49,071 nucleotides of DNA from Bacteriovorax sp. (GTDB taxonomy: Bacteria > Bdellovibrionota > Bacteriovoracia > Bacteriovoracales > Bacteriovoracaceae), in the NCBI GenBank assembly GCA_028710485.1, contig JAQTTZ010000020.1, positions 1-49,071 of the forward strand. The letters run 5' to 3'. A program made the translations under genes and the position numbers. Below are positions 1 through 49,071 of the stretch, piece by piece. The first letter of the stretch is position 1; the number at the start of each line of letters is the position of its first letter. The notes below the pieces were generated by a model. The model was not told the origin of the DNA, did not search any database, and was given only the letters and a program-made list of their open reading frames with translations.

Positions 1-74
1 CGACATGAAAACTCCACTCATTTTGACTTAAGCTCCTAAAAAGATTTAGGAAATTCTAAGTATTTTTTATTGAA

Positions 75-120
75 TAGGACATAATCGCCGTGCAATAAGG
101 GTAGGACATAATCGCTGTGC
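75..120. repeat. Tandem pair of 19-bp direct repeats
   Basis: Two copies of TAGGACATAATCGCYGTGC lie at 75-93 and 102-120, differing at one base, with a 27-bp period. They sit 86 nt and more upstream of the start of the first gene. A period of about 2.5 helical turns and the intergenic position could suit a regulator binding twice, but nothing else identifies them. They could equally be remnants of a dispersed repeat; I saw no further copy in this window. Confidence 0.6.
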
Positions 121-205
121 TAAAACAAGGCTGATCTTTTTACTAAAGTATTAAAGCGTCCCTTCCGAGAAGTCTTCAAACGCTAAATCATTGCAAGGAA
201 GATTT

Positions 206-757
206 ATGAAACTTCTAATATGTTCTCTAATTGTTTCATCTTTATCATTATCTGGTTCACTCATGGCCAGAGAGATTAATCCTACAGAAGATCAAGATGC
301 TGCTCCAATGACCGATCTCATCGCAGAGACAAATTACAGTCAAGATATGAAAGTTACTTATTTAACAAAACTATTAGACCAGCAACAAAAGTCTTACGAT
401 GATAAAATCACATTTCTTGAAACTGAACTCCGTAAAACTAAAGATCGTTTGATTGAAAAATCAATGAACCAGGAAAAGATTGAAGAAGCGATGATAGAAA
501 AATATGGCGCTGAAACAGTTGTCCTAAAAAGAGAGCTGGCCTATAAAACTAAATCACTTCTTGAATTCCAAAGACAAATTGAAAAAATGAAGCCAGCTGA
601 AGATTTAAAAAATATGATCAAACTCAATACCGAACTGGCCAGTGAATTGAGAAGGTCTGAGGATCAAATCGCCATCATGCAATTAAAGCATGTTGAGGGG
701 ATGCCAGGTGCTAACTCTGGAGCTCGACTTCCTGCCAGCGTAAAAGACGAAAAATAA
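206..757 (+). CDS. Exported coiled-coil protein of unknown function
   Basis: A 183-aa protein starting at ATG 206, chosen over a TTG at 191 because the purine-rich AAGGAAG at 195-201 is correctly spaced and the protein then begins directly with a signal peptide (MKLLICSLIVSS...SLMA, cleavage near residue 21). The mature protein is highly charged and heptad-rich from about residue 45 to 155 (K/E/L/Q-rich), so it is probably a helical periplasmic or envelope-attached coiled coil. There are no cysteines or catalytic motifs after the signal. It is monocistronic: a strong terminator follows 28 nt after the stop. I do not recognise the family. The signal peptide and coiled coil are visible; any role is unknown. 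Confidence 0.8.
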   Translation: MKLLICSLIVSSLSLSGSLMAREINPTEDQDAAPMTDLIAETNYSQDMKVTYLTKLLDQQQKSYDDKITFLETELRKTKDRLIEKSMNQEKIEEAMIEKYGAETVVLKRELAYKTKSLLEFQRQIEKMKPAEDLKNMIKLNTELASELRRSEDQIAIMQLKHVEGMPGANSGARLPASVKDEK

Positions 758-785
758 ATAAATAAATAATTATCCAGTACACGCC

Positions 786-818
786 AAAGGCAAGGTTAAG
801 ACGACCTTGCCTTTTTTT
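786..818 (+). terminator. Rho-independent terminator
   Basis: An 11-bp perfect stem (AAAGGCAAGGT at 786-796 pairing with ACCTTGCCTTT at 804-814), a 7-nt loop and a run of seven T (812-818). It lies 28 nt after the stop of the exported coiled-coil gene and ends that transcript. Confidence 0.93.
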
Positions 819-962
819 ATTGCCACTTTTCTCACTATTTTCCAAATCCCACAAAGTCTCAAAAAACACAGCTAAGCCATTATTAATTTTAACAATTCTG
901 CAATTGTCCTCTGTAGTCCATTGTGAATAGCGCTCAATTCTTTAGAATGGACACAAATCAAC

Positions 963-1006
963 TGAGGTTTTGTCTGTAGTACGTCTGCCGTAGAACAAAA
1001 TCCTCA
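963..1006 (+). other. Inverted repeat in the probable 5' leader of the next gene
   Basis: TGAGGTTTTGT at 963-973 pairs with ACAAAATCCTCA at 995-1006 (one bulged T at 1001), and the stem extends inward with CTGT against GTAG-type pairs. It ends 20 nt before ATG 1027, so it probably forms in the mRNA leader or is a protein-binding site. It has no T-tract, so it is not a terminator. Confidence 0.45.
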
Positions 1007-1026
1007 AATCTAAAAAAGAAATCAAT

Positions 1027-1779
1027 ATGAGAACACTCTCGATTATGGCCTTTGCCAGCTTTTTAATTCTCTGGGGGATCTATTCCTACTTAAGAGACGA
1101 CACCATCGTTGAAATTAATAAAATTTCAACCATTAGTAAGCCAGGGCATCGTCTAGCACCTAATGACCCTGACTCTCCCGTCTATCAAAAGAAACGTCGC
1201 GATTTAAATAAAATCGGAAGCGTTATTAACGAGAAAAACGTTGATATCGATTCAGAAACTAAAGACCAGATAAAAGTGGCTAAAAAAGTTTTTGATATCG
1301 CACAGAATTTAAAAGAAAAACAAAATATCTTGGAACAAAGCTATATGGATCGCGCTAGTTCAATTAAAGATATTAAGCGTCTGCAACAAGAAATAGTAGG
1401 TATCAAAAATAAACTAAAGACCGATGCGTCTAATACTGAAAAATGGGATCCTAAGTTTGTTTACTATTTAATGATGCAGGAAAATTACACTTACCAGGAA
1501 ATTAATAATATTAAATCACTAACCGAAAATGGATTGAATACCGAAGAAATTAATTACATCACTGAACTGATAAAAGAAGATTCTTTTACTGATAGAATCA
1601 CTGCGTATAAAGGTCAGGGCGATGTAGGAAGAGCAGTAGCATCTATAAAGAAAAAACCGAAACAAAAAGATGATTTCATCGACGGTCCTGAAGAAGGCGA
1701 AAGCCGCGAGTCGAAACTAATTGAGATGGATTATAATCAGGACAATAAAGAGGAAATGGTCTATGGAAACAATCAATAA
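1027..1779 (+). CDS. Membrane-anchored coiled-coil protein, unknown function
   Basis: A 250-aa protein with an N-terminal hydrophobic segment (residues about 3-22, IMAFASFLILWGIYSYL) that looks like an uncleaved signal anchor, followed by a long charged region. Heptad-like helical stretches run through about residues 75-140 (KVAKKVFDIAQNLKEK...), and the C-terminal 50 residues are acidic and low complexity (DGPEEGESRESK). ATG 1027 follows AAAAAAGAAATC without a strong Shine-Dalgarno. Its last 17 nt overlap the next gene, so the two are probably translated together and may interact. No enzyme motif is visible and I do not recognise the family. A scaffold or envelope-spanning role is only inference. 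Confidence 0.75.
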   Translation: MRTLSIMAFASFLILWGIYSYLRDDTIVEINKISTISKPGHRLAPNDPDSPVYQKKRRDLNKIGSVINEKNVDIDSETKDQIKVAKKVFDIAQNLKEKQNILEQSYMDRASSIKDIKRLQQEIVGIKNKLKTDASNTEKWDPKFVYYLMMQENYTYQEINNIKSLTENGLNTEEINYITELIKEDSFTDRITAYKGQGDVGRAVASIKKKPKQKDDFIDGPEEGESRESKLIEMDYNQDNKEEMVYGNNQ

Positions 1780-2335
1780 TAACAACAACAGCAACAACAA
1801 TCAACGTAACAATAATTACGAGGGTCCTATGTCAACTACCAAAAAGCGCCTACCTATTGTCAGTTTATTTCTCGGAGAGAAAAAGTTTTTGATCAATACT
1901 GATTTCCAAATTCAGTTTATTGCCTCGCTCCTTCTCATCTCAATTGTGTCGATGTCGATCATTTATCTGGCAAATGATTATTTCTTCCACGCTTATATGC
2001 AAAAAGGCCAGCTCTTGAACTTGCCGCCTGATCATCCGTACTTTTTAATGATTCACGAACAGAAAGCATTTATGACGAAAGTTTTTATTGCCGTGGCCTT
2101 AAGTATTTCCAGCGTGGCAATACTTTGGGGATTATTTTACTCTCATAAAATTGCAGGCCCATTATACCGTTTACAACGTTATTTCACTGATGCTGCCATC
2201 GAGAACACGGAATTGAAAAATAAAATCTATTTCCGTGATGATGACTTTTTTCAGGAAGTACCGGACTCTATCAACCGTTATATCGATAGCGTGAACGATA
2301 AAAACCAAACAGTGAAACACGAAAAGGTCGCTTAA
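1763..2335 (+). CDS. Two-TM protein with HAMP-like segment and no output domain
   Basis: Start chosen at ATG 1763 because GAGGAAA lies 6 nt upstream; an alternative ATG at 1829 (MSTTKKR) also has an AGGG in front. From 1763 the protein is 190 aa. It opens with an Asn-rich stretch encoded by AAC/AAT repeats, then has two transmembrane helices (about residues 52-75 and 104-126) separated by a short external loop. After TM2 comes SHKIAGPLYRLQRYF, which has the conserved Pro and helix pattern of the first HAMP helix. The chain ends about 60 residues later with no kinase, cyclase or MCP domain. It overlaps the upstream coiled-coil gene by 17 nt. It may relay conformational changes to a partner; that is inference. 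Confidence 0.75.
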   Translation: METINNNNNSNNNQRNNNYEGPMSTTKKRLPIVSLFLGEKKFLINTDFQIQFIASLLLISIVSMSIIYLANDYFFHAYMQKGQLLNLPPDHPYFLMIHEQKAFMTKVFIAVALSISSVAILWGLFYSHKIAGPLYRLQRYFTDAAIENTELKNKIYFRDDDFFQEVPDSINRYIDSVNDKNQTVKHEKVA

Positions 2336-2337
2336 TC

Positions 2338-2745
2338 TTATTCGCTGAACTCTTGGAAATTTGATTTGATATTTTCTAATTCGACTTGCTCAAAAAGAAC
2401 TTCCGGCGTCGTTCCCCACAAAGCCTGGGGCCACGCCTGATCGTTATCATAACGGGCAATAATGTGAATATGAAGCTGACGAACAATATTTCCAAGAGTT
2501 CCAATATTTATTTTAGTCGGTTTATAAAAGCTTTTTAAAAATTCGGACACGATAGATACTTCTTCCATTAGCATACACTGCTCTTCATGGGTGAGATCAA
2601 CCAACTCAACTGCTCGAAATTTTCTTGGGACAAGAACAAACCAAGGATTTGCTTTATCATTTTTTACATAAAGCTTACTCAACTCCATTTCAGCAATTAA
2701 ATAAGAGTCTTTTTCTAATTCCGGATCAACACTAAACAGATTCAT
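2338..2745 (-). CDS. HIT-family nucleotide hydrolase/transferase
   Basis: A 135-aa protein of the histidine-triad superfamily. The C-terminal half carries N80-I-G...QLHIHIIAR (H92, H94), followed by the WPQALWG segment typical of the diadenosine-polyphosphate-hydrolase-like branch. The third triad position is Ile96, not His; the middle His94, equivalent to the nucleophile of the family, is present. HIT proteins cleave phosphoramidates or dinucleoside polyphosphates in the cytoplasm. Start at ATG 2745 with AAGGATG upstream. It lies 22 nt downstream of pdxH on the same strand and converges on the HAMP-like gene only 2 nt away. Family assignment is firm; the substrate is not known. Confidence 0.87.
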   Translation of the reverse strand: MNLFSVDPELEKDSYLIAEMELSKLYVKNDKANPWFVLVPRKFRAVELVDLTHEEQCMLMEEVSIVSEFLKSFYKPTKINIGTLGNIVRQLHIHIIARYDNDQAWPQALWGTTPEVLFEQVELENIKSNFQEFSE

Positions 2746-2767
2746 ACTTTCATCCTTGAAAATAATA

Positions 2768-3370
2768 TTATGGTTGAAGTCTATCTACTTCCCATTTGTG
2801 ATTTTTTAGTTGATAAAGAAAACGATCATTCAAACGATTGTCTCCGTAAAGAAAAAATTCATACTCGTAGGGCTCAACCAAAAATCCTCCCCAATATTCC
2901 GGAAGAGGGATCGGCTTTCCTTCAAACAAATCGACCGTCGCTTTAAATTTTTCTAACAAAGATGCCTTGTCTTTAATCACTTCACTTTGATGGGAGAGAT
3001 AAGAAGCAATTTGGCTTTCACGGTCGCGAGAATGAAAATAGCTGGCCGAGTCTTCGCGGCTCATTTTAGAAACTTTTCCATGAATGCGAACTTGCTTTTT
3101 AGAAACATGCCAATAAAAACCCAGGGCAATTTCCGGGTTATCGCTTAACTCTTTTGCTTTGGGGCTTAAATAATTTGTATAGAAGATAATTTTATTATCA
3201 GCTATTCCTTTATATAAAAGATAACGGGTATTAGGCCTATTTTTTTCATGATCATAAGTTGAAACGGCCATGGCCAGAGCATTTTGCTCAATATTATTGG
3301 CCTTATCAAACCAGTCTAAAAAACTAGTTAAAGGATTTTCATTCAGTGAATAGTTGAGTAAGTCATCCAT
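2768..3370 (-). CDS. pdxH: Pyridoxamine 5'-phosphate oxidase
   Basis: A 200-aa FMN enzyme that oxidises pyridoxine- or pyridoxamine-5'-phosphate to pyridoxal phosphate, the last step of vitamin B6 biosynthesis and salvage. Family signatures are seen in order: RPNTRYLLYKG (FMN/substrate site), FYTNYLSPKAKEL, ALGFYWHVSKKQVRIHGKV, SYFHSRDRESQI, and the C-terminal EYWGGFLVEPYEYEF and NRLNDR elements. Length is close to the usual 200-220 aa, with a short N-terminus. ATG 3370 is preceded by AAAGGTCG. It probably shares a transcript with the downstream HIT gene. Confidence 0.95.
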   Translation of the reverse strand: MDDLLNYSLNENPLTSFLDWFDKANNIEQNALAMAVSTYDHEKNRPNTRYLLYKGIADNKIIFYTNYLSPKAKELSDNPEIALGFYWHVSKKQVRIHGKVSKMSREDSASYFHSRDRESQIASYLSHQSEVIKDKASLLEKFKATVDLFEGKPIPLPEYWGGFLVEPYEYEFFLYGDNRLNDRFLYQLKNHKWEVDRLQP

Positions 3371-3492
3371 CGCAGCGACCTTTGTTAGGCATATTTTAAT
3401 AAGTGCATATCATCTCTACTATAATTCTATTAGAGCTAACCTTGAAAGAAGAAAATGTGTCGGAAGCAAAATTTTTATAATGCCAGCTGAAG

Positions 3493-4629
3493 CTATTTTC
3501 TAACCAGACACATCAATGTTTCATAGTGTGCGGTATAGGGAAACATATCAAAGATCTGCAGGCTTTGGATCTGATAATGAGCACTCAATTCACTAAAGTC
3601 GCGGGCCATGGTCAAGGCATTACAACTGGAATAATAGATAAATTGAGGAGCGATGCTCTCAATCATTTTTATAATAGCTGAATTAAGACCTCTCCTCGGT
3701 GGATTGACTAAAACCGCTTCAAATTTTTTAGGAAATTTTTTTAAATACTCTTCAACATCCATAGCATAAAAATCAATATTACTTTTATTAATCAGAACCG
3801 ACTTCTTGGCGCAATCAATGGCCTCTTTCGATATTTCCACACCAGTAATATCTGGACAATGCCTGGAAGCATAAAAGGAGAAGGCACCGACACCGCAATA
3901 GAGATCAATTAGGGATAATGGAGCATCCACTAAAACAGAATCAGCGACGGCGCTATAAAGACGCTGAGCAATCTGAGGAGTAACTTGAAAAAAACTTCTC
4001 GCCCCCAACGCCAGTTGAAATTCATCAAATTGATGAATAATCGCCAAATCACTGGTGAGGACAATTTCTTCATCTCCTTCAATAATCGCTTGGTGAATGG
4101 GTTGAATATTGGCGGTAATGACTTTAATTTCCGAAGACATCGCCAGCATTTCCACTGTCGCTTTCTTTAAGCGATCAAGAGACTCTTTTGAGCGCAAAAC
4201 AAAGCGCAGTAAAAACTCTGATGAATCCTTGCTACCACTTTTTGAAAGGAGAAGATATTTCAATTCTCCTGTTTTAGTTTTGAGGTCATAAGGATTAATT
4301 TTATATTTTTTAAGAATTTCTCGCAGCCCTGGCAACAGCAAATTAATTCCGTCAGCATGCAGCGGACAAAGCTCCAACTCCCTTGGAGTTCCATCGCTAT
4401 GATAAAAACCAAAGGTCAATTCGTTTTCTTGAGTAAAAACTGCAAATTTCGCTTTGCTGCGAGACTCGGTTGCCCCGTGAATTAATCCAACTGTCGGTTT
4501 AAGCAAAATATCATTATGAGGAAAGAGTTTTTTAAGTTCGTCTTCTTTTAAAAGCAAAGTGTCCGCATAACTTTTATCCAAAAGATTACAAGAACGACAA
4601 TGAGATTGTAGAAAGTAGGAACATTTCAT
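3493..4629 (-). CDS. rlmC: 23S rRNA (uracil-C5)-methyltransferase, RlmC/RumB type
   Basis: A 378-aa SAM-dependent RNA m5U methyltransferase. The N-terminus has the iron-sulfur cysteines C3, C11 and C14 (MKCSYF...HCRSC), with a fourth in LELCPLH near residue 86. There is no TRAM domain, which points to the RlmC branch (E. coli U747) rather than RlmD. The methyltransferase core shows FFQVTPQIAQRLY, the SAM loop LIDLYCGVGAFSFYAS, VNPPRRGLN, and the nucleophile cysteine in YYSSCNALTMARD near residue 335. Starts at ATG 4629, divergent from the GST-like gene 40 nt away. The exact uridine target is inferred from family. Confidence 0.92.
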   Translation of the reverse strand: MKCSYFLQSHCRSCNLLDKSYADTLLLKEDELKKLFPHNDILLKPTVGLIHGATESRSKAKFAVFTQENELTFGFYHSDGTPRELELCPLHADGINLLLPGLREILKKYKINPYDLKTKTGELKYLLLSKSGSKDSSEFLLRFVLRSKESLDRLKKATVEMLAMSSEIKVITANIQPIHQAIIEGDEEIVLTSDLAIIHQFDEFQLALGARSFFQVTPQIAQRLYSAVADSVLVDAPLSLIDLYCGVGAFSFYASRHCPDITGVEISKEAIDCAKKSVLINKSNIDFYAMDVEEYLKKFPKKFEAVLVNPPRRGLNSAIIKMIESIAPQFIYYSSCNALTMARDFSELSAHYQIQSLQIFDMFPYTAHYETLMCLVRK

Positions 4630-4669
4630 GATAGCTTTTAGTATAACATAAAATATCCTGGAAGATTAT

Positions 4670-5269
4670 ATGAATTATACTTCGAACTATACTTTGATTG
4701 GCTCCCTGACCTCCCCTTATGTCAGAAAAATACGACTCCTTCTTCACGGCACTCCTTATGAATTAAAAGTCGTAAACTATTTGGAAGAAGCAGGAAATGA
4801 GTATTTAAAATCAATAAATCCAGTAAACAAATTGCCCGTATTAATAGATGGCGACAAAACCATCCTTGATTCCAGAATCATTTATTACTATCTGGCCCAT
4901 AAAAATAAGTGGCGCGAATTGACAGTGGATGAAGAAAATATACTCACTGCAATTGACGGGGCGATGGATTCTTCAATCAGCCTCTTCATGTATCGCCGTG
5001 GTGGTCTTGATTTAAATGGAGGCAATACCCATGTCGAAAGACAAAAGGCGCGTATCCCCCATATTATGAACTTCCTTACCCCATGGGTAAAAACGCTTGA
5101 TGAAAAAAATCCAGCTCACTGGAATTTCTTAACCATGAGTTTATATAGTTACCTTTATTGGGGCGAATTCAGGGAAATGCTCAGTTTGGATGGTCATCCC
5201 GATTTAAAAAACTTTTTAGAAAAATTTAAAAATGCACCAGGCGTAGCTGAAACAACAATCCCGGTCTAG
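4670..5269 (+). CDS. Glutathione S-transferase-like protein
   Basis: A 199-aa cytoplasmic GST-fold protein. The thioredoxin-like N-terminal domain (about residues 7-80) shows SLTSPYVRKIRLLL, where the Ser/Thr before SPY is the usual catalytic position, then NPVNKLPVLIDGD with the cis-Pro loop, and the LDSRIIYYYL element (glutathione gamma-glutamyl contact). The all-helical C-terminal domain is present but diverged. GGAAG precedes ATG 4670. Its stop overlaps the stop of the convergent DUF1704 gene in a shared CTAG. These proteins usually conjugate or reduce electrophiles and peroxides; the substrate here is not predictable. Confidence 0.87.
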   Translation: MNYTSNYTLIGSLTSPYVRKIRLLLHGTPYELKVVNYLEEAGNEYLKSINPVNKLPVLIDGDKTILDSRIIYYYLAHKNKWRELTVDEENILTAIDGAMDSSISLFMYRRGGLDLNGGNTHVERQKARIPHIMNFLTPWVKTLDEKNPAHWNFLTMSLYSYLYWGEFREMLSLDGHPDLKNFLEKFKNAPGVAETTIPV

Positions 5270-6552
5270 GCCACTTTTTTATCATTCCCAGTTGATTTAT
5301 TTTGCATAATATCTTCAAGCTTCATCCGATTTAAGAAATTTGAAAATGCCATCCATATCGCAAGTCCGTTGAGATCGCGGATTTGCGGTGGCAGATATTT
5401 AGGAAGGGAGATCACTCCTTCTTGATGATAATTGTACAACACGGGCAAATCTTCCAATGTCGCTTTTCCTGTGAAGAGGAATGGAATGAGATCAGCTCTT
5501 CCCTCTTTAATCGTTGTTCGCATAAAATTATAAATCATCACAAAGCCTTTTAGATAGGCAATGTCTTTGGTAAATGGCGATCCGCCTTCAAGACTGGCCC
5601 CACGAAAAATTCTTCCGGAATTTCTAATGGCCTGTTGATCGGCCTGTCCTTTGTCTCTGAAAAAAGCGATCAGTTCAAGAAGATTGGCTCCTTCTTCGGC
5701 CATTTGGCAAGCAATCAAGCGGTCATTTAAACGCTTGGCCCTTCTAGGGAAAAGGGCAAAATTAAAAAGCTCCATGGTGACGGCCAGACCCTCTTGAGTA
5801 ACAGTAGAGCAAGGAGGTCCTTTCGAAAGCCACTTGGCGTATGGTTGGTTAAGGCCATTTAGAGTTGTTCCCAAATGAACCCAGCCTTCATGTACTTCAA
5901 AGATATCCAAATCGCGTTTAGAGAACATCATGCCTTTTTTAATCTTTATATAATCAGATCCGGCAGAAGCATCAGAGATGATTCCGTCGGAAAGTTTTAT
6001 TTTAATATTTTCGCCTTTAAAAAAACCTTGTAGACGAATGGTTAATTGCTCTACTACAGCTTCAGCTGTCATATTTTTTTCGTAGATTTCACCCAATTGT
6101 GATTCATGTAACGAATCGAGAAGTGTATTCATAATACTGGCAAGATCAGATAATTTTGTTTTACCATCGTTCATCAATTCAGTCGGGCCACCATAGAGTT
6201 TTTTAGAGTAGTCATAAAATTCTGGCTTCCCTCTGTTTACCAACATGCGAACCACGTCTTCATACTGCAGGCAATTGCGGATAAGTATGGCCCCCAGTGG
6301 ATCGTTGGAACCAAGTTCTTTAGTGATCTTTAAACGAAGTTCTCTAAATTCTTGTAACTTTTTATCTGGATCATATTTTAGAGGATGATCGCGGTAATCG
6401 ATTTTGGGCATTTCTTTGAATTTATTTTTAATAATAAAGTCTTCAATCCCATCATTCCATTTTATGGCATCCAGAATTTGGATTGGCTTCTGAGCACTAT
6501 TGAGAAGAAGTGAGAAATCGAGAATGGTATTTTTATATTTTAAATCGCTCAT
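5266..6552 (-). CDS. QEGLA-motif (DUF1704) protein, putative zinc metallopeptidase of the MATCAP fold
   Basis: A 428-aa protein from ATG 6552 (a TTG lies one codon upstream). It contains HEGWVH (residues 221-226, HExxxH) and TQEGLA (252-257), the defining motifs of the family annotated as flavohemoglobin-expression-modulating QEGLA proteins. As I recall, the animal MATCAP tyrosine carboxypeptidases share this DUF1704 domain and use HExxxH plus a downstream Glu to bind zinc; here E254 would fill that role. Length fits bacterial members. It is cytoplasmic, with no signal peptide. It converges on the GST-like gene and diverges from the unknown gene at 6636. The historical name is not evidence of function: peptidase activity is a structural inference. 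Confidence 0.88.
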   Translation of the reverse strand: MSDLKYKNTILDFSLLLNSAQKPIQILDAIKWNDGIEDFIIKNKFKEMPKIDYRDHPLKYDPDKKLQEFRELRLKITKELGSNDPLGAILIRNCLQYEDVVRMLVNRGKPEFYDYSKKLYGGPTELMNDGKTKLSDLASIMNTLLDSLHESQLGEIYEKNMTAEAVVEQLTIRLQGFFKGENIKIKLSDGIISDASAGSDYIKIKKGMMFSKRDLDIFEVHEGWVHLGTTLNGLNQPYAKWLSKGPPCSTVTQEGLAVTMELFNFALFPRRAKRLNDRLIACQMAEEGANLLELIAFFRDKGQADQQAIRNSGRIFRGASLEGGSPFTKDIAYLKGFVMIYNFMRTTIKEGRADLIPFLFTGKATLEDLPVLYNYHQEGVISLPKYLPPQIRDLNGLAIWMAFSNFLNRMKLEDIMQNKSTGNDKKVA

Positions 6553-6635
6553 CAATGTAGACTTATCGTCAAATTAGGCCATAAACTTGAGTTTATTTAT
6601 AGGTTTTATCTCCCCTCAAATTAGCAGCAAACAGA

Positions 6636-7553
6636 ATGAAAAGTAGAAACGGTTCCTATAAGAAAATCCTCATAGATTCTAAGACCTTAAAGGCCCACGG
6701 TCTTGTCTTGCGGGCCAATATCGACGCTCTCAAAAAACTAAGTTTATCGCCCCAAGAATTCATCACTCTTTATTTACTTTTATTCTTAAGAATTAAACAT
6801 CCAAAAAATTGGATTCAGAAAAAATCAAAAAGTCTTATTAATGAAAATGAAAATGAAAATTTTGGACCGGAACTCCTCTCTTATATTCCTGAAAGTTTTG
6901 CTTTAAATGATTGGGAAAAAGAAAAATTAAAAGGCGTGACGGCCTTTACTCTTTTTAGCCTTTATAACCTAAAGGCAATTCCTGAATCGATCAATAGAAC
7001 AATGATTCATTGGTTTTTGGGATACTGGAGCATCGAAATGCTCGAGCATATTCCAACTCCCCGTGAACTTCTGCGCCTGCAAGTCAAAAACACCAGGTGT
7101 ATTACAGTCATCACCGATCCCAATGAAATTGATTCATTCGTTTTAGAGACCCGAGACCCGCTTAGCTTTGTTCTTCATGATCTTATGCATGCCGATCAAT
7201 TTTTTAGCCAGATAGAATCTCAAAAAGGTCAGTTGGGATTTTATCAGCTGATCAATTCAATTTACGATCAACCAGATCTTCGCAATCTTTTAAAAACTGA
7301 TGCCAATTTTAAAAAAGAATTTGAGTATGTGGCCTCCGATATGAATGCCTATGTCATTCATTTATTCAAATGCCTTAAATCTTCGATATCCAGAATAGAT
7401 AAAGAAAAAGTGTTTTTTGATAATCTATTAATATGGTGGAAGATGAACGAAGAAGAAAAAATAGCTTCTCATAAACTCAGCACTCCACATTTTAACCAGC
7501 TGGATGAAATGATTTTAAAAACATTTTTCGAAAATAATCAGGAGATTCTTTAA
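6636..7553 (+). CDS. Unknown protein with an HDxMHADQ motif
   Basis: A 305-aa cytoplasmic protein of a family I do not recognise. The most conserved-looking element is SFVLHDLMHADQFF at about residues 177-190 (H181, D182, H185, D187), in predicted helix, which could bind a metal. The surrounding PRELLRLQVKNTRCITVITDP also looks structured. The N-terminal half is Lys- and Leu-rich with a low-complexity NENENEN stretch. No signal peptide or membrane segment is seen. ATG 6636 lacks a strong Shine-Dalgarno. The stop overlaps the start of the following flavodoxin-fold gene (TAATG), so the two are translationally coupled. It diverges from the QEGLA-motif gene. Confidence 0.75.
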   Translation: MKSRNGSYKKILIDSKTLKAHGLVLRANIDALKKLSLSPQEFITLYLLLFLRIKHPKNWIQKKSKSLINENENENFGPELLSYIPESFALNDWEKEKLKGVTAFTLFSLYNLKAIPESINRTMIHWFLGYWSIEMLEHIPTPRELLRLQVKNTRCITVITDPNEIDSFVLETRDPLSFVLHDLMHADQFFSQIESQKGQLGFYQLINSIYDQPDLRNLLKTDANFKKEFEYVASDMNAYVIHLFKCLKSSISRIDKEKVFFDNLLIWWKMNEEEKIASHKLSTPHFNQLDEMILKTFFENNQEIL

Positions 7554-8143
7554 TGAAGACCGTTAAAAAAAATATTTTAATCATCAATGGAAGCCTTGGT
7601 GGTGCCATTGGAAATACTTCAGTCTTAATTGAGTCGGCCCAAAAATACCTGGGCCAGCACGAGGCCAATATCGATATTTTGCATTTGGAAGAAAATCAAA
7701 ATGACCTAAAAAATAAATTAAGTTGGGCCGATGGATTTATTTTCACCTCTGGTACTTATTGGGACAGCTGGGGAAGTCCGATGCAAAGGTTCCTGGAGAC
7801 TTGTACACAATATGAGGCCAGTGATCTTTTTCTTTATAAACCAGCTAGCGTCATGATCACGATGCACTCGGTAGGTGGCAAAGGCGTTCTCTCGCGCCTT
7901 CAAGGGGTGTTAAACACCATGGGTCTCGCTATTCCTCCGATGAGTGGATTAGTCTATTCCCTGTCTTCTCATTTAGCGTTTAGCTTGAATAAGGATCAGA
8001 CTCCTAGTGATTTTAGTAACGACTTTTGGAGTCTAGAAGATATTGAGATTGTCGTTCATAACTTAATGACAGCTGTTCATCACAAACATGATTTTAAGTG
8101 CTGGCCCGTTGACCGCAAAGATCCACAACGAAGATGGCTTTAG
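7553..8143 (+). CDS. NAD(P)H-dependent FMN reductase/flavodoxin-fold oxidoreductase
   Basis: A 196-aa protein with the FMN phosphate loop near its N-terminus (ILIINGSLGGAIGNTSVLI), the WADGFIFTSGTYWDSWGSPMQRFLE segment that in this family contacts the flavin ring, and MITMHSVGGKGVLSRLQGVLNTMG, typical of the NADPH-dependent FMN reductase family (PF03358-like). It is a soluble quinone, azo or metal reductase by family; the physiological acceptor is not known. Its start overlaps the stop of the unknown HDxMHADQ gene by one base, so the two are expressed as a unit. Confidence 0.87.
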   Translation: MKTVKKNILIINGSLGGAIGNTSVLIESAQKYLGQHEANIDILHLEENQNDLKNKLSWADGFIFTSGTYWDSWGSPMQRFLETCTQYEASDLFLYKPASVMITMHSVGGKGVLSRLQGVLNTMGLAIPPMSGLVYSLSSHLAFSLNKDQTPSDFSNDFWSLEDIEIVVHNLMTAVHHKHDFKCWPVDRKDPQRRWL

Positions 8144-8206
8144 AGTTGACGACTAAGCTAATATTGATTTTAAATAACTAAAAAGACCTAATCAAGCGGA
8201 GCTCAT

Positions 8207-9118
8207 ATGATTTCAGAAATATTTAATCCCAAGTTATGGATGGAAGTACCAGGCTTTAAATTTCAAGACATCACTTACCACCGAGCTCTTGATCAAGGCA
8301 CCGTAAGAATTGCGATCAATCGCCCTGAGGTAAGGAATGCTTTCAGACCACAAACAGTGGATGAACTTTATTTTGCCCTAGATCACGCGCGAGTTTCTGC
8401 TGATGTTGGAGTTGTTCTCTTAACAGGTAACGGACCCTCTCCCAAAGATGCGGGCTGGGCCTTCTGCTCTGGTGGAGACCAACGCATTCGTGGAAAAGAC
8501 GGATATAAATACGAAGGAGCAGATAGCAATGGAACGGGAAATTCAAAAGTTGATCTTGGTCGCTTAGGCCGCCTACATATTCTAGAAGTTCAACGCCTTA
8601 TTCGTTTCATGCCAAAAATTGTAGTTGCCGTGGTTCCAGGTTGGGCAGTTGGTGGTGGACACTCACTACACGTTGTTTGCGATTTAACTCTGGCCTCACA
8701 AGAGCATGCCATTTTTAAACAAACAGATGCCGATGTCGCAAGTTTTGATTCAGGTTATGGATCAGCTTATCTTGCCCGCATGGTGGGACAAAAACGCGCT
8801 CGTGAAATTTTCTTCTTAGGAAGAAATTATACTGCTCAAGAAGCTTTTGATATGGGCATGGTCAACGCCGTTATTCCTCATAAAGAATTAGAAAACGTGG
8901 CACTTGATTGGGCACGTGAAATGAATTCGAAGTCTCCTACGGCCATGAGAATGCTAAAATATGGATTCAACATGATTGATGACGGTTTAGTAGGACAACA
9001 ACTTTTTGCCGGTGAGGCCACTCGGCTAGCTTATGGGACTGAAGAAGCGATGGAAGGCAGAAATGCCTTTGTTGAGAAAAGGGCCCGCGATTTTTCTAAG
9101 TATCCTTGGCATTATTAA
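8207..9118 (+). CDS. menB: 1,4-dihydroxy-2-naphthoyl-CoA synthase (menaquinone biosynthesis)
   Basis: A 303-aa crotonase-fold enzyme that cyclises o-succinylbenzoyl-CoA to 1,4-dihydroxy-2-naphthoyl-CoA. MenB-specific motifs are visible: FRPQTVDEL, the oxyanion-hole CSGGDQRIRGKDGY, VVPGWAVGGGHSLHVVCDLTLAS, and FKQTDADVASFDSGYGSAYLARMVG with the catalytic Asp/Ser/Tyr region, ending in the KYPWHY-like tail. GGAG lies 6 nt before ATG 8207. It stands alone here; other men genes are not in the window. Its presence indicates the organism makes menaquinone. Confidence 0.96.
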   Translation: MISEIFNPKLWMEVPGFKFQDITYHRALDQGTVRIAINRPEVRNAFRPQTVDELYFALDHARVSADVGVVLLTGNGPSPKDAGWAFCSGGDQRIRGKDGYKYEGADSNGTGNSKVDLGRLGRLHILEVQRLIRFMPKIVVAVVPGWAVGGGHSLHVVCDLTLASQEHAIFKQTDADVASFDSGYGSAYLARMVGQKRAREIFFLGRNYTAQEAFDMGMVNAVIPHKELENVALDWAREMNSKSPTAMRMLKYGFNMIDDGLVGQQLFAGEATRLAYGTEEAMEGRNAFVEKRARDFSKYPWHY

Positions 9119-9309
9119 GACCAAAAATAATCCGACATGTTTGGTTTACCTTTGATGGACGTTTATTTACTCAATAATTTTGAGGAGTAACCGAAATACA
9201 ATAAGCCCCATTTTTAGTAAGCCAAGGACCACGTCTGCACAATATATTCAGAATATTATTTGCACCTTATTTAAACTGGTCTTACATAGATCGCGCTTTA
9301 AAGGTACGA
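9119..9309 (+). promoter_or_regulatory. Leader of the ThiF/nitroreductase operon with a 13-bp palindrome
   Basis: This 191-bp spacer separates menB from the six-gene operon. It holds a perfect 13-bp palindrome, ATATTC-A-GAATAT, at 9244-9256, about 54 nt before the start. A possible sigma-70 site (TTGATG at 9152, 17-bp gap, TAATTT at 9175) lies upstream, but both hexamers are poor matches. No terminator for menB is evident. The palindrome is visible; its role as operator is inferred. Confidence 0.3.
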
Positions 9310-10185
9310 GTGCGTGTAATAGAAAGACCGGCATACTCCTTAAATGAAACTGAGCTTAAAGAGCTTCGTGAGAGCTTGAAGCAAATCGTAAAAAAATCTA
9401 TCCCCAAAGAAAATTTAAACTACGGAATATTCTCTGAAACAAGTGACGCCTTTAAAACAAATATTATCACTATCATTTATACTCTCGAGGACAATCGCCC
9501 GATTGCCTTTAATTCTCTCTCTTGGATTAATACACAGCTAAAAGGAAAAGATGAAGAACTGCTTCATTTGGGCTTAGTTGTTATTGATCCGGATGTTAGA
9601 GAGGGCGGGCTTTCCTGGATACTTTATGGACTCACAACCATTTTGCTATTTGTCCGCAAAAAATTAAGTCCCATCTGGGTAAGTAATGTGACTCAAGTTC
9701 CGGCCATCATTGGAAAAGTGACTCAGTCCTTTGACAGTGTCTACCCTTCCCCTGGGAATTTTGGCAAACCACCCTTCATTCATTTGTGGCTGGCCCGGCA
9801 GATAATGAAAGATAAGCGCTACGTTTTCGGCGTAGGCCCTGAGGCCGAATTTGATGCTGAAAAATTTATTATTAAAAATTCTTATACTGGTGGATCCGAT
9901 CATTTGAAGAAAAAATTTTCAGAGGCCCAACCCCACCGTGATGCTATTTATAACGATTTTTGCAAAAACAATTTAGATTATGACCGAGGTGACGACTTCA
10001 TTCAGATAGGTCAGATTAATTTGAATATGACTAAAAAATTTCTTATGAAATCAGTACCGAAGAAATCGGTGATGAGAATTGCCATCTCACTTTTTTTCGT
10101 TTCCCTACAATCAGTTCTTTCTCCAGTGCTTTTATGGCTGGACTATAATCATAAATATGGGGAATTAAGACCGTGGAAAAAATGA
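9310..10185 (+). CDS. GNAT-like protein, first gene of the ThiF operon
   Basis: A 291-aa protein starting at GTG 9310, with AAAGG about 5 nt upstream. Residues 45-120 resemble a GNAT core: a strand with RPIAFNSLSWI, then ELLHLGLVVIDPDVREGGLSWILYGL, which matches the motif A pattern of a beta strand followed by an acyl-CoA pyrophosphate loop, although the usual QxxGxG/A is degenerate. A hydrophobic helix near residues 255-280 (RIAISLFFVSLQSVLSPVLLWL) may attach it to the membrane. There is no signal peptide. The stop overlaps the ThiF-like gene in an ATGA. An acyltransferase role is inferred from fold-like motifs only; a GNAT fold without activity is possible. Confidence 0.75.
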   Translation: MRVIERPAYSLNETELKELRESLKQIVKKSIPKENLNYGIFSETSDAFKTNIITIIYTLEDNRPIAFNSLSWINTQLKGKDEELLHLGLVVIDPDVREGGLSWILYGLTTILLFVRKKLSPIWVSNVTQVPAIIGKVTQSFDSVYPSPGNFGKPPFIHLWLARQIMKDKRYVFGVGPEAEFDAEKFIIKNSYTGGSDHLKKKFSEAQPHRDAIYNDFCKNNLDYDRGDDFIQIGQINLNMTKKFLMKSVPKKSVMRIAISLFFVSLQSVLSPVLLWLDYNHKYGELRPWKK

Positions 10186-11033
10186 GTTATAAAAATTTAT
10201 TTCAGAGAAATATTGGTTTTGTAAACGAGTCTGAACAAGACAAAATTCAAAAGCAAAAGGTATATATCGTTGGAGTTGGAGGAATGGGTGGAGCTGCACT
10301 TATGAATCTTGTTCGAATGGGGTATGAAAATATTGGAGTTGCTGATATTGATTCATTCGAAGAATCAAATATCAACCGGCAGTTATTTTGCAGCACCGAT
10401 ACCCTTGGGATGGATAAGGCCGAAGCGTCAGTAATGATGGTGAAAAAACTTAATCCTGCAGTAAATATTAAGAATTGGGGACACGACTGGATTTCTAAAC
10501 TAGATGAAATCTGTAGAGAATATCCAATTATCGTTAATGGCTGTGATGATATCGTTGCCAGTAATATTCTATATAATGCTGCCAGAAAATTTAAATGTAC
10601 TGTCATTGATGCTTATACAGCTTCTGTTCCCTCGGTCTACGTCACCCGTCCAAGTGATCCTAGTCCCCTAACAAGATGGACAGGTTTAAGTGAAATTAAC
10701 AGTAGCGACAAAATATTAATTGATCAGTACAAAGTCAAAGAAACAGAATACGTCATGACGAATTCAAACTCACTGCCCCATATTCATTTAGATATCGCGA
10801 TTGAAATGATTTCAGGAAAAAGATCGAGAATGTCTCTTTCTCCAATGGTTATATCCACAGGTTGCTTAATGGCGTATCAGGTGCTCTTTTTAACAATCGA
10901 TAAAAAGGCCACTAATTATCATGGATATTTTTTAGATCCTTATGGAAAAGTTACCAAGAATAGCTTTGGGCCAATTCATTTTATTAAAAAAATATTAGTT
11001 AAATTTTTTTTAAAAAAGTGGTTAAGTGAATGA
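10182..11033 (+). CDS. ThiF/E1-like adenylyltransferase
   Basis: A 283-aa E1-like enzyme. Start placed at ATG 10182, which forms ATGA with the stop of the preceding gene; GTG 10173 is an alternative. Seen motifs: the ATP-binding glycine loop GVGGMGG (31-37), VADIDSFEESNINRQLF with the acidic and Asn/Arg/Gln ATP-site residues (D55, D57, N63, R66, Q67), K79 in GMDKAEA, and NGCDD (D123), all canonical for adenylation of a carboxylate. The CxxC zinc pairs of ThiF/MoeB are missing, and there is no cysteine between about residues 140 and 225 where the E1 thioester cysteine lies. It may therefore only form an acyl-adenylate or amide, as in MccB-type enzymes. Neighbours suggest a biosynthetic or lipid-modifying pathway rather than thiamine or molybdopterin synthesis. 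Confidence 0.9.
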   Translation: MSYKNLFQRNIGFVNESEQDKIQKQKVYIVGVGGMGGAALMNLVRMGYENIGVADIDSFEESNINRQLFCSTDTLGMDKAEASVMMVKKLNPAVNIKNWGHDWISKLDEICREYPIIVNGCDDIVASNILYNAARKFKCTVIDAYTASVPSVYVTRPSDPSPLTRWTGLSEINSSDKILIDQYKVKETEYVMTNSNSLPHIHLDIAIEMISGKRSRMSLSPMVISTGCLMAYQVLFLTIDKKATNYHGYFLDPYGKVTKNSFGPIHFIKKILVKFFLKKWLSE

Positions 11034-12214
11034 TTACTGAATTCTCACAAAAGTTTGACGGTGCTATAAACATTATTACTGCGTTGGCCATAATATTTTA
11101 TGCCGTCTATATGAATTTTTCGGAAAAAAATAATGGACTCAGAAAACGCTTACTGTTTCTGCTGACCTTATTGGGTTCACTTTGCCTGATTAGGGGGGGG
11201 AATTATGTGGCAGATTTTGGACCAATTGTTGAAAATTTTGTCTTGATCATTGCCTCCATTATTCCTTTGTCCCTTTTTTTATTAGTTGAATTAATGCTTA
11301 GAAGGCATTTGCCTCTTTCGATGAAATTATTTGCTGGAATAACCAGTCTTTTACTGGCAGTTTGTTTATTAATATTTGGTGCAAATAAATACCTGCTCTT
11401 CTTGTTAATGAGTGATTATGTTCTGATCCTATTATCCATTGTAGGTGTTCTACTTACAAATAAAAATCTAGATTTACAGAAAAATGAATTAACATTAATT
11501 AAAATCAACACAGTAATTATGATTCTCATCATACCATTGATCGTAACAGATTTTAAAAAAGTATTAGGCATAGATACTATCCGCCTGGGAGCATTTGGAA
11601 TTTTATTTTTTCTCTACGCGCTGGTGAAAGTCTGGGAGAGCATAGATGTTAAGGGCGGATTTGCCCGACTATTTTATCTACTATGTTTCAATCTCATTTC
11701 AGCTGCAATTTTTTGTTATTTGTTTGAGATCTATCAATACTACTTTCATGTTTTTATTGTCTTCATCATGCTGAGAATGCTGTCGGACATTTTAATTTAC
11801 ACCAGAGATAGTTATGACAAAAAGGCACAAGAGCTGGCCTTGTCGATAATGGATGTTTTCATCGCTGGAGAATTAAAGATAGATTCTATTAAAAAAAAGA
11901 TTTCTGGAAATGATTTTTTTATCTTAAGTAAAAAGGAACTTGCTGATTATAACTCAGAACGCATCCATTTTGTTTTCAATGAGCGTGGACTTTACTTTAA
12001 GAGTGAAACGACGGCCCTGACTAAGGACCCAGACATAAGGGATGAAATCCTGCATATTTATGAAGATTTCGATTGTAATGCCTGTATCTATGTAAAACTT
12101 TTTAATAATGATTTCTTTTTAATTCTATTCAAATGGCCGGACATGGCCCCTAAAAGTAAATTACAAAAAGAAATATTTCTAATCCAGGGTCTAGCCTCCC
12201 AAATTAAGGAATAA
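11030..12214 (+). CDS. 7-8 TM membrane protein with GAF-like cytoplasmic tail
   Basis: A 394-aa protein with about seven or eight transmembrane helices in residues 12-255, followed by a soluble tail of about 130 residues. The tail ends ACIYVKLFNNDFFLILFKWPDMAPKS..., then LIQGLASQIKE, which resembles the last strands and helix of a GAF domain, as in 7TM sensor kinases such as PrsK. No kinase, GGDEF or other output follows. Start overlaps the ThiF stop (ATGA). Codons 55-57 include a run of eight G; gain or loss of one G would bring an early stop within 20 codons, so expression of the full protein may vary. Function unknown; a membrane sensor or scaffold for the operon is inference. Confidence 0.82.
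   Translation: MITEFSQKFDGAINIITALAIIFYAVYMNFSEKNNGLRKRLLFLLTLLGSLCLIRGGNYVADFGPIVENFVLIIASIIPLSLFLLVELMLRRHLPLSMKLFAGITSLLLAVCLLIFGANKYLLFLLMSDYVLILLSIVGVLLTNKNLDLQKNELTLIKINTVIMILIIPLIVTDFKKVLGIDTIRLGAFGILFFLYALVKVWESIDVKGGFARLFYLLCFNLISAAIFCYLFEIYQYYFHVFIVFIMLRMLSDILIYTRDSYDKKAQELALSIMDVFIAGELKIDSIKKKISGNDFFILSKKELADYNSERIHFVFNERGLYFKSETTALTKDPDIRDEILHIYEDFDCNACIYVKLFNNDFFLILFKWPDMAPKSKLQKEIFLIQGLASQIKE
11193..11200 (+). repeat. G8 homopolymer inside the membrane-protein gene
   Basis: Eight consecutive G at 11193-11200 encode Arg55-Gly56-Gly57. The surrounding DNA is strongly AT-rich. One extra G gives a stop 10 codons later; one fewer gives a stop about 14 codons later. Such tracts are classic slipped-strand phase-variation sites, but variation is not shown here. 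Confidence 0.85.
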
Positions 12215-12216
12215 GT

Positions 12217-13317
12217 ATGATTACTCTTAAAGAAAAAGACATCGATTCTTTTTTTGATGTCCCTTTTAATATTTACCAGGATAACCACTTCGTTTCATTA
12301 TTCAAAGACGACGTTAAAAGATTTTTAAGCACCACTAATCCGCTGTTTAAAAATGGTGATAATTTTACTTATTTTACGGCCATTGAAAACGATATTCCCG
12401 TAGGGAGAATTATGGTGCTTGCCCATCATGATTCAAATATTCGACACAATCTCAACTGGGCCTATTTTGGTTATTTTGATTGTGCTAATAACCCCGAGGT
12501 TGCAAAGCTGTTAATCGATTCGGCAATTCAATGGGCAAAAACGAAAGGGCACACGGAGATCGTTGGAAATGTAAATTTTACTTTCATGCAGCAAATAGGC
12601 GTTATGCTCGATGGGTTTGAAAACTTCCCCTACTCTGATCAAGTTTATACTCCTCCTTACTTACCAGACCTGCTTAAAGAATTAGGATTCGAATCTTTTT
12701 TTCCGATGGTCACTTCAGAAGCCGATATTGGAAAAATTAATATGAGTAATTTTGAGAAAGACAAAATATTACAAATCGAAAATAATCCTGAATATACTTT
12801 TAAAGAAGTTGGATATTTTGGTATCAAGAAATTTATGGAAGATGGCTGCCAGGTTCTGAATGAAGGATTTGATCAAAATCCGTTTTTCACACCAATTACA
12901 GTAGAAGAATTTGAATTTCAGGCCAAAGACCTAATGTTGGTCCTCGACCCAGGATTGACAATTATTACTTATCACAACAATCGTCCGGTGGGAGTAATCA
13001 TCTGCATTCCTGATTTGAATCCACTTCTACATGCAGTCAAATCCAATATGGGATTAATTTTTCTTTTTAAGTTTATATGGTTTAAATTTTTTAATAAAAG
13101 AGCTGTAATTATATTTTATTCAGTTACTCCGGAATTTCATGGCCAAGGAATCAATCAGGCGATTTTAAAAAAAGTAATAACTAATTTAAAAAAGAAAGGT
13201 TATGAAAAACTGGGCATTACCTGGATTGCTGATGTTAATAAATCCAGTTTAAGACAGATGGAAATTTTATCTGCCAAGACTCTTCATCATTTATGTTTAT
13301 TTAAAAAGAAAATCTAG
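12217..13317 (+). CDS. GNAT-type N-acyltransferase, YghO-like
   Basis: A 366-aa protein beginning 2 nt after the membrane-protein stop. The first half shows FTYFTAIENDIPVGRIMVLAHHD, LNWAYFGYFDC and AIQWAKTKGHTEIVGNVNFTFMQQIGVMLDGFENFPY...PPYLPDLLKELGF, the pattern of the YghO-like GNAT family. The C-terminal half has another GNAT-like core with VTPEFHGQGINQAILKKVI, in which the HGQGI loop would bind the acyl-CoA pyrophosphate. This family is related, as I recall, to GNAT-type enzymes of bacterial ceramide synthesis. N-acylation of an amine is the likely chemistry; the substrate is unknown. Confidence 0.85.
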   Translation: MITLKEKDIDSFFDVPFNIYQDNHFVSLFKDDVKRFLSTTNPLFKNGDNFTYFTAIENDIPVGRIMVLAHHDSNIRHNLNWAYFGYFDCANNPEVAKLLIDSAIQWAKTKGHTEIVGNVNFTFMQQIGVMLDGFENFPYSDQVYTPPYLPDLLKELGFESFFPMVTSEADIGKINMSNFEKDKILQIENNPEYTFKEVGYFGIKKFMEDGCQVLNEGFDQNPFFTPITVEEFEFQAKDLMLVLDPGLTIITYHNNRPVGVIICIPDLNPLLHAVKSNMGLIFLFKFIWFKFFNKRAVIIFYSVTPEFHGQGINQAILKKVITNLKKKGYEKLGITWIADVNKSSLRQMEILSAKTLHHLCLFKKKI

Positions 13318-13324
13318 GATAATT

Positions 13325-14335
13325 ATGAATTGGAACAAAGAAATATTTAACCAAATGGCCGCTGTCGCATCTCGCTCCCCCTCTGTTCATAATGTACAGC
13401 CTTGGAAAGTTCAATTTACAGAAGATGGATTTAATCTTTATCAAGCAAAGAGCAGAAGATTATTTGTAGGTGATCCCAAGCTTCACGATAATGACGTCAG
13501 CCTGGGGTGTTTTTTCGAATTGTGCCGAATGTTCCTTCACGCTCATGGGCTTGGATCTACAATCGTAAAAGACGATACACAAAAATCCCAGGATTTTGAA
13601 GATTCATACGAGATGAGATTTAAAATTACTTTATCACCAATCTCTCCTGTTCAAGATCGTCTCTACGATAATATTTCCAAAAGAAGATCCTTTAGAGGAA
13701 TTTTTCAATACGATAAACATTTCGATGAAAATAAACTCAAAGAAATCAAAGTTGACGGACTCGAGTTGAAGTGGATTTGTGAACGGGATGAATTGAATAA
13801 ATGGGCGGGACTTTATGATGAGAGCTCTTCCCAAATCAATCAGGGATCAGGCTATTTTAAAGAGCTCATTCACTGGATTCGCTTTTCCCAATCAGACCCT
13901 AAATTTCTTCAAGATGGGCTTAACTATAAGGCCCTGGCGCTGGGAAAAATGGAGGCCATAATGGCCGGCCTCTTATTCAAAGAATCTATTTTTAAGCTAT
14001 TGTCCAAGCTGTCCTTAGAGAAAATCCTTATTACCGAGGCTCCCCAAATCCGCTCGAGCCAAGGAATATTAATAGTATATGCTAATAATAAGCTCGGGCC
14101 CTTTGAGATGGGAGTGGCCTTTATGAGGCTATGGCTAGAACTCACCTCTAAAGAGTTATATGCCTGTCCATTGTCGGCCCTTGTAGATTTTACACACACA
14201 GGAAACATTCTCAACTCCATGAAACCATCGAATGATATGATCTGCTTAAATGTATTACGTTTTGGAAAGGTAGCAGATGAAAAAAATATCTATTCTTCAC
14301 CTCGGCTTGGCATTGACCGGATTATTATTCCATAA
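13325..14335 (+). CDS. Acg/Rv3131-type nitroreductase-family protein
   Basis: A 336-aa flavin-fold protein. The family signature is at the N-terminus: ASRSPSVHNVQPWKV (residues 15-29), then LFVGDPKLHDNDVSLGCFFELCRMFLHAHGLG and DNISKRRSFRGIF. These match the Acg/Rv3131 branch of the nitroreductase superfamily, which has internally duplicated half-domains. A ThiF domain fused to this kind of nitroreductase is known, as I recall, in mycobacterial Rv1355c; here they are separate genes in one operon. It lies 7 nt after the acyltransferase gene and overlaps the di-heme gene by 59 nt. Probably FMN-dependent redox chemistry or flavin storage; substrate unknown. Confidence 0.88.
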   Translation: MNWNKEIFNQMAAVASRSPSVHNVQPWKVQFTEDGFNLYQAKSRRLFVGDPKLHDNDVSLGCFFELCRMFLHAHGLGSTIVKDDTQKSQDFEDSYEMRFKITLSPISPVQDRLYDNISKRRSFRGIFQYDKHFDENKLKEIKVDGLELKWICERDELNKWAGLYDESSSQINQGSGYFKELIHWIRFSQSDPKFLQDGLNYKALALGKMEAIMAGLLFKESIFKLLSKLSLEKILITEAPQIRSSQGILIVYANNKLGPFEMGVAFMRLWLELTSKELYACPLSALVDFTHTGNILNSMKPSNDMICLNVLRFGKVADEKNIYSSPRLGIDRIIIP

Positions 14336-15848
14336 TCTAAGCTTTGCGACTTTAAGCCTGAATGCCCCCAAAGAATTAAAATATTTTATTGAAAATGATT
14401 TTGATTCTATTCATATGCAGGCACTAAAAACCCATGCAGTTCCTGTTAAAATTCTTTTGCCCTCATTAATTCTAGAAGGTCGCTCTAAAGGATGGATCGC
14501 AGAAGATTCATTTGATTATAAAGAAGTATTTAAAAGATCAGGACTTACTTATCCTCAAAATATAATTTTCAATGCTAAAAGCTACTCTTGGAAATCAGAG
14601 CTACTCCCTCTAGGATTAGTTCAAAAGGAAATGGGTTTTGGTATTAAGGCCAATGTTAAAATTGCCAACCTTTCTTGTGTTGCTTGCCATAGCGGTTCAC
14701 AGTACGATCAAAACGGTAAAAAAACCAACAACCAGATTATCGGAGCTCCAAGCGATACCTTCAATCCTGAAATGTATGTCACTACTCTTTATGAGGGAAT
14801 GAAAAAAGTTAATCAAAACTGGGCACGGGCAACAGCTATTATGAACCAGTTATTTCCCGATACCAATTTGAAAGAGAAACTGCTCTATAAAACTATTATA
14901 CGCCTGCAAGTTAGATCTTATATGAAGGCCCATGCATCGATTGATAGAGCAACACCATTTTTAAATGGTGGCCCTGGTCTTACCAATGGAGTTGCGTCCC
15001 TAAAAAATGTTTTAGGTCTTGATGTATTTGAAGGCTCAGCATCTGGCTTTACTTCTATCCCATCAATTGGAGATAGAGGTTTTAGAAGCTCACTTCTTTA
15101 CGACGGAGTTTACTCGATTGCTCATAAGGATTCACAAAGAGAAGTTCAAACTGTAACCAACCAAAGCATCGATGATATTTCAACTGTCGTCGCCTTATTT
15201 ACTGTTCCGACAATGGGGCAAACTACGGCCCGTGCATATAAAAATATTAGCACTGTTAAAGAAATCGTGGGCCCTATTCTAAAAATTTATAAAACACCGG
15301 ATTTTCCTGGAACTATCATAAAAGAAAGGGCCGAGCGAGGATTTGCTATCTATAATTCCAGCTGTCTTCAATGTCATGGTGAATACAAATGGGATGGCGG
15401 AAAAAAATCTCAACTTATCTCTTTTCCTAATAAATTAGTTCCGCAGAATGAAATGAACTCAGATGCAAATCGATGGTTAGCGGTGACTCTTTCTTTAAGT
15501 AAAAATCTCGAAAACTCGGTATGGAATGATACCCTTCAGGTCAATCATAACAAAGGGTATATTGCTCCTCTGCTGGAAGGCTTATGGGCAACAGCACCTT
15601 ATATGCATAACGGCTCTGTTCCGACGTTATGGCAGTTTATGAGACCAGATATGCGTCCTGCTAAGTTTGTTGTTGGAAATCAAAATCTGGAAATGAACAA
15701 AGTTGGAATAGCAGCTCTAGCAAGTTTTGGCAGCGAAATTTATGACACAAGTTTAGCCGGTCGAAACAATCATGGGCACGAAAAAGAGTTTGAAGAACTT
15801 TCAGATGCTGATAAAGATGACCTGCTTGAGTACTTGAAAACTTTGTAA
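14277..15848 (+). CDS. Exported di-heme c-type cytochrome, RoxA/peroxidase-like
   Basis: A 523-aa periplasmic protein with a signal peptide (MKKISILHLGLALTG...SFA, about 24 residues). Two c-heme motifs are visible, CVACH at 134-138 and CLQCH at 363-367. Near the C-terminus, PLLEGLWATAPYMHNGSVPTLWQFM is the signature shared by di-heme cytochrome c peroxidases and RoxA-type rubber oxygenases. It is shorter than RoxA (about 650 aa) and longer than CcpA peroxidases. ATG 14277 has GGAAAGG upstream and lies 59 nt inside the nitroreductase gene, so translation is coupled. It probably oxidises a periplasmic or membrane-derived product of the operon; oxygenase versus peroxidase cannot be settled from sequence. 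Confidence 0.88.
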   Translation: MKKISILHLGLALTGLLFHNLSFATLSLNAPKELKYFIENDFDSIHMQALKTHAVPVKILLPSLILEGRSKGWIAEDSFDYKEVFKRSGLTYPQNIIFNAKSYSWKSELLPLGLVQKEMGFGIKANVKIANLSCVACHSGSQYDQNGKKTNNQIIGAPSDTFNPEMYVTTLYEGMKKVNQNWARATAIMNQLFPDTNLKEKLLYKTIIRLQVRSYMKAHASIDRATPFLNGGPGLTNGVASLKNVLGLDVFEGSASGFTSIPSIGDRGFRSSLLYDGVYSIAHKDSQREVQTVTNQSIDDISTVVALFTVPTMGQTTARAYKNISTVKEIVGPILKIYKTPDFPGTIIKERAERGFAIYNSSCLQCHGEYKWDGGKKSQLISFPNKLVPQNEMNSDANRWLAVTLSLSKNLENSVWNDTLQVNHNKGYIAPLLEGLWATAPYMHNGSVPTLWQFMRPDMRPAKFVVGNQNLEMNKVGIAALASFGSEIYDTSLAGRNNHGHEKEFEELSDADKDDLLEYLKTL

Positions 15849-15933
15849 ATACAAATTAAAAAAAAGAATGAAAAATTGATTTTTTACTGATGAATATGCC
15901 CTGATCATGTAATTTTTATACATAGATAAAAAA

Positions 15934-16526
15934 TTGCTTCATACCAAAGAAGAGGATTGGACTAAGGATAATTATGTTGAAGTTAATAACAATAGCTACA
16001 ACGAAGATGTGACATGTGCTCTTGGCCTTTGCTGGAGAATGAAGCCAAGCCGATTTAACTACACTTCATATTGGGGACAATTTAAAGAAGGTGGATTGAG
16101 CTTTTACAAATTATTTTGCAATTTCGAAAATAATTCCGACGGTCATTGTGAAAAAGGTTTGCCAATTCTTTACTGGCCTTTCCTTCAGTTCGTCCACTGA
16201 CTCTCAAATCAAGCGTTGAAGATTTAAGGCCGTGGCTTCGATTGGATTTGTTCAACAGCTAATAACAAAAATTATTATAAAAGATGTGTGGCCGGTGTAA
16301 CGGCTGCGAGTGCCCGTGGCGATCTGGTATTCCAACCCCACCCAGCAATGAACTTGTTTGTGACTTCAAATCATGCAAGGCCACAGTTATTTGTAAGAAA
16401 AAAATATTTGGTAGCGGTCCAAGGGCCCGATCTTGTAATCGACAAACTGAAATTAATAGTAATCCAACAACAGCTGCTCGCGAATTACTAAGTTTAATGA
16501 ATGGGTTTAAGGCCTTAAAAAAATAG
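15934..16526 (+). pseudogene. Probable decayed Cys-rich gene in a 690-bp gap
   Basis: Nothing intact fills 15849-16539. Two open stretches in different frames look like pieces of one gene: 15934-16200 (88 codons, TTG start without Shine-Dalgarno) with CALGLCWRMKPSRFNYTSYWG and CNFENNSDGHCEK, and 16284-16526 with CGRCNGCECPWRSG and CDFKSCKATVICKKK. Between them all frames contain stops. Cysteine spacing suggests a small disulfide-rich secreted protein that has lost its signal peptide and frame. I do not recognise the family. Alternatively these are chance open frames. Confidence 0.35.
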
Positions 16527-16539
16527 AATAGCTAAAGAA

Positions 16540-16983
16540 TTAGATCTTGGGTGATAAAAAACTTTTCATCACCCAAATCGGGCCTATAAGTAGAAAAAAA
16601 AGATCAGTAAAAAAAGAAGGCTTCTTACCTTCAATCTTGTGTCCAATAAATTGAAAAATCCAGGCGACAATAAAGATAAACAAACAAAGCAGAAAAAATC
16701 TTGGTCGTAAATATTCCAATAACAGAGCTTGAGGAAGGATAAATAACACCATCATTGTAAAAACTTTCAAGTTTTTAAAGCTAGCATAAAAAATAAGAGC
16801 ACCTAAAATAGCGAAGAAGCTCCAGTCGAGCCATAAAGGCCAGGACTCGGGCACTGGCATGGCCTTTAACAGACCCAATACACTGAACATGATCGATGGC
16901 ACACAAAACTTGTGAATAAGAATATTGGTAGGATTTTGGTGTGATTTTGCATACACATTTAAATACTTTTCTAATCTGCTCAT
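16540..16983 (-). CDS. Mpo1-like (DUF962) membrane protein
   Basis: A 147-aa integral membrane protein of the Mpo1/YGL010w family. Signatures are YAKSHQNPTNILIHKFCVPSIMF at residues 11-33 (the HxxxxN...H pattern), WIFQFIGHKIEGKKPSFFTDLFFLLIGPIWV near the C-terminus, and four hydrophobic helices between. Yeast Mpo1 is an Fe(II)-dependent dioxygenase that shortens 2-hydroxy fatty acids during phytosphingosine breakdown, and its conserved histidines (here in SH..N...H and FIGH) bind the iron. Bacterial function is less clear. It lies 7 nt after rmuC on the same strand. A hairpin of unknown meaning (16547-16576) is embedded in its last codons. Confidence 0.88.
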   Translation of the reverse strand: MSRLEKYLNVYAKSHQNPTNILIHKFCVPSIMFSVLGLLKAMPVPESWPLWLDWSFFAILGALIFYASFKNLKVFTMMVLFILPQALLLEYLRPRFFLLCLFIFIVAWIFQFIGHKIEGKKPSFFTDLFFLLIGPIWVMKSFLSPKI

Positions 16984-16990
16984 GCCTATC

Positions 16991-18193
16991 CTACTCTAAA
17001 AGTTTATCAATTTTAACTTCTGATATATGCTCAAAGCGATCCGTTATTTTCCCAGTGGTAATATGAATCTCTTTGACATCTTTGCTGACTGTATCGATAT
17101 GGCTGGCAAGAGCGTCCCAACGTTTTTTATAACGGCTAAATTCATCGGCCAGTCTATTAAGCTCTTGATGAATAACATTTGTATATTTACTTCGCTCGAT
17201 ATTATTAAGAACGACTTGAACAGTCGTAATCATTGCCATAAAAGTTGTAGGTGAAGTGATCCAGACTTTACGCTGATGAGCATACTCAATAATGTCTCCG
17301 TGATAAGCGTAGAGCTCAGCAAAAATCGCCTCCGCAGGCAAAAAGAGCACGGCCTGATCTGCTGTTACATCGCGGATAATATATTTAGTGGCAATATCGT
17401 CAATATGTTTTTTTAAATTAGTTTTAAAATCTTTAACAAATTCTTTACGTTCAGCATCTGTATAACTGGCATCAAACATCCTTCTAAAGTTTTCAAGCGG
17501 AAACTTGGAATCCACAACTAAACTTCCTGTAGGCTCTGGCAAAAAGATAATTGAATCACAAATTGTTCCATTGGGAAGTTTGTACTGCAATTGAAAAACT
17601 TTATCGTTTTTGTCCCCGAACACGGCATTTAAAACTTGAGTTAATTGAACTTCTCCGAAAATTCCACGGCTTTTTTTATCAGTTAAGACATCTTGAAGGG
17701 AGACAACATTGGCCGATAAGGATTCGATCTTTTTTTGCGCTTCATCTATTTTGGCCAAACGTTCAACAACATTGTTAAAAGTTTCGTTGGTTTTTTTAAA
17801 ACCTTGATCAAGGTTTTCTTTTACCCGGTCAGAAATTTCATTGAGTTTAAGTTGGAGGTCTTTATTGATTTTTTCATTCATGCTCACCATCTGAGCGGTT
17901 ATGGCCTGCTGAAATTTTGAAAAGTGAAGCACAATATCCTGAGTGCTTTGATTTTGTTCGGCAGTAATTTTCTTAAATTTTTCTTCAATAATTTCTGAAA
18001 CTTGAAATTTAGTAATTTCTTTCTGCCCTTCAAAACGCTGAACCATGATGGTTTCGAGTTGAATTAATTTATCTGAAATAGGCTTGGTAGCATTAGAGAT
18101 ATCGGCCGTTAAAAAACTAAAATCTGTTTTGTTCATTTTTAAAAGGACAAAAACAACCAAAGCAATATTGATGGCCACTAAAAAAATAGTCAT
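16991..18193 (-). CDS. rmuC: DNA recombination protein RmuC
   Basis: A 400-aa protein with an N-terminal membrane anchor (residues 2-20), a long coiled coil (about 30-170) and the conserved RmuC nuclease-like core: SRGIFGEVQLTQVL, CDSIIFLPEPTGSLVVDSKFPLENFRRMFDA, AVLFLPAEAIFAELYAYH and KVWITSPTTFMAMITTVQVVL. RmuC limits rearrangements at inverted repeats and belongs to the restriction-endonuclease-like fold group (DSKFP supplies acidic and Lys residues). AGGAG precedes ATG 18193. It lies downstream of msrA with a 76-nt gap. Confidence 0.95.
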   Translation of the reverse strand: MTIFLVAINIALVVFVLLKMNKTDFSFLTADISNATKPISDKLIQLETIMVQRFEGQKEITKFQVSEIIEEKFKKITAEQNQSTQDIVLHFSKFQQAITAQMVSMNEKINKDLQLKLNEISDRVKENLDQGFKKTNETFNNVVERLAKIDEAQKKIESLSANVVSLQDVLTDKKSRGIFGEVQLTQVLNAVFGDKNDKVFQLQYKLPNGTICDSIIFLPEPTGSLVVDSKFPLENFRRMFDASYTDAERKEFVKDFKTNLKKHIDDIATKYIIRDVTADQAVLFLPAEAIFAELYAYHGDIIEYAHQRKVWITSPTTFMAMITTVQVVLNNIERSKYTNVIHQELNRLADEFSRYKKRWDALASHIDTVSKDVKEIHITTGKITDRFEHISEVKIDKLLE

Positions 18194-18269
18194 GAGATCT
18201 CCTGATGTAGATGAGGAACCTTATCATGTTAAGAGTGGCTTCGTGAATAATTACTTACTCAATTAATGC

Positions 18270-18758
18270 TTAGTTTCTTAAAATATGGCACATATACCCG
18301 TCAGGATTCTTAACTAAATAATCCTGATGATAATCTTCTGCTGAATAAAATTCACCGGCCTCTCTGACCTGAGTGACTAATGGATCTTTGAAGACTTTTG
18401 AAATATTCATTTTTTCAATCACTTCATTTGCAATTCTTTTTTGTTCATCATTATAGTAAAAAATGACCGAGCGGTATTGTGTACCGATATCATTGTGTTG
18501 CCGATTGAGAGTTGTAGGATCATGAAGGCGAAAAAAAACATCTAAAACTTTTTCATAGCTAATGACGGCAGGATCAAATTCCACCAGAACTACTTCTGCA
18601 TGTCCCGTTGAACCAGAACAAACCAGTGGATAGGTTGGATCTTTTACGACTCCACCAGAATATCCAACCTCAGTTGAAATTATTCCATCTATTTTTTTTA
18701 AGATATGTTCGACACCCCAAAAACAACCAGCTCCTAAAAGTGCTTTTTCTGTACTCAT
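18270..18758 (-). CDS. msrA: Peptide-methionine (S)-S-oxide reductase MsrA
   Basis: A 162-aa enzyme that reduces the S epimer of methionine sulfoxide in oxidised proteins. The catalytic GCFWG is at residues 11-15 (C12), followed by the family elements STEVGYSGG, GHAEVVLVEFDP, HDPTTLNRQHNDIGTQYRS and AEDYHQDYL. It lacks the fused MsrB domain and a signal peptide, so it is cytoplasmic. ATG 18758 has AGGAG upstream. It follows the small membrane-protein gene by 18 nt. Confidence 0.97.
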   Translation of the reverse strand: MSTEKALLGAGCFWGVEHILKKIDGIISTEVGYSGGVVKDPTYPLVCSGSTGHAEVVLVEFDPAVISYEKVLDVFFRLHDPTTLNRQHNDIGTQYRSVIFYYNDEQKRIANEVIEKMNISKVFKDPLVTQVREAGEFYSAEDYHQDYLVKNPDGYMCHILRN

Positions 18759-18776
18759 AACTCGCTCCTATTTTCT

Positions 18777-19136
18777 TTAAGTGAGAGCATAAATGATAAG
18801 ACCCATAATCATAAATCCGATCAAATCTCCCCCGTAGTCTATCCAAAAATTCTTTTTAGACCAACCATTAACTGCATAGTGTTTAGCTGAGGTAGCAGCA
18901 GCAATCATTAGCCAGCATCCCAAACTTATTTTCATCATTTGCACTATCGTAAAAATTTCTAGCATCCTTTGAATAACATCCAATCCCCACGCATTAAAAA
19001 GAGATCCGAAAAAGATTAAACTGAGGGTCTTAAAACCATGAATCTTTTTAAGACCCATTTTTTTCTGCCAAAATAGATAAAAAAGACTATTGGTCAAGGC
19101 AGCAATCGGAAGATAATACCATTCACTTAGGGACAT
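18777..19136 (-). CDS. Small four-TM membrane protein, DUF1761-like
   Basis: A 119-aa protein with about four hydrophobic helices (residues about 6-22, 36-55, 65-82 and 98-118) and a conserved-looking LIFFGSLFNAWGLDV segment. Similar small proteins are annotated DUF1761 or DUF2177-like; I cannot decide between them by eye. ATG 19136 has GGAG upstream. It heads the msrA-rmuC-Mpo1-like series on the minus strand and starts 59 nt from the divergent methyltransferase start. Function unknown. Confidence 0.72.
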   Translation of the reverse strand: MSLSEWYYLPIAALTNSLFYLFWQKKMGLKKIHGFKTLSLIFFGSLFNAWGLDVIQRMLEIFTIVQMMKISLGCWLMIAAATSAKHYAVNGWSKKNFWIDYGGDLIGFMIMGLIIYALT

Positions 19137-19195
19137 TCTTGCTCCAGATTAAAATTGGTGTTGATTCTTTACTTATTTTAGTTAATAAAAAGCAA

Positions 19196-19843
19196 ATGAT
19201 CAAAAATTCTCACTACACATATGATTACTTTCAGCCGGAAGAGTATAGATTCTCGCTGGATTCTGTTTTTCTTGCCCAAAAAGTGGCCAAATTGATTGAA
19301 ACTGAGGCCGAAGTCGCTAATTGGCAAGTTTTGGATCTTTGTGCGGGCTGCGGTATTATTGGCCTAGAACTCTCTCTACATGCCAAACGCCGAATGAATA
19401 TTGATTTTTTAGAAGTCCAAGAGATCTATCGAACATTTTTCGATAAAAACAAAGAGATGATTTATCCGGAAGCTGAGTCTTCCCAATATCGTTTTTTAAA
19501 TCTTAATTACCAAAAACTTTTAGAAGAAAAATATGAAAACACCTATGATTTAATTGTTTCTAATCCCCCCTATTTTTTTAAAGATGAAGGTCTTTTATCT
19601 CCCAACGACTTTAAAAATCGCTGTCGCTTTTTTCTCGATAGTGATTTTAAAACATTAATAAATGCCATAGTGTTTGCTTTGAAGCCTAATTCGTCTGCTT
19701 ATCTTTTAGTGCGTTCGGGAATTCATCATGGGAGATCACCAATTGATGAGATCATTAAGATTTTAGGTACTGGCGGGAGTGCGAAGGTCGTTGATAATGT
19801 CCGCGGAACTGATATCGTCCAGATCAGAAAAGAAATTAATTAA
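19196..19843 (+). CDS. tRNA1(Val) adenine-N6 methyltransferase-like (TrmN6/YfiC family)
   Basis: A 215-aa class I SAM methyltransferase. ATG 19196 (MIKNSHYTYDYFQPEEYRF) was chosen over TTG 19139, which would leave only 2 bp to the divergent gene. Motifs: the family N-terminal substrate signature QPEEYRFSLDSVFLA, the SAM loop LDLCAGCGIIGLEL, and the amino-adenine active site SNPPYF at about residues 127-132. TrmN6 methylates A37 of tRNA-Val; the family also includes PrmC-like relatives, so the substrate is inferred. Its last 81 nt overlap the convergent tatD gene. Confidence 0.86.
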   Translation: MIKNSHYTYDYFQPEEYRFSLDSVFLAQKVAKLIETEAEVANWQVLDLCAGCGIIGLELSLHAKRRMNIDFLEVQEIYRTFFDKNKEMIYPEAESSQYRFLNLNYQKLLEEKYENTYDLIVSNPPYFFKDEGLLSPNDFKNRCRFFLDSDFKTLINAIVFALKPNSSAYLLVRSGIHHGRSPIDEIIKILGTGGSAKVVDNVRGTDIVQIRKEIN

Positions 19844-20458
19844 ATTCGATAAAAATATTTCTTCACAATTTTTTTCATCGATATTGAGATCGCTCCCTGC
19901 CTTTTGATAAATATCTTTGATCGAGAAGTCCTTCTGGTCATCCGTTTCTAAAAAAATCTTATCCCTCGGTAGGGATTTCATCACAACTGAGGCACGGGAA
20001 CTTGGATTAAAAAGCTTGCTCCCAAAAGAAAAAAAACAATCGTATTTTAAAAAAGCTTGAGCTGTTTCAAAATTTCCGGAAAAATCATGCAAAAGAATTC
20101 TTCCTTTATACTTTCTCGACTTTAATAAAGCGATTAGATCAGCTTCGGCCTTAACACAATGAAGAATGAGTGGGCGTTGAACTTCTTGGGCCCAATCCAT
20201 ATGCCAGCCTAAAACTATTTCTTGAATTTTACAGTCAACAATTCCCTCTCTTCTGCGATCAAGTCCGCATTCACCAATGGCGAGAGTTTTTAGATTAAAT
20301 GCTTTTTTTAATTTTAAGAATTTTTCGGCCCATTGAGCTTCATTAAATGGAAGGGTTAATTCCCAAGGGTGAATTCCAAGAGAGTGCAGACCCACGATAA
20401 ATCGCAATTGATTATTGCTTTCAGCTTGCAAGATATGAGTGTGAATATCAATCAGCAT
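19763..20458 (-). CDS. TatD-family metal-dependent hydrolase
   Basis: A 231-aa amidohydrolase-fold protein: N-terminal HTH metal ligands (H6, H8 in LIDIHTHIL), GLHSLGIHPWE, the AIGECGLDRR metal/Glu motif, PLILHCVKAEADLI, ILLHDFSGNFETAQAFL and FLETDDQ, in the order expected for TatD DNases. It is shorter than E. coli TatD (about 260 aa). Such proteins act as Mg-dependent 3'-5' exonucleases or D-aminoacyl-tRNA deacylases. Its 3' end overlaps the convergent methyltransferase gene by 81 nt. Confidence 0.9.
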   Translation of the reverse strand: MLIDIHTHILQAESNNQLRFIVGLHSLGIHPWELTLPFNEAQWAEKFLKLKKAFNLKTLAIGECGLDRRREGIVDCKIQEIVLGWHMDWAQEVQRPLILHCVKAEADLIALLKSRKYKGRILLHDFSGNFETAQAFLKYDCFFSFGSKLFNPSSRASVVMKSLPRDKIFLETDDQKDFSIKDIYQKAGSDLNIDEKNCEEIFLSNLINFFSDLDDISSADIINDLRTPAST

Positions 20459-20516
20459 AGTTTAATAATTCCTTTATTTGATTCTTCAATATTCCATTTG
20501 GGATTGACAAGTATGA

Positions 20517-22187
20517 CTAATTATTTTTTTTGGGAAGCTCAATGATAAAGGTAGTATGGACTGCAATGTGGTTGAGATAAAATCGGCCATTGTGAGATTC
20601 AATAATTCCTTTCGAAATACTTAATCCTAAGCCCGTCCCTTTTCCAACGGCTTTCGTGGTAAAAAAAGGCTGCATCATTTTTTCAGAAATGGCCTCAGGG
20701 ATTTTCTTACCACTATCAGAGACAGCAATAGAAACGTTGTCTCCCAAATCAGTCATTTCAATCTGAATCCATTTATCAATACTGCCTTCCAAAGCATCCA
20801 ATGAGTTATTTAAAAGATTCATTATGACCTGCGCGATTTGAACTTCACGGCACTGAATATTTTGATCCTGAAATGACAAAACCCGTAAATCAATCTCATT
20901 ATTTTTTAGTCTTTCCTTACAAAGCTCAAGAGTGCCATCAATAATATGTTGAACCGTTGTTTCCACAGCAGGATCGTTATATGAATCTCTGGAAAATGCG
21001 TGAAGCCCTCTAATAATTTTAGCTATACGATCAACAGTCTTGATAATTTTATCGAGAGAATTATTTAGTTTATGGTCAACCTCATTCTCGCCTCTAGGAC
21101 GCTTCAACGTTGAAGCAATAGCTGAAATAATAGTGAGGGGATTATTAATCTCATGTGCAATCCCACTGGCCATTTCTCCCAGCGAAGATAATTTGGCAGA
21201 TTGGATCGCTTGCTTTCGCTGCTCTTCAACTAACTCTAAAGAATGGAGAAAATTGAGAAGAAAAAAGGCAAAGCCAGAAAATAAAATAATTATTAATCCG
21301 ATATAAATAAAAGTTCGTAATTTCCAAGCGTATAAGAAGTCCTTAGGTGAAAGCCCAACCACAACCGTAAAATTATAATTCTCAAGTTTACGAGCAGTTA
21401 AAACTCTCTCAATGCCATCAATGAGCGAAGAAAAGTGATAGGTTATAACGTCGTTTTTCCCATTTATCAAAAAATCTATCTGTGGAGCAAGCTTGAGAAC
21501 TTTTCCAAAAAGTTTTTCAGACCAAGGTATTCGGGCATACACAAAATGATCAAAACCATAAAGAGAAATAAGTCCTCTTGATCCAACCTTGAGAGCAGAA
21601 AACATTTGTTGGTAATATTCAAGAGGAATTGTCGCTAAAATCAATCCTCTGAATTTTCCTTCGCTGGAAAGAATTGGTCTAGAAAGGACCACTACCCGTA
21701 AATGGGTCGTTTTACTGATAACCGGTTGTGAAATCTTCAATTCATCTTTTTTACCATTCTTTAGGTAAAGAAAATATTCTCTATCGCTAATATTTTCTTT
21801 AGAAAGGAAACCGGAATCATCTCCGATAAATCTACCATCTTGGTCAACCACATTAAAACTTAAAACTTCTGAAAGTCTCTTTTTATGGATGAGAAGCAAT
21901 TCATTATAGGCAGAACTTCTTTTTGCAGAGAGCACCTGTTCTTTGGATAAATGATATTGAAGTCCTTGAAGAATTAGGTCAATTTTTTTAAATGAAGTGG
22001 AGACTTGTTCTTCTAAAACTTCAGTAAGATTATAGGAATTAACCTCGGCATTGTGCATTTCACTCTTATAAGACGAGTAAGATTCAAATAGAAATACTGC
22101 AAAAACAAATCCTCCCACTATCATTGAAACAATGAAAAACCGTGAGTTCTTTGAATTCCTTATAAGATTTAAGTGTTTATTATACAT
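20517..22187 (-). CDS. Sensor histidine kinase with extracytoplasmic Cache-like domain
   Basis: A 556-aa membrane kinase. TM1 is at about residues 17-36, followed by a roughly 250-residue periplasmic region with dCache-type elements (VVDQDGRFIGDDSGF, SDREYFLYLKNG, RPILSSEGKFRGLILATIPLEYY), and TM2 at about 292-314. The HisKA H-box is LGEMASGIAHEINNPLTII with phospho-accepting H345. The ATPase shows N-box VIMNLLNNSLDAL, G1 VSDSGKKI and G2 GKGTGLGLSISKGI. There is no response regulator next to it. It diverges from hrpB. The Cache-type domain would sense a small extracellular ligand; the ligand is unknown. Confidence 0.92.
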   Translation of the reverse strand: MYNKHLNLIRNSKNSRFFIVSMIVGGFVFAVFLFESYSSYKSEMHNAEVNSYNLTEVLEEQVSTSFKKIDLILQGLQYHLSKEQVLSAKRSSAYNELLLIHKKRLSEVLSFNVVDQDGRFIGDDSGFLSKENISDREYFLYLKNGKKDELKISQPVISKTTHLRVVVLSRPILSSEGKFRGLILATIPLEYYQQMFSALKVGSRGLISLYGFDHFVYARIPWSEKLFGKVLKLAPQIDFLINGKNDVITYHFSSLIDGIERVLTARKLENYNFTVVVGLSPKDFLYAWKLRTFIYIGLIIILFSGFAFFLLNFLHSLELVEEQRKQAIQSAKLSSLGEMASGIAHEINNPLTIISAIASTLKRPRGENEVDHKLNNSLDKIIKTVDRIAKIIRGLHAFSRDSYNDPAVETTVQHIIDGTLELCKERLKNNEIDLRVLSFQDQNIQCREVQIAQVIMNLLNNSLDALEGSIDKWIQIEMTDLGDNVSIAVSDSGKKIPEAISEKMMQPFFTTKAVGKGTGLGLSISKGIIESHNGRFYLNHIAVHTTFIIELPKKNN

Positions 22188-22321
22188 GAGTAAGAAAATT
22201 ATAATCGTCTAATGAATTAGCCGTCCACAATTATTTCCCTATAAAAAATACAGTCTCACCTTCTTTTGAATTAGAATTTAATCAACTCGCAGAGTGGCTA
22301 AGTTTATAGTAAACTCGGATA

Positions 22322-24703
22322 ATGTTCACACTATCCAATTTACCCATTGATACCATCAAAGAAAAAATTATTGATTCTTATGAGTGTTTCTCCAATATTA
22401 TTTTAAAAGCGTCCCCCGGATCCGGTAAAACCACTCGCGTACCTCTTTATTTATTAGAACAAACTACCAAAAAAATTTATATTCTTGAACCCAGAAGACT
22501 AGCGGCTAAGCTCGCGGCCATTCAAGTGGCACGGGAATTGGGTGAGAGCGTAGGTGTTAGAGTGGGATACGTATTTCGTTATGAAAAAGCGATGAGTGAA
22601 AAAACGCGAATTCTTTTTTTAACAGAAGGTACTTTTTTAAAAATTCTTTCTCAAAATAAAAATCTTGATGATGTGGGACTCATTGTCTTGGATGAATTTC
22701 ATGAAAGGCATTTAAGCACAGATGCGGCCCTCAGTTTTGTCACAAAACTGCAAAAAGAAAGTAGGCCGGATTTAAAAATCATGGTGATGTCGGCCACCAT
22801 TGAAACCGAAAATTTACAGACCTATCTTGAGCAGTCTTCAAGTACGACAACTATCGATTTAGTGGCCCACCGCTTTCCTTTGAAATTAAATTATCTCCCT
22901 AATATTACCAGTATAGTTCAAGCTCCTCTTCAAAAGAAAGTATACTCTGCCGTTCTTGAAATCCTGGATTCTGACGAACTTGGTGATATTTTAATTTTTC
23001 TTCCAGGGATGAAAGAGATACGAGAAGCTCATTCCATTCTCGAAAATCTATGCAAGCACTATGAAAGCCAATGCCTTATTTTGCACGGTGATCTGGATTC
23101 AGTTGAACAAGAGCAAGTTCTAAAAATGGGATCCCATCGAAAAATTATTCTCTCGACTAATATTGCTGAAAGCTCGGTAACTATTCCTGGAATAAGAATA
23201 GTGATAGACTCAGGTCTACAAAGAGAAAGTTCTTATAATTTCTTTTCTGGTCTGCCTGAGTTAAACATTACCAAAATCTCCAAGGCTTCTGCCACCCAAA
23301 GGGCCGGTCGGGCCAATCGAGAAGGTGCTGGTGCCTGCTATCGTCTCTTTGCGGAACTTGATTTTGACCAGCGTCCCTACTTACAAAAACCTGAAATTTT
23401 AAAAAGTGATCTTAGTGAACTTTATTTAATGGCACTCGATCTGTTTAATACCTCTTTGGACAATCTTTCTTGGTTTGAATCCCCACCACCCAATGCGCTT
23501 AAAAATAGCCATGATTTATTATTTGCCATTAATGCTATTGATGAGCAGGCCAATATTACGGCCACTGGAAAAAAAATACTGAAGTACCCAACTCATCCCA
23601 GACTGGGCAGAATTTTAGTAGAGGCAGAGAATGTTTCTCCAATTACCCATAAGGAAACATTATCTTTTCTGGCCGATTTTTTAGGAGAGAAAAATAAAGA
23701 ACGATTTATAAAAACATTCTCATTTAAGTTTACTCCTGCTTCCCCGATAAAATTAAAGTGCCTTGAAGAAATTATTCTAACAGGTTTTCCAGACCGTGTT
23801 GCCCGCGCCAGGGGAGATAAATATTTTGATATTATTACTCAAAATGGCGAGACTATTAAAATTGCTTCGCAAATTGGCCATGACTTTGATCCCAATCATC
23901 CCTTATGGATTGTTTTAGATTTAAATAATAAAGGTGAAGCACTGAAATGCGTGGCGATTGAAGAAGAGTGGCTTTACGACCTGGTGCCTTTTCCCATAGT
24001 GGAAGAGGACCGATATTTTTGGGATGAGAAAAAAGAGCAAGTTCAAAAAATGGAAAGAACCATGCTTGGAAAAATACTTCTTTCTGAATCCAAAACCCAA
24101 GCTAAAAATATTAATGAAGAAACAAAAAAAATCTTAATTGATATTGCTCGCAATTTTATTGCCTCACTTCATGAAACCCAAGAATACGAGCGTCTGCTTA
24201 CTCTTAATAAATTATTGAATAAGATAGAACTTAATTTTTCAGAGCACAGTATTTTAAATAATTTTTTTGATGATAAAGTTCATTTTAGGACAGAGGACAA
24301 AGAGCTCCTTGCAAGTTACTTTTTTTCTACCCTCAAAAACTTAATTGATCCCTCTGGCCTTTATAATTTAGAAACTGATTTTCCACTGAGCATTCAGTTA
24401 ACGGACAGACGTAAAATCCCAATTGTTTATGACCGCACACAGGATCCATTTATAGAATCTTTTATTCAAGATTTTTATGGATTAACAAGGACTCCTATTT
24501 TAGCGAAGGGAAAAATTCTTCTAACCCTGAAGCTCTTAGGTCCACACAAACGCGCTATCCAAGTCACTCAGGACCTTGCCGGTTTCTGGAAAAATACTTA
24601 TCCCCAAATGTTTAAAGAATTAACCAGAGAGTATCCTCGCCATCACTGGCCACTAACTCCTGAGAGTGCCTTGCCTTTGTTACTTAAAAGGCACCTGCCA
24701 TAA
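22322..24703 (+). CDS. hrpB: ATP-dependent RNA helicase HrpB
   Basis: A 793-aa DEAH-type helicase, close to the roughly 810 aa of E. coli HrpB. Walker A ASPGSGKT (30-37), ILEPRRLAA (Ia), DEFH box (124-127), MSATIE (III), STNIAESSVTIPGI (V) and QRAGRANREGAG (VI) are all intact. The HrpB-specific C-terminus is present, ending near EYPRHHWP. Function in most bacteria is poorly defined (RNA processing). ATG 22322 has no strong Shine-Dalgarno. It converges on the HAD-like lipoprotein gene with a 20-nt overlap. Confidence 0.96.
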   Translation: MFTLSNLPIDTIKEKIIDSYECFSNIILKASPGSGKTTRVPLYLLEQTTKKIYILEPRRLAAKLAAIQVARELGESVGVRVGYVFRYEKAMSEKTRILFLTEGTFLKILSQNKNLDDVGLIVLDEFHERHLSTDAALSFVTKLQKESRPDLKIMVMSATIETENLQTYLEQSSSTTTIDLVAHRFPLKLNYLPNITSIVQAPLQKKVYSAVLEILDSDELGDILIFLPGMKEIREAHSILENLCKHYESQCLILHGDLDSVEQEQVLKMGSHRKIILSTNIAESSVTIPGIRIVIDSGLQRESSYNFFSGLPELNITKISKASATQRAGRANREGAGACYRLFAELDFDQRPYLQKPEILKSDLSELYLMALDLFNTSLDNLSWFESPPPNALKNSHDLLFAINAIDEQANITATGKKILKYPTHPRLGRILVEAENVSPITHKETLSFLADFLGEKNKERFIKTFSFKFTPASPIKLKCLEEIILTGFPDRVARARGDKYFDIITQNGETIKIASQIGHDFDPNHPLWIVLDLNNKGEALKCVAIEEEWLYDLVPFPIVEEDRYFWDEKKEQVQKMERTMLGKILLSESKTQAKNINEETKKILIDIARNFIASLHETQEYERLLTLNKLLNKIELNFSEHSILNNFFDDKVHFRTEDKELLASYFFSTLKNLIDPSGLYNLETDFPLSIQLTDRRKIPIVYDRTQDPFIESFIQDFYGLTRTPILAKGKILLTLKLLGPHKRAIQVTQDLAGFWKNTYPQMFKELTREYPRHHWPLTPESALPLLLKRHLP

Positions 24704-25532
24704 ATGAGGTAAAGAGTTCAAGGCATGAATTGTACTCTAACGGTTCATGCTTTATAGATTTTCCATACATTGATCGAGAGTAATCATTCCATTCACCACT
24801 TGAAAAATCCAACAACTTCTCTTGATTTTTAATTGCTTCGCTCCAAGATATTCCGCTAAGTTCTGCATCGAGGTAAGCTTCATTAAAAGCTCCGCTTAAA
24901 ATTAATAATTTTTTTTGCGCAAAACTCCACTCTCCCACTGAGCGCGGAACATAGTCTCCAGAAGCGATCTTGGCATCTGAAAACTTTTCGAAATGTTGAA
25001 AAGTTTTTCCTAAAAATAACACATGCTCTTCTTGCTTAGAATTCAGGACAAAATGATCAGTATCATCGATCATAATAAGATTATTCAGATCATCAGTAAT
25101 TTTACTCAAGTCCTTTTTATATCGTAAGAAAAATTTATCGGAATCCAGCGCTCCTTCCACCTTTGTGAGATCCTCCTTATTTAAAATTTTATAAGCAATG
25201 TCTTCGAGAGTTCGCCCATCACCCAATTTGATTTGACTAAGTAGCGAATGATTGCGAGCGAAGCTTCCCCCACTGAAAAAAGATATATTTATTTCCTTTT
25301 TTTGCAATAGCTCTTCCACTAACTTCTCAACTCCTTCATGAACAAAATATTTTTTTCCTTCTACTATAATGATTCTTTGTCCTTCAAAATCAGGCTTCAC
25401 TTCAGACGTTATTGTCCAATCAATATCAAAAACGACATGCTTTCTTACTTTTAACGATGCCGGCGCGCGAACCATTTGACTGCACGAAACTAGCGATAAC
25501 AAAAATAGATATAAAAAAAGGATTTTTCTCAT
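24684..25532 (-). CDS. HAD-like lipoprotein
   Basis: A 282-aa protein from ATG 25532, chosen because AGG lies 8-9 nt upstream and the protein then begins with a lipoprotein signal (LSLVSC, lipidated Cys17). Just after it, VVFDIDWTI (D36, D38, T40) is the first motif of the HAD phosphatase superfamily, FFSGGS is a plausible motif II, and MIDDTDHFVL is the acidic motif. The C-terminal third has no recognised domain. It is probably an envelope-anchored phosphatase; that activity is inferred from the motifs. Its 3' end overlaps hrpB by 20 nt. Confidence 0.8.
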   Translation of the reverse strand: MRKILFLYLFLLSLVSCSQMVRAPASLKVRKHVVFDIDWTITSEVKPDFEGQRIIIVEGKKYFVHEGVEKLVEELLQKKEINISFFSGGSFARNHSLLSQIKLGDGRTLEDIAYKILNKEDLTKVEGALDSDKFFLRYKKDLSKITDDLNNLIMIDDTDHFVLNSKQEEHVLFLGKTFQHFEKFSDAKIASGDYVPRSVGEWSFAQKKLLILSGAFNEAYLDAELSGISWSEAIKNQEKLLDFSSGEWNDYSRSMYGKSIKHEPLEYNSCLELFTSFMAGAF

Positions 25533-25725
25533 TAAGTACCTATCGGTATAGGGAAGGATTTTTTGAAGCTTGAAAATATTTAATTCACTCAAGTAATCAA
25601 TCTAAGTCATAGAATAATGAAATAATCACCCAAAATTAACCTAAAAACGACTCGGCATTTGCCTTAATCTTTGATAAATAGTGATAGAAATAGTGATCCA
25701 TTAAACAATTAATACAGGCAATCAA

Positions 25726-26409
25726 ATGCAAAATAATCTGCCAATTAAAGAAAAAATTCTTCTCTTTTGGAGTGGAGGCAAAGATAGTGCGTTGGCGCTT
25801 CATTATCTAAAAAAAGATCCTCGTTTTGAGATTATTGGTTTAGTGACTACTTTTGACCGCGAAAAGAATACCGTTCGCTTTCATGGCATTCCCGATAGCT
25901 TGATTATTGATCAGGCAAAAATGCTCAAACTTCCTTTGCAAAGAATTTTTCTTCCAAGTAACTGCACCAACGAAGAATACACTGAACATGTGGGAAAAAT
26001 CCTCTCCATTTTTTCTAAACGTGGAATTCGCACTGTTGCCTTTGGAGATATCCACCAAGAAGAAATTAAAAAATTCCGAGAAGAAATGATTTCGAGTCTT
26101 GAAATGAAGGCCGTCTTTCCACTTTGGGGAAAAAAATCAACTGATGTGAGTAGAGAATTTTTAAACACTGGACACAAGGCGCTGGTGACTTCAATCATGA
26201 CTGATAAATTAGATAATACTTTTCTGGCCTGTGAATTTGATCAGGCTTATCTTGACCGACTGCCAGAAGATGTTGATCACGCTGGAGAAAATGGAGAATT
26301 TCACACTTTTGTTACCTACGGACCAAATTTTAAAATGCGTGTCGCTTTTTCAAAGGCCATTGCGACAACTGATGGTCCTTATCTCGTTAGCTCTGTAAAA
26401 GAACCTTAA
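25726..26409 (+). CDS. Dph6/MJ0570-type ATP pyrophosphatase
   Basis: A 227-aa member of the adenine-nucleotide alpha-hydrolase (PP-loop) family. The SGGKDS loop is at residues 16-21, followed by LVTTFDREKNTVRFHGIP, RTVAFGDIHQEEIKKFREEM and the C-terminal GENGEFHTFVTYGP that defines the diphthine-ammonia-ligase-like branch. Bacteria lack diphthamide, so the amidation target here is unknown; AMP-forming amide synthesis is the expected chemistry. Start at ATG 25726 with AGG upstream. It converges on the TraB-like lipoprotein with a 10-nt gap. Confidence 0.88.
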   Translation: MQNNLPIKEKILLFWSGGKDSALALHYLKKDPRFEIIGLVTTFDREKNTVRFHGIPDSLIIDQAKMLKLPLQRIFLPSNCTNEEYTEHVGKILSIFSKRGIRTVAFGDIHQEEIKKFREEMISSLEMKAVFPLWGKKSTDVSREFLNTGHKALVTSIMTDKLDNTFLACEFDQAYLDRLPEDVDHAGENGEFHTFVTYGPNFKMRVAFSKAIATTDGPYLVSSVKEP

Positions 26410-26419
26410 TCAATACTAT

Positions 26420-27373
26420 CTATTGCTGAATGCTCGTATCAGTCGATTCACCAAAGACTTTGCTTAGCATTGGTCGGTGTTTTATCAGATGAGCAGAGCC
26501 ATAAACCACTAAGACTCTTTTATGTTTATTTAATCTCGTTTCGATTTGTTTCGCTAAAAATTGCTCACGCAAAACATCTACCAGATGGGCCATCTTGTTT
26601 GCCCATTTTGGACTTCGGTCAATTTGCGGACTAATGGTATCATCAGAAATATCATAGAAATTAAAATCCCTACCCATTTTAGCTTTATATATTTTTTTGA
26701 ATTTAGCTTCACTCATTGCGGTTTTAGCACGAAATTTTCTTGAGGATCTAACCAGGACTTCAACTAGTTTTTTGTTCCAAGTGGCCGTGAGTTCAGGACT
26801 AGGCTTAATACCGGCGCGTTTCCATTGAGGAATATTTCTTAAAGCATAAAATGCAATCAACTCATCATCCGTGATAAATCTTTTCTTTAAAGTAGAATGA
26901 ATGGCCGCATCGCTTGGCTCTCCATAGCAGAATGGAATCTTTACCTTCAAGGCCTCGATAATTGCAAATGCATCCTCAGTACAGCTTTTAAAATTCATCT
27001 TCTGGCAATTATTAGCATATTTAATATCATCAGGATCAGAAACAATTGTAAAAGCACTTCCTTCTACAATTAAAAATTCTGGTTTAAATTCCTGAAATGC
27101 TTTTGTTATGGTCTGATGAGTTGCATTTCCGGCCCCATCAGTGTGCAAAGCAGCTACATATACCAGGTTTTTGTCACCATAGTTATAGCTTGCAATAAAA
27201 GGAGCTCTTAATTTTTCTTGATACTCCAGAGTCTGAGTATAATTTTGTATCAATGAAGAATCCAGATGCACATCTTCGTTAGTAGGTGTTTTATATTTTT
27301 GAAAATAAGCGCACCCACTAAGATTTATAGTTAAAAGCATTACTATAAAAAGCAAATATTTGTGTAATTGCAT
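26420..27373 (-). CDS. TraB/GumN-like lipoprotein
   Basis: A 317-aa lipoprotein: signal MQLHKYLLFIVMLLTINLSGC with lipobox LSGC (Cys21). The body has the ends of the TraB/ChaN/EreA-like fold: VYVAALHTDGAGNATHQTITKAF...FKPEFLIVEG near the N-terminus, and VLVVYGSAHLIKHRPML near the C-terminus, where the conserved Glu and His of the family lie. Members include GumN and erythromycin-esterase relatives; enzyme activity of this branch is unproven. AGGAG precedes ATG 27373. It diverges from the ene-reductase gene. Confidence 0.78.
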   Translation of the reverse strand: MQLHKYLLFIVMLLTINLSGCAYFQKYKTPTNEDVHLDSSLIQNYTQTLEYQEKLRAPFIASYNYGDKNLVYVAALHTDGAGNATHQTITKAFQEFKPEFLIVEGSAFTIVSDPDDIKYANNCQKMNFKSCTEDAFAIIEALKVKIPFCYGEPSDAAIHSTLKKRFITDDELIAFYALRNIPQWKRAGIKPSPELTATWNKKLVEVLVRSSRKFRAKTAMSEAKFKKIYKAKMGRDFNFYDISDDTISPQIDRSPKWANKMAHLVDVLREQFLAKQIETRLNKHKRVLVVYGSAHLIKHRPMLSKVFGESTDTSIQQ

Positions 27374-27474
27374 TAGAAACTCCTGCCACTCATTTATATA
27401 TATATTGAATCAATCCAATACAAGCTTGTCCAGATTTAATAAAAATATTAGTATCTCTTATGGAGTATAAAGCA

Positions 27475-28497
27475 ATGACATCAAAACTTTTCTCACCACT
27501 TAAAATTCGTGAAACACTCTTAAAAAATAGAATCATCGTTTCACCGATGTGCATGTACTCAGCGATTGAAGGCGTTGCCAATGACTGGCATCTGGTTCAC
27601 CTTGGCTCAAGGGCCGTGGGTGGAGCGGGATTAGTTATTGTGGAGGCCACTGGTGTTGTAATGGAAGGAAGGATTAGCTATGGCTGTCTGGCCTTAGAAA
27701 ACAATATTCAACGAGATGCTTTTAAAAAAATTACAGCGTTCATCAAGTCGCAAAATTCAATACCTGGAATCCAACTCGCTCACTCTGGAAGAAAAGGAGA
27801 AGGAGAATGGGATCTCTATGGCCCTAGTGCCCGGGCCTTTTCTGATCAATACAAAACACCACGCGCTCTTCTTACAAAAGAAGTTTATGCCATAGCGGAT
27901 AAATTTGTACATTCAGCGAAACTCGCTTTGGAAGCTGGTTTTGAAATCATTGAAGCGCATATGGCCCATGGTTATTTAATGCACCAATTTTTATCTCCAC
28001 TTTCTAATTTCAGAACAGATGAATTTGGTGGCACTCTTGAAAATAGAATGAGGCTTCCGCTTTTAGTCGCAAAGGCACTTCGGGATTTCTGGCCGATCAA
28101 TAAAGCAGTATTTGTTCGCATCTCAGCGACAGACTGGACTGATGGAGGCTGGGATTTGGATCAGAGTATAATCCTATGCCGTGAATTAAAAAAATTAGGA
28201 ATTGATTTTATTGATGTCTCTACAGGTGGCAATATTCCGAAAGCAAAAATTCCGATTGTTCCAGGCTATCAAGTCGAATTTGCCACTCGAATAAAAAATG
28301 AAGTCGACATTTTAACAGGCGCAGTTGGCATGATTACAAATGCAAAACAAGCAGAAGAAATTTTAGTCAAGGAAAAAGCTGATGCCGTTTTATTAGCACG
28401 TGAATTTTTACGTGAACCATACTGGCCGATAAAAGCCGCATTAGAGCTTGGAGAAAAACCGGATTTCGTTAAACAATACGAAAGAGCATACCTTTAA
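27475..28497 (+). CDS. Old yellow enzyme, YqjM-type NADPH:flavin ene-reductase
   Basis: A 340-aa FMN TIM-barrel oxidoreductase. ATG 27475 is preferred over ATG 27460 because GGAG sits 9 nt before it, and it places the redox-tuning cysteine of YqjM-like enzymes at C26 (IVSPMCMYSA). Other hallmarks are NDWHLVHLGSRAVGGAGLVI, GIQLAHSGRKGE, the substrate-binding HMAHGYLMHQFLSPLSNFRTDEFGG, and ADAVLLAREFLREPYWP. It reduces activated C=C bonds such as enones and quinones. Stop and next start overlap (TAATG), coupling it to the MFS gene. Confidence 0.93.
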   Translation: MTSKLFSPLKIRETLLKNRIIVSPMCMYSAIEGVANDWHLVHLGSRAVGGAGLVIVEATGVVMEGRISYGCLALENNIQRDAFKKITAFIKSQNSIPGIQLAHSGRKGEGEWDLYGPSARAFSDQYKTPRALLTKEVYAIADKFVHSAKLALEAGFEIIEAHMAHGYLMHQFLSPLSNFRTDEFGGTLENRMRLPLLVAKALRDFWPINKAVFVRISATDWTDGGWDLDQSIILCRELKKLGIDFIDVSTGGNIPKAKIPIVPGYQVEFATRIKNEVDILTGAVGMITNAKQAEEILVKEKADAVLLAREFLREPYWPIKAALELGEKPDFVKQYERAYL

Positions 28498-29741
28498 TGC
28501 TAAAAATATTCGACACTCTACCTGCTCTAAAACATAAAAATTATAAAATCTACCTGAGCGGGCAATTTGTTTCTTTGATTGGAACCTGGATGCAGCAGCT
28601 AGCAATGAGCTGGATGATTTATAGATTAACCAATTCTGCTTTTTGGTTGGGAGTTTCAGGATTCGCTTCTCAAATTCCTCTGTTTCTCTTTGGATTATTT
28701 GCAGGAGTTATTGTTGATCACGTCGATCGTCATAAACTTCTTATTTGGACTCAATCACTTTCCGCTCTACAAGCTTTTATTCTGGCAGCACTAACTTTTT
28801 CAGGAAAAATAAATCTTACAGAATTAATCATGTTAAATTTCACTTTGGGCCTGATTAATTGTTTTGATATAACCGGACGTCAATCTTTCGTCGTCCAGAT
28901 GATAAAAAAACATGAAGATCTCCCCAACGCAATTGCTTTGAATTCATCCATTGTTAATATGACCAGGCTAATTGGACCTGCCATCGCTGGTGCCAGTATC
29001 GCATTGGTTGGTGAGGGAATGTGCTTTCTCATAAATGGTGTAAGCTATATAGCTGTTTTAATCGCACTTTTTTTTATAAAAGTTGAGAAAGTAAAAAATA
29101 AAAAATTTAGGATCAACAAAATTTTTGAAAATATCTCTATCGGTTACCATTCTACATTTGATAATTCTTCAATGAGTTTCGTAATTTTGTTTGTGGCATT
29201 CATTAGTTTTTTTGCCACACCTTACCTCAACCTACTTCCTGCGCTGGCCGCAACTCTCTCTGGCAGTGGGGCCCACACTTTAGGCCTGTTGTCAGCAAGT
29301 ACCGGCCTTGGTTCTTTAGTGGGCGCTCTCTATCTTGCATATAGAAAGGGTCCACCAGATTTAGGAGGTATTATTGCTTTTGGGGGATTAAATTTAGCCG
29401 TTTTTCTCGTTGTGCTTTCAAGGGTTCAATTTCTACCCTATATTTTGATCGCAACCTTTATGGCCGGACTTGGAATGATGCTACAGTTGAGTTCAACCAA
29501 TACCGTTATTCAAATTCTAGTAGAAGACGATAAACGCGGACGAGTAATGAGTTTTTTAACTCTGGCCCTTTTTGGAACAGCACCTTTTGGAAGTTTATTA
29601 ATGGGATATATGGCAGAACACTTAGGCCTTCATATGACTTTTCTAATAAATGGTCTTATTTCTGTAGTTGGTGCTTATTTCTTTGTCAGTAAAGCTTCTT
29701 CCATCAACGCTCAGATTATTGAGCATGTTCAAATTCGTTGA
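28497..29741 (+). CDS. MFS efflux transporter (EntS/MFS_3-like)
   Basis: A 414-aa, 12-TM major-facilitator protein. The N-terminus (KHKNYKIYLSGQFVSLIGTWMQQLAMSWMIYRLT) and the DHVDRHKLL A-loop are typical of the enterobactin-exporter-like MFS_3 group. Translation is coupled to the ene-reductase (one-base overlap), suggesting that it exports compounds related to those the reductase handles. The substrate is not predictable. The 134 bp after the stop contain no gene or clear terminator. Confidence 0.9.
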   Translation: MLKIFDTLPALKHKNYKIYLSGQFVSLIGTWMQQLAMSWMIYRLTNSAFWLGVSGFASQIPLFLFGLFAGVIVDHVDRHKLLIWTQSLSALQAFILAALTFSGKINLTELIMLNFTLGLINCFDITGRQSFVVQMIKKHEDLPNAIALNSSIVNMTRLIGPAIAGASIALVGEGMCFLINGVSYIAVLIALFFIKVEKVKNKKFRINKIFENISIGYHSTFDNSSMSFVILFVAFISFFATPYLNLLPALAATLSGSGAHTLGLLSASTGLGSLVGALYLAYRKGPPDLGGIIAFGGLNLAVFLVVLSRVQFLPYILIATFMAGLGMMLQLSSTNTVIQILVEDDKRGRVMSFLTLALFGTAPFGSLLMGYMAEHLGLHMTFLINGLISVVGAYFFVSKASSINAQIIEHVQIR

Positions 29742-29875
29742 TTGGCCAGTTAACTAGTAATCATCCACTACAATGCATCGGCAGCAATTCACACATCCTC
29801 AAATCTTTGTCGTTACTTGATGGCAACATTTACGTTAAAACGCGGTCTGCTAGCTTTAGAAGTCCTTTAAACACA

Positions 29876-30676
29876 TTATATTTTATCTACCATGTAAACA
29901 GCATGGCCAAAGTAGATCTCACGTTCATTCAAGGGAAGAGTTGAAATGCGTAGAATTTCTTCGGCGACATCTTCTCGTGAAATAAACTTATCCGCAGTTT
30001 TTAAATTAAAATCAGGTTTATTGAAAATAGCGTGATCAAAAGTATACATGAAGTTACGTTTAGCTTTTTCATTTGTAAGAGCATCTGGTCTGAAAATTAC
30101 AAATTTTAGGCCATCTTTTTTTGATTTGGCCAATAAATTCTCACTTTCTGTTACGTCCTTGAATACAGGATAGAGAATTGGGAGTAATATATTTTTATAC
30201 CAAGGATAGTGTGCAGGAAGCTTTGTGCTGCTTTCACCTGGTACCCCCTCACTTCCAACAGAACCATGATAGTAAAATTCAACATAACGACTTTTTCTCA
30301 TCCCCTCAACAATCGCAGAAATTGTTGTAGTATATAGCTTTATCTTACGATTAAAGAGAGTATCTCTAGTCGGACCAATAAAAGAAAAGATTGAATCAAT
30401 ATCTGGGTAGTCTGTTAAAATTTTAATATATGTTTCTGCAGTCTGAATATTATAAGAGAGTACTTGCAATTTTCCACTAATCACATTCGCACCACTCAGT
30501 TCTTTTTTAGGAGTTAAAGTTGTTAGCGCCAGTATTGATTCAAGTCTAACAGCGGCAGATTGATATTCGTTTCCACGGCAAACAGCAGTTACATTATTGC
30601 CGGCATTAAGTGCGTTCTTGATAAAATACCTAGCGCCGCGTGATGCTCCACCAATGACTAAAATATGTTTATTCAT
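29876..30676 (-). CDS. NAD(P)-binding SDR-like oxidoreductase
   Basis: A 266-aa Rossmann protein beginning with the dinucleotide loop ILVIGGASRGARYFIKNALNAGNNVTAVCRG. Further elements are IDSIFSFIGPTRDTLFN and the VEFYYHGSVGSEG strand, consistent with atypical NAD(P)H-binding SDRs. The classical YxxxK is not clear, so it may act on unusual substrates or in redox sensing. It lies 17 nt downstream of the TetR-type gene on the same strand and is likely in its operon. Confidence 0.82.
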   Translation of the reverse strand: MNKHILVIGGASRGARYFIKNALNAGNNVTAVCRGNEYQSAAVRLESILALTTLTPKKELSGANVISGKLQVLSYNIQTAETYIKILTDYPDIDSIFSFIGPTRDTLFNRKIKLYTTTISAIVEGMRKSRYVEFYYHGSVGSEGVPGESSTKLPAHYPWYKNILLPILYPVFKDVTESENLLAKSKKDGLKFVIFRPDALTNEKAKRNFMYTFDHAIFNKPDFNLKTADKFISREDVAEEILRISTLPLNEREIYFGHAVYMVDKI

Positions 30677-30693
30677 AAAAATTCTGTGTTTAA

Positions 30694-31287
30694 TTATTTT
30701 GTCTTTAATATATTCCTAGTAATTTTTATAATTTGATTTTCTAAATCATCAAGCTCAAGACTAAATTCTTCTAGTGCTGCGTTTATTTGACCATCAAGAA
30801 TAAGCATGACCAAACCATGCACTACTGACCACGCATAAATTGATTTGCATGCATTGATTTTATTTTTTTTGCCCATAATATCGAGTAACGCATGAAAAGA
30901 GCCCTGGCATGCAGTATGAAGATCAGTGTTCAGTTCTTTACCGAAGTCAACAGCAAACATAACTCTATAATATCCAGGATGTGACAATGCGAATTGAATA
31001 TAGGCGCGCCCCATATCTCCAAGTGGATCTTTAGATATCTTTAACCTTTCTAAAAAAAACGTATTCATCTTTTGATATCCGCGAAGAGCAATTGCCTCAA
31101 GTAGGGCATTCTTATTTTTAAAGTGTCGATATGCGGCAGCATGACTTACGCCTAAATTAGATGCCAACTCTCTTAAAGCAAATTCAGTGCTTTTATTATT
31201 ACTAATATACTCCACCGCAATTTCGATTAAAGAATTAGCAAGATCTCCGTGAGTTTGCTGTTGCTTTGGTTTTTTTGTATACTTCAT
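30694..31287 (-). CDS. TetR/AcrR-family repressor
   Basis: A 197-aa regulator from ATG 31287 (ATG 31293 and an upstream GTG-type start are also in frame). The helix-turn-helix is ALRELASNLGVSHAAAYRHFKNKNALLEAIA, close to the TetR consensus. The C-terminal WHG-type ligand domain begins at MGRAYIQFALSHPGYYRVMF. Its start region lies inside a 40-bp palindrome shared with the divergent NQO-like gene, which strongly suggests autoregulation and control of both units. An electrophile or quinone ligand is inferred from the neighbours. Confidence 0.92.
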   Translation of the reverse strand: MKYTKKPKQQQTHGDLANSLIEIAVEYISNNKSTEFALRELASNLGVSHAAAYRHFKNKNALLEAIALRGYQKMNTFFLERLKISKDPLGDMGRAYIQFALSHPGYYRVMFAVDFGKELNTDLHTACQGSFHALLDIMGKKNKINACKSIYAWSVVHGLVMLILDGQINAALEEFSLELDDLENQIIKITRNILKTK

Positions 31288-31292
31288 GATCA

Positions 31293-31332
31293 TGTTGACA
31301 ATGGTAACCACTGCATGTTACCGATGTCAACA
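31293..31332. promoter_or_regulatory. Palindromic operator between TetR and NQO-like genes
   Basis: TGTTGACAATGGTAAC (31293-31308) and GTTACCGATGTCAACA (31317-31332) form 16-bp arms with 14 matches around an 8-bp spacer. Each arm includes a TTGACA-like -35 on the strand leading into one of the divergent genes. The location against the repressor start is as expected for a TetR operator. Confidence 0.8.
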
Positions 31333-31356
31333 TTAATAATTCAATTTAGGAGCTTT

Positions 31357-31911
31357 ATGAGAAACATATTACTGATTCAAGGACATCCAAATAATAAATC
31401 ATTTTGTTTTGCTCTAGCAGACAAATACATTGAGAATGCTAAAAAACAAGGGGATGCTGTAGACTTAGTAAATTTAGTTGATTTAAAATTTGACCCAATT
31501 CTTCGAGGTGATTTTAATGATATGCAACCTCTCGAGCCTGACTTGATTGAATTGCAAAAAAAGATTTTATGGGCCAATCATGTAGTATGGATTTACCCTC
31601 TATGGTGGGGTAGCTTACCTGCATTATTAAAAGGATTTATTGATCGAGTTTTTTTACCAGGTTATGCTTTTAAATATAAACCTGGCCTAGGAATGCCTAA
31701 AAAACTTTTAATTGGTAGAACTAGTGAAATTATTTCCACACTCGACACTCCAGTGTGGTTGTATAAATGGTTATTGGGAGCTCCAGGTCTAAAAATTATG
31801 AAAGCGGGTATACTTGGATTTTGTGGTTTCAAAGTTACAAAGACAATGTTGCTAGGACCAATCAAAGGTTCGTCCGAAGAACAAAGAAAAAAATGGTTAG
31901 ACCAGCTGTAA
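31357..31911 (+). CDS. NAD(P)H quinone reductase, flavodoxin fold (KefF/NQO-like)
   Basis: A 184-aa protein starting at ATG 31357 with AGGAG upstream; the longer open frame is non-coding. It begins with ILLIQGHPNNKSFCFALADKY (FMN phosphate loop), has LDLKFDP-type and HVVWIYPLWWGSLPALLKGFIDRVFLPGYAFKY (FMN/quinone site), all typical of the NQO1/KefF/MdaB family. It is divergent from the TetR gene, across the operator. Two-electron quinone reduction is the expected role. Confidence 0.9.
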   Translation: MRNILLIQGHPNNKSFCFALADKYIENAKKQGDAVDLVNLVDLKFDPILRGDFNDMQPLEPDLIELQKKILWANHVVWIYPLWWGSLPALLKGFIDRVFLPGYAFKYKPGLGMPKKLLIGRTSEIISTLDTPVWLYKWLLGAPGLKIMKAGILGFCGFKVTKTMLLGPIKGSSEEQRKKWLDQL

Positions 31912-31945
31912 AATGAAATAAATGCTTACGCCCCACGAACTTGAT

Positions 31946-32398
31946 TTAAGACAGAAGTTTATTGAGCGAATTAGCAAATTGCTGAACATCCTTGGGTCCA
32001 AAAATCGAAGGACCACCGGTAATTGAACCGCCATCTCGAAGCTCTTTCATAAAATCTCGCATCGATAAAATTTCGCCAATATTTTCTTCGGTGTAAATTT
32101 CACCTCGTGGATTAATAGCGATGGCCAGTTTTTCTACAATTTTTGCGGCCAGTGGGATATCGGCGGTGATCACTAGATCATGAATTTCAACATGATCAAT
32201 AATATACTGATCGGCCACATCAGATCCTTTGTTTACGATAATGAGTCGAATGAGGTCGCTATGAGGAATGGTTTGATAGGCATTGGCCACTAACATCAGA
32301 GCTATATTAAGGCGAAACGAAGCCTTAAAAACGATCTCCTTAACGGCCTTAGGACATGCATCTGCATCGATCCAAATTTTACTGGGTTTCTGTTTCAT
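31946..32398 (-). CDS. YaiI/YqxD-family protein (DUF188)
   Basis: A 150-aa PIN-like protein. Family motifs: IWIDADACPKAVKEIV with paired acidic residues near the N-terminus, GSDVADQYI, DLVITADIPLA and NPRGEIYTEENI, and the C-terminal GGPSIFGPKDVQQFANSL. Function is uncertain; the PIN-like acidic cluster suggests an RNase. GAGG precedes ATG 32398. No partner genes. Confidence 0.92.
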   Translation of the reverse strand: MKQKPSKIWIDADACPKAVKEIVFKASFRLNIALMLVANAYQTIPHSDLIRLIIVNKGSDVADQYIIDHVEIHDLVITADIPLAAKIVEKLAIAINPRGEIYTEENIGEILSMRDFMKELRDGGSITGGPSIFGPKDVQQFANSLNKLLS

Positions 32399-32471
32399 TA
32401 AGCCTCACCAAATTCATTCTTAAGATATTCTTAATATCATTCCATAACCGCATGCATTCTGTATGTAAAAA

Positions 32472-34430
32472 TTATTCGTGTCTTAAGGCATCTATCGGAT
32501 TTAAAAGAGAAGCTTTTCTCGCTGGATAAATTCCAAAAACAATTCCGATAGAGGCTGAAAAGAAAAAGGATAAAATAACAGACGAAGGTGAAATTGAAGT
32601 ACTCCATCCTGAAAAAGAATTAATTCCGATAGTAATCAACCAACCCAAAATAATGCCAATAAGACCACCAACTGCGCTTACAACAACTGATTCTGCCAAA
32701 AATTGTGCTAATATATCCCAGCGTCTTGCTCCAATCGCTTTTCTTAAACCTATCTCGCGTGTTCGTTCAGTAACTGAAACAAGCATAATATTCATAATCC
32801 CAATTCCACCAACGACAAGCGAAATTGCGGCAATAGAAGAAAGTAACACCGACATAGTTTCTGAACTCTGTTGAACCGCTGCTTGAATATCTGCCATATT
32901 TCTAATTTCAAATGCGCCTTGTTTTAGTGCTGGGGCAACCCTATGACGAGTATTCATCATCTCAATAATTTTATCTTGTGCCAGATCCATTTTATTGGGA
33001 TCAGTTATTTCGAGATCAATAGAATCTACATATTCTTTTCCAAGCAATCTGTGCATTGCCGTTAAAACCGGAATAATCACGACATCATCCTGATCACTAA
33101 AACCTGTGGCGCCCTTCTCTGGAAGAATTCCGATGATTTGAAAATTTACTCGGTTTATTTTTATCATTTCACCAAGAGGATTCTTTTTTCCAAAAATTTC
33201 ACGCACCACCGTCATTCCAATCACTGCGACTCGCGCTCGTTTTTGATTATCTATCTCAGTAAAAAATCTACCGATCGTAGGAGTAGCAGCGTGAATAGGT
33301 GCATATTCCGCACTTCCACCAAGTATTCGAGTGCTCCAATTTTTATTTTGAAAAGCGACTTGTCCACGTCCATTTACATTGGGAGAGACGTACTTAATAA
33401 AATCAAGTTGCCCTTTTATGTATTGAGCATCATCTACACTTAAGCGCGTAGTTGTTCCCGATTCCTGGGAAACTCCACCCACTCGCACTGCCCCTGGTCT
33501 GAGAATAAGTAGATTAGATCCCAATGAAGACAATTGACTCTCAATCGCCTTTTGAGCTCCTCTACCGATAGCAAGCATGGCAATTACGGCAGCAACCCCA
33601 ATTAAAATTCCCAGCATCGATAAACCAGTACGCACTTTATTGGCGGCCAGTGTTCTAAAACCAAGTTTTAAATACTCGTATGCTTCAAGAAATATATTTA
33701 ATTTTTTATGTGATTTTCGATCTTCATCAATTTTTTTTTCTGATAATTTTTCAGGCAAAGGTGTTAGGCGTTCATCAGACTGTATGGCCCCATCTCGCAT
33801 GCGGATAAGACGTTTGGCCTGAAGTCCTACCTCTTCTTCGTGAGTAACAATGACAACGGTAATCCCCTGCTCATTCAATTCTTTTAAAATGGAAAGGATT
33901 TCTTTTTCACTTACAGAATCTAAATTTCCAGTTGGTTCATCGGCAAAAATAATGAGAGGTTTATTAATCAATGAACGAGCAATGGCCACGCGCTGTTGCT
34001 GTCCTCCCGAGAGCTCATTGGGTTTATGAAAACTTCGCTGTCCTATCCCGGTTCGCTCAAGCAGACTTGCACCATATTCTCTCCCACCAGGAATTCGTGA
34101 GTATAAAAGAGGAAGGGTGACATTTTCCAGAGCACTCATTCTAGGTAGAAGATTGAATTGTTGAAAAATAAATCCGATCGTTTCTCGCCTTAAAATAGCG
34201 AGATCATCTTCTGATAAATGAGAGACTTCGCGCTCATTAATTTTATATGAACCATCACTAGGAACATCTAATAAACCTAGAATATGCATGAGTGTTGATT
34301 TACCAGACCCAGAAGGCCCCATGATCGCTATATAATCCCCATCTTCTATCGTTAGGCTTACATCGCGAAGAGCATAGACGATATTATCGCCCATCTTATA
34401 ACTCTTATTGATATTAGCTAAATTTAACAT
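32472..34430 (-). CDS. macB: MacB-type ABC transporter, ATPase fused to permease
   Basis: A 652-aa fusion. ATPase (1-230): Walker A GPSGSGKST (38-46), Q-loop FIFQQFN, signature LSGGQQQR, Walker B LIIFADEPTG. Then a charged linker with a run of AAA codons, TM1 at about 262-290, a periplasmic MacB_PCD domain (VGGVSQESGTTTRLSVDDA..., GRFFTEID, QIIGILPEKG) and three C-terminal TMs ending in FGIYPARKASLLNPIDALRHE. It drives efflux of macrolides, peptides or lipids through MacA-TolC. TAA of macA directly abuts its ATG. Confidence 0.95.
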   Translation of the reverse strand: MLNLANINKSYKMGDNIVYALRDVSLTIEDGDYIAIMGPSGSGKSTLMHILGLLDVPSDGSYKINEREVSHLSEDDLAILRRETIGFIFQQFNLLPRMSALENVTLPLLYSRIPGGREYGASLLERTGIGQRSFHKPNELSGGQQQRVAIARSLINKPLIIFADEPTGNLDSVSEKEILSILKELNEQGITVVIVTHEEEVGLQAKRLIRMRDGAIQSDERLTPLPEKLSEKKIDEDRKSHKKLNIFLEAYEYLKLGFRTLAANKVRTGLSMLGILIGVAAVIAMLAIGRGAQKAIESQLSSLGSNLLILRPGAVRVGGVSQESGTTTRLSVDDAQYIKGQLDFIKYVSPNVNGRGQVAFQNKNWSTRILGGSAEYAPIHAATPTIGRFFTEIDNQKRARVAVIGMTVVREIFGKKNPLGEMIKINRVNFQIIGILPEKGATGFSDQDDVVIIPVLTAMHRLLGKEYVDSIDLEITDPNKMDLAQDKIIEMMNTRHRVAPALKQGAFEIRNMADIQAAVQQSSETMSVLLSSIAAISLVVGGIGIMNIMLVSVTERTREIGLRKAIGARRWDILAQFLAESVVVSAVGGLIGIILGWLITIGINSFSGWSTSISPSSVILSFFFSASIGIVFGIYPARKASLLNPIDALRHE

Positions 34431-35411
34431 TTATCTTCCACCGCGAGTTCTCGGTGCTCCCATCGGACTAAAAGGATTAGAAGACCCAGATTTTTTATCA
34501 CTGACCTTAAACTCTTGAACTAAAATAATATCGCCAACATTTAGACCGCTGACAATTTCAGTTTTCTTTCCATCTGTTAAACCTAATTGAACTTCACGCT
34601 CAAGAGGTTTTTCTGTCACACCATTAGGGTTAGGAGTCATCACTAGGCTTAGCCCTTCGATATTTTTAATGGACTCAGTCGGTACAACGATTATGTCATT
34701 TTTACTTTGAACATTAAAAATCACATTGGCAGTCATACCACTTCTCATATAGACAGGAGCTACATCAGGAAGAACATCTACAATATAAGTTGTTACGTTG
34801 TTCACAGTCTTTGCATCAAAAGCGATTTGATCGACTTGAGCTTCAATTGTTTCTTCCGGATATGCATCGAGAGTAATTTTTGCTTTTTGTTTTAATTTAA
34901 TTTGAGCAATATCTGTTTCATCAACTTGAGCTTTCACAGTTAAGCGGTCAGACATAACCAGAATGGCATCTTGAGTAGTAAAAGTTTGTCCCGACTCGAC
35001 ATTCTTCTGAATGACTGTCCCATTAATCGCGGCCAATATAGGCGTTGCCCGATACATTTCTTCCCAGTCTTTTACTTCTTGAGGCCCTTTAGCACTGGCC
35101 GCATCCAACATCGCTGCTCTTTCGGTAGAACTCATCCAAGCAAGGACTTGTCCTTTTTTCACGACTGCACCTTCCATGATTAATACTTTTTCTATTCTTC
35201 CGGGAATTGGTGGTTTGATTTCAACTTTATTTTCCGGTTGAACAACCCCAGTACTTAGAATTTGAACGCTAATACTTCCTTTTTTTACTATATGCTCAAC
35301 ATAGGTCATTGCTGTTTCAGTTTTATTTCTTAAAAGTTTAAAACCTGCAAATCCTAATATCAGTACTGCTGCTAATGCAATTCCTATTTTTTTTGTATTA
35401 GTAGCATTCAT
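34431..35411 (-). CDS. macA: MacA-type periplasmic adaptor
   Basis: A 326-aa membrane-fusion protein from ATG 35411 (overlaps the tolC stop as ATGA). TM anchor at residues 6-24 (IGIALAAVLILGFAGF), a split lipoyl domain (VEIKPPIPGRIEKVLIMEGAVVKKGQVLAWM and PILAAINGTVIQKNVESGQ), and a beta-barrel region. The coiled-coil hairpin between the lipoyl halves is very short (about 30 residues), so contact with TolC would differ from E. coli MacA. A Gly/Arg/Pro-rich tail ends the chain. Confidence 0.93.
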   Translation of the reverse strand: MNATNTKKIGIALAAVLILGFAGFKLLRNKTETAMTYVEHIVKKGSISVQILSTGVVQPENKVEIKPPIPGRIEKVLIMEGAVVKKGQVLAWMSSTERAAMLDAASAKGPQEVKDWEEMYRATPILAAINGTVIQKNVESGQTFTTQDAILVMSDRLTVKAQVDETDIAQIKLKQKAKITLDAYPEETIEAQVDQIAFDAKTVNNVTTYIVDVLPDVAPVYMRSGMTANVIFNVQSKNDIIVVPTESIKNIEGLSLVMTPNPNGVTEKPLEREVQLGLTDGKKTEIVSGLNVGDIILVQEFKVSDKKSGSSNPFSPMGAPRTRGGR

Positions 35412-36661
35412 GGAATAACCCCTTTTCCTTGTGCCTGCTCCCATGCAGCTTCAGCAATAACTCTCTCTCGTTCCGTTTGTAATAAAGTTTTCTGGCGAAC
35501 AATTAAATCATTTTCAATAGTGTCCCAATCGATGAATGAGATCAGCCCATTATTGTATTGGGCCTTGGCGATTCTTTCTCGTGAACTTGCGGCCAGAAGA
35601 AAGGCTTGATCCACTTCTAGCTTCATCACTGCTTCAATATAAGAAGTGTAGGCCTGTTTTAAATTTGTGACACTTGTTTCTTCTGTATTTTTTCTAGTCA
35701 TTGCACTTGCACGATAATCTTCAGTGGCACTTTTGTAAGTATAATAATCTTTGCCCCCAGCAAAGAGAGGAAAATTGACTGCAGCGCCTACTACCCAAGT
35801 ACTATTTGGAGAATATGATTCGCGCCCAGTTTTCCCAACACTTTGAGTGAGATTCAGTGACGGATAAAAAGCGGAATTGGATAAATCTATTGAAGACTTG
35901 GCCGCTTGTTCATTATAAAAAGCTTTTTTATAATCAGGTATATCTTTGACTAAATTCTTATAATCAATTTTTTGATTGGATTCAAAAAGAGGTGCTTGGA
36001 CCGGAACGGACCCAACGACTTCGAGTGAATTAAAATCTTCCCGTCCTAAAACTCTTGCGAGCTGTGATTGAAAAATTTCCAGCGAATGACTGGCCACCAG
36101 ATTGTCGTATTTTGCTTGAGCTAAATAGGCCTTAGATAAATTGAGAGAACCAATATTCTCTCTCCCACTCTCAAATCTCAATTGAACTAATTTTACGTTT
36201 GCTTCACGCCTCTTGGTGATGTCATCAGTTAATTTGATATATTTTTGAGAATAAATTAAACCCATGAAAGTTGTTTTTAAATCAAAGCTAATTTTGGCCT
36301 TAATGCTTTCAAGATTGGCCTCTGCTCCAGATTTAACAAAGCCGGCCTGATCAACTTTTGAAGCATCAGCAAATCCTGAAAATAAATTTTCCGTTGCATT
36401 AAGCGTAGCGGTGTAATATTTAGGGGAATCGGTTGAATCATAGTTATAACTGGCCGTTGCATTTATTTGCGGCAAATAACCACTACGAGCTACCTTTATC
36501 TTATAGCTTGAAGATTGTAGCGAGCTAGTTGCCGCTTTTAATTCTGAATTAGCATTCGTCGCTTCCTGTACTCCGGTCTGCCAGGTGATTACTTCCGCAC
36601 CATAAACTCTCAGTGTGCCTATTGCAAAAAGGGCAGGCAGCGCCCAAAAAGTTAACCTCAT
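35408..36661 (-). CDS. TolC-family outer-membrane channel
   Basis: A 417-aa outer-membrane efflux protein from ATG 36661 (TTG 36676 is upstream and would overlap the lipoprotein gene). Signal peptide MRLTFWALPALFAIGTLRVYGAEV, then the two repeated helical/beta units of TolC: ANSELKAATSSLQSSSYKIKVARSGYLPQINATASYNY and FYNEQAAKSSIDLSNSAFYPSLNLTQSVG. A tight 2-nt gap to the upstream lipoprotein and a 4-nt overlap with macA show operon structure. Confidence 0.93.
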   Translation of the reverse strand: MRLTFWALPALFAIGTLRVYGAEVITWQTGVQEATNANSELKAATSSLQSSSYKIKVARSGYLPQINATASYNYDSTDSPKYYTATLNATENLFSGFADASKVDQAGFVKSGAEANLESIKAKISFDLKTTFMGLIYSQKYIKLTDDITKRREANVKLVQLRFESGRENIGSLNLSKAYLAQAKYDNLVASHSLEIFQSQLARVLGREDFNSLEVVGSVPVQAPLFESNQKIDYKNLVKDIPDYKKAFYNEQAAKSSIDLSNSAFYPSLNLTQSVGKTGRESYSPNSTWVVGAAVNFPLFAGGKDYYTYKSATEDYRASAMTRKNTEETSVTNLKQAYTSYIEAVMKLEVDQAFLLAASSRERIAKAQYNNGLISFIDWDTIENDLIVRQKTLLQTERERVIAEAAWEQAQGKGVIP

Positions 36662-36663
36662 CT

Positions 36664-36831
36664 TTAATAATCCCAATCATTGTGAAATTGGTTAAAAGTT
36701 CTAGGTTGCGTTTTATAAGTACTACCTTCTGGAACGCTCATCTCAGGTTTACCTGGGTTAATTGGAGTTGAGGCGCAAGCAGTAAAAAATACCGCCATCA
36801 CCAATACTAAAATTCCACTTGTTGTTTTCAT
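36664..36831 (-). CDS. Small lipoprotein of the efflux operon
   Basis: A 55-aa open frame between marR and tolC, read by eye. ATG 36831 has GAGAGGTAG upstream. Lipobox FTAC gives Cys19 in MKTTSGILVLVMAVFFTAC, followed by a Pro-rich 36-residue tail (ASTPINPGKPEMSVPEG...HNDWDY). Spacing is 24 nt after marR and 2 nt before tolC. Its place in the operon suggests a small accessory piece of the MacAB-TolC pump; function otherwise unknown. Confidence 0.82.
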   Translation of the reverse strand: MKTTSGILVLVMAVFFTACASTPINPGKPEMSVPEGSTYKTQPRTFNQFHNDWDY

Positions 36832-36855
36832 ATACTACCTCTCATTTTAAAAGCT

Positions 36856-37302
36856 TTAGTTGTCTTTTGCTCTTGCTGATAAAAATAATTTTTCCAGTGC
36901 CATTAAACCACGGGCCAAATCATCTCTATCCTGTTCATCAAGACAACTTATTTGCTCTTTCAAGTTTGCTTGTGCATGCTTTCGTGTTTTCTTAAAAAAA
37001 ACATCACCAATACTCGTTAAGTTCAAATGAAAATGTCTACGATCATCAACGTTTGCTTCTCTCTTTACAAATCCCTTGGCCACTAAACCATCAATCATTT
37101 TTGACATCGCCGCCTGACTAGTGCCTTGAGCTTTTGCGATATCGCAGGCCACATTATTACCGCGAAAAATACTAGCTAAAATTCTGAATTGTGGCACCGT
37201 TAACTCTTCATTCATGGTCGACCTCATCTCTGTCCGAATCCAATTCATCGAAGGCGGGATGATTTCCATAAGCTTTTTAGCAATTTCGTTAGGCTCGGAC
37301 AT
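36856..37302 (-). CDS. MarR-family regulator
   Basis: A 148-aa winged-helix repressor: FRILASIFRGNNVACDIAKAQGTSQAAMSKMIDGLVAKGFVKREANVDDRRHFHLNLTSIG covers the recognition helix and wing (DDRR). It is the first gene of the marR-lipoprotein-tolC-macAB operon, so autoregulated control of efflux by a small ligand is likely. AGGTTAAG precedes ATG 37302. Confidence 0.94.
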   Translation of the reverse strand: MSEPNEIAKKLMEIIPPSMNWIRTEMRSTMNEELTVPQFRILASIFRGNNVACDIAKAQGTSQAAMSKMIDGLVAKGFVKREANVDDRRHFHLNLTSIGDVFFKKTRKHAQANLKEQISCLDEQDRDDLARGLMALEKLFLSARAKDN

Positions 37303-37320
37303 ACTTAACCTTGTATATAG

Positions 37321-37361
37321 TTAACTAAGTTAATTATATGCCCCATCAAAAACCAGGTCAA
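37321..37361 (-). promoter_or_regulatory. Promoter and MarR-type operator of the efflux operon
   Basis: On the minus strand, TTGACC (37361-37356) and TATAAT (37338-37333) are separated by exactly 17 bp. The -10 abuts a 13-bp perfect palindrome TTAACT-A-AGTTAA (37321-37333), covering the transcription start. A bound MarR dimer there would block initiation. Confidence 0.8.
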
Positions 37362-37472
37362 GTTAGACAATATATTGATTTCTTAGGAGGTAAAACTATC
37401 CTGATTAGGTATTAGAGAATTTAATTATGGAAAAATTGTGGAAGAATAACTGACTAAATCAGGTCATTTTTT

Positions 37473-39347
37473 TTAACCAAAAAGCTCTTTGGCCAAATCA
37501 AATAACTTATTTTTTGCCAGATAGTTTTTAACGAAATTTTTATTCTCAGGTTTGTACCAAAAGAAAAAGGTTCGCTGTCTGGTTTTGTCATCAAGACTAA
37601 TCGCGGTCTTCACTTCTTTTAAAGTATAAGGATGGTAACCGGAATAATAAATTTCTGTAGCAACTGTCATGGGCGTTGGAGTGAAGTCTTGAACTTGCTC
37701 AAGCCTGTAACCTAATTTCTTGGTTTTGACAGCTAATCTTGCCATATCTTCAGGAGTACAGGCCGGATGAGAAGAGATAAAATATGGAATAATCTCTTGG
37801 CGAATACCTTTTTTGCGACTGATTTCTTCAAACTTCTTTTTAAATGTTTCAAAATAATGAAATGCCGGTTTTCTCATGGCCTTTAATACGTGATCTTCCG
37901 TATGCTCGGGGGCCACTTTTAATCTTCCCGAAACATGGTGGGTAATTAACTGTTCGACATACTCTTCGTCTTTTTTTGGATCCAATGATCTTTCATTAAA
38001 CATTAAATCATATCTAAGCCCCGAACTGACGAATGCTTTTTTAACTTTTGGATGAGCAGCAACTTCGCGGTAAAGCTCAGTCATTTTTGAAGGATCAGCA
38101 TCAAGGTTTTTACAAATTACAGGATGCACACAGGAAGGAGCAGCACACTTATCACAAATCGCCTGGTCTATTCCTTTCATCTGATACATGTTAGCGGATG
38201 GTCCCCCCATGTCGCTGATATATCCTTTATAGTCTTTCATTTTGGCGATTTCTTCCAACTCTTTAATGATGGAATCTTTAGAACGACTGGCAATCATTTT
38301 TCCCTGATGAGCAGAGATGGTACAAAATGAACATCCACCAAAACATCCACGGTGAGTATTGAGAGAAAATTTAATCATCTCATAGGCTGAGATAGGTCCT
38401 CTCTCTTTATATTTGGGGTGAGGAAGTCTGGTATAAGGCAAATCAAATGAAGCATCAATTTCCTTTTCAGTCATGGTCTGAAATGGAGGATTGATAACCA
38501 ATATTTTATTTTCTACTTTTTGGATTAAACGATTGGCGAATTGTTTATTCGATTCAACTTCGACATACATAAAATTGCGAGAGTATTTCTTTTTATCAAT
38601 TAAACATTCTTCATGAGAAGTTAACTCTTGATCACCCCATATTATATTTTTCATGGGCAATTTTTCTTTTTGATCTATTAAAAAGGCAGTTTGAGGGATG
38701 GCCAACATTTCATTAAAGGGCACACCTTCCAACATTAATTTGACCATTTCTTTTAATGGTTGCTCACCCATTCCGTAAACCAGCAAATCAGCACCGGAAG
38801 TTGAGAGAATATTGGGCAATAATTTATCACTCCAAAAATCATAATGAGTAACTCGGCGTAAAGATGCTTCAATTCCACCAATCATGACTGGAGTATCAGG
38901 ATAAAGTTCTTTTAAAATTTTAGTATAAACAGATGTGGCGTAATCAGGGCGGTGATCAGTTGCTCCACCGGGTGTGTAAGCATCTTCAGAGCGCTTGCGC
39001 TTTCCGGCAGTGTACTTATTAACCATTGAATCCATATTTCCAGAAGTCACACCAAAGAAATATTTTGGAGCGCCAAATTTTTTAAAATCGCGAAGGTCAT
39101 CTTGCCAGTTTGGCTGAGCGATAATGGCAACTTTAAGTCCCATCGCTTCTAATAATCGTCCCATGACCGCTGCCCCAAAGGCCGGGTGATCGACATAGGC
39201 ATCTCCTGTGACCAAAAGAACATCAAGTTGATCCCATCCACGCTTCTTGGCTTCCTTAACAGTTGTTGGGAGCCATGCAGTTATGGGAAGTTCATTCGAA
39301 CAACTATTAGTATTAATTTCTTTGGTGTCTTTTAGCTCTATACTCAT
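37473..39347 (-). CDS. ygiQ: YgiQ-family radical SAM protein
   Basis: A 624-aa protein of the YgiQ (UPF0313) family. N-terminal B12-binding-like region with LLVTGDAYVDHPAFGAAVMGRLLEAMG and PVMIGGIEASLRRVTHYDFWSD; the radical SAM cluster motif is in NTHRGCFGGCSFCTISAHQG (CxxxCxxC). A Cys-rich insertion (CDKCAAPSCVHPVIC) follows. Reaction unknown; the domain order fits radical SAM methylases or methylthiolases. ATG 39347 has little Shine-Dalgarno. Confidence 0.95.
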   Translation of the reverse strand: MSIELKDTKEINTNSCSNELPITAWLPTTVKEAKKRGWDQLDVLLVTGDAYVDHPAFGAAVMGRLLEAMGLKVAIIAQPNWQDDLRDFKKFGAPKYFFGVTSGNMDSMVNKYTAGKRKRSEDAYTPGGATDHRPDYATSVYTKILKELYPDTPVMIGGIEASLRRVTHYDFWSDKLLPNILSTSGADLLVYGMGEQPLKEMVKLMLEGVPFNEMLAIPQTAFLIDQKEKLPMKNIIWGDQELTSHEECLIDKKKYSRNFMYVEVESNKQFANRLIQKVENKILVINPPFQTMTEKEIDASFDLPYTRLPHPKYKERGPISAYEMIKFSLNTHRGCFGGCSFCTISAHQGKMIASRSKDSIIKELEEIAKMKDYKGYISDMGGPSANMYQMKGIDQAICDKCAAPSCVHPVICKNLDADPSKMTELYREVAAHPKVKKAFVSSGLRYDLMFNERSLDPKKDEEYVEQLITHHVSGRLKVAPEHTEDHVLKAMRKPAFHYFETFKKKFEEISRKKGIRQEIIPYFISSHPACTPEDMARLAVKTKKLGYRLEQVQDFTPTPMTVATEIYYSGYHPYTLKEVKTAISLDDKTRQRTFFFWYKPENKNFVKNYLAKNKLFDLAKELFG

Positions 39348-39398
39348 GTTGAGCTTTATAAACCCAAATAGTTACGATTGATATCAATAAGGTGATTT

Positions 39399-39653
39399 TT
39401 ACAGGGGAAATAGCCTCTTCCACCATGATCTTTTGGGATGAATTCTTATCCAACCTCTTTCTTTATCTATGGTAACCCTCTTAATGAGCTTTTTCTTCTC
39501 AAGTAAATTTATTATGTTTTGTAGTTGCTCTTTGTCGAAGTCGGGAAAATCCTTTAACAGATCACTATCAAAATCAAGAATGATCTGAGAAAAGGTCATG
39601 GGCTCAAAAAAAGAAAGTGTCGCGAGCACGAGGTTTTCAAGTTTTGTGTTCAT
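39399..39653 (-). CDS. Small winged-helix-like protein
   Basis: An 84-aa protein, last gene in a minus-strand run. FSQIILDFDSDLL...QNIINLLEKKKLIKRVTID resembles a winged-helix fold (helix, recognition helix, beta wing with KERGWIRIHP), and it ends in a basic-aromatic tail SWWKRLFPL. It lies 8 nt after the AI-2E-type permease. Unknown role; DNA binding is only suggested by the pattern. Confidence 0.68.
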   Translation of the reverse strand: MNTKLENLVLATLSFFEPMTFSQIILDFDSDLLKDFPDFDKEQLQNIINLLEKKKLIKRVTIDKERGWIRIHPKRSWWKRLFPL

Positions 39654-39661
39654 TGGATTTT

Positions 39662-40717
39662 TTATTCCTGGTTTCTTTCCGGAAAATAATCATCAAGGAT
39701 AATCGGTAAGGCCCCAAAAGTGAGTAGGGCCAATAAAGGTCCTACAAATAATCCAGGAAGTCCCATCACCAAAACGCCTCCGATAATTGCTAAAAAAGTT
39801 ATGAAGCCGTGAACTTTTACTTCTCCAAGGCCAGTGAGATAAGGGCGAACAATATTATCAGCAATACCTGAGATAAGTGCGACCACGACCATGGCAATAC
39901 CGGCCCCTGTTTTGTGTTCTAAAAAAGCGAGAATAGCAATGCAGAAAGCAAATGGTCCTGCTCCAAAAAGAGGAATAAAAGAAAGGAAGAAAGTACAAAT
40001 GAAAATAATAAAAGCATCCCCTATCCCACAGAAGAATGCTCCTCCTGCCACGATACTGGCCTGAACGATTCCAGTCAGAACATTAGAAAAGAAAACTTCT
40101 TTGCAGCATGTTTTTATTAAAGTGATAAAACGGTCACCATTTTCTTTGGTGAAATAAAAATAACGATCAAAAATTTTTCGAATATGTTCTTCATTCGCCA
40201 GGAAAAAATAAAAAGAAACAATGGTAACAAAACCCAATAAAACAATATTGGGAATCTGGGAGAGGATGGTACTAAAAAGATTTAAAATATATTTTCCGGC
40301 AGTCGTCATAAAACTGTCAAACTGCTCCCTCACTGTTGTCGGGTCAAGATTATTGAGGTCAGAAAAATTATCGAGAACAGCATAAATACGATCTTCAATA
40401 TTATGTTTGGTCGCAATTAATGACTGCTCAGACAGAAAGGTACTGACAGCTTTCGATCCACGAATCAACACAACGGTTACAGGAGCAATACCAACAACAA
40501 ATAAGAGGAAAGTTAAAGCGATGAGAGATTTCTTGCGGCTATGCCCTTTTTTAATAAAATGACTTATAAAGGGACTGAAGGCCATGGCCAAAATCCCACC
40601 AAGCGCAACAGGAATAATAAATGGAACCAGAATATAAATAAAAGCAAAAATAATTAAAAGAGCTATGAGAATTTTAAAAAAATTTTTAATGAATTTATCT
40701 GATAGTGACTCACTCAT
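39662..40717 (-). CDS. AI-2E-family (PerM/YdiK-like) membrane permease
   Basis: A 351-aa integral membrane protein with about eight TMs. The family pattern is visible: YILVPFIIPVALGGILAMAFSPFISHFIKK, central FYFFLANEEHIRKIF, VLTGIVQASIVAGGAFFCGI, the conserved FIPLFGAGPF, and the C-terminal VHGFITFLAIIGGVLVMGLPGLFVGPLLAL. Substrates are diverse (autoinducer-2, ions) and not predictable. It overlaps the upstream DUF1469-like gene by 8 nt and has GGGGAGGAC before ATG 40717. Confidence 0.92.
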   Translation of the reverse strand: MSESLSDKFIKNFFKILIALLIIFAFIYILVPFIIPVALGGILAMAFSPFISHFIKKGHSRKKSLIALTFLLFVVGIAPVTVVLIRGSKAVSTFLSEQSLIATKHNIEDRIYAVLDNFSDLNNLDPTTVREQFDSFMTTAGKYILNLFSTILSQIPNIVLLGFVTIVSFYFFLANEEHIRKIFDRYFYFTKENGDRFITLIKTCCKEVFFSNVLTGIVQASIVAGGAFFCGIGDAFIIFICTFFLSFIPLFGAGPFAFCIAILAFLEHKTGAGIAMVVVALISGIADNIVRPYLTGLGEVKVHGFITFLAIIGGVLVMGLPGLFVGPLLALLTFGALPIILDDYFPERNQE

Positions 40718-41192
40718 TATGTCCTCCCCTATTTTCTTTGGAATGCTCTTTTCTCTCCTCTCGTTTGCATTCTCTTTCTTTGATAAAATCTAAAATCAAA
40801 AGAGAAACGACCGATTCGATTTGGACACCGATTGCATTTTGGGGAGCTTCTTCTTTTTGGATTTTCTCAATCTTAAAAATATTCAGCCATACATTTTTAT
40901 TGGTTGAATAAATCAAAACGCCGATACAAATAACCAAAAAAAGCAGGATAACTCCAATGGCAGGAGTAAAGACAAATGATCCAGCGTCTAGTTTATTTAA
41001 AACTCTCTCAATCAAGTGGCCCATTCCCATGCAAAACATGGTCAAAGCTCCAAGAGTGATAACAACCAGGATTAAAACTCGTCTGACTTGATTAAGTATT
41101 TCAACTGATATTTCCTGAGAGCGCTCGCCAATTAAACGGCGTTGCCCCATCATGAAGTTTAAAAACAATTCTCCCATTTTAAAAAAATCCAT
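40710..41192 (-). CDS. YqjE/DUF1469 (holin superfamily III-like) membrane protein
   Basis: A 160-aa protein with an amphipathic N-terminal region, two TMs (about residues 38-62 and 77-100), and a highly charged tail (RECKREERKEHSKENRGGH). The pattern and the YqjD/DUF883-type gene directly upstream (11 nt) match the yqjD-yqjE pair of enterobacteria. It may associate with the inner membrane or ribosomes under stress; the holin label is only a fold relation. Confidence 0.72.
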   Translation of the reverse strand: MDFFKMGELFLNFMMGQRRLIGERSQEISVEILNQVRRVLILVVITLGALTMFCMGMGHLIERVLNKLDAGSFVFTPAIGVILLFLVICIGVLIYSTNKNVWLNIFKIEKIQKEEAPQNAIGVQIESVVSLLILDFIKERECKREERKEHSKENRGGHNE

Positions 41193-41203
41193 TTCAATTC
41201 CTT

Positions 41204-41407
41204 CTATTTTTTTGAAAATAATTTACCGAGGAGAAAGCCCGCTCCAACTCCAATCGCAACAGAAGTTAAGGGATAGTTGCGAATAAATTCAGCAGTTTTT
41301 TCCTTGGCTTCTTTTAAGCGAAGCTCTAAATCTTCCAAGTCTTCTGACTTCATGCCAGTCAGGTCGCTTAAAGTTGAATGCGGTGATTTTTTATACAGAT
41401 CGCTCAC
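41204..41407 (-). CDS. YqjD/ElaB-like DUF883 protein
   Basis: A 67-aa protein starting at GTG 41407 (AGGAAGAG upstream; the start overlaps the preceding stop). An N-terminal helix (EDLEDLELRLKEAKEKTAEFIRNYP) is followed by a C-terminal Gly-rich TM (VAIGVGAGFLLGKLFSKK), the standard DUF883 layout. In E. coli such proteins tether ribosomes to the membrane in stationary phase. Here it leads into the YqjE-like gene. Confidence 0.87.
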   Translation of the reverse strand: MSDLYKKSPHSTLSDLTGMKSEDLEDLELRLKEAKEKTAEFIRNYPLTSVAIGVGAGFLLGKLFSKK

Positions 41408-41874
41408 TTTACTCTTCCTAGTTTTTGTCCTAGTTTTTGCAAGATTATTTCTTGAAGTTCAGTCACTCCGGCCTGCGTGCTAATAAAAAATCCTAAAACA
41501 TCGAACGATTTTTGGGTAATATTATATTGACCAGAAATGACTTGGTTAATCTTTCCGGTTGAATCAGAGGTGACAGTACTTATACTGCAAGATTGGCCTG
41601 AACAAATAGTAACATCATAAACAACATTAGTGCCATTCAATGAAGTGACAGCATCAGCGTTTAAACCTCGAGCTTTGTCTTCAACTCCAACTTGACCACC
41701 ATTTTTTTTGAGCACAATCGCTTTTTGTTGAACTTCATTAACAGCTTTACAACTAAGCTCGGCCCCCAGATCACAGTGGTAGCTCTGAGTTCCAACCGTT
41801 ACCTTAACTGTATCTTCAGCAAAAGAGCTGTTTGATATTAATAATATTAATCCTAGTCCTGTTATTAATTTAAT
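41404..41874 (-). CDS. Exported protein of unknown family, probable ATT start
   Basis: 156 aa if translation starts at ATT 41874. The open frame reaches ATG 41976, but that start would put 40 extra residues before the signal peptide. At ATT 41874 a perfect AAGGAG lies 7 nt upstream, and the protein becomes (M)KLITGLGLILLISNSSFA|ED, an ideal Sec signal. The mature part has four Cys (YHCDLGAELSC, ICSGQSC), likely two disulfides. I do not recognise it. Its stop overlaps the DUF883 start. First gene of the operon running to 39399. Confidence 0.72.
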   Translation of the reverse strand: MKLITGLGLILLISNSSFAEDTVKVTVGTQSYHCDLGAELSCKAVNEVQQKAIVLKKNGGQVGVEDKARGLNADAVTSLNGTNVVYDVTICSGQSCSISTVTSDSTGKINQVISGQYNITQKSFDVLGFFISTQAGVTELQEIILQKLGQKLGRVK

Positions 41875-41887
41875 AAATCCACTCCTT
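41872..41887 (-). promoter_or_regulatory. Strong Shine-Dalgarno before an ATT codon
   Basis: AAGGAG at 41887-41882, then seven nt, then ATT (41874-41872) in frame with the exported protein. There is no ATG, GTG or TTG at a matching distance. Non-AUG starts such as ATT are known for infC. Confidence 0.6.
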
Positions 41888-42041
41888 AAAAAAATTATCC
41901 TTCGATAATCATGACCCTCTTTCTTAAAATGTCGAGAAAAGGCTAAAAAAAATCTAAAATCGCCAAGTTGCACCATAATAAAATGCTATATTTTTTGCAC
42001 ATTACCTTTCACCAATTGCTTAATACGATTACCATTTCAGA

Positions 42042-42536
42042 ATGAAGAAAATCACAACCCTTATTTTATTTTCACTCCTATCCTTATCTGCGTCTGCTCA
42101 GACGGATTCTGTATCGACTATTAATAACTCGCTCAAAACTTTCGAAACCGATGGTTGCACGATGTTCATTGATGGAACTCCTTCTAAACCCGGGCTCTGG
42201 AAACATTGTTGTGTCGAACACGATATGCGCTACTGGTTTGGTGGCGATCAAAAAGACATGGATAAAACTGATTTACGCCTTAAGGCCTGTGTAAAAGAAG
42301 TAGCCGGAGCGATGTGGGCAGAACTTATTTATACTGGCGTACGGGTCGGACATAGCTCTCCTGTTAAAAATAAAACACACTGGGCCTGGGGTTGGACAAT
42401 TGAACGTGCCAACGCTCCACTAAGCTCAATGGAAAGTGATTATATTATTGAAGAAGTACGCCATCTTCCTTATGACCAGGATCTTTTAGAAAAATTTATT
42501 GAGCGCAACTTTAATAACCATAATGCCAAATTTTAA
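42042..42536 (+). CDS. Secreted phospholipase A2-like protein
   Basis: A 164-aa exported protein (signal MKKITTLILFSLLSLSASA). TDGCTMF (C39), then HCCVEHDMRYWFGG (C56, C57, H60, D61) and a Cys83 reproduce the CCxxHD core of secreted phospholipase A2, where His-Asp is catalytic. The Cys after HD in classical enzymes is replaced (HDMRYW), and the Ca-loop glycines are not obvious. Lipid hydrolysis is therefore plausible but unproven. It is adjacent to arfB, which overlaps its last codons. Confidence 0.8.
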   Translation: MKKITTLILFSLLSLSASAQTDSVSTINNSLKTFETDGCTMFIDGTPSKPGLWKHCCVEHDMRYWFGGDQKDMDKTDLRLKACVKEVAGAMWAELIYTGVRVGHSSPVKNKTHWAWGWTIERANAPLSSMESDYIIEEVRHLPYDQDLLEKFIERNFNNHNAKF

Positions 42537-42924
42537 AATCCCCGAAAGCGAATTTACTTTTTCCTTTTCAAGAAGTTCTGGGCCTGGCGGACAAAACGTA
42601 AATAAGGTCAATACCAAGGCCACATTGCACTGGAACGCTTTTGCCAATACCTCTTTGCCTAAAGATGTACTCGAGCGCTTTATCAAAAAATATTTTAATC
42701 GATTAAGTGATGAAGGAGTGCTAACTCTCGTTAGTCAAAAGAGTCGCTCTCAAACTTTAAACACAACTGATGTTGTCGAAAAACTTTATGAGATGATCAA
42801 TTCGGTGGCGGTTGCTCCTAAAAAAAGATTGGCCACTAAACCTAGTCGGGGAAGCATAAATAAACGCTTGAATGAAAAAAAATCTCACGGGGATAAGAAA
42901 AAAAGTCGCCAGGAAAAATATTAA
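42523..42924 (+). CDS. arfB: Ribosome-rescue peptidyl-tRNA hydrolase ArfB
   Basis: A 133-aa release-factor-like protein. ATG 42523 gives MPNFKIPESEFTFSFSRSSG, placing GGQ at residues 22-24, as in YaeJ/ArfB; TTG 42499 is an alternative start. The GGQ frees nascent chains from stalled ribosomes, and the Lys/Arg-rich tail (RLATKPSRGS...KKSHGDKKKSRQEK) inserts in the mRNA channel. It overlaps the phospholipase-like gene by at least 14 nt. Confidence 0.93.
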   Translation: MPNFKIPESEFTFSFSRSSGPGGQNVNKVNTKATLHWNAFANTSLPKDVLERFIKKYFNRLSDEGVLTLVSQKSRSQTLNTTDVVEKLYEMINSVAVAPKKRLATKPSRGSINKRLNEKKSHGDKKKSRQEKY

Positions 42925-42928
42925 TTAG

Positions 42929-43837
42929 TTATAAAAGAAGTTTTAAAACCGCTATGGTATGGGCCTTTTGATTGTATTGATTATTATTTAAACGGTAACG
43001 AGTCATTGTCATGAGATGATCCACTTCAGCTTCGATAATATAATTAATATCGAATCCATGCTCTTTTAGAAGCGCACTCGTAAGAGGAACAACTCCATCA
43101 TTTTGCCCTGAGTATCCATCAGTATAATTCCTAAAAAGCTCCAGAGGAGTATCAATGCCAAAGGTATTCGTTTTAAAGCTGGCAAAATTTAAAAATTTTA
43201 TTTTTTGGTTAGTCTTAATCAACAATTTCTTAATTTCGTCAGTATTCATATAAGCTTCTCTTTCTTCAATCGTAAGAGAACTCATGCCATTCGCGTCCCC
43301 GCCCATCCACTCAAACAAATTATTGCTGCTATCTCTTAAAATTAAATTATTATTAAACCCACTCGCCACCGGAGCACCCCAAAAAGGACCTTGGATACTG
43401 GCCCATCCATGAATTTTTGAAAGAATAACTGGTTTTTGCCTGATGGCCTCAAGCATATCTAATCCACCTTTTGAATGAGAATAGACAAGTACCGGCAATG
43501 ACGATTTTTCGATCGCATCAATTATGGCAATCGCATTTTGGGCCGGTGAATTTTCTGTTTCAAGCTTGAGAAGCTCATAATTAATTTTCAAAGTTTGCAA
43601 AAGATTAATCTGCTCTTTAAAAGCATCTTCAAAAAGAAAACTTAATTTAATCTGGTTATTGCTATCGGAGATAAATGACTGAGCTAGCACTCCTGGGATA
43701 ATAAGGACTTTAAACTTTTGCAGCGCCAGGACTTCAGAAGAAAGAGTTTGCTCCTTGCCTTTTAAATAAGCAATCGTCAGGTCTTTCGACCACAGGTTTG
43801 AGCTACATAATAAGAAGACCATCATCATTTTTAACAT
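42929..43837 (-). CDS. Exported alpha/beta-hydrolase (lipase-like)
   Basis: A 302-aa protein with a signal peptide (MLKMMMVFLLCSSNLWS). VLIIPGVLAQSF forms the oxyanion-type strand, and VYSHSKGGLDML carries the nucleophile elbow (S-H-S-K-G, Ser122). WASIQGPFWGAPVASG and GQNDGVVPLTSALL (Asp) and HLMTM near the C-terminus offer the acid and His of the triad. It is probably a periplasmic or secreted esterase. ATG 43837 has no strong Shine-Dalgarno. It converges on arfB. Confidence 0.82.
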   Translation of the reverse strand: MLKMMMVFLLCSSNLWSKDLTIAYLKGKEQTLSSEVLALQKFKVLIIPGVLAQSFISDSNNQIKLSFLFEDAFKEQINLLQTLKINYELLKLETENSPAQNAIAIIDAIEKSSLPVLVYSHSKGGLDMLEAIRQKPVILSKIHGWASIQGPFWGAPVASGFNNNLILRDSSNNLFEWMGGDANGMSSLTIEEREAYMNTDEIKKLLIKTNQKIKFLNFASFKTNTFGIDTPLELFRNYTDGYSGQNDGVVPLTSALLKEHGFDINYIIEAEVDHLMTMTRYRLNNNQYNQKAHTIAVLKLLL

Positions 43838-43891
43838 GATCTAATTATAACAAATTCTGTTTTTTGATGGCACAGAAGTGTAAAAATTACA

Positions 43892-46360
43892 TTACTGACC
43901 CTTTATAACATCTCTAAGGTTCGAGAAGCTCTTCATTTTAGTTTTTACGACTTTGATAAAATCATAAAACAGAGGAGATTTTTCAATGGCCTTAATAATT
44001 TCTTCGTTCTTTCCATCATAGCGTGGAATCAGATAGGACTTGCCATTAGAGCTGTGTCTTATTACAGGTACGTTTACCAAGTGTTCACCCTTGCCAGTTT
44101 TATCTTTAATTTTAATGGAGATTACAAATGACTCTTCTACGTTAACCCCCCTCTTCTGAAGTTCTTCTTCATTGAGAGTTTTTAAATTTTCAGGAGTGAC
44201 GATTACACCACCTCCACTCTTAGTTGCGGCCGGTTCACGGATTAAATTTGAAATTTCATTTTTTAAGGTATCGGCTTCTTTTTTTAAGGCCCTAGATTCT
44301 GCAATATCTTTAGGGTTCGATGATTCCTTTATCTCATTACGTCTTCTTTCAACGTCAGAAAGCCTTCTTTCCATTTCAGCTCTTTGGCTAGCAAGCTCTT
44401 GTTGCGTTTTATTTAATTCACTGCTAATCGCGCTCATTCTACTTCGATTAGCACTTAATTCTCTATTTACTCCTTTTTTGTATTCCTCAAATTGCTCTTT
44501 ACTATATTCTGAATTCTTTGAGACACTCGAATTGGACACATCTGTTTTGGCAAAATCATTTGTTGTTGCCTTAATCTCTTTATCTTTTTTAGTTGTATCT
44601 ACAATATCGTCTGTCCAATGATCACTATCAGTTTTTCCAGTAACTCCTTCAATCTTTTTTTTGTCGTTTGACTGAGGCGGAAAATAGCTAGGTATCATTG
44701 GAGCTGAAGCAACTGGCACACTTGGAAAATAAGGGATATTTGGTGCTGAATCATGGCCAGGATCAACTTTATCATTTTTTGCATATTCAGTATGATTTGA
44801 AGTTGGTGGTTGATAAGGTGGTGGAGTTGTTTCTAGATTGCGCACCTTAAAATCATCTATGGTTGCATCAGCTAGAGTTAAAGGAAGACTTAGTGCTTTT
44901 AAGGTTCCTTCAACACCAAGGTAATTGGCAGCAAAATCTGGAAATATGCCTATAGCTTTTTTTACATCATCTGTTCTGGGAGATGAAGACAAGCTACCCG
45001 ATTCAAAACCACTGGAAGTTTTGATTTTTTCTATGCCGGCCAGATAGTCGATTGATTTGAGGATGCCTGACTTACACAACTCACCCGCAGGACAACCATA
45101 AATGACTTTCATATCGCCCGAAAGCAATGGACCACCTAATTTACAAGAAGGTGAATTTTTAGATTTTTCAGAGGTGCAGGTGTAATCGGCACAAAACTTT
45201 TCTTTGATTTTATCAACTGTATTGTCACTTTCTTCAGGTCTCATATTACTAGAAAATTGATTATACCAATCATCTAATTTTTCTTCTTTTTCTTTTGGTA
45301 CATATTTATCAACAGGCGCCTTCTTTTTTTCTTGAGCTAGGCATTGAAGGCCATAAGCTGTCATCGTGTCCATATTTGTTTTATCGACACCAAATTGATC
45401 ATCTATCGGCCCAATATCCAGACCATCAAACATTTTTGTTGAAACCTCTGAATCCGTGCTTCCTAGTTCTGTTAAATCTTCACACAAGAAACGGTTAATA
45501 TTGTCATTTATACTTTTACATTGATTTGCGAGGGTAGGAGCTAAGTATTTTTTTTGAATGTCTTCTCTGAGAAAAAATTTTGCAATATAATCCTTGGCAG
45601 AGATATCTTTGTTATTAGATTTTTCTAAGACATATTTTTTAAATTCAGCTACCGCTTCTTTGCCTGCACTTTTCAAAAATTTCAACTGGGCATACGAATC
45701 AAATGCTGCACCAAAGGCATCATTTGAACTCTTAACGCCGTTAATAATATCCTGGGCACTTAACTCGTCTAATTGACTACTTAGAATAAAAGGAGAAATT
45801 CCACCATCTAGCGGACACTGAAGACTTTTTTCTTTGTTACCAAGGTTAGCTATTCCCATATTTTTTACATATTTATCAGCTAAAATTCCATAAAGCCCAT
45901 CACCTAACTTTGACTTCTCTCCTGATGGATTTAATGATTTTTTAAGCGCATTAAGCTTCATCTCGTAGAATGCGCCCTTTTGCTTCTTTCCACCGCATGT
46001 TTCAATATTTTTCAATGATGGTAAATTACAACTCTTCTTTACCTCAGTGTTATTCATCGAAAGATCGGCACCGTTTGAATAAAAGTAATTTGTTAATAAC
46101 GCTGTCTCTTCACTATTTTGGTTTATTTTCTTTGAAAGCTTACTACTGAGTTTTTCGTAAATTGCTTTTTGGTGTGCTTCTTTTTGTCCCTTAAGGTTAG
46201 TTAAGCCTTCCATGTATCCACAGGACGTAAGAGTTTTATCTAGATTCGCGAGAGGGCCATCAGTCGTTTTCATTTCCCTTATACAATCTGGAGCTTTTTC
46301 AGCAGAAAATGCAGGGGTGCTAAGAATAATGATTAGCGCTAACGTGTATGGTTTATTCAT
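43892..46360 (-). CDS. Large exported Cys-rich protein with coiled coil
   Basis: An 822-aa protein with signal MNKPYTLALIIILSTPAFSA. The first 430 residues hold many cysteines (for example CADYTCTSEKSKNSPSCKLGG and GCPAGELCKSG) likely paired in the periplasm; a Pro-rich linker (TTPPPYQPPTSNH, PYFPSVPVASAPMIPSYFPP) follows, then a strong coiled coil at about 630-710 and a small C-terminal domain. AGGGATC precedes ATG 46360. It lies 20 nt after another exported protein gene. Family not recognised; an envelope structure or secreted predation factor is speculation. Confidence 0.8.
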   Translation of the reverse strand: MNKPYTLALIIILSTPAFSAEKAPDCIREMKTTDGPLANLDKTLTSCGYMEGLTNLKGQKEAHQKAIYEKLSSKLSKKINQNSEETALLTNYFYSNGADLSMNNTEVKKSCNLPSLKNIETCGGKKQKGAFYEMKLNALKKSLNPSGEKSKLGDGLYGILADKYVKNMGIANLGNKEKSLQCPLDGGISPFILSSQLDELSAQDIINGVKSSNDAFGAAFDSYAQLKFLKSAGKEAVAEFKKYVLEKSNNKDISAKDYIAKFFLREDIQKKYLAPTLANQCKSINDNINRFLCEDLTELGSTDSEVSTKMFDGLDIGPIDDQFGVDKTNMDTMTAYGLQCLAQEKKKAPVDKYVPKEKEEKLDDWYNQFSSNMRPEESDNTVDKIKEKFCADYTCTSEKSKNSPSCKLGGPLLSGDMKVIYGCPAGELCKSGILKSIDYLAGIEKIKTSSGFESGSLSSSPRTDDVKKAIGIFPDFAANYLGVEGTLKALSLPLTLADATIDDFKVRNLETTPPPYQPPTSNHTEYAKNDKVDPGHDSAPNIPYFPSVPVASAPMIPSYFPPQSNDKKKIEGVTGKTDSDHWTDDIVDTTKKDKEIKATTNDFAKTDVSNSSVSKNSEYSKEQFEEYKKGVNRELSANRSRMSAISSELNKTQQELASQRAEMERRLSDVERRRNEIKESSNPKDIAESRALKKEADTLKNEISNLIREPAATKSGGGVIVTPENLKTLNEEELQKRGVNVEESFVISIKIKDKTGKGEHLVNVPVIRHSSNGKSYLIPRYDGKNEEIIKAIEKSPLFYDFIKVVKTKMKSFSNLRDVIKGQ

Positions 46361-46380
46361 TTTTGATCCCTATTATTTGC

Positions 46381-47073
46381 TTAGGGACATTTTTTATCTT
46401 TGTAGACGCTAAAAACAGCACCGTGAGAACATGCAATTGCAATAATCTTATCTGCATCAGCCTGCAGTCCAGTATTATAGCTATCATTTCTTTTCTGTGA
46501 TTCAAAATAATCTAATAGAGTTTCGCCCTTAGTATTTTTGGCATTCACCACCTCGGCAAATTTGGCCGGGTCATTTCTCTTCTTAGAATAATAGAGCCAG
46601 ATTATATCCAGAAATTTTACTCTCTTGCTTGGATCGTCTGCTATGACATGCAAAATTGGGCTTTTAACGGCATCAGAATATCCCCCGGGTTGACATGCCG
46701 GAGCTTTGAAAAAATCTTCAACAGAATAGCCTGTTGGCTCCATTTCTTTAGTAATCAAGCTTGCCACCGATTGCCACTCGATTTGATCAAACTTGTGACA
46801 AAAAATGTATTGGTAATCATCTTTTGTGTTTTGTCCCGCCGGTGCTCTCGCAATATCATTTTTAGTAATAACCAGCGAAGACTTACTGGCCAGTTCAATC
46901 GGCTCAGCTAATGCATTTTTTAATTCTAAAGCCGATCTTTTATCAGGCATTGTTTCCGCAGCAATGGTTTTGCGATTGCAATCGGAGCAATCCTTTGATG
47001 GGGTTTTTGAATACGCCGAAAAAGTAGAAAGTGAAGCCACAAGTAATGCTAGAATTTTTGAATTCACTTTCAT
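46381..47073 (-). CDS. Exported ankyrin-like protein
   Basis: A 230-aa protein from ATG 47073 (AAGGGAA upstream; the longer frame adds an unlikely leader). Signal MKVNSKILALLVASLSTFSA, then CSDCNRK and internal helices. KSPILHVIADDPS...VNAKNTKGETLLDYFES...IIAIACSHGAVF resembles one or two ankyrin-type repeats. It is followed at 20 nt by the 822-aa exported protein and probably acts with it. Function unknown. Confidence 0.75.
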   Translation of the reverse strand: MKVNSKILALLVASLSTFSAYSKTPSKDCSDCNRKTIAAETMPDKRSALELKNALAEPIELASKSSLVITKNDIARAPAGQNTKDDYQYIFCHKFDQIEWQSVASLITKEMEPTGYSVEDFFKAPACQPGGYSDAVKSPILHVIADDPSKRVKFLDIIWLYYSKKRNDPAKFAEVVNAKNTKGETLLDYFESQKRNDSYNTGLQADADKIIAIACSHGAVFSVYKDKKCP

Positions 47074-47292
47074 GAGTACAATTCCCTTGATAGGTTTAAA
47101 ATAAAACTTATCAAACGATTCGGATTTAAAACACATTCTCTTTAGTAATATTAAAGGGATTCTAGTCGGGTACTGTTAATATTTTTAATGTTACTGTCCT
47201 TCCAGCTATTTTAAAAACCAAAAGGATAAAGTCTGAGTGGCTTCAATAGTTGGCATAATTGGGTAGTATCTTTCTCGGCCAGATTCCTAAAG

Positions 47293-47643
47293 TCATGGAT
47301 GCGGAGTAATCGCAATAATTGTTATATCTGTTTTATTCGGGCCATAACACCAAAAGACTCTATAAGCTCCTGGAGTTATATTTTGAGCATAGGCTTCGAA
47401 TACTTTTTGATCTTTATGAAATGGATTCGGAATTGAATCATATTCATGTGTGTTTAAAGATGGATGTCTTGGGTTTTCCACCAAAAAACTTATCGTCTTA
47501 TGGACTTGCTTAAAAAGCCCTTCTTGCTTCGATGATTTTTCTATTTTATTTTTCTTTCGATTATCAAATGCTTTCTTAGCCTCACTTTCTAATCTGGAAT
47601 ATGTCGAATCAGCGGGTTCAACAAATACAATATTAAAACTCAC
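47293..47643 (-). CDS. RelE/ParE-like toxin
   Basis: A 116-aa protein starting at GTG 47643, overlapping the antitoxin stop as GTGA. The N-terminal helices are followed by FEAYAQNITPGAYRVFWCYGPNKTDITIIAITPHP, the beta-sheet and basic Arg of RelE-superfamily mRNA interferases. The usual C-terminal catalytic Tyr/Lys is not clear; the ending THP resembles HigB/RelE variants. Its position behind an AbrB-like antitoxin supports the assignment. Confidence 0.82.
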   Translation of the reverse strand: MSFNIVFVEPADSTYSRLESEAKKAFDNRKKNKIEKSSKQEGLFKQVHKTISFLVENPRHPSLNTHEYDSIPNPFHKDQKVFEAYAQNITPGAYRVFWCYGPNKTDITIIAITPHP

Positions 47644-47942
47644 TCTTCATCCTCTACTTCATCAATCCAATTTGATTTTTCAAATTTTCGTTTTGAAAAT
47701 TTGCCAGCTTTTGCCGAAGCCAATCCTTTAGCAACTAAATTCTTAGCTGTTTCATTGTTATATAGCCATGCTTCATTTGCAGGAATTTCTTTATAGGGTC
47801 GAAGTAAAACCTCACCCGTTTCATTGTTTACGAAAACATCATATCTACTAACTCCATTAGTCAGTTCACGGCCAAGAGTGATTCTTCCTCTCTCATCAGG
47901 TCGTGCTACTGTTTCCGGAACTGTTGCAAATTTTAAAGCCAT
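47640..47942 (-). CDS. AbrB/SpoVT-like antitoxin
   Basis: A 100-aa protein. DERGRITLGRELTNGVSRYDVFVNNETGEVLLRP is a swapped-hairpin DNA-binding fold, and the C-terminal part (AWLYNNETAKNLVAKGLASAKAGKFSKRKF) is probably the toxin-neutralising tail. GAGG precedes ATG 47942. Palindromes lie directly upstream. Confidence 0.85.
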   Translation of the reverse strand: MALKFATVPETVARPDERGRITLGRELTNGVSRYDVFVNNETGEVLLRPYKEIPANEAWLYNNETAKNLVAKGLASAKAGKFSKRKFEKSNWIDEVEDEE

Positions 47943-47971
47943 AAATACCTCGTCTAGATTTACCTATTTTG

Positions 47972-48015
47972 AGCATAGCATATTGTGGGATTTCCCACAA
48001 TGGGTAAACCCACAA
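47972..48015 (-). promoter_or_regulatory. Promoter and operator of the toxin-antitoxin pair
   Basis: On the minus strand, TTGTGG (48000-47995) and TATGCT (47977-47972) are 17 bp apart. A perfect TTGTGGGA-TT-TCCCACAA palindrome (47983-48000) covers the -35 and spacer, and a second inverted repeat TGGGT-AA-ACCCA (48001-48012) abuts it, with another CCCACAA half-site at 48009-48015. Antitoxin-mediated autorepression is expected. Confidence 0.75.
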
Positions 48016-48050
48016 CAACCTATCGTCAATAAATTCTAAGACTTAAGCTT

Positions 48051-48083
48051 AAAAAAAGGAATCAGCACTAAATCCTGATTCCC
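48051..48083 (-). terminator. Rho-independent terminator for the aminotransferase
   Basis: GGAATCAG (48058-48065) pairs with CTGATTCC (48075-48082) around a 9-nt loop. Seven A at 48051-48057 give a T-tract on the minus strand. It is downstream of the aminotransferase gene on that strand. Confidence 0.8.
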
Positions 48084-48145
48084 AATAGTTAGTATTTATT
48101 AAAACCAAACAAGCTCACTACATTATCCATCACCTCGGCCTTTGA

Positions 48146-48265
48146 AGGAAGAATAGCCGAGTTGGATTTGATTCTAAATTCTTCATCCATTTAGCAGGAA
48201 ATCTTTCAAGTGTTGATATCAGCTATGCTCACGTTAAAGTAAATTATAGCTTTTCGTATAAGTAA
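48146..48265 (+). pseudogene. C-terminal scrap of an outer-membrane beta-barrel gene
   Basis: A 39-codon plus-strand open stretch ends SVDISYAHVKVNYSFSYK then stop. The alternating hydrophobic strand with aromatic residues near the end resembles the last strand of an outer-membrane barrel (FadL-like or porin). It has no start and an in-frame stop directly before. The rest of the 342-bp gap (47943-48284) holds the TA operator and the terminator described above. Alternatively the pattern is coincidental. Confidence 0.4.
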
Positions 48266-48284
48266 TATCGAGCAACAGCACAGG

Positions 48285-49071
48285 TTAAAGTGCCTTTAAA
48301 ATTCTCTCAATATCATGATCAGTATTAAAAGCGTGAGGAGAAAGCCGAATGCCAGGTCCTCTCAATGCAAAATTACACGGAATGGCCGCTAAGGCCTGAG
48401 CACTCTCCTTGCGAGGAATAAAATTAACAATTGAACTATTATTATAGTAAACTTCATACCCTAAATTCAAAAGCCCCGTATGGAGTAGACTGGAAAGTCT
48501 TATCACTTCTTTTTCAATTACCGGAACGGTTGTTTTTAAAATCAAATCAATTGAAGCTCCCAGGGCAGCAATCTCTAAAACTTGTTTTGATCCCGCTTCA
48601 AATTTCAAAGCATCTCTCTTTGGAATGCACGCCAAATCAGTCGGGTCATCACATGTTCCAAAAGTATAAGCTCCTACATTATGCGGTTTAATAATGTTCA
48701 TATATTTCATGTCGAGAGCTAAAAAACCAACGCCCACCGGAGACGTAAGCCATTTATGACTTCCCCCGGCCACAGCGTCCACTCCCCATTCTTTCATATC
48801 AAAGGGGTGAAGGCCCAGTCCCTGCATAATATCGACAAAGAGAAAAATATTTTTTTCTCTCGTCACTTTTGCAAGTGCCTTGAGATCAGTCATTGCACCA
48901 GTTAGAAATTGTACCCAAGAGATAGCGACGACTTTTGTTTTAGGGGTTATTTTCTCAATTATTTTTTCAATCGGAGTTGTAAAATTTTTATCAGTTGGAA
49001 CAATAATTAATTGGGCCCCCGCTCGCTTGCATGCTTCTTGCCATGGATAAAGATTAGAGGCGTACTCTTGA
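48285..49071 (-). CDS. Class V aminotransferase, truncated by the window end
   Basis: At least 262 codons; the open frame runs to the window edge, so the N-terminus is missing (ATG 48893 is internal). VDIMQGLGLHPFDM and VDAVAGGSHKWLTSPVGVGFL mark the PLP site, with the Schiff-base Lys in SHKWL. The C-terminal domain ends LRGPGIRLSPHAFNTDHDIERIL, typical of the isopenicillin-epimerase/cysteine-desulfurase-like group. The substrate cannot be fixed without the N-terminus. Confidence 0.9.
   Translation of the reverse strand, partial: QEYASNLYPWQEACKRAGAQLIIVPTDKNFTTPIEKIIEKITPKTKVVAISWVQFLTGAMTDLKALAKVTREKNIFLFVDIMQGLGLHPFDMKEWGVDAVAGGSHKWLTSPVGVGFLALDMKYMNIIKPHNVGAYTFGTCDDPTDLACIPKRDALKFEAGSKQVLEIAALGASIDLILKTTVPVIEKEVIRLSSLLHTGLLNLGYEVYYNNSSIVNFIPRKESAQALAAIPCNFALRGPGIRLSPHAFNTDHDIERILKAL

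Follow-up and report, generated by a model that had tools for sequence, protein, structure and literature searches.

A conserved six-gene cluster from Bacteriovorax sp. that may follow the logic of acyl-oxazolone pathways

What might a bacterium make with six tightly packed genes for an adenylating enzyme, a flavin oxidase, two GNAT-fold proteins, a membrane protein and a di-haem protein? Such a set lies at positions 9310-15848 of the window, by which we mean the whole 49,071-nucleotide stretch of Bacteriovorax sp. DNA analysed here (GenBank assembly GCA_028710485.1, contig JAQTTZ010000020.1). A preliminary description of this DNA took the genes to be one unit that makes an acylated, oxidised small molecule or lipid. 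The window's open reading frames of 90 aa or longer bear out the existence of a tight set: all six genes are on the + strand, and their junctions either overlap or leave gaps of 2-7 nt. The genes are as follows.

Gene 1, 9310..10185, + strand: protein of GNAT fold ending in a hydrophobic helix near its C terminus, possibly a membrane anchor
Gene 2, 10173..11033, + strand: adenylating enzyme of the ThiF/MoeB superfamily without an invariant cysteine
Gene 3, 11030..12214, + strand: polytopic membrane protein with about 7-8 segments and a hydrophilic C-terminal tail
Gene 4, 12217..13317, + strand: GNAT of the YghO / bacterial ceramide-synthase-like N-acyltransferase superfamily
Gene 5, 13325..14335, + strand: Acg-family flavin-dependent oxidase (nitroreductase fold), predicted desaturase
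Gene 6, 14277..15848, + strand: RoxA-like di-haem c-type cytochrome, probably exported, of a peroxidase or dioxygenase family

Gene 1 perhaps starts upstream of the GTG at 9310, with a CTG at about 9235. Scans for promoters and terminators gave no usable signal, and base composition carries no sign of a recent foreign origin of the operon (GC 0.363, vs 0.371 in the rest of the window).

Homologues of the six genes co-occur in other genomes, which supports the view that they form one unit. We selected 22 loci, the window included, in which a window-type gene 1 lies beside other cluster genes; they span Bacteriovoracaceae, Bdellovibrionales, Brevundimonas, Rhizobiaceae and a Legionellales MAG. 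All six genes are present in 16 of the 22, a proportion that, given how the loci were chosen, is not a frequency among all carriers of gene 1; in three of these 16 the match to gene 3 is weak. Five further loci hold genes 1-5 without an adjacent gene 6 and one holds all but gene 3, so the full set is the commonest state and not the sole one. Loci outside the 22 carry gene 1 alone (L113, L158), gene 1 with ThiF only (L033-L037, L103, L112) or genes 1 and 3 only (L152, L153, L155, L157). Gene order and strand differ among the loci, while gene membership is nearly constant. In three rearranged loci (L106 and L107, of one genus, and L109) genes 4, 5 and 2 form one block with gene 1 separate, and in L106 and L107 gene 1 sits with gene 3, away from that block. 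The block is a trio of acyltransferase, flavin oxidase and ThiF whose predicted chemistry would match that of TyzA/TyzC/TyzB and TrzA/TrzS.

Plasmids in PLSDB give the same picture: gene 1 occurs in 10 records, exactly those that carry the cluster ThiF at 80% coverage or more, and these also rank as the top ten for genes 4 and 5. All are from Ensifer, Shinella or Rhizobium; several of the 10 are near-duplicates, and 3 were inspected individually. Gene 6 can be ruled out as a chance neighbour, because it is kept beside the cluster in 17 of the 22 loci (in seven on the opposite strand from genes 1-5) and because only one PLSDB record matches the Brevundimonas gene 6 at 80% or more, and that record carries the cluster. 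Gene-1-like proteins were also found outside such clusters. Among the 42 matches listed, from 41 of 368 genomes, 30 loci, all in the phylum, were examined: 11 lay in clusters, nine were pairs of ThiF and gene 1, and ten were neither, with no ThiF, gene 4, 5 or 6 in flanks of up to 1.5 kb, the four genes that this check covered. Genes 1 and 3 occur together without the remaining genes, and with no close cluster ThiF, in four genomes. Among titles and abstract openings of the open-access literature, we found no paper on the six-gene set.

Gene 2 matches Pfam ThiF (5.8e-33), and its family profile matches MoeB in the PDB (4.6e-22), with Asp125 aligned to MoeB residue 130. In an alignment of nine rows, R12, the glycines of G34-G40, D58, R69, K82 and D125 are invariant, so that the glycine-rich motif and motif Asp of adenylating ThiF-like enzymes are in place; no cysteine is invariant, the commonest Cys column being filled in seven of the nine rows. 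Gene 2 is predicted to activate a small-molecule carboxylate, and probably to cyclise it. In a tree with 18 cluster ThiFs, these form their own clade beside that of the ThiF and gene 1 pairs, and the cluster type groups with ThiFs of exosort_acyl-type trios and not with MoeB, ThiF or TcdA, at a support (94/76) that is not decisive. This tree and that of the oxidases (17 sequences) do not hold all known copies: L052, L053, L097 and L154 are absent from both, and L136 and L156, which are one genome, are in the ThiF tree only.

The preliminary description also named the pairing of ThiF with an Acg-type nitroreductase as a recurrent module, and this holds: the NCBIfam 'Rv1355c family' covers both, and PMC12856293 agrees. 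Genes 2 and 5 themselves are separate and score 31 and 60 bits against the cut-off of 476 of NF005901, which describes the Rv1355c-type fusion; on PRK08223, gene 2 scores 90.6 bits and a fusion ThiF 411. Gene 5 matches NF047509 (4.4e-37, under the cut-off), and its family profile matches Acg in the PDB (2ymv, 1.1e-17). It scores 128 bits on the Acg/Rv3131 model and 60 on the Rv1355c model, where a trio oxidase taken as control scored 141 and 127 and a fusion 92 and 146. As no searched genome exceeded the NF005901 or NF011424 cut-offs in a search for an OxzB or TrzS reference, homologous trios and a fusion served instead, and the oxazolone-type reference (n=6) is therefore made of homologues and not of characterised proteins. 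In the resulting tree, which has long branches, the gene 5 oxidases form a separate group (98/95) and do not fall within the oxazolone-type, FDO-A-like group (97/91); all 17 have HN where the six oxazolone-type oxidases have DN. According to PMC10404671, oxazolones are not believed to be products of FDO-B enzymes.

For gene 4, Acetyltransf_1 was detected at 1.5e-10, the domain is present in all nine alignment members, and there are probably two GNAT domains. A single BLASTP comparison with E. coli YghO gave a full-length match (1e-22, 20% identity), in keeping with the YghO-like label given earlier, and hhalign against YghO and three relatives gave 100% over 360 columns (2e-48). On sequence grounds, gene 4 is a homologue of the YghO/ceramide-type N-acyltransferases. 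One of these relatives, from Pseudomonas, sits in a ceramide-type gene cluster; unlike there, reading the ORFs or annotation of six loci (L050, L054-L056, L095, L096) turned up no gene of serine palmitoyltransferase, ACP or CerR type within the cluster. Structure comparison assigns a GNAT fold to gene 1, which also has a hydrophobic helix at its C terminus. Neither gene 1 nor gene 4 has detectable profile similarity to the exosort_acyl-type set, and profile comparison gave no match between the two that would make them one family. Sequence comparison does not support gene 1 as a plain FeeM homologue; FeeM is absent from the best 50 structural matches listed, which is uninformative alone.

The window copy of gene 3 has eight hydrophobic segments and no Pfam match, and seven relatives gave weak, scattered Pfam matches only. 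No GAF domain was found in these searches that would bear out the earlier label of a GAF-tailed membrane protein. Relatives of gene 3 share 10-61% identity, those of L050, L054, L055 and L056 having been assigned by position first and then used as queries. A profile of nine copies, built without L056, L110 and L111, recovered L104 and L106-L108 strongly and those three weakly (6.5e-9 to 2.4e-16), in a search of seven sequences that has a large composition bias. Gene 6 matches RoxA-like_Cyt-c (2.5e-19), its family profile matches RoxA in the PDB (4b2n, 1.4e-23), and it has CxxCH motifs at 134 and 363 and, by eye, a signal-like N terminus. It scores 146.2 bits on NF040606 (cut-off 150), and is not over the curated RoxA, RoxB and RoxC cut-offs (53.5, 59.5 and 72.3 bits vs 1000, 900 and 900).

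Computation gave the protein families, the gene 1 fold and the co-conservation; from these we infer all the reactions of the following route and their sequence, as well as its substrate and its product. In the most likely reading, an amino acid is N-acylated, its carboxylate is activated and probably closed into a ring, the result is desaturated, and the product is finished at the membrane and in the periplasm. With acyl-CoA or acyl-ACP as donor, gene 4 would attach a fatty acyl group to an amino acid, or a similar acid, at its amino group. Gene 2 would adenylate the carboxylate with ATP, after which the amide oxygen could close an oxazolone-type ring, or the activated acyl could be passed on. 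Gene 5, as an FMN oxidase, would take off two hydrogens using O2; gene 1, with its anchor-like helix, might act together with gene 3 to add a second acyl group or hand the product to the membrane; and gene 6, as a periplasmic RoxA-like di-haem enzyme, would oxidise the exported product. The earlier guess of an acylated, oxidised small molecule or lipid fits these gene families.

Our best explanation, on which we consider the chances about evenly balanced, is that the genes are a conserved biosynthetic cluster of a separate lineage, which follows the same principle as the acyl-oxazolone pathways and adds further steps to it. It is supported by the co-conservation, the 4-5-2 trio, the ThiF grouping, the YghO homology and the RoxA-like gene 6. 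Against it stand the separate grouping of gene 5 together with the remark on FDO-B, the low bit scores of genes 2 and 5, the lack of exosort_acyl similarity, the ten of 30 gene-1-like loci lacking ThiF and genes 4, 5 and 6, and the pairing of gene 1 with ThiF without genes 4-5, or with gene 3 without a cluster ThiF. The pair loci would fit gene 1, instead of gene 4, as the N-acyltransferase. A tentative reading, possible but with the balance against it, is a pathway of a so far undescribed class, for a lipid or a signal, in predatory and environmental Gram-negatives, in which ThiF would activate an N-acylated carboxylate not, or not only, for an oxazolone, the membrane-anchored GNAT and membrane protein would build a two-acyl product, and the periplasmic RoxA-like enzyme would cleave or oxidise it. 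If true, a single small-molecule route would include a flavin oxidation on one side of the inner membrane and a haem oxidation on the other.

Other readings weigh the same genes differently. It is rather unlikely that the locus serves cell-cell signalling, with gene 1 and ThiF making an acylated, ring-closed, AHL-like amino-acid signal, gene 3 as membrane sensor or exporter, and genes 4-6 tailoring or destroying the signal. Gene 3 does travel with gene 1, oxazolones structurally resemble signals (PMC12856293, in excerpt), and a gene read from its sequence as sensor-kinase-like lies just before the pair in five of seven same-phylum pair loci (L033, L034, L036, L037, L112); yet the L103 pair has no kinase match, the L035 sequence ends before an upstream gene could show, nothing in gene 3 was recognised as a sensor or output domain, and the window's six-gene block has no regulator. 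Two GNAT-fold proteins, one of a ceramide-synthase-like family, would also suit a two-tailed, ceramide-like membrane aminolipid, with ThiF, the flavin oxidase and the haem enzyme acting on its head group, and an acyl-[ACP]-phospholipid O-acyltransferase gene adjoins the Shinella cluster, with a similar-looking ORF beside that of Ensifer. This we hold to be unlikely: that no ceramide-type partner genes were noticed, as described above, counts against it, and the carboxylate-activating enzyme would be left without explanation.

The three enzyme classes, here tightly coupled, are those of TyzACB/OxzAB, and the locus could be exactly that pathway, with an acyltransferase that has diverged and with genes 3 and 6 as incidental neighbours. 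We consider this improbable: its flavin oxidase groups apart from the oxazolone-type clade, and the presence of gene 3 in 21 (three weak) and of gene 6 in 17 of the 22 loci is hardly incidental. An E1-like system that modifies proteins or peptides, suggested by the fold that ThiF shares with E1 enzymes, is very improbable, as the cluster ThiF clade lacks an invariant cysteine and the partners are acyltransferases.

The physiological role of N-acyl oxazolones is described as a major unresolved question in PMC12856293, by which oxazolones are also destroyed by acid and by alcohol. The cluster is a genetically simple relative of oxazolone systems in the culturable genera Brevundimonas, Rhizobium, Ensifer and Shinella, and the genes that accompany it, namely those for a membrane protein and a haem enzyme of probably periplasmic location and, at sister loci, one resembling a sensor kinase, offer hints as to how such molecules are used. 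It would also join ceramide-synthase-like GNATs and RoxA-like cytochromes in one pathway.

Among known systems, RoxA rubber oxygenase and the di-haem cytochrome c peroxidases are the counterparts of gene 6, whose family aligns to RoxA in five stretches, most strongly in the RoxA-like domain, and has two CxxCH in common with it; gene 6 differs in falling far under the RoxA/B/C cut-offs and just under that of NF040606. Relative to the bacterial ceramide synthase CerS (CC_1154) and E. coli YghO, gene 4 is homologous over its full length to YghO and to the ceramide-cluster relative, a homology that does not rest on CC_1154 itself; it differs in its identity of about 20% to YghO and in a block where no sphingoid-base genes were noticed. 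At the stieleriacine, thalassotalic acid and kyonggic acid loci, an N-acyl amino acid synthase gene adjoins ThiF and nitroreductase genes, with methyltransferases, and relatives of genes 3, 4 and 6 are not mentioned in excerpts of PMC12479983. The closest logic is that of the acyl-oxazolone pathways OxzAB (Pseudoalteromonas rubra), TyzACB and TrzAS (mycobacteria, Rhodococcus), which, according to excerpts of PMC10404671 and PMC12856293, combine an acyltransferase, an ATP-dependent ThiF-like cyclase and an Acg-like flavin oxidase of the nitroreductase superfamily in coupled genes; for the core of the cluster, the earlier statement that it matches no recognised pathway is therefore out of date. 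The cluster ThiF and oxidase lie in clades separate from the oxazolone type, a comparison in which the characterised proteins themselves were not aligned, and the cluster acyltransferases show no profile similarity to the exosort_acyl acyltransferases of related trios. By its sequences, then, the cluster appears not to be simply a member of these pathways but a separate lineage of similar logic with extra steps, its additions being another GNAT, the membrane protein of gene 3 and the RoxA-like di-haem protein of gene 6.

Six open reading frames occupy positions 9310-15848 of the + strand in the ORF listing of the window, encoding a GNAT-fold protein (gene 1), a ThiF-type enzyme (gene 2), a polytopic membrane protein (gene 3), a YghO-like GNAT (gene 4), an Acg-family flavin oxidase (gene 5) and a RoxA-like di-haem protein (gene 6), with successive intergenic gaps of -13, -4, +2, +7 and -59 nt. 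All six recur in identical order in another genome of the genus (G008), at 58-85% identity to those of the window. The neighboring gene is:

8207-9118: menB (PRK08321; 576 bits, cut-off 378), the gene immediately before the operon

The end of menB lies 191 nt from the listed start of gene 1, and menB is itself preceded by an FMN-reductase-like gene (7553-8143). The gene 1 frame extends, open and conserved, ahead of the GTG at 9310 (9205-9310); a CTG at 9235, which has AAGGA before it and is TTG in the relative, may be the start. The annotation of E. coli K-12 yghO (L102, 9044-10216) names a putative DNA-binding transcriptional regulator, yet YghO is 63% identical to an annotated N-acetyltransferase of a ceramide-type cluster.

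Comparison of a gene 1 profile with genome contigs yielded 10 loci, eight of which carry the cluster (in UBA6153, Ensifer adhaerens, four Brevundimonas (Alphaproteobacteria), a Legionellales MAG and a Bdellovibrionales MAG); the remaining two have ThiF and gene 1 only. Together with searches of plasmids and of two phyla (the window's own, Bdellovibrionota, and Pseudomonadota), this contig scan gave a comparison set of 22 loci, window included, in which a window-type gene 1 lies beside other cluster genes. The complete six-gene set was present in 16 of these, genes 1-5 without a detected gene 6 in five (L050, L095, L097, L105, L108), and every gene except 3 in one (L109); gene 3 of three complete loci (L056, L110, L111) was identified by position and weakly by sequence. 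Genes 1-5 are ordered 1-2-3-4-5 in 16 of the 22 loci, gene 6 lying on the opposite strand in seven of those, and the order is 3-1-2-4-5-6 in L056, L110 and L111. In two loci of one genus (L106, L107) the cluster is broken into {4,5,2}, {6} and {1,3} with both strands used, and L109 is split similarly. That membership is kept while order changes is strong evidence of joint function. Among 72,556 PLSDB records, gene 1 and a cluster-type ThiF (at least 80% coverage) occurred in the same 10, from Ensifer, Shinella and Rhizobium and including some near-duplicates; for genes 4 and 5, too, the ten top-scoring records were these. The biosynthetic cluster is real and widely conserved, and the six-gene block is almost certainly a functional unit.

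Gene 1 is modular. A sample of 398 Pseudomonadota genomes contained it in eight: the full set of six in three (the Brevundimonas centre, L154, L156), genes 1 and 3 only in four (L152, L153, L155, L157), and a lone gene 1 fragment in one (L158). The stretches examined in those four gave no match to genes 2, 4, 5 or 6, and elsewhere their genomes hold only generic ThiF matches (best 1.2e-19, across part of the model). A gene-1-like match was found in 41 of 368 genomes of the window's phylum; the 30 loci examined comprise 11 clusters, nine ThiF pairs and 10 whose flanks yielded neither ThiF nor gene 4, 5 or 6. The pairs found in Bacteriovoracaceae join a distant gene 1 (19-29% identity) to a sister ThiF. 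In five loci of this family a gene that reads from its sequence as sensor-kinase-like immediately precedes the pair:

L033, 8207-11409: sensor-kinase-like gene, ThiF, gene 1
L034, 3595-7012: sensor-kinase-like gene, ThiF, gene 1
L036, 8366-11633: sensor-kinase-like gene, ThiF, gene 1
L037, 8318-11552: sensor-kinase-like gene, ThiF, gene 1
L112, 8262-11422: sensor-kinase-like gene, ThiF, gene 1

These are possible candidates for an acylated-signal and receptor locus.

Because {4,5,2} stay together in the rearranged loci, gene 4 is the predicted N-acyltransferase, which would supply genes 2 and 5, and genes 1 and 3 would form a membrane module working before or after them. The ThiF and gene 1 pairs favor an alternative in which gene 1, instead of gene 4, is the N-acyltransferase. 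Gene 6, probably exported, would perform the last step or act on an exported product. The cluster probably makes an N-acylated, carboxylate-activated, oxidised product; that this is an oxazolone is a tentative suggestion.

OxzAB, an acyl-oxazolone pathway, was reportedly described by De Rond et al. Such pathways are made up of an N-acyltransferase, a cyclase of the ThiF type and a flavin oxidase of the nitroreductase superfamily (TyzA/B/C; PMC10404671), with ATP-dependent cyclisation preceding O2-dependent desaturation in TrzA/TrzS (PMC12856293), and candidate loci have been described for stieleriacines and related N-acyl tyrosines (PMC12479983). Our oxazolone-type reference consisted of homologous trios and one fusion from Pseudomonadota; acyltransferase-ThiF-nitroreductase trios occur there in L121, L122, L125 and L130. 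The acyltransferases of L125 and L130 score above the cut-off of TIGR03694 (exosort_acyl), a family linked by name to PEP-CTERM/exosortase systems. Neither gene 1 nor gene 4 matched the exosort_acyl-type set when profiles were compared.

The ThiF tree had 39 rows. Its 18 cluster-type sequences formed one group (99/99), joined by the ThiFs of the gene 1 pairs (99/97), and oxazolone-type rows formed a separate group (100/99); separation of both types from MoeB, ThiF and TcdA, the last a long branch, was not decisive (94/76). A ThiF from the window's genus (G009) was placed among the oxazolone-type ThiFs; its locus (L038, 8505-11489) reads as three consecutive genes, for ThiF, a methyltransferase-like protein and a FeeM-like acyltransferase whose tail is PilZ-like. 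The oxidase tree (26 rows, several long branches flagged) likewise separated 17 cluster-type from six oxazolone-type sequences (98/95 and 97/91). An N-terminal HN motif is present in 17/17 cluster-type oxidases and in the Acg structure 2ymv, and DN in 6/6 of the oxazolone type. Model scores agree with this separation only in part: against the Acg/Rv3131 and Rv1355c models, respectively, gene 5 scored 128 and 60 bits, a trio oxidase 141 and 127, and a fusion 92 and 146. On a plasmid of Pseudoalteromonas xiamenensis, an Acg-like oxidase gene (L114, 4627-5975) has genes for RedY, a polyketide synthase and an AMP-binding protein as neighbors.

The cluster and the acyl-oxazolone pathway are alike in enzyme classes, but several defining features of the latter failed or are at most putative. 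The open-access literature searched contained no description of the six-gene cluster, which by that measure is an undescribed variant of the type combining ThiF, a flavin oxidase and an acyltransferase.
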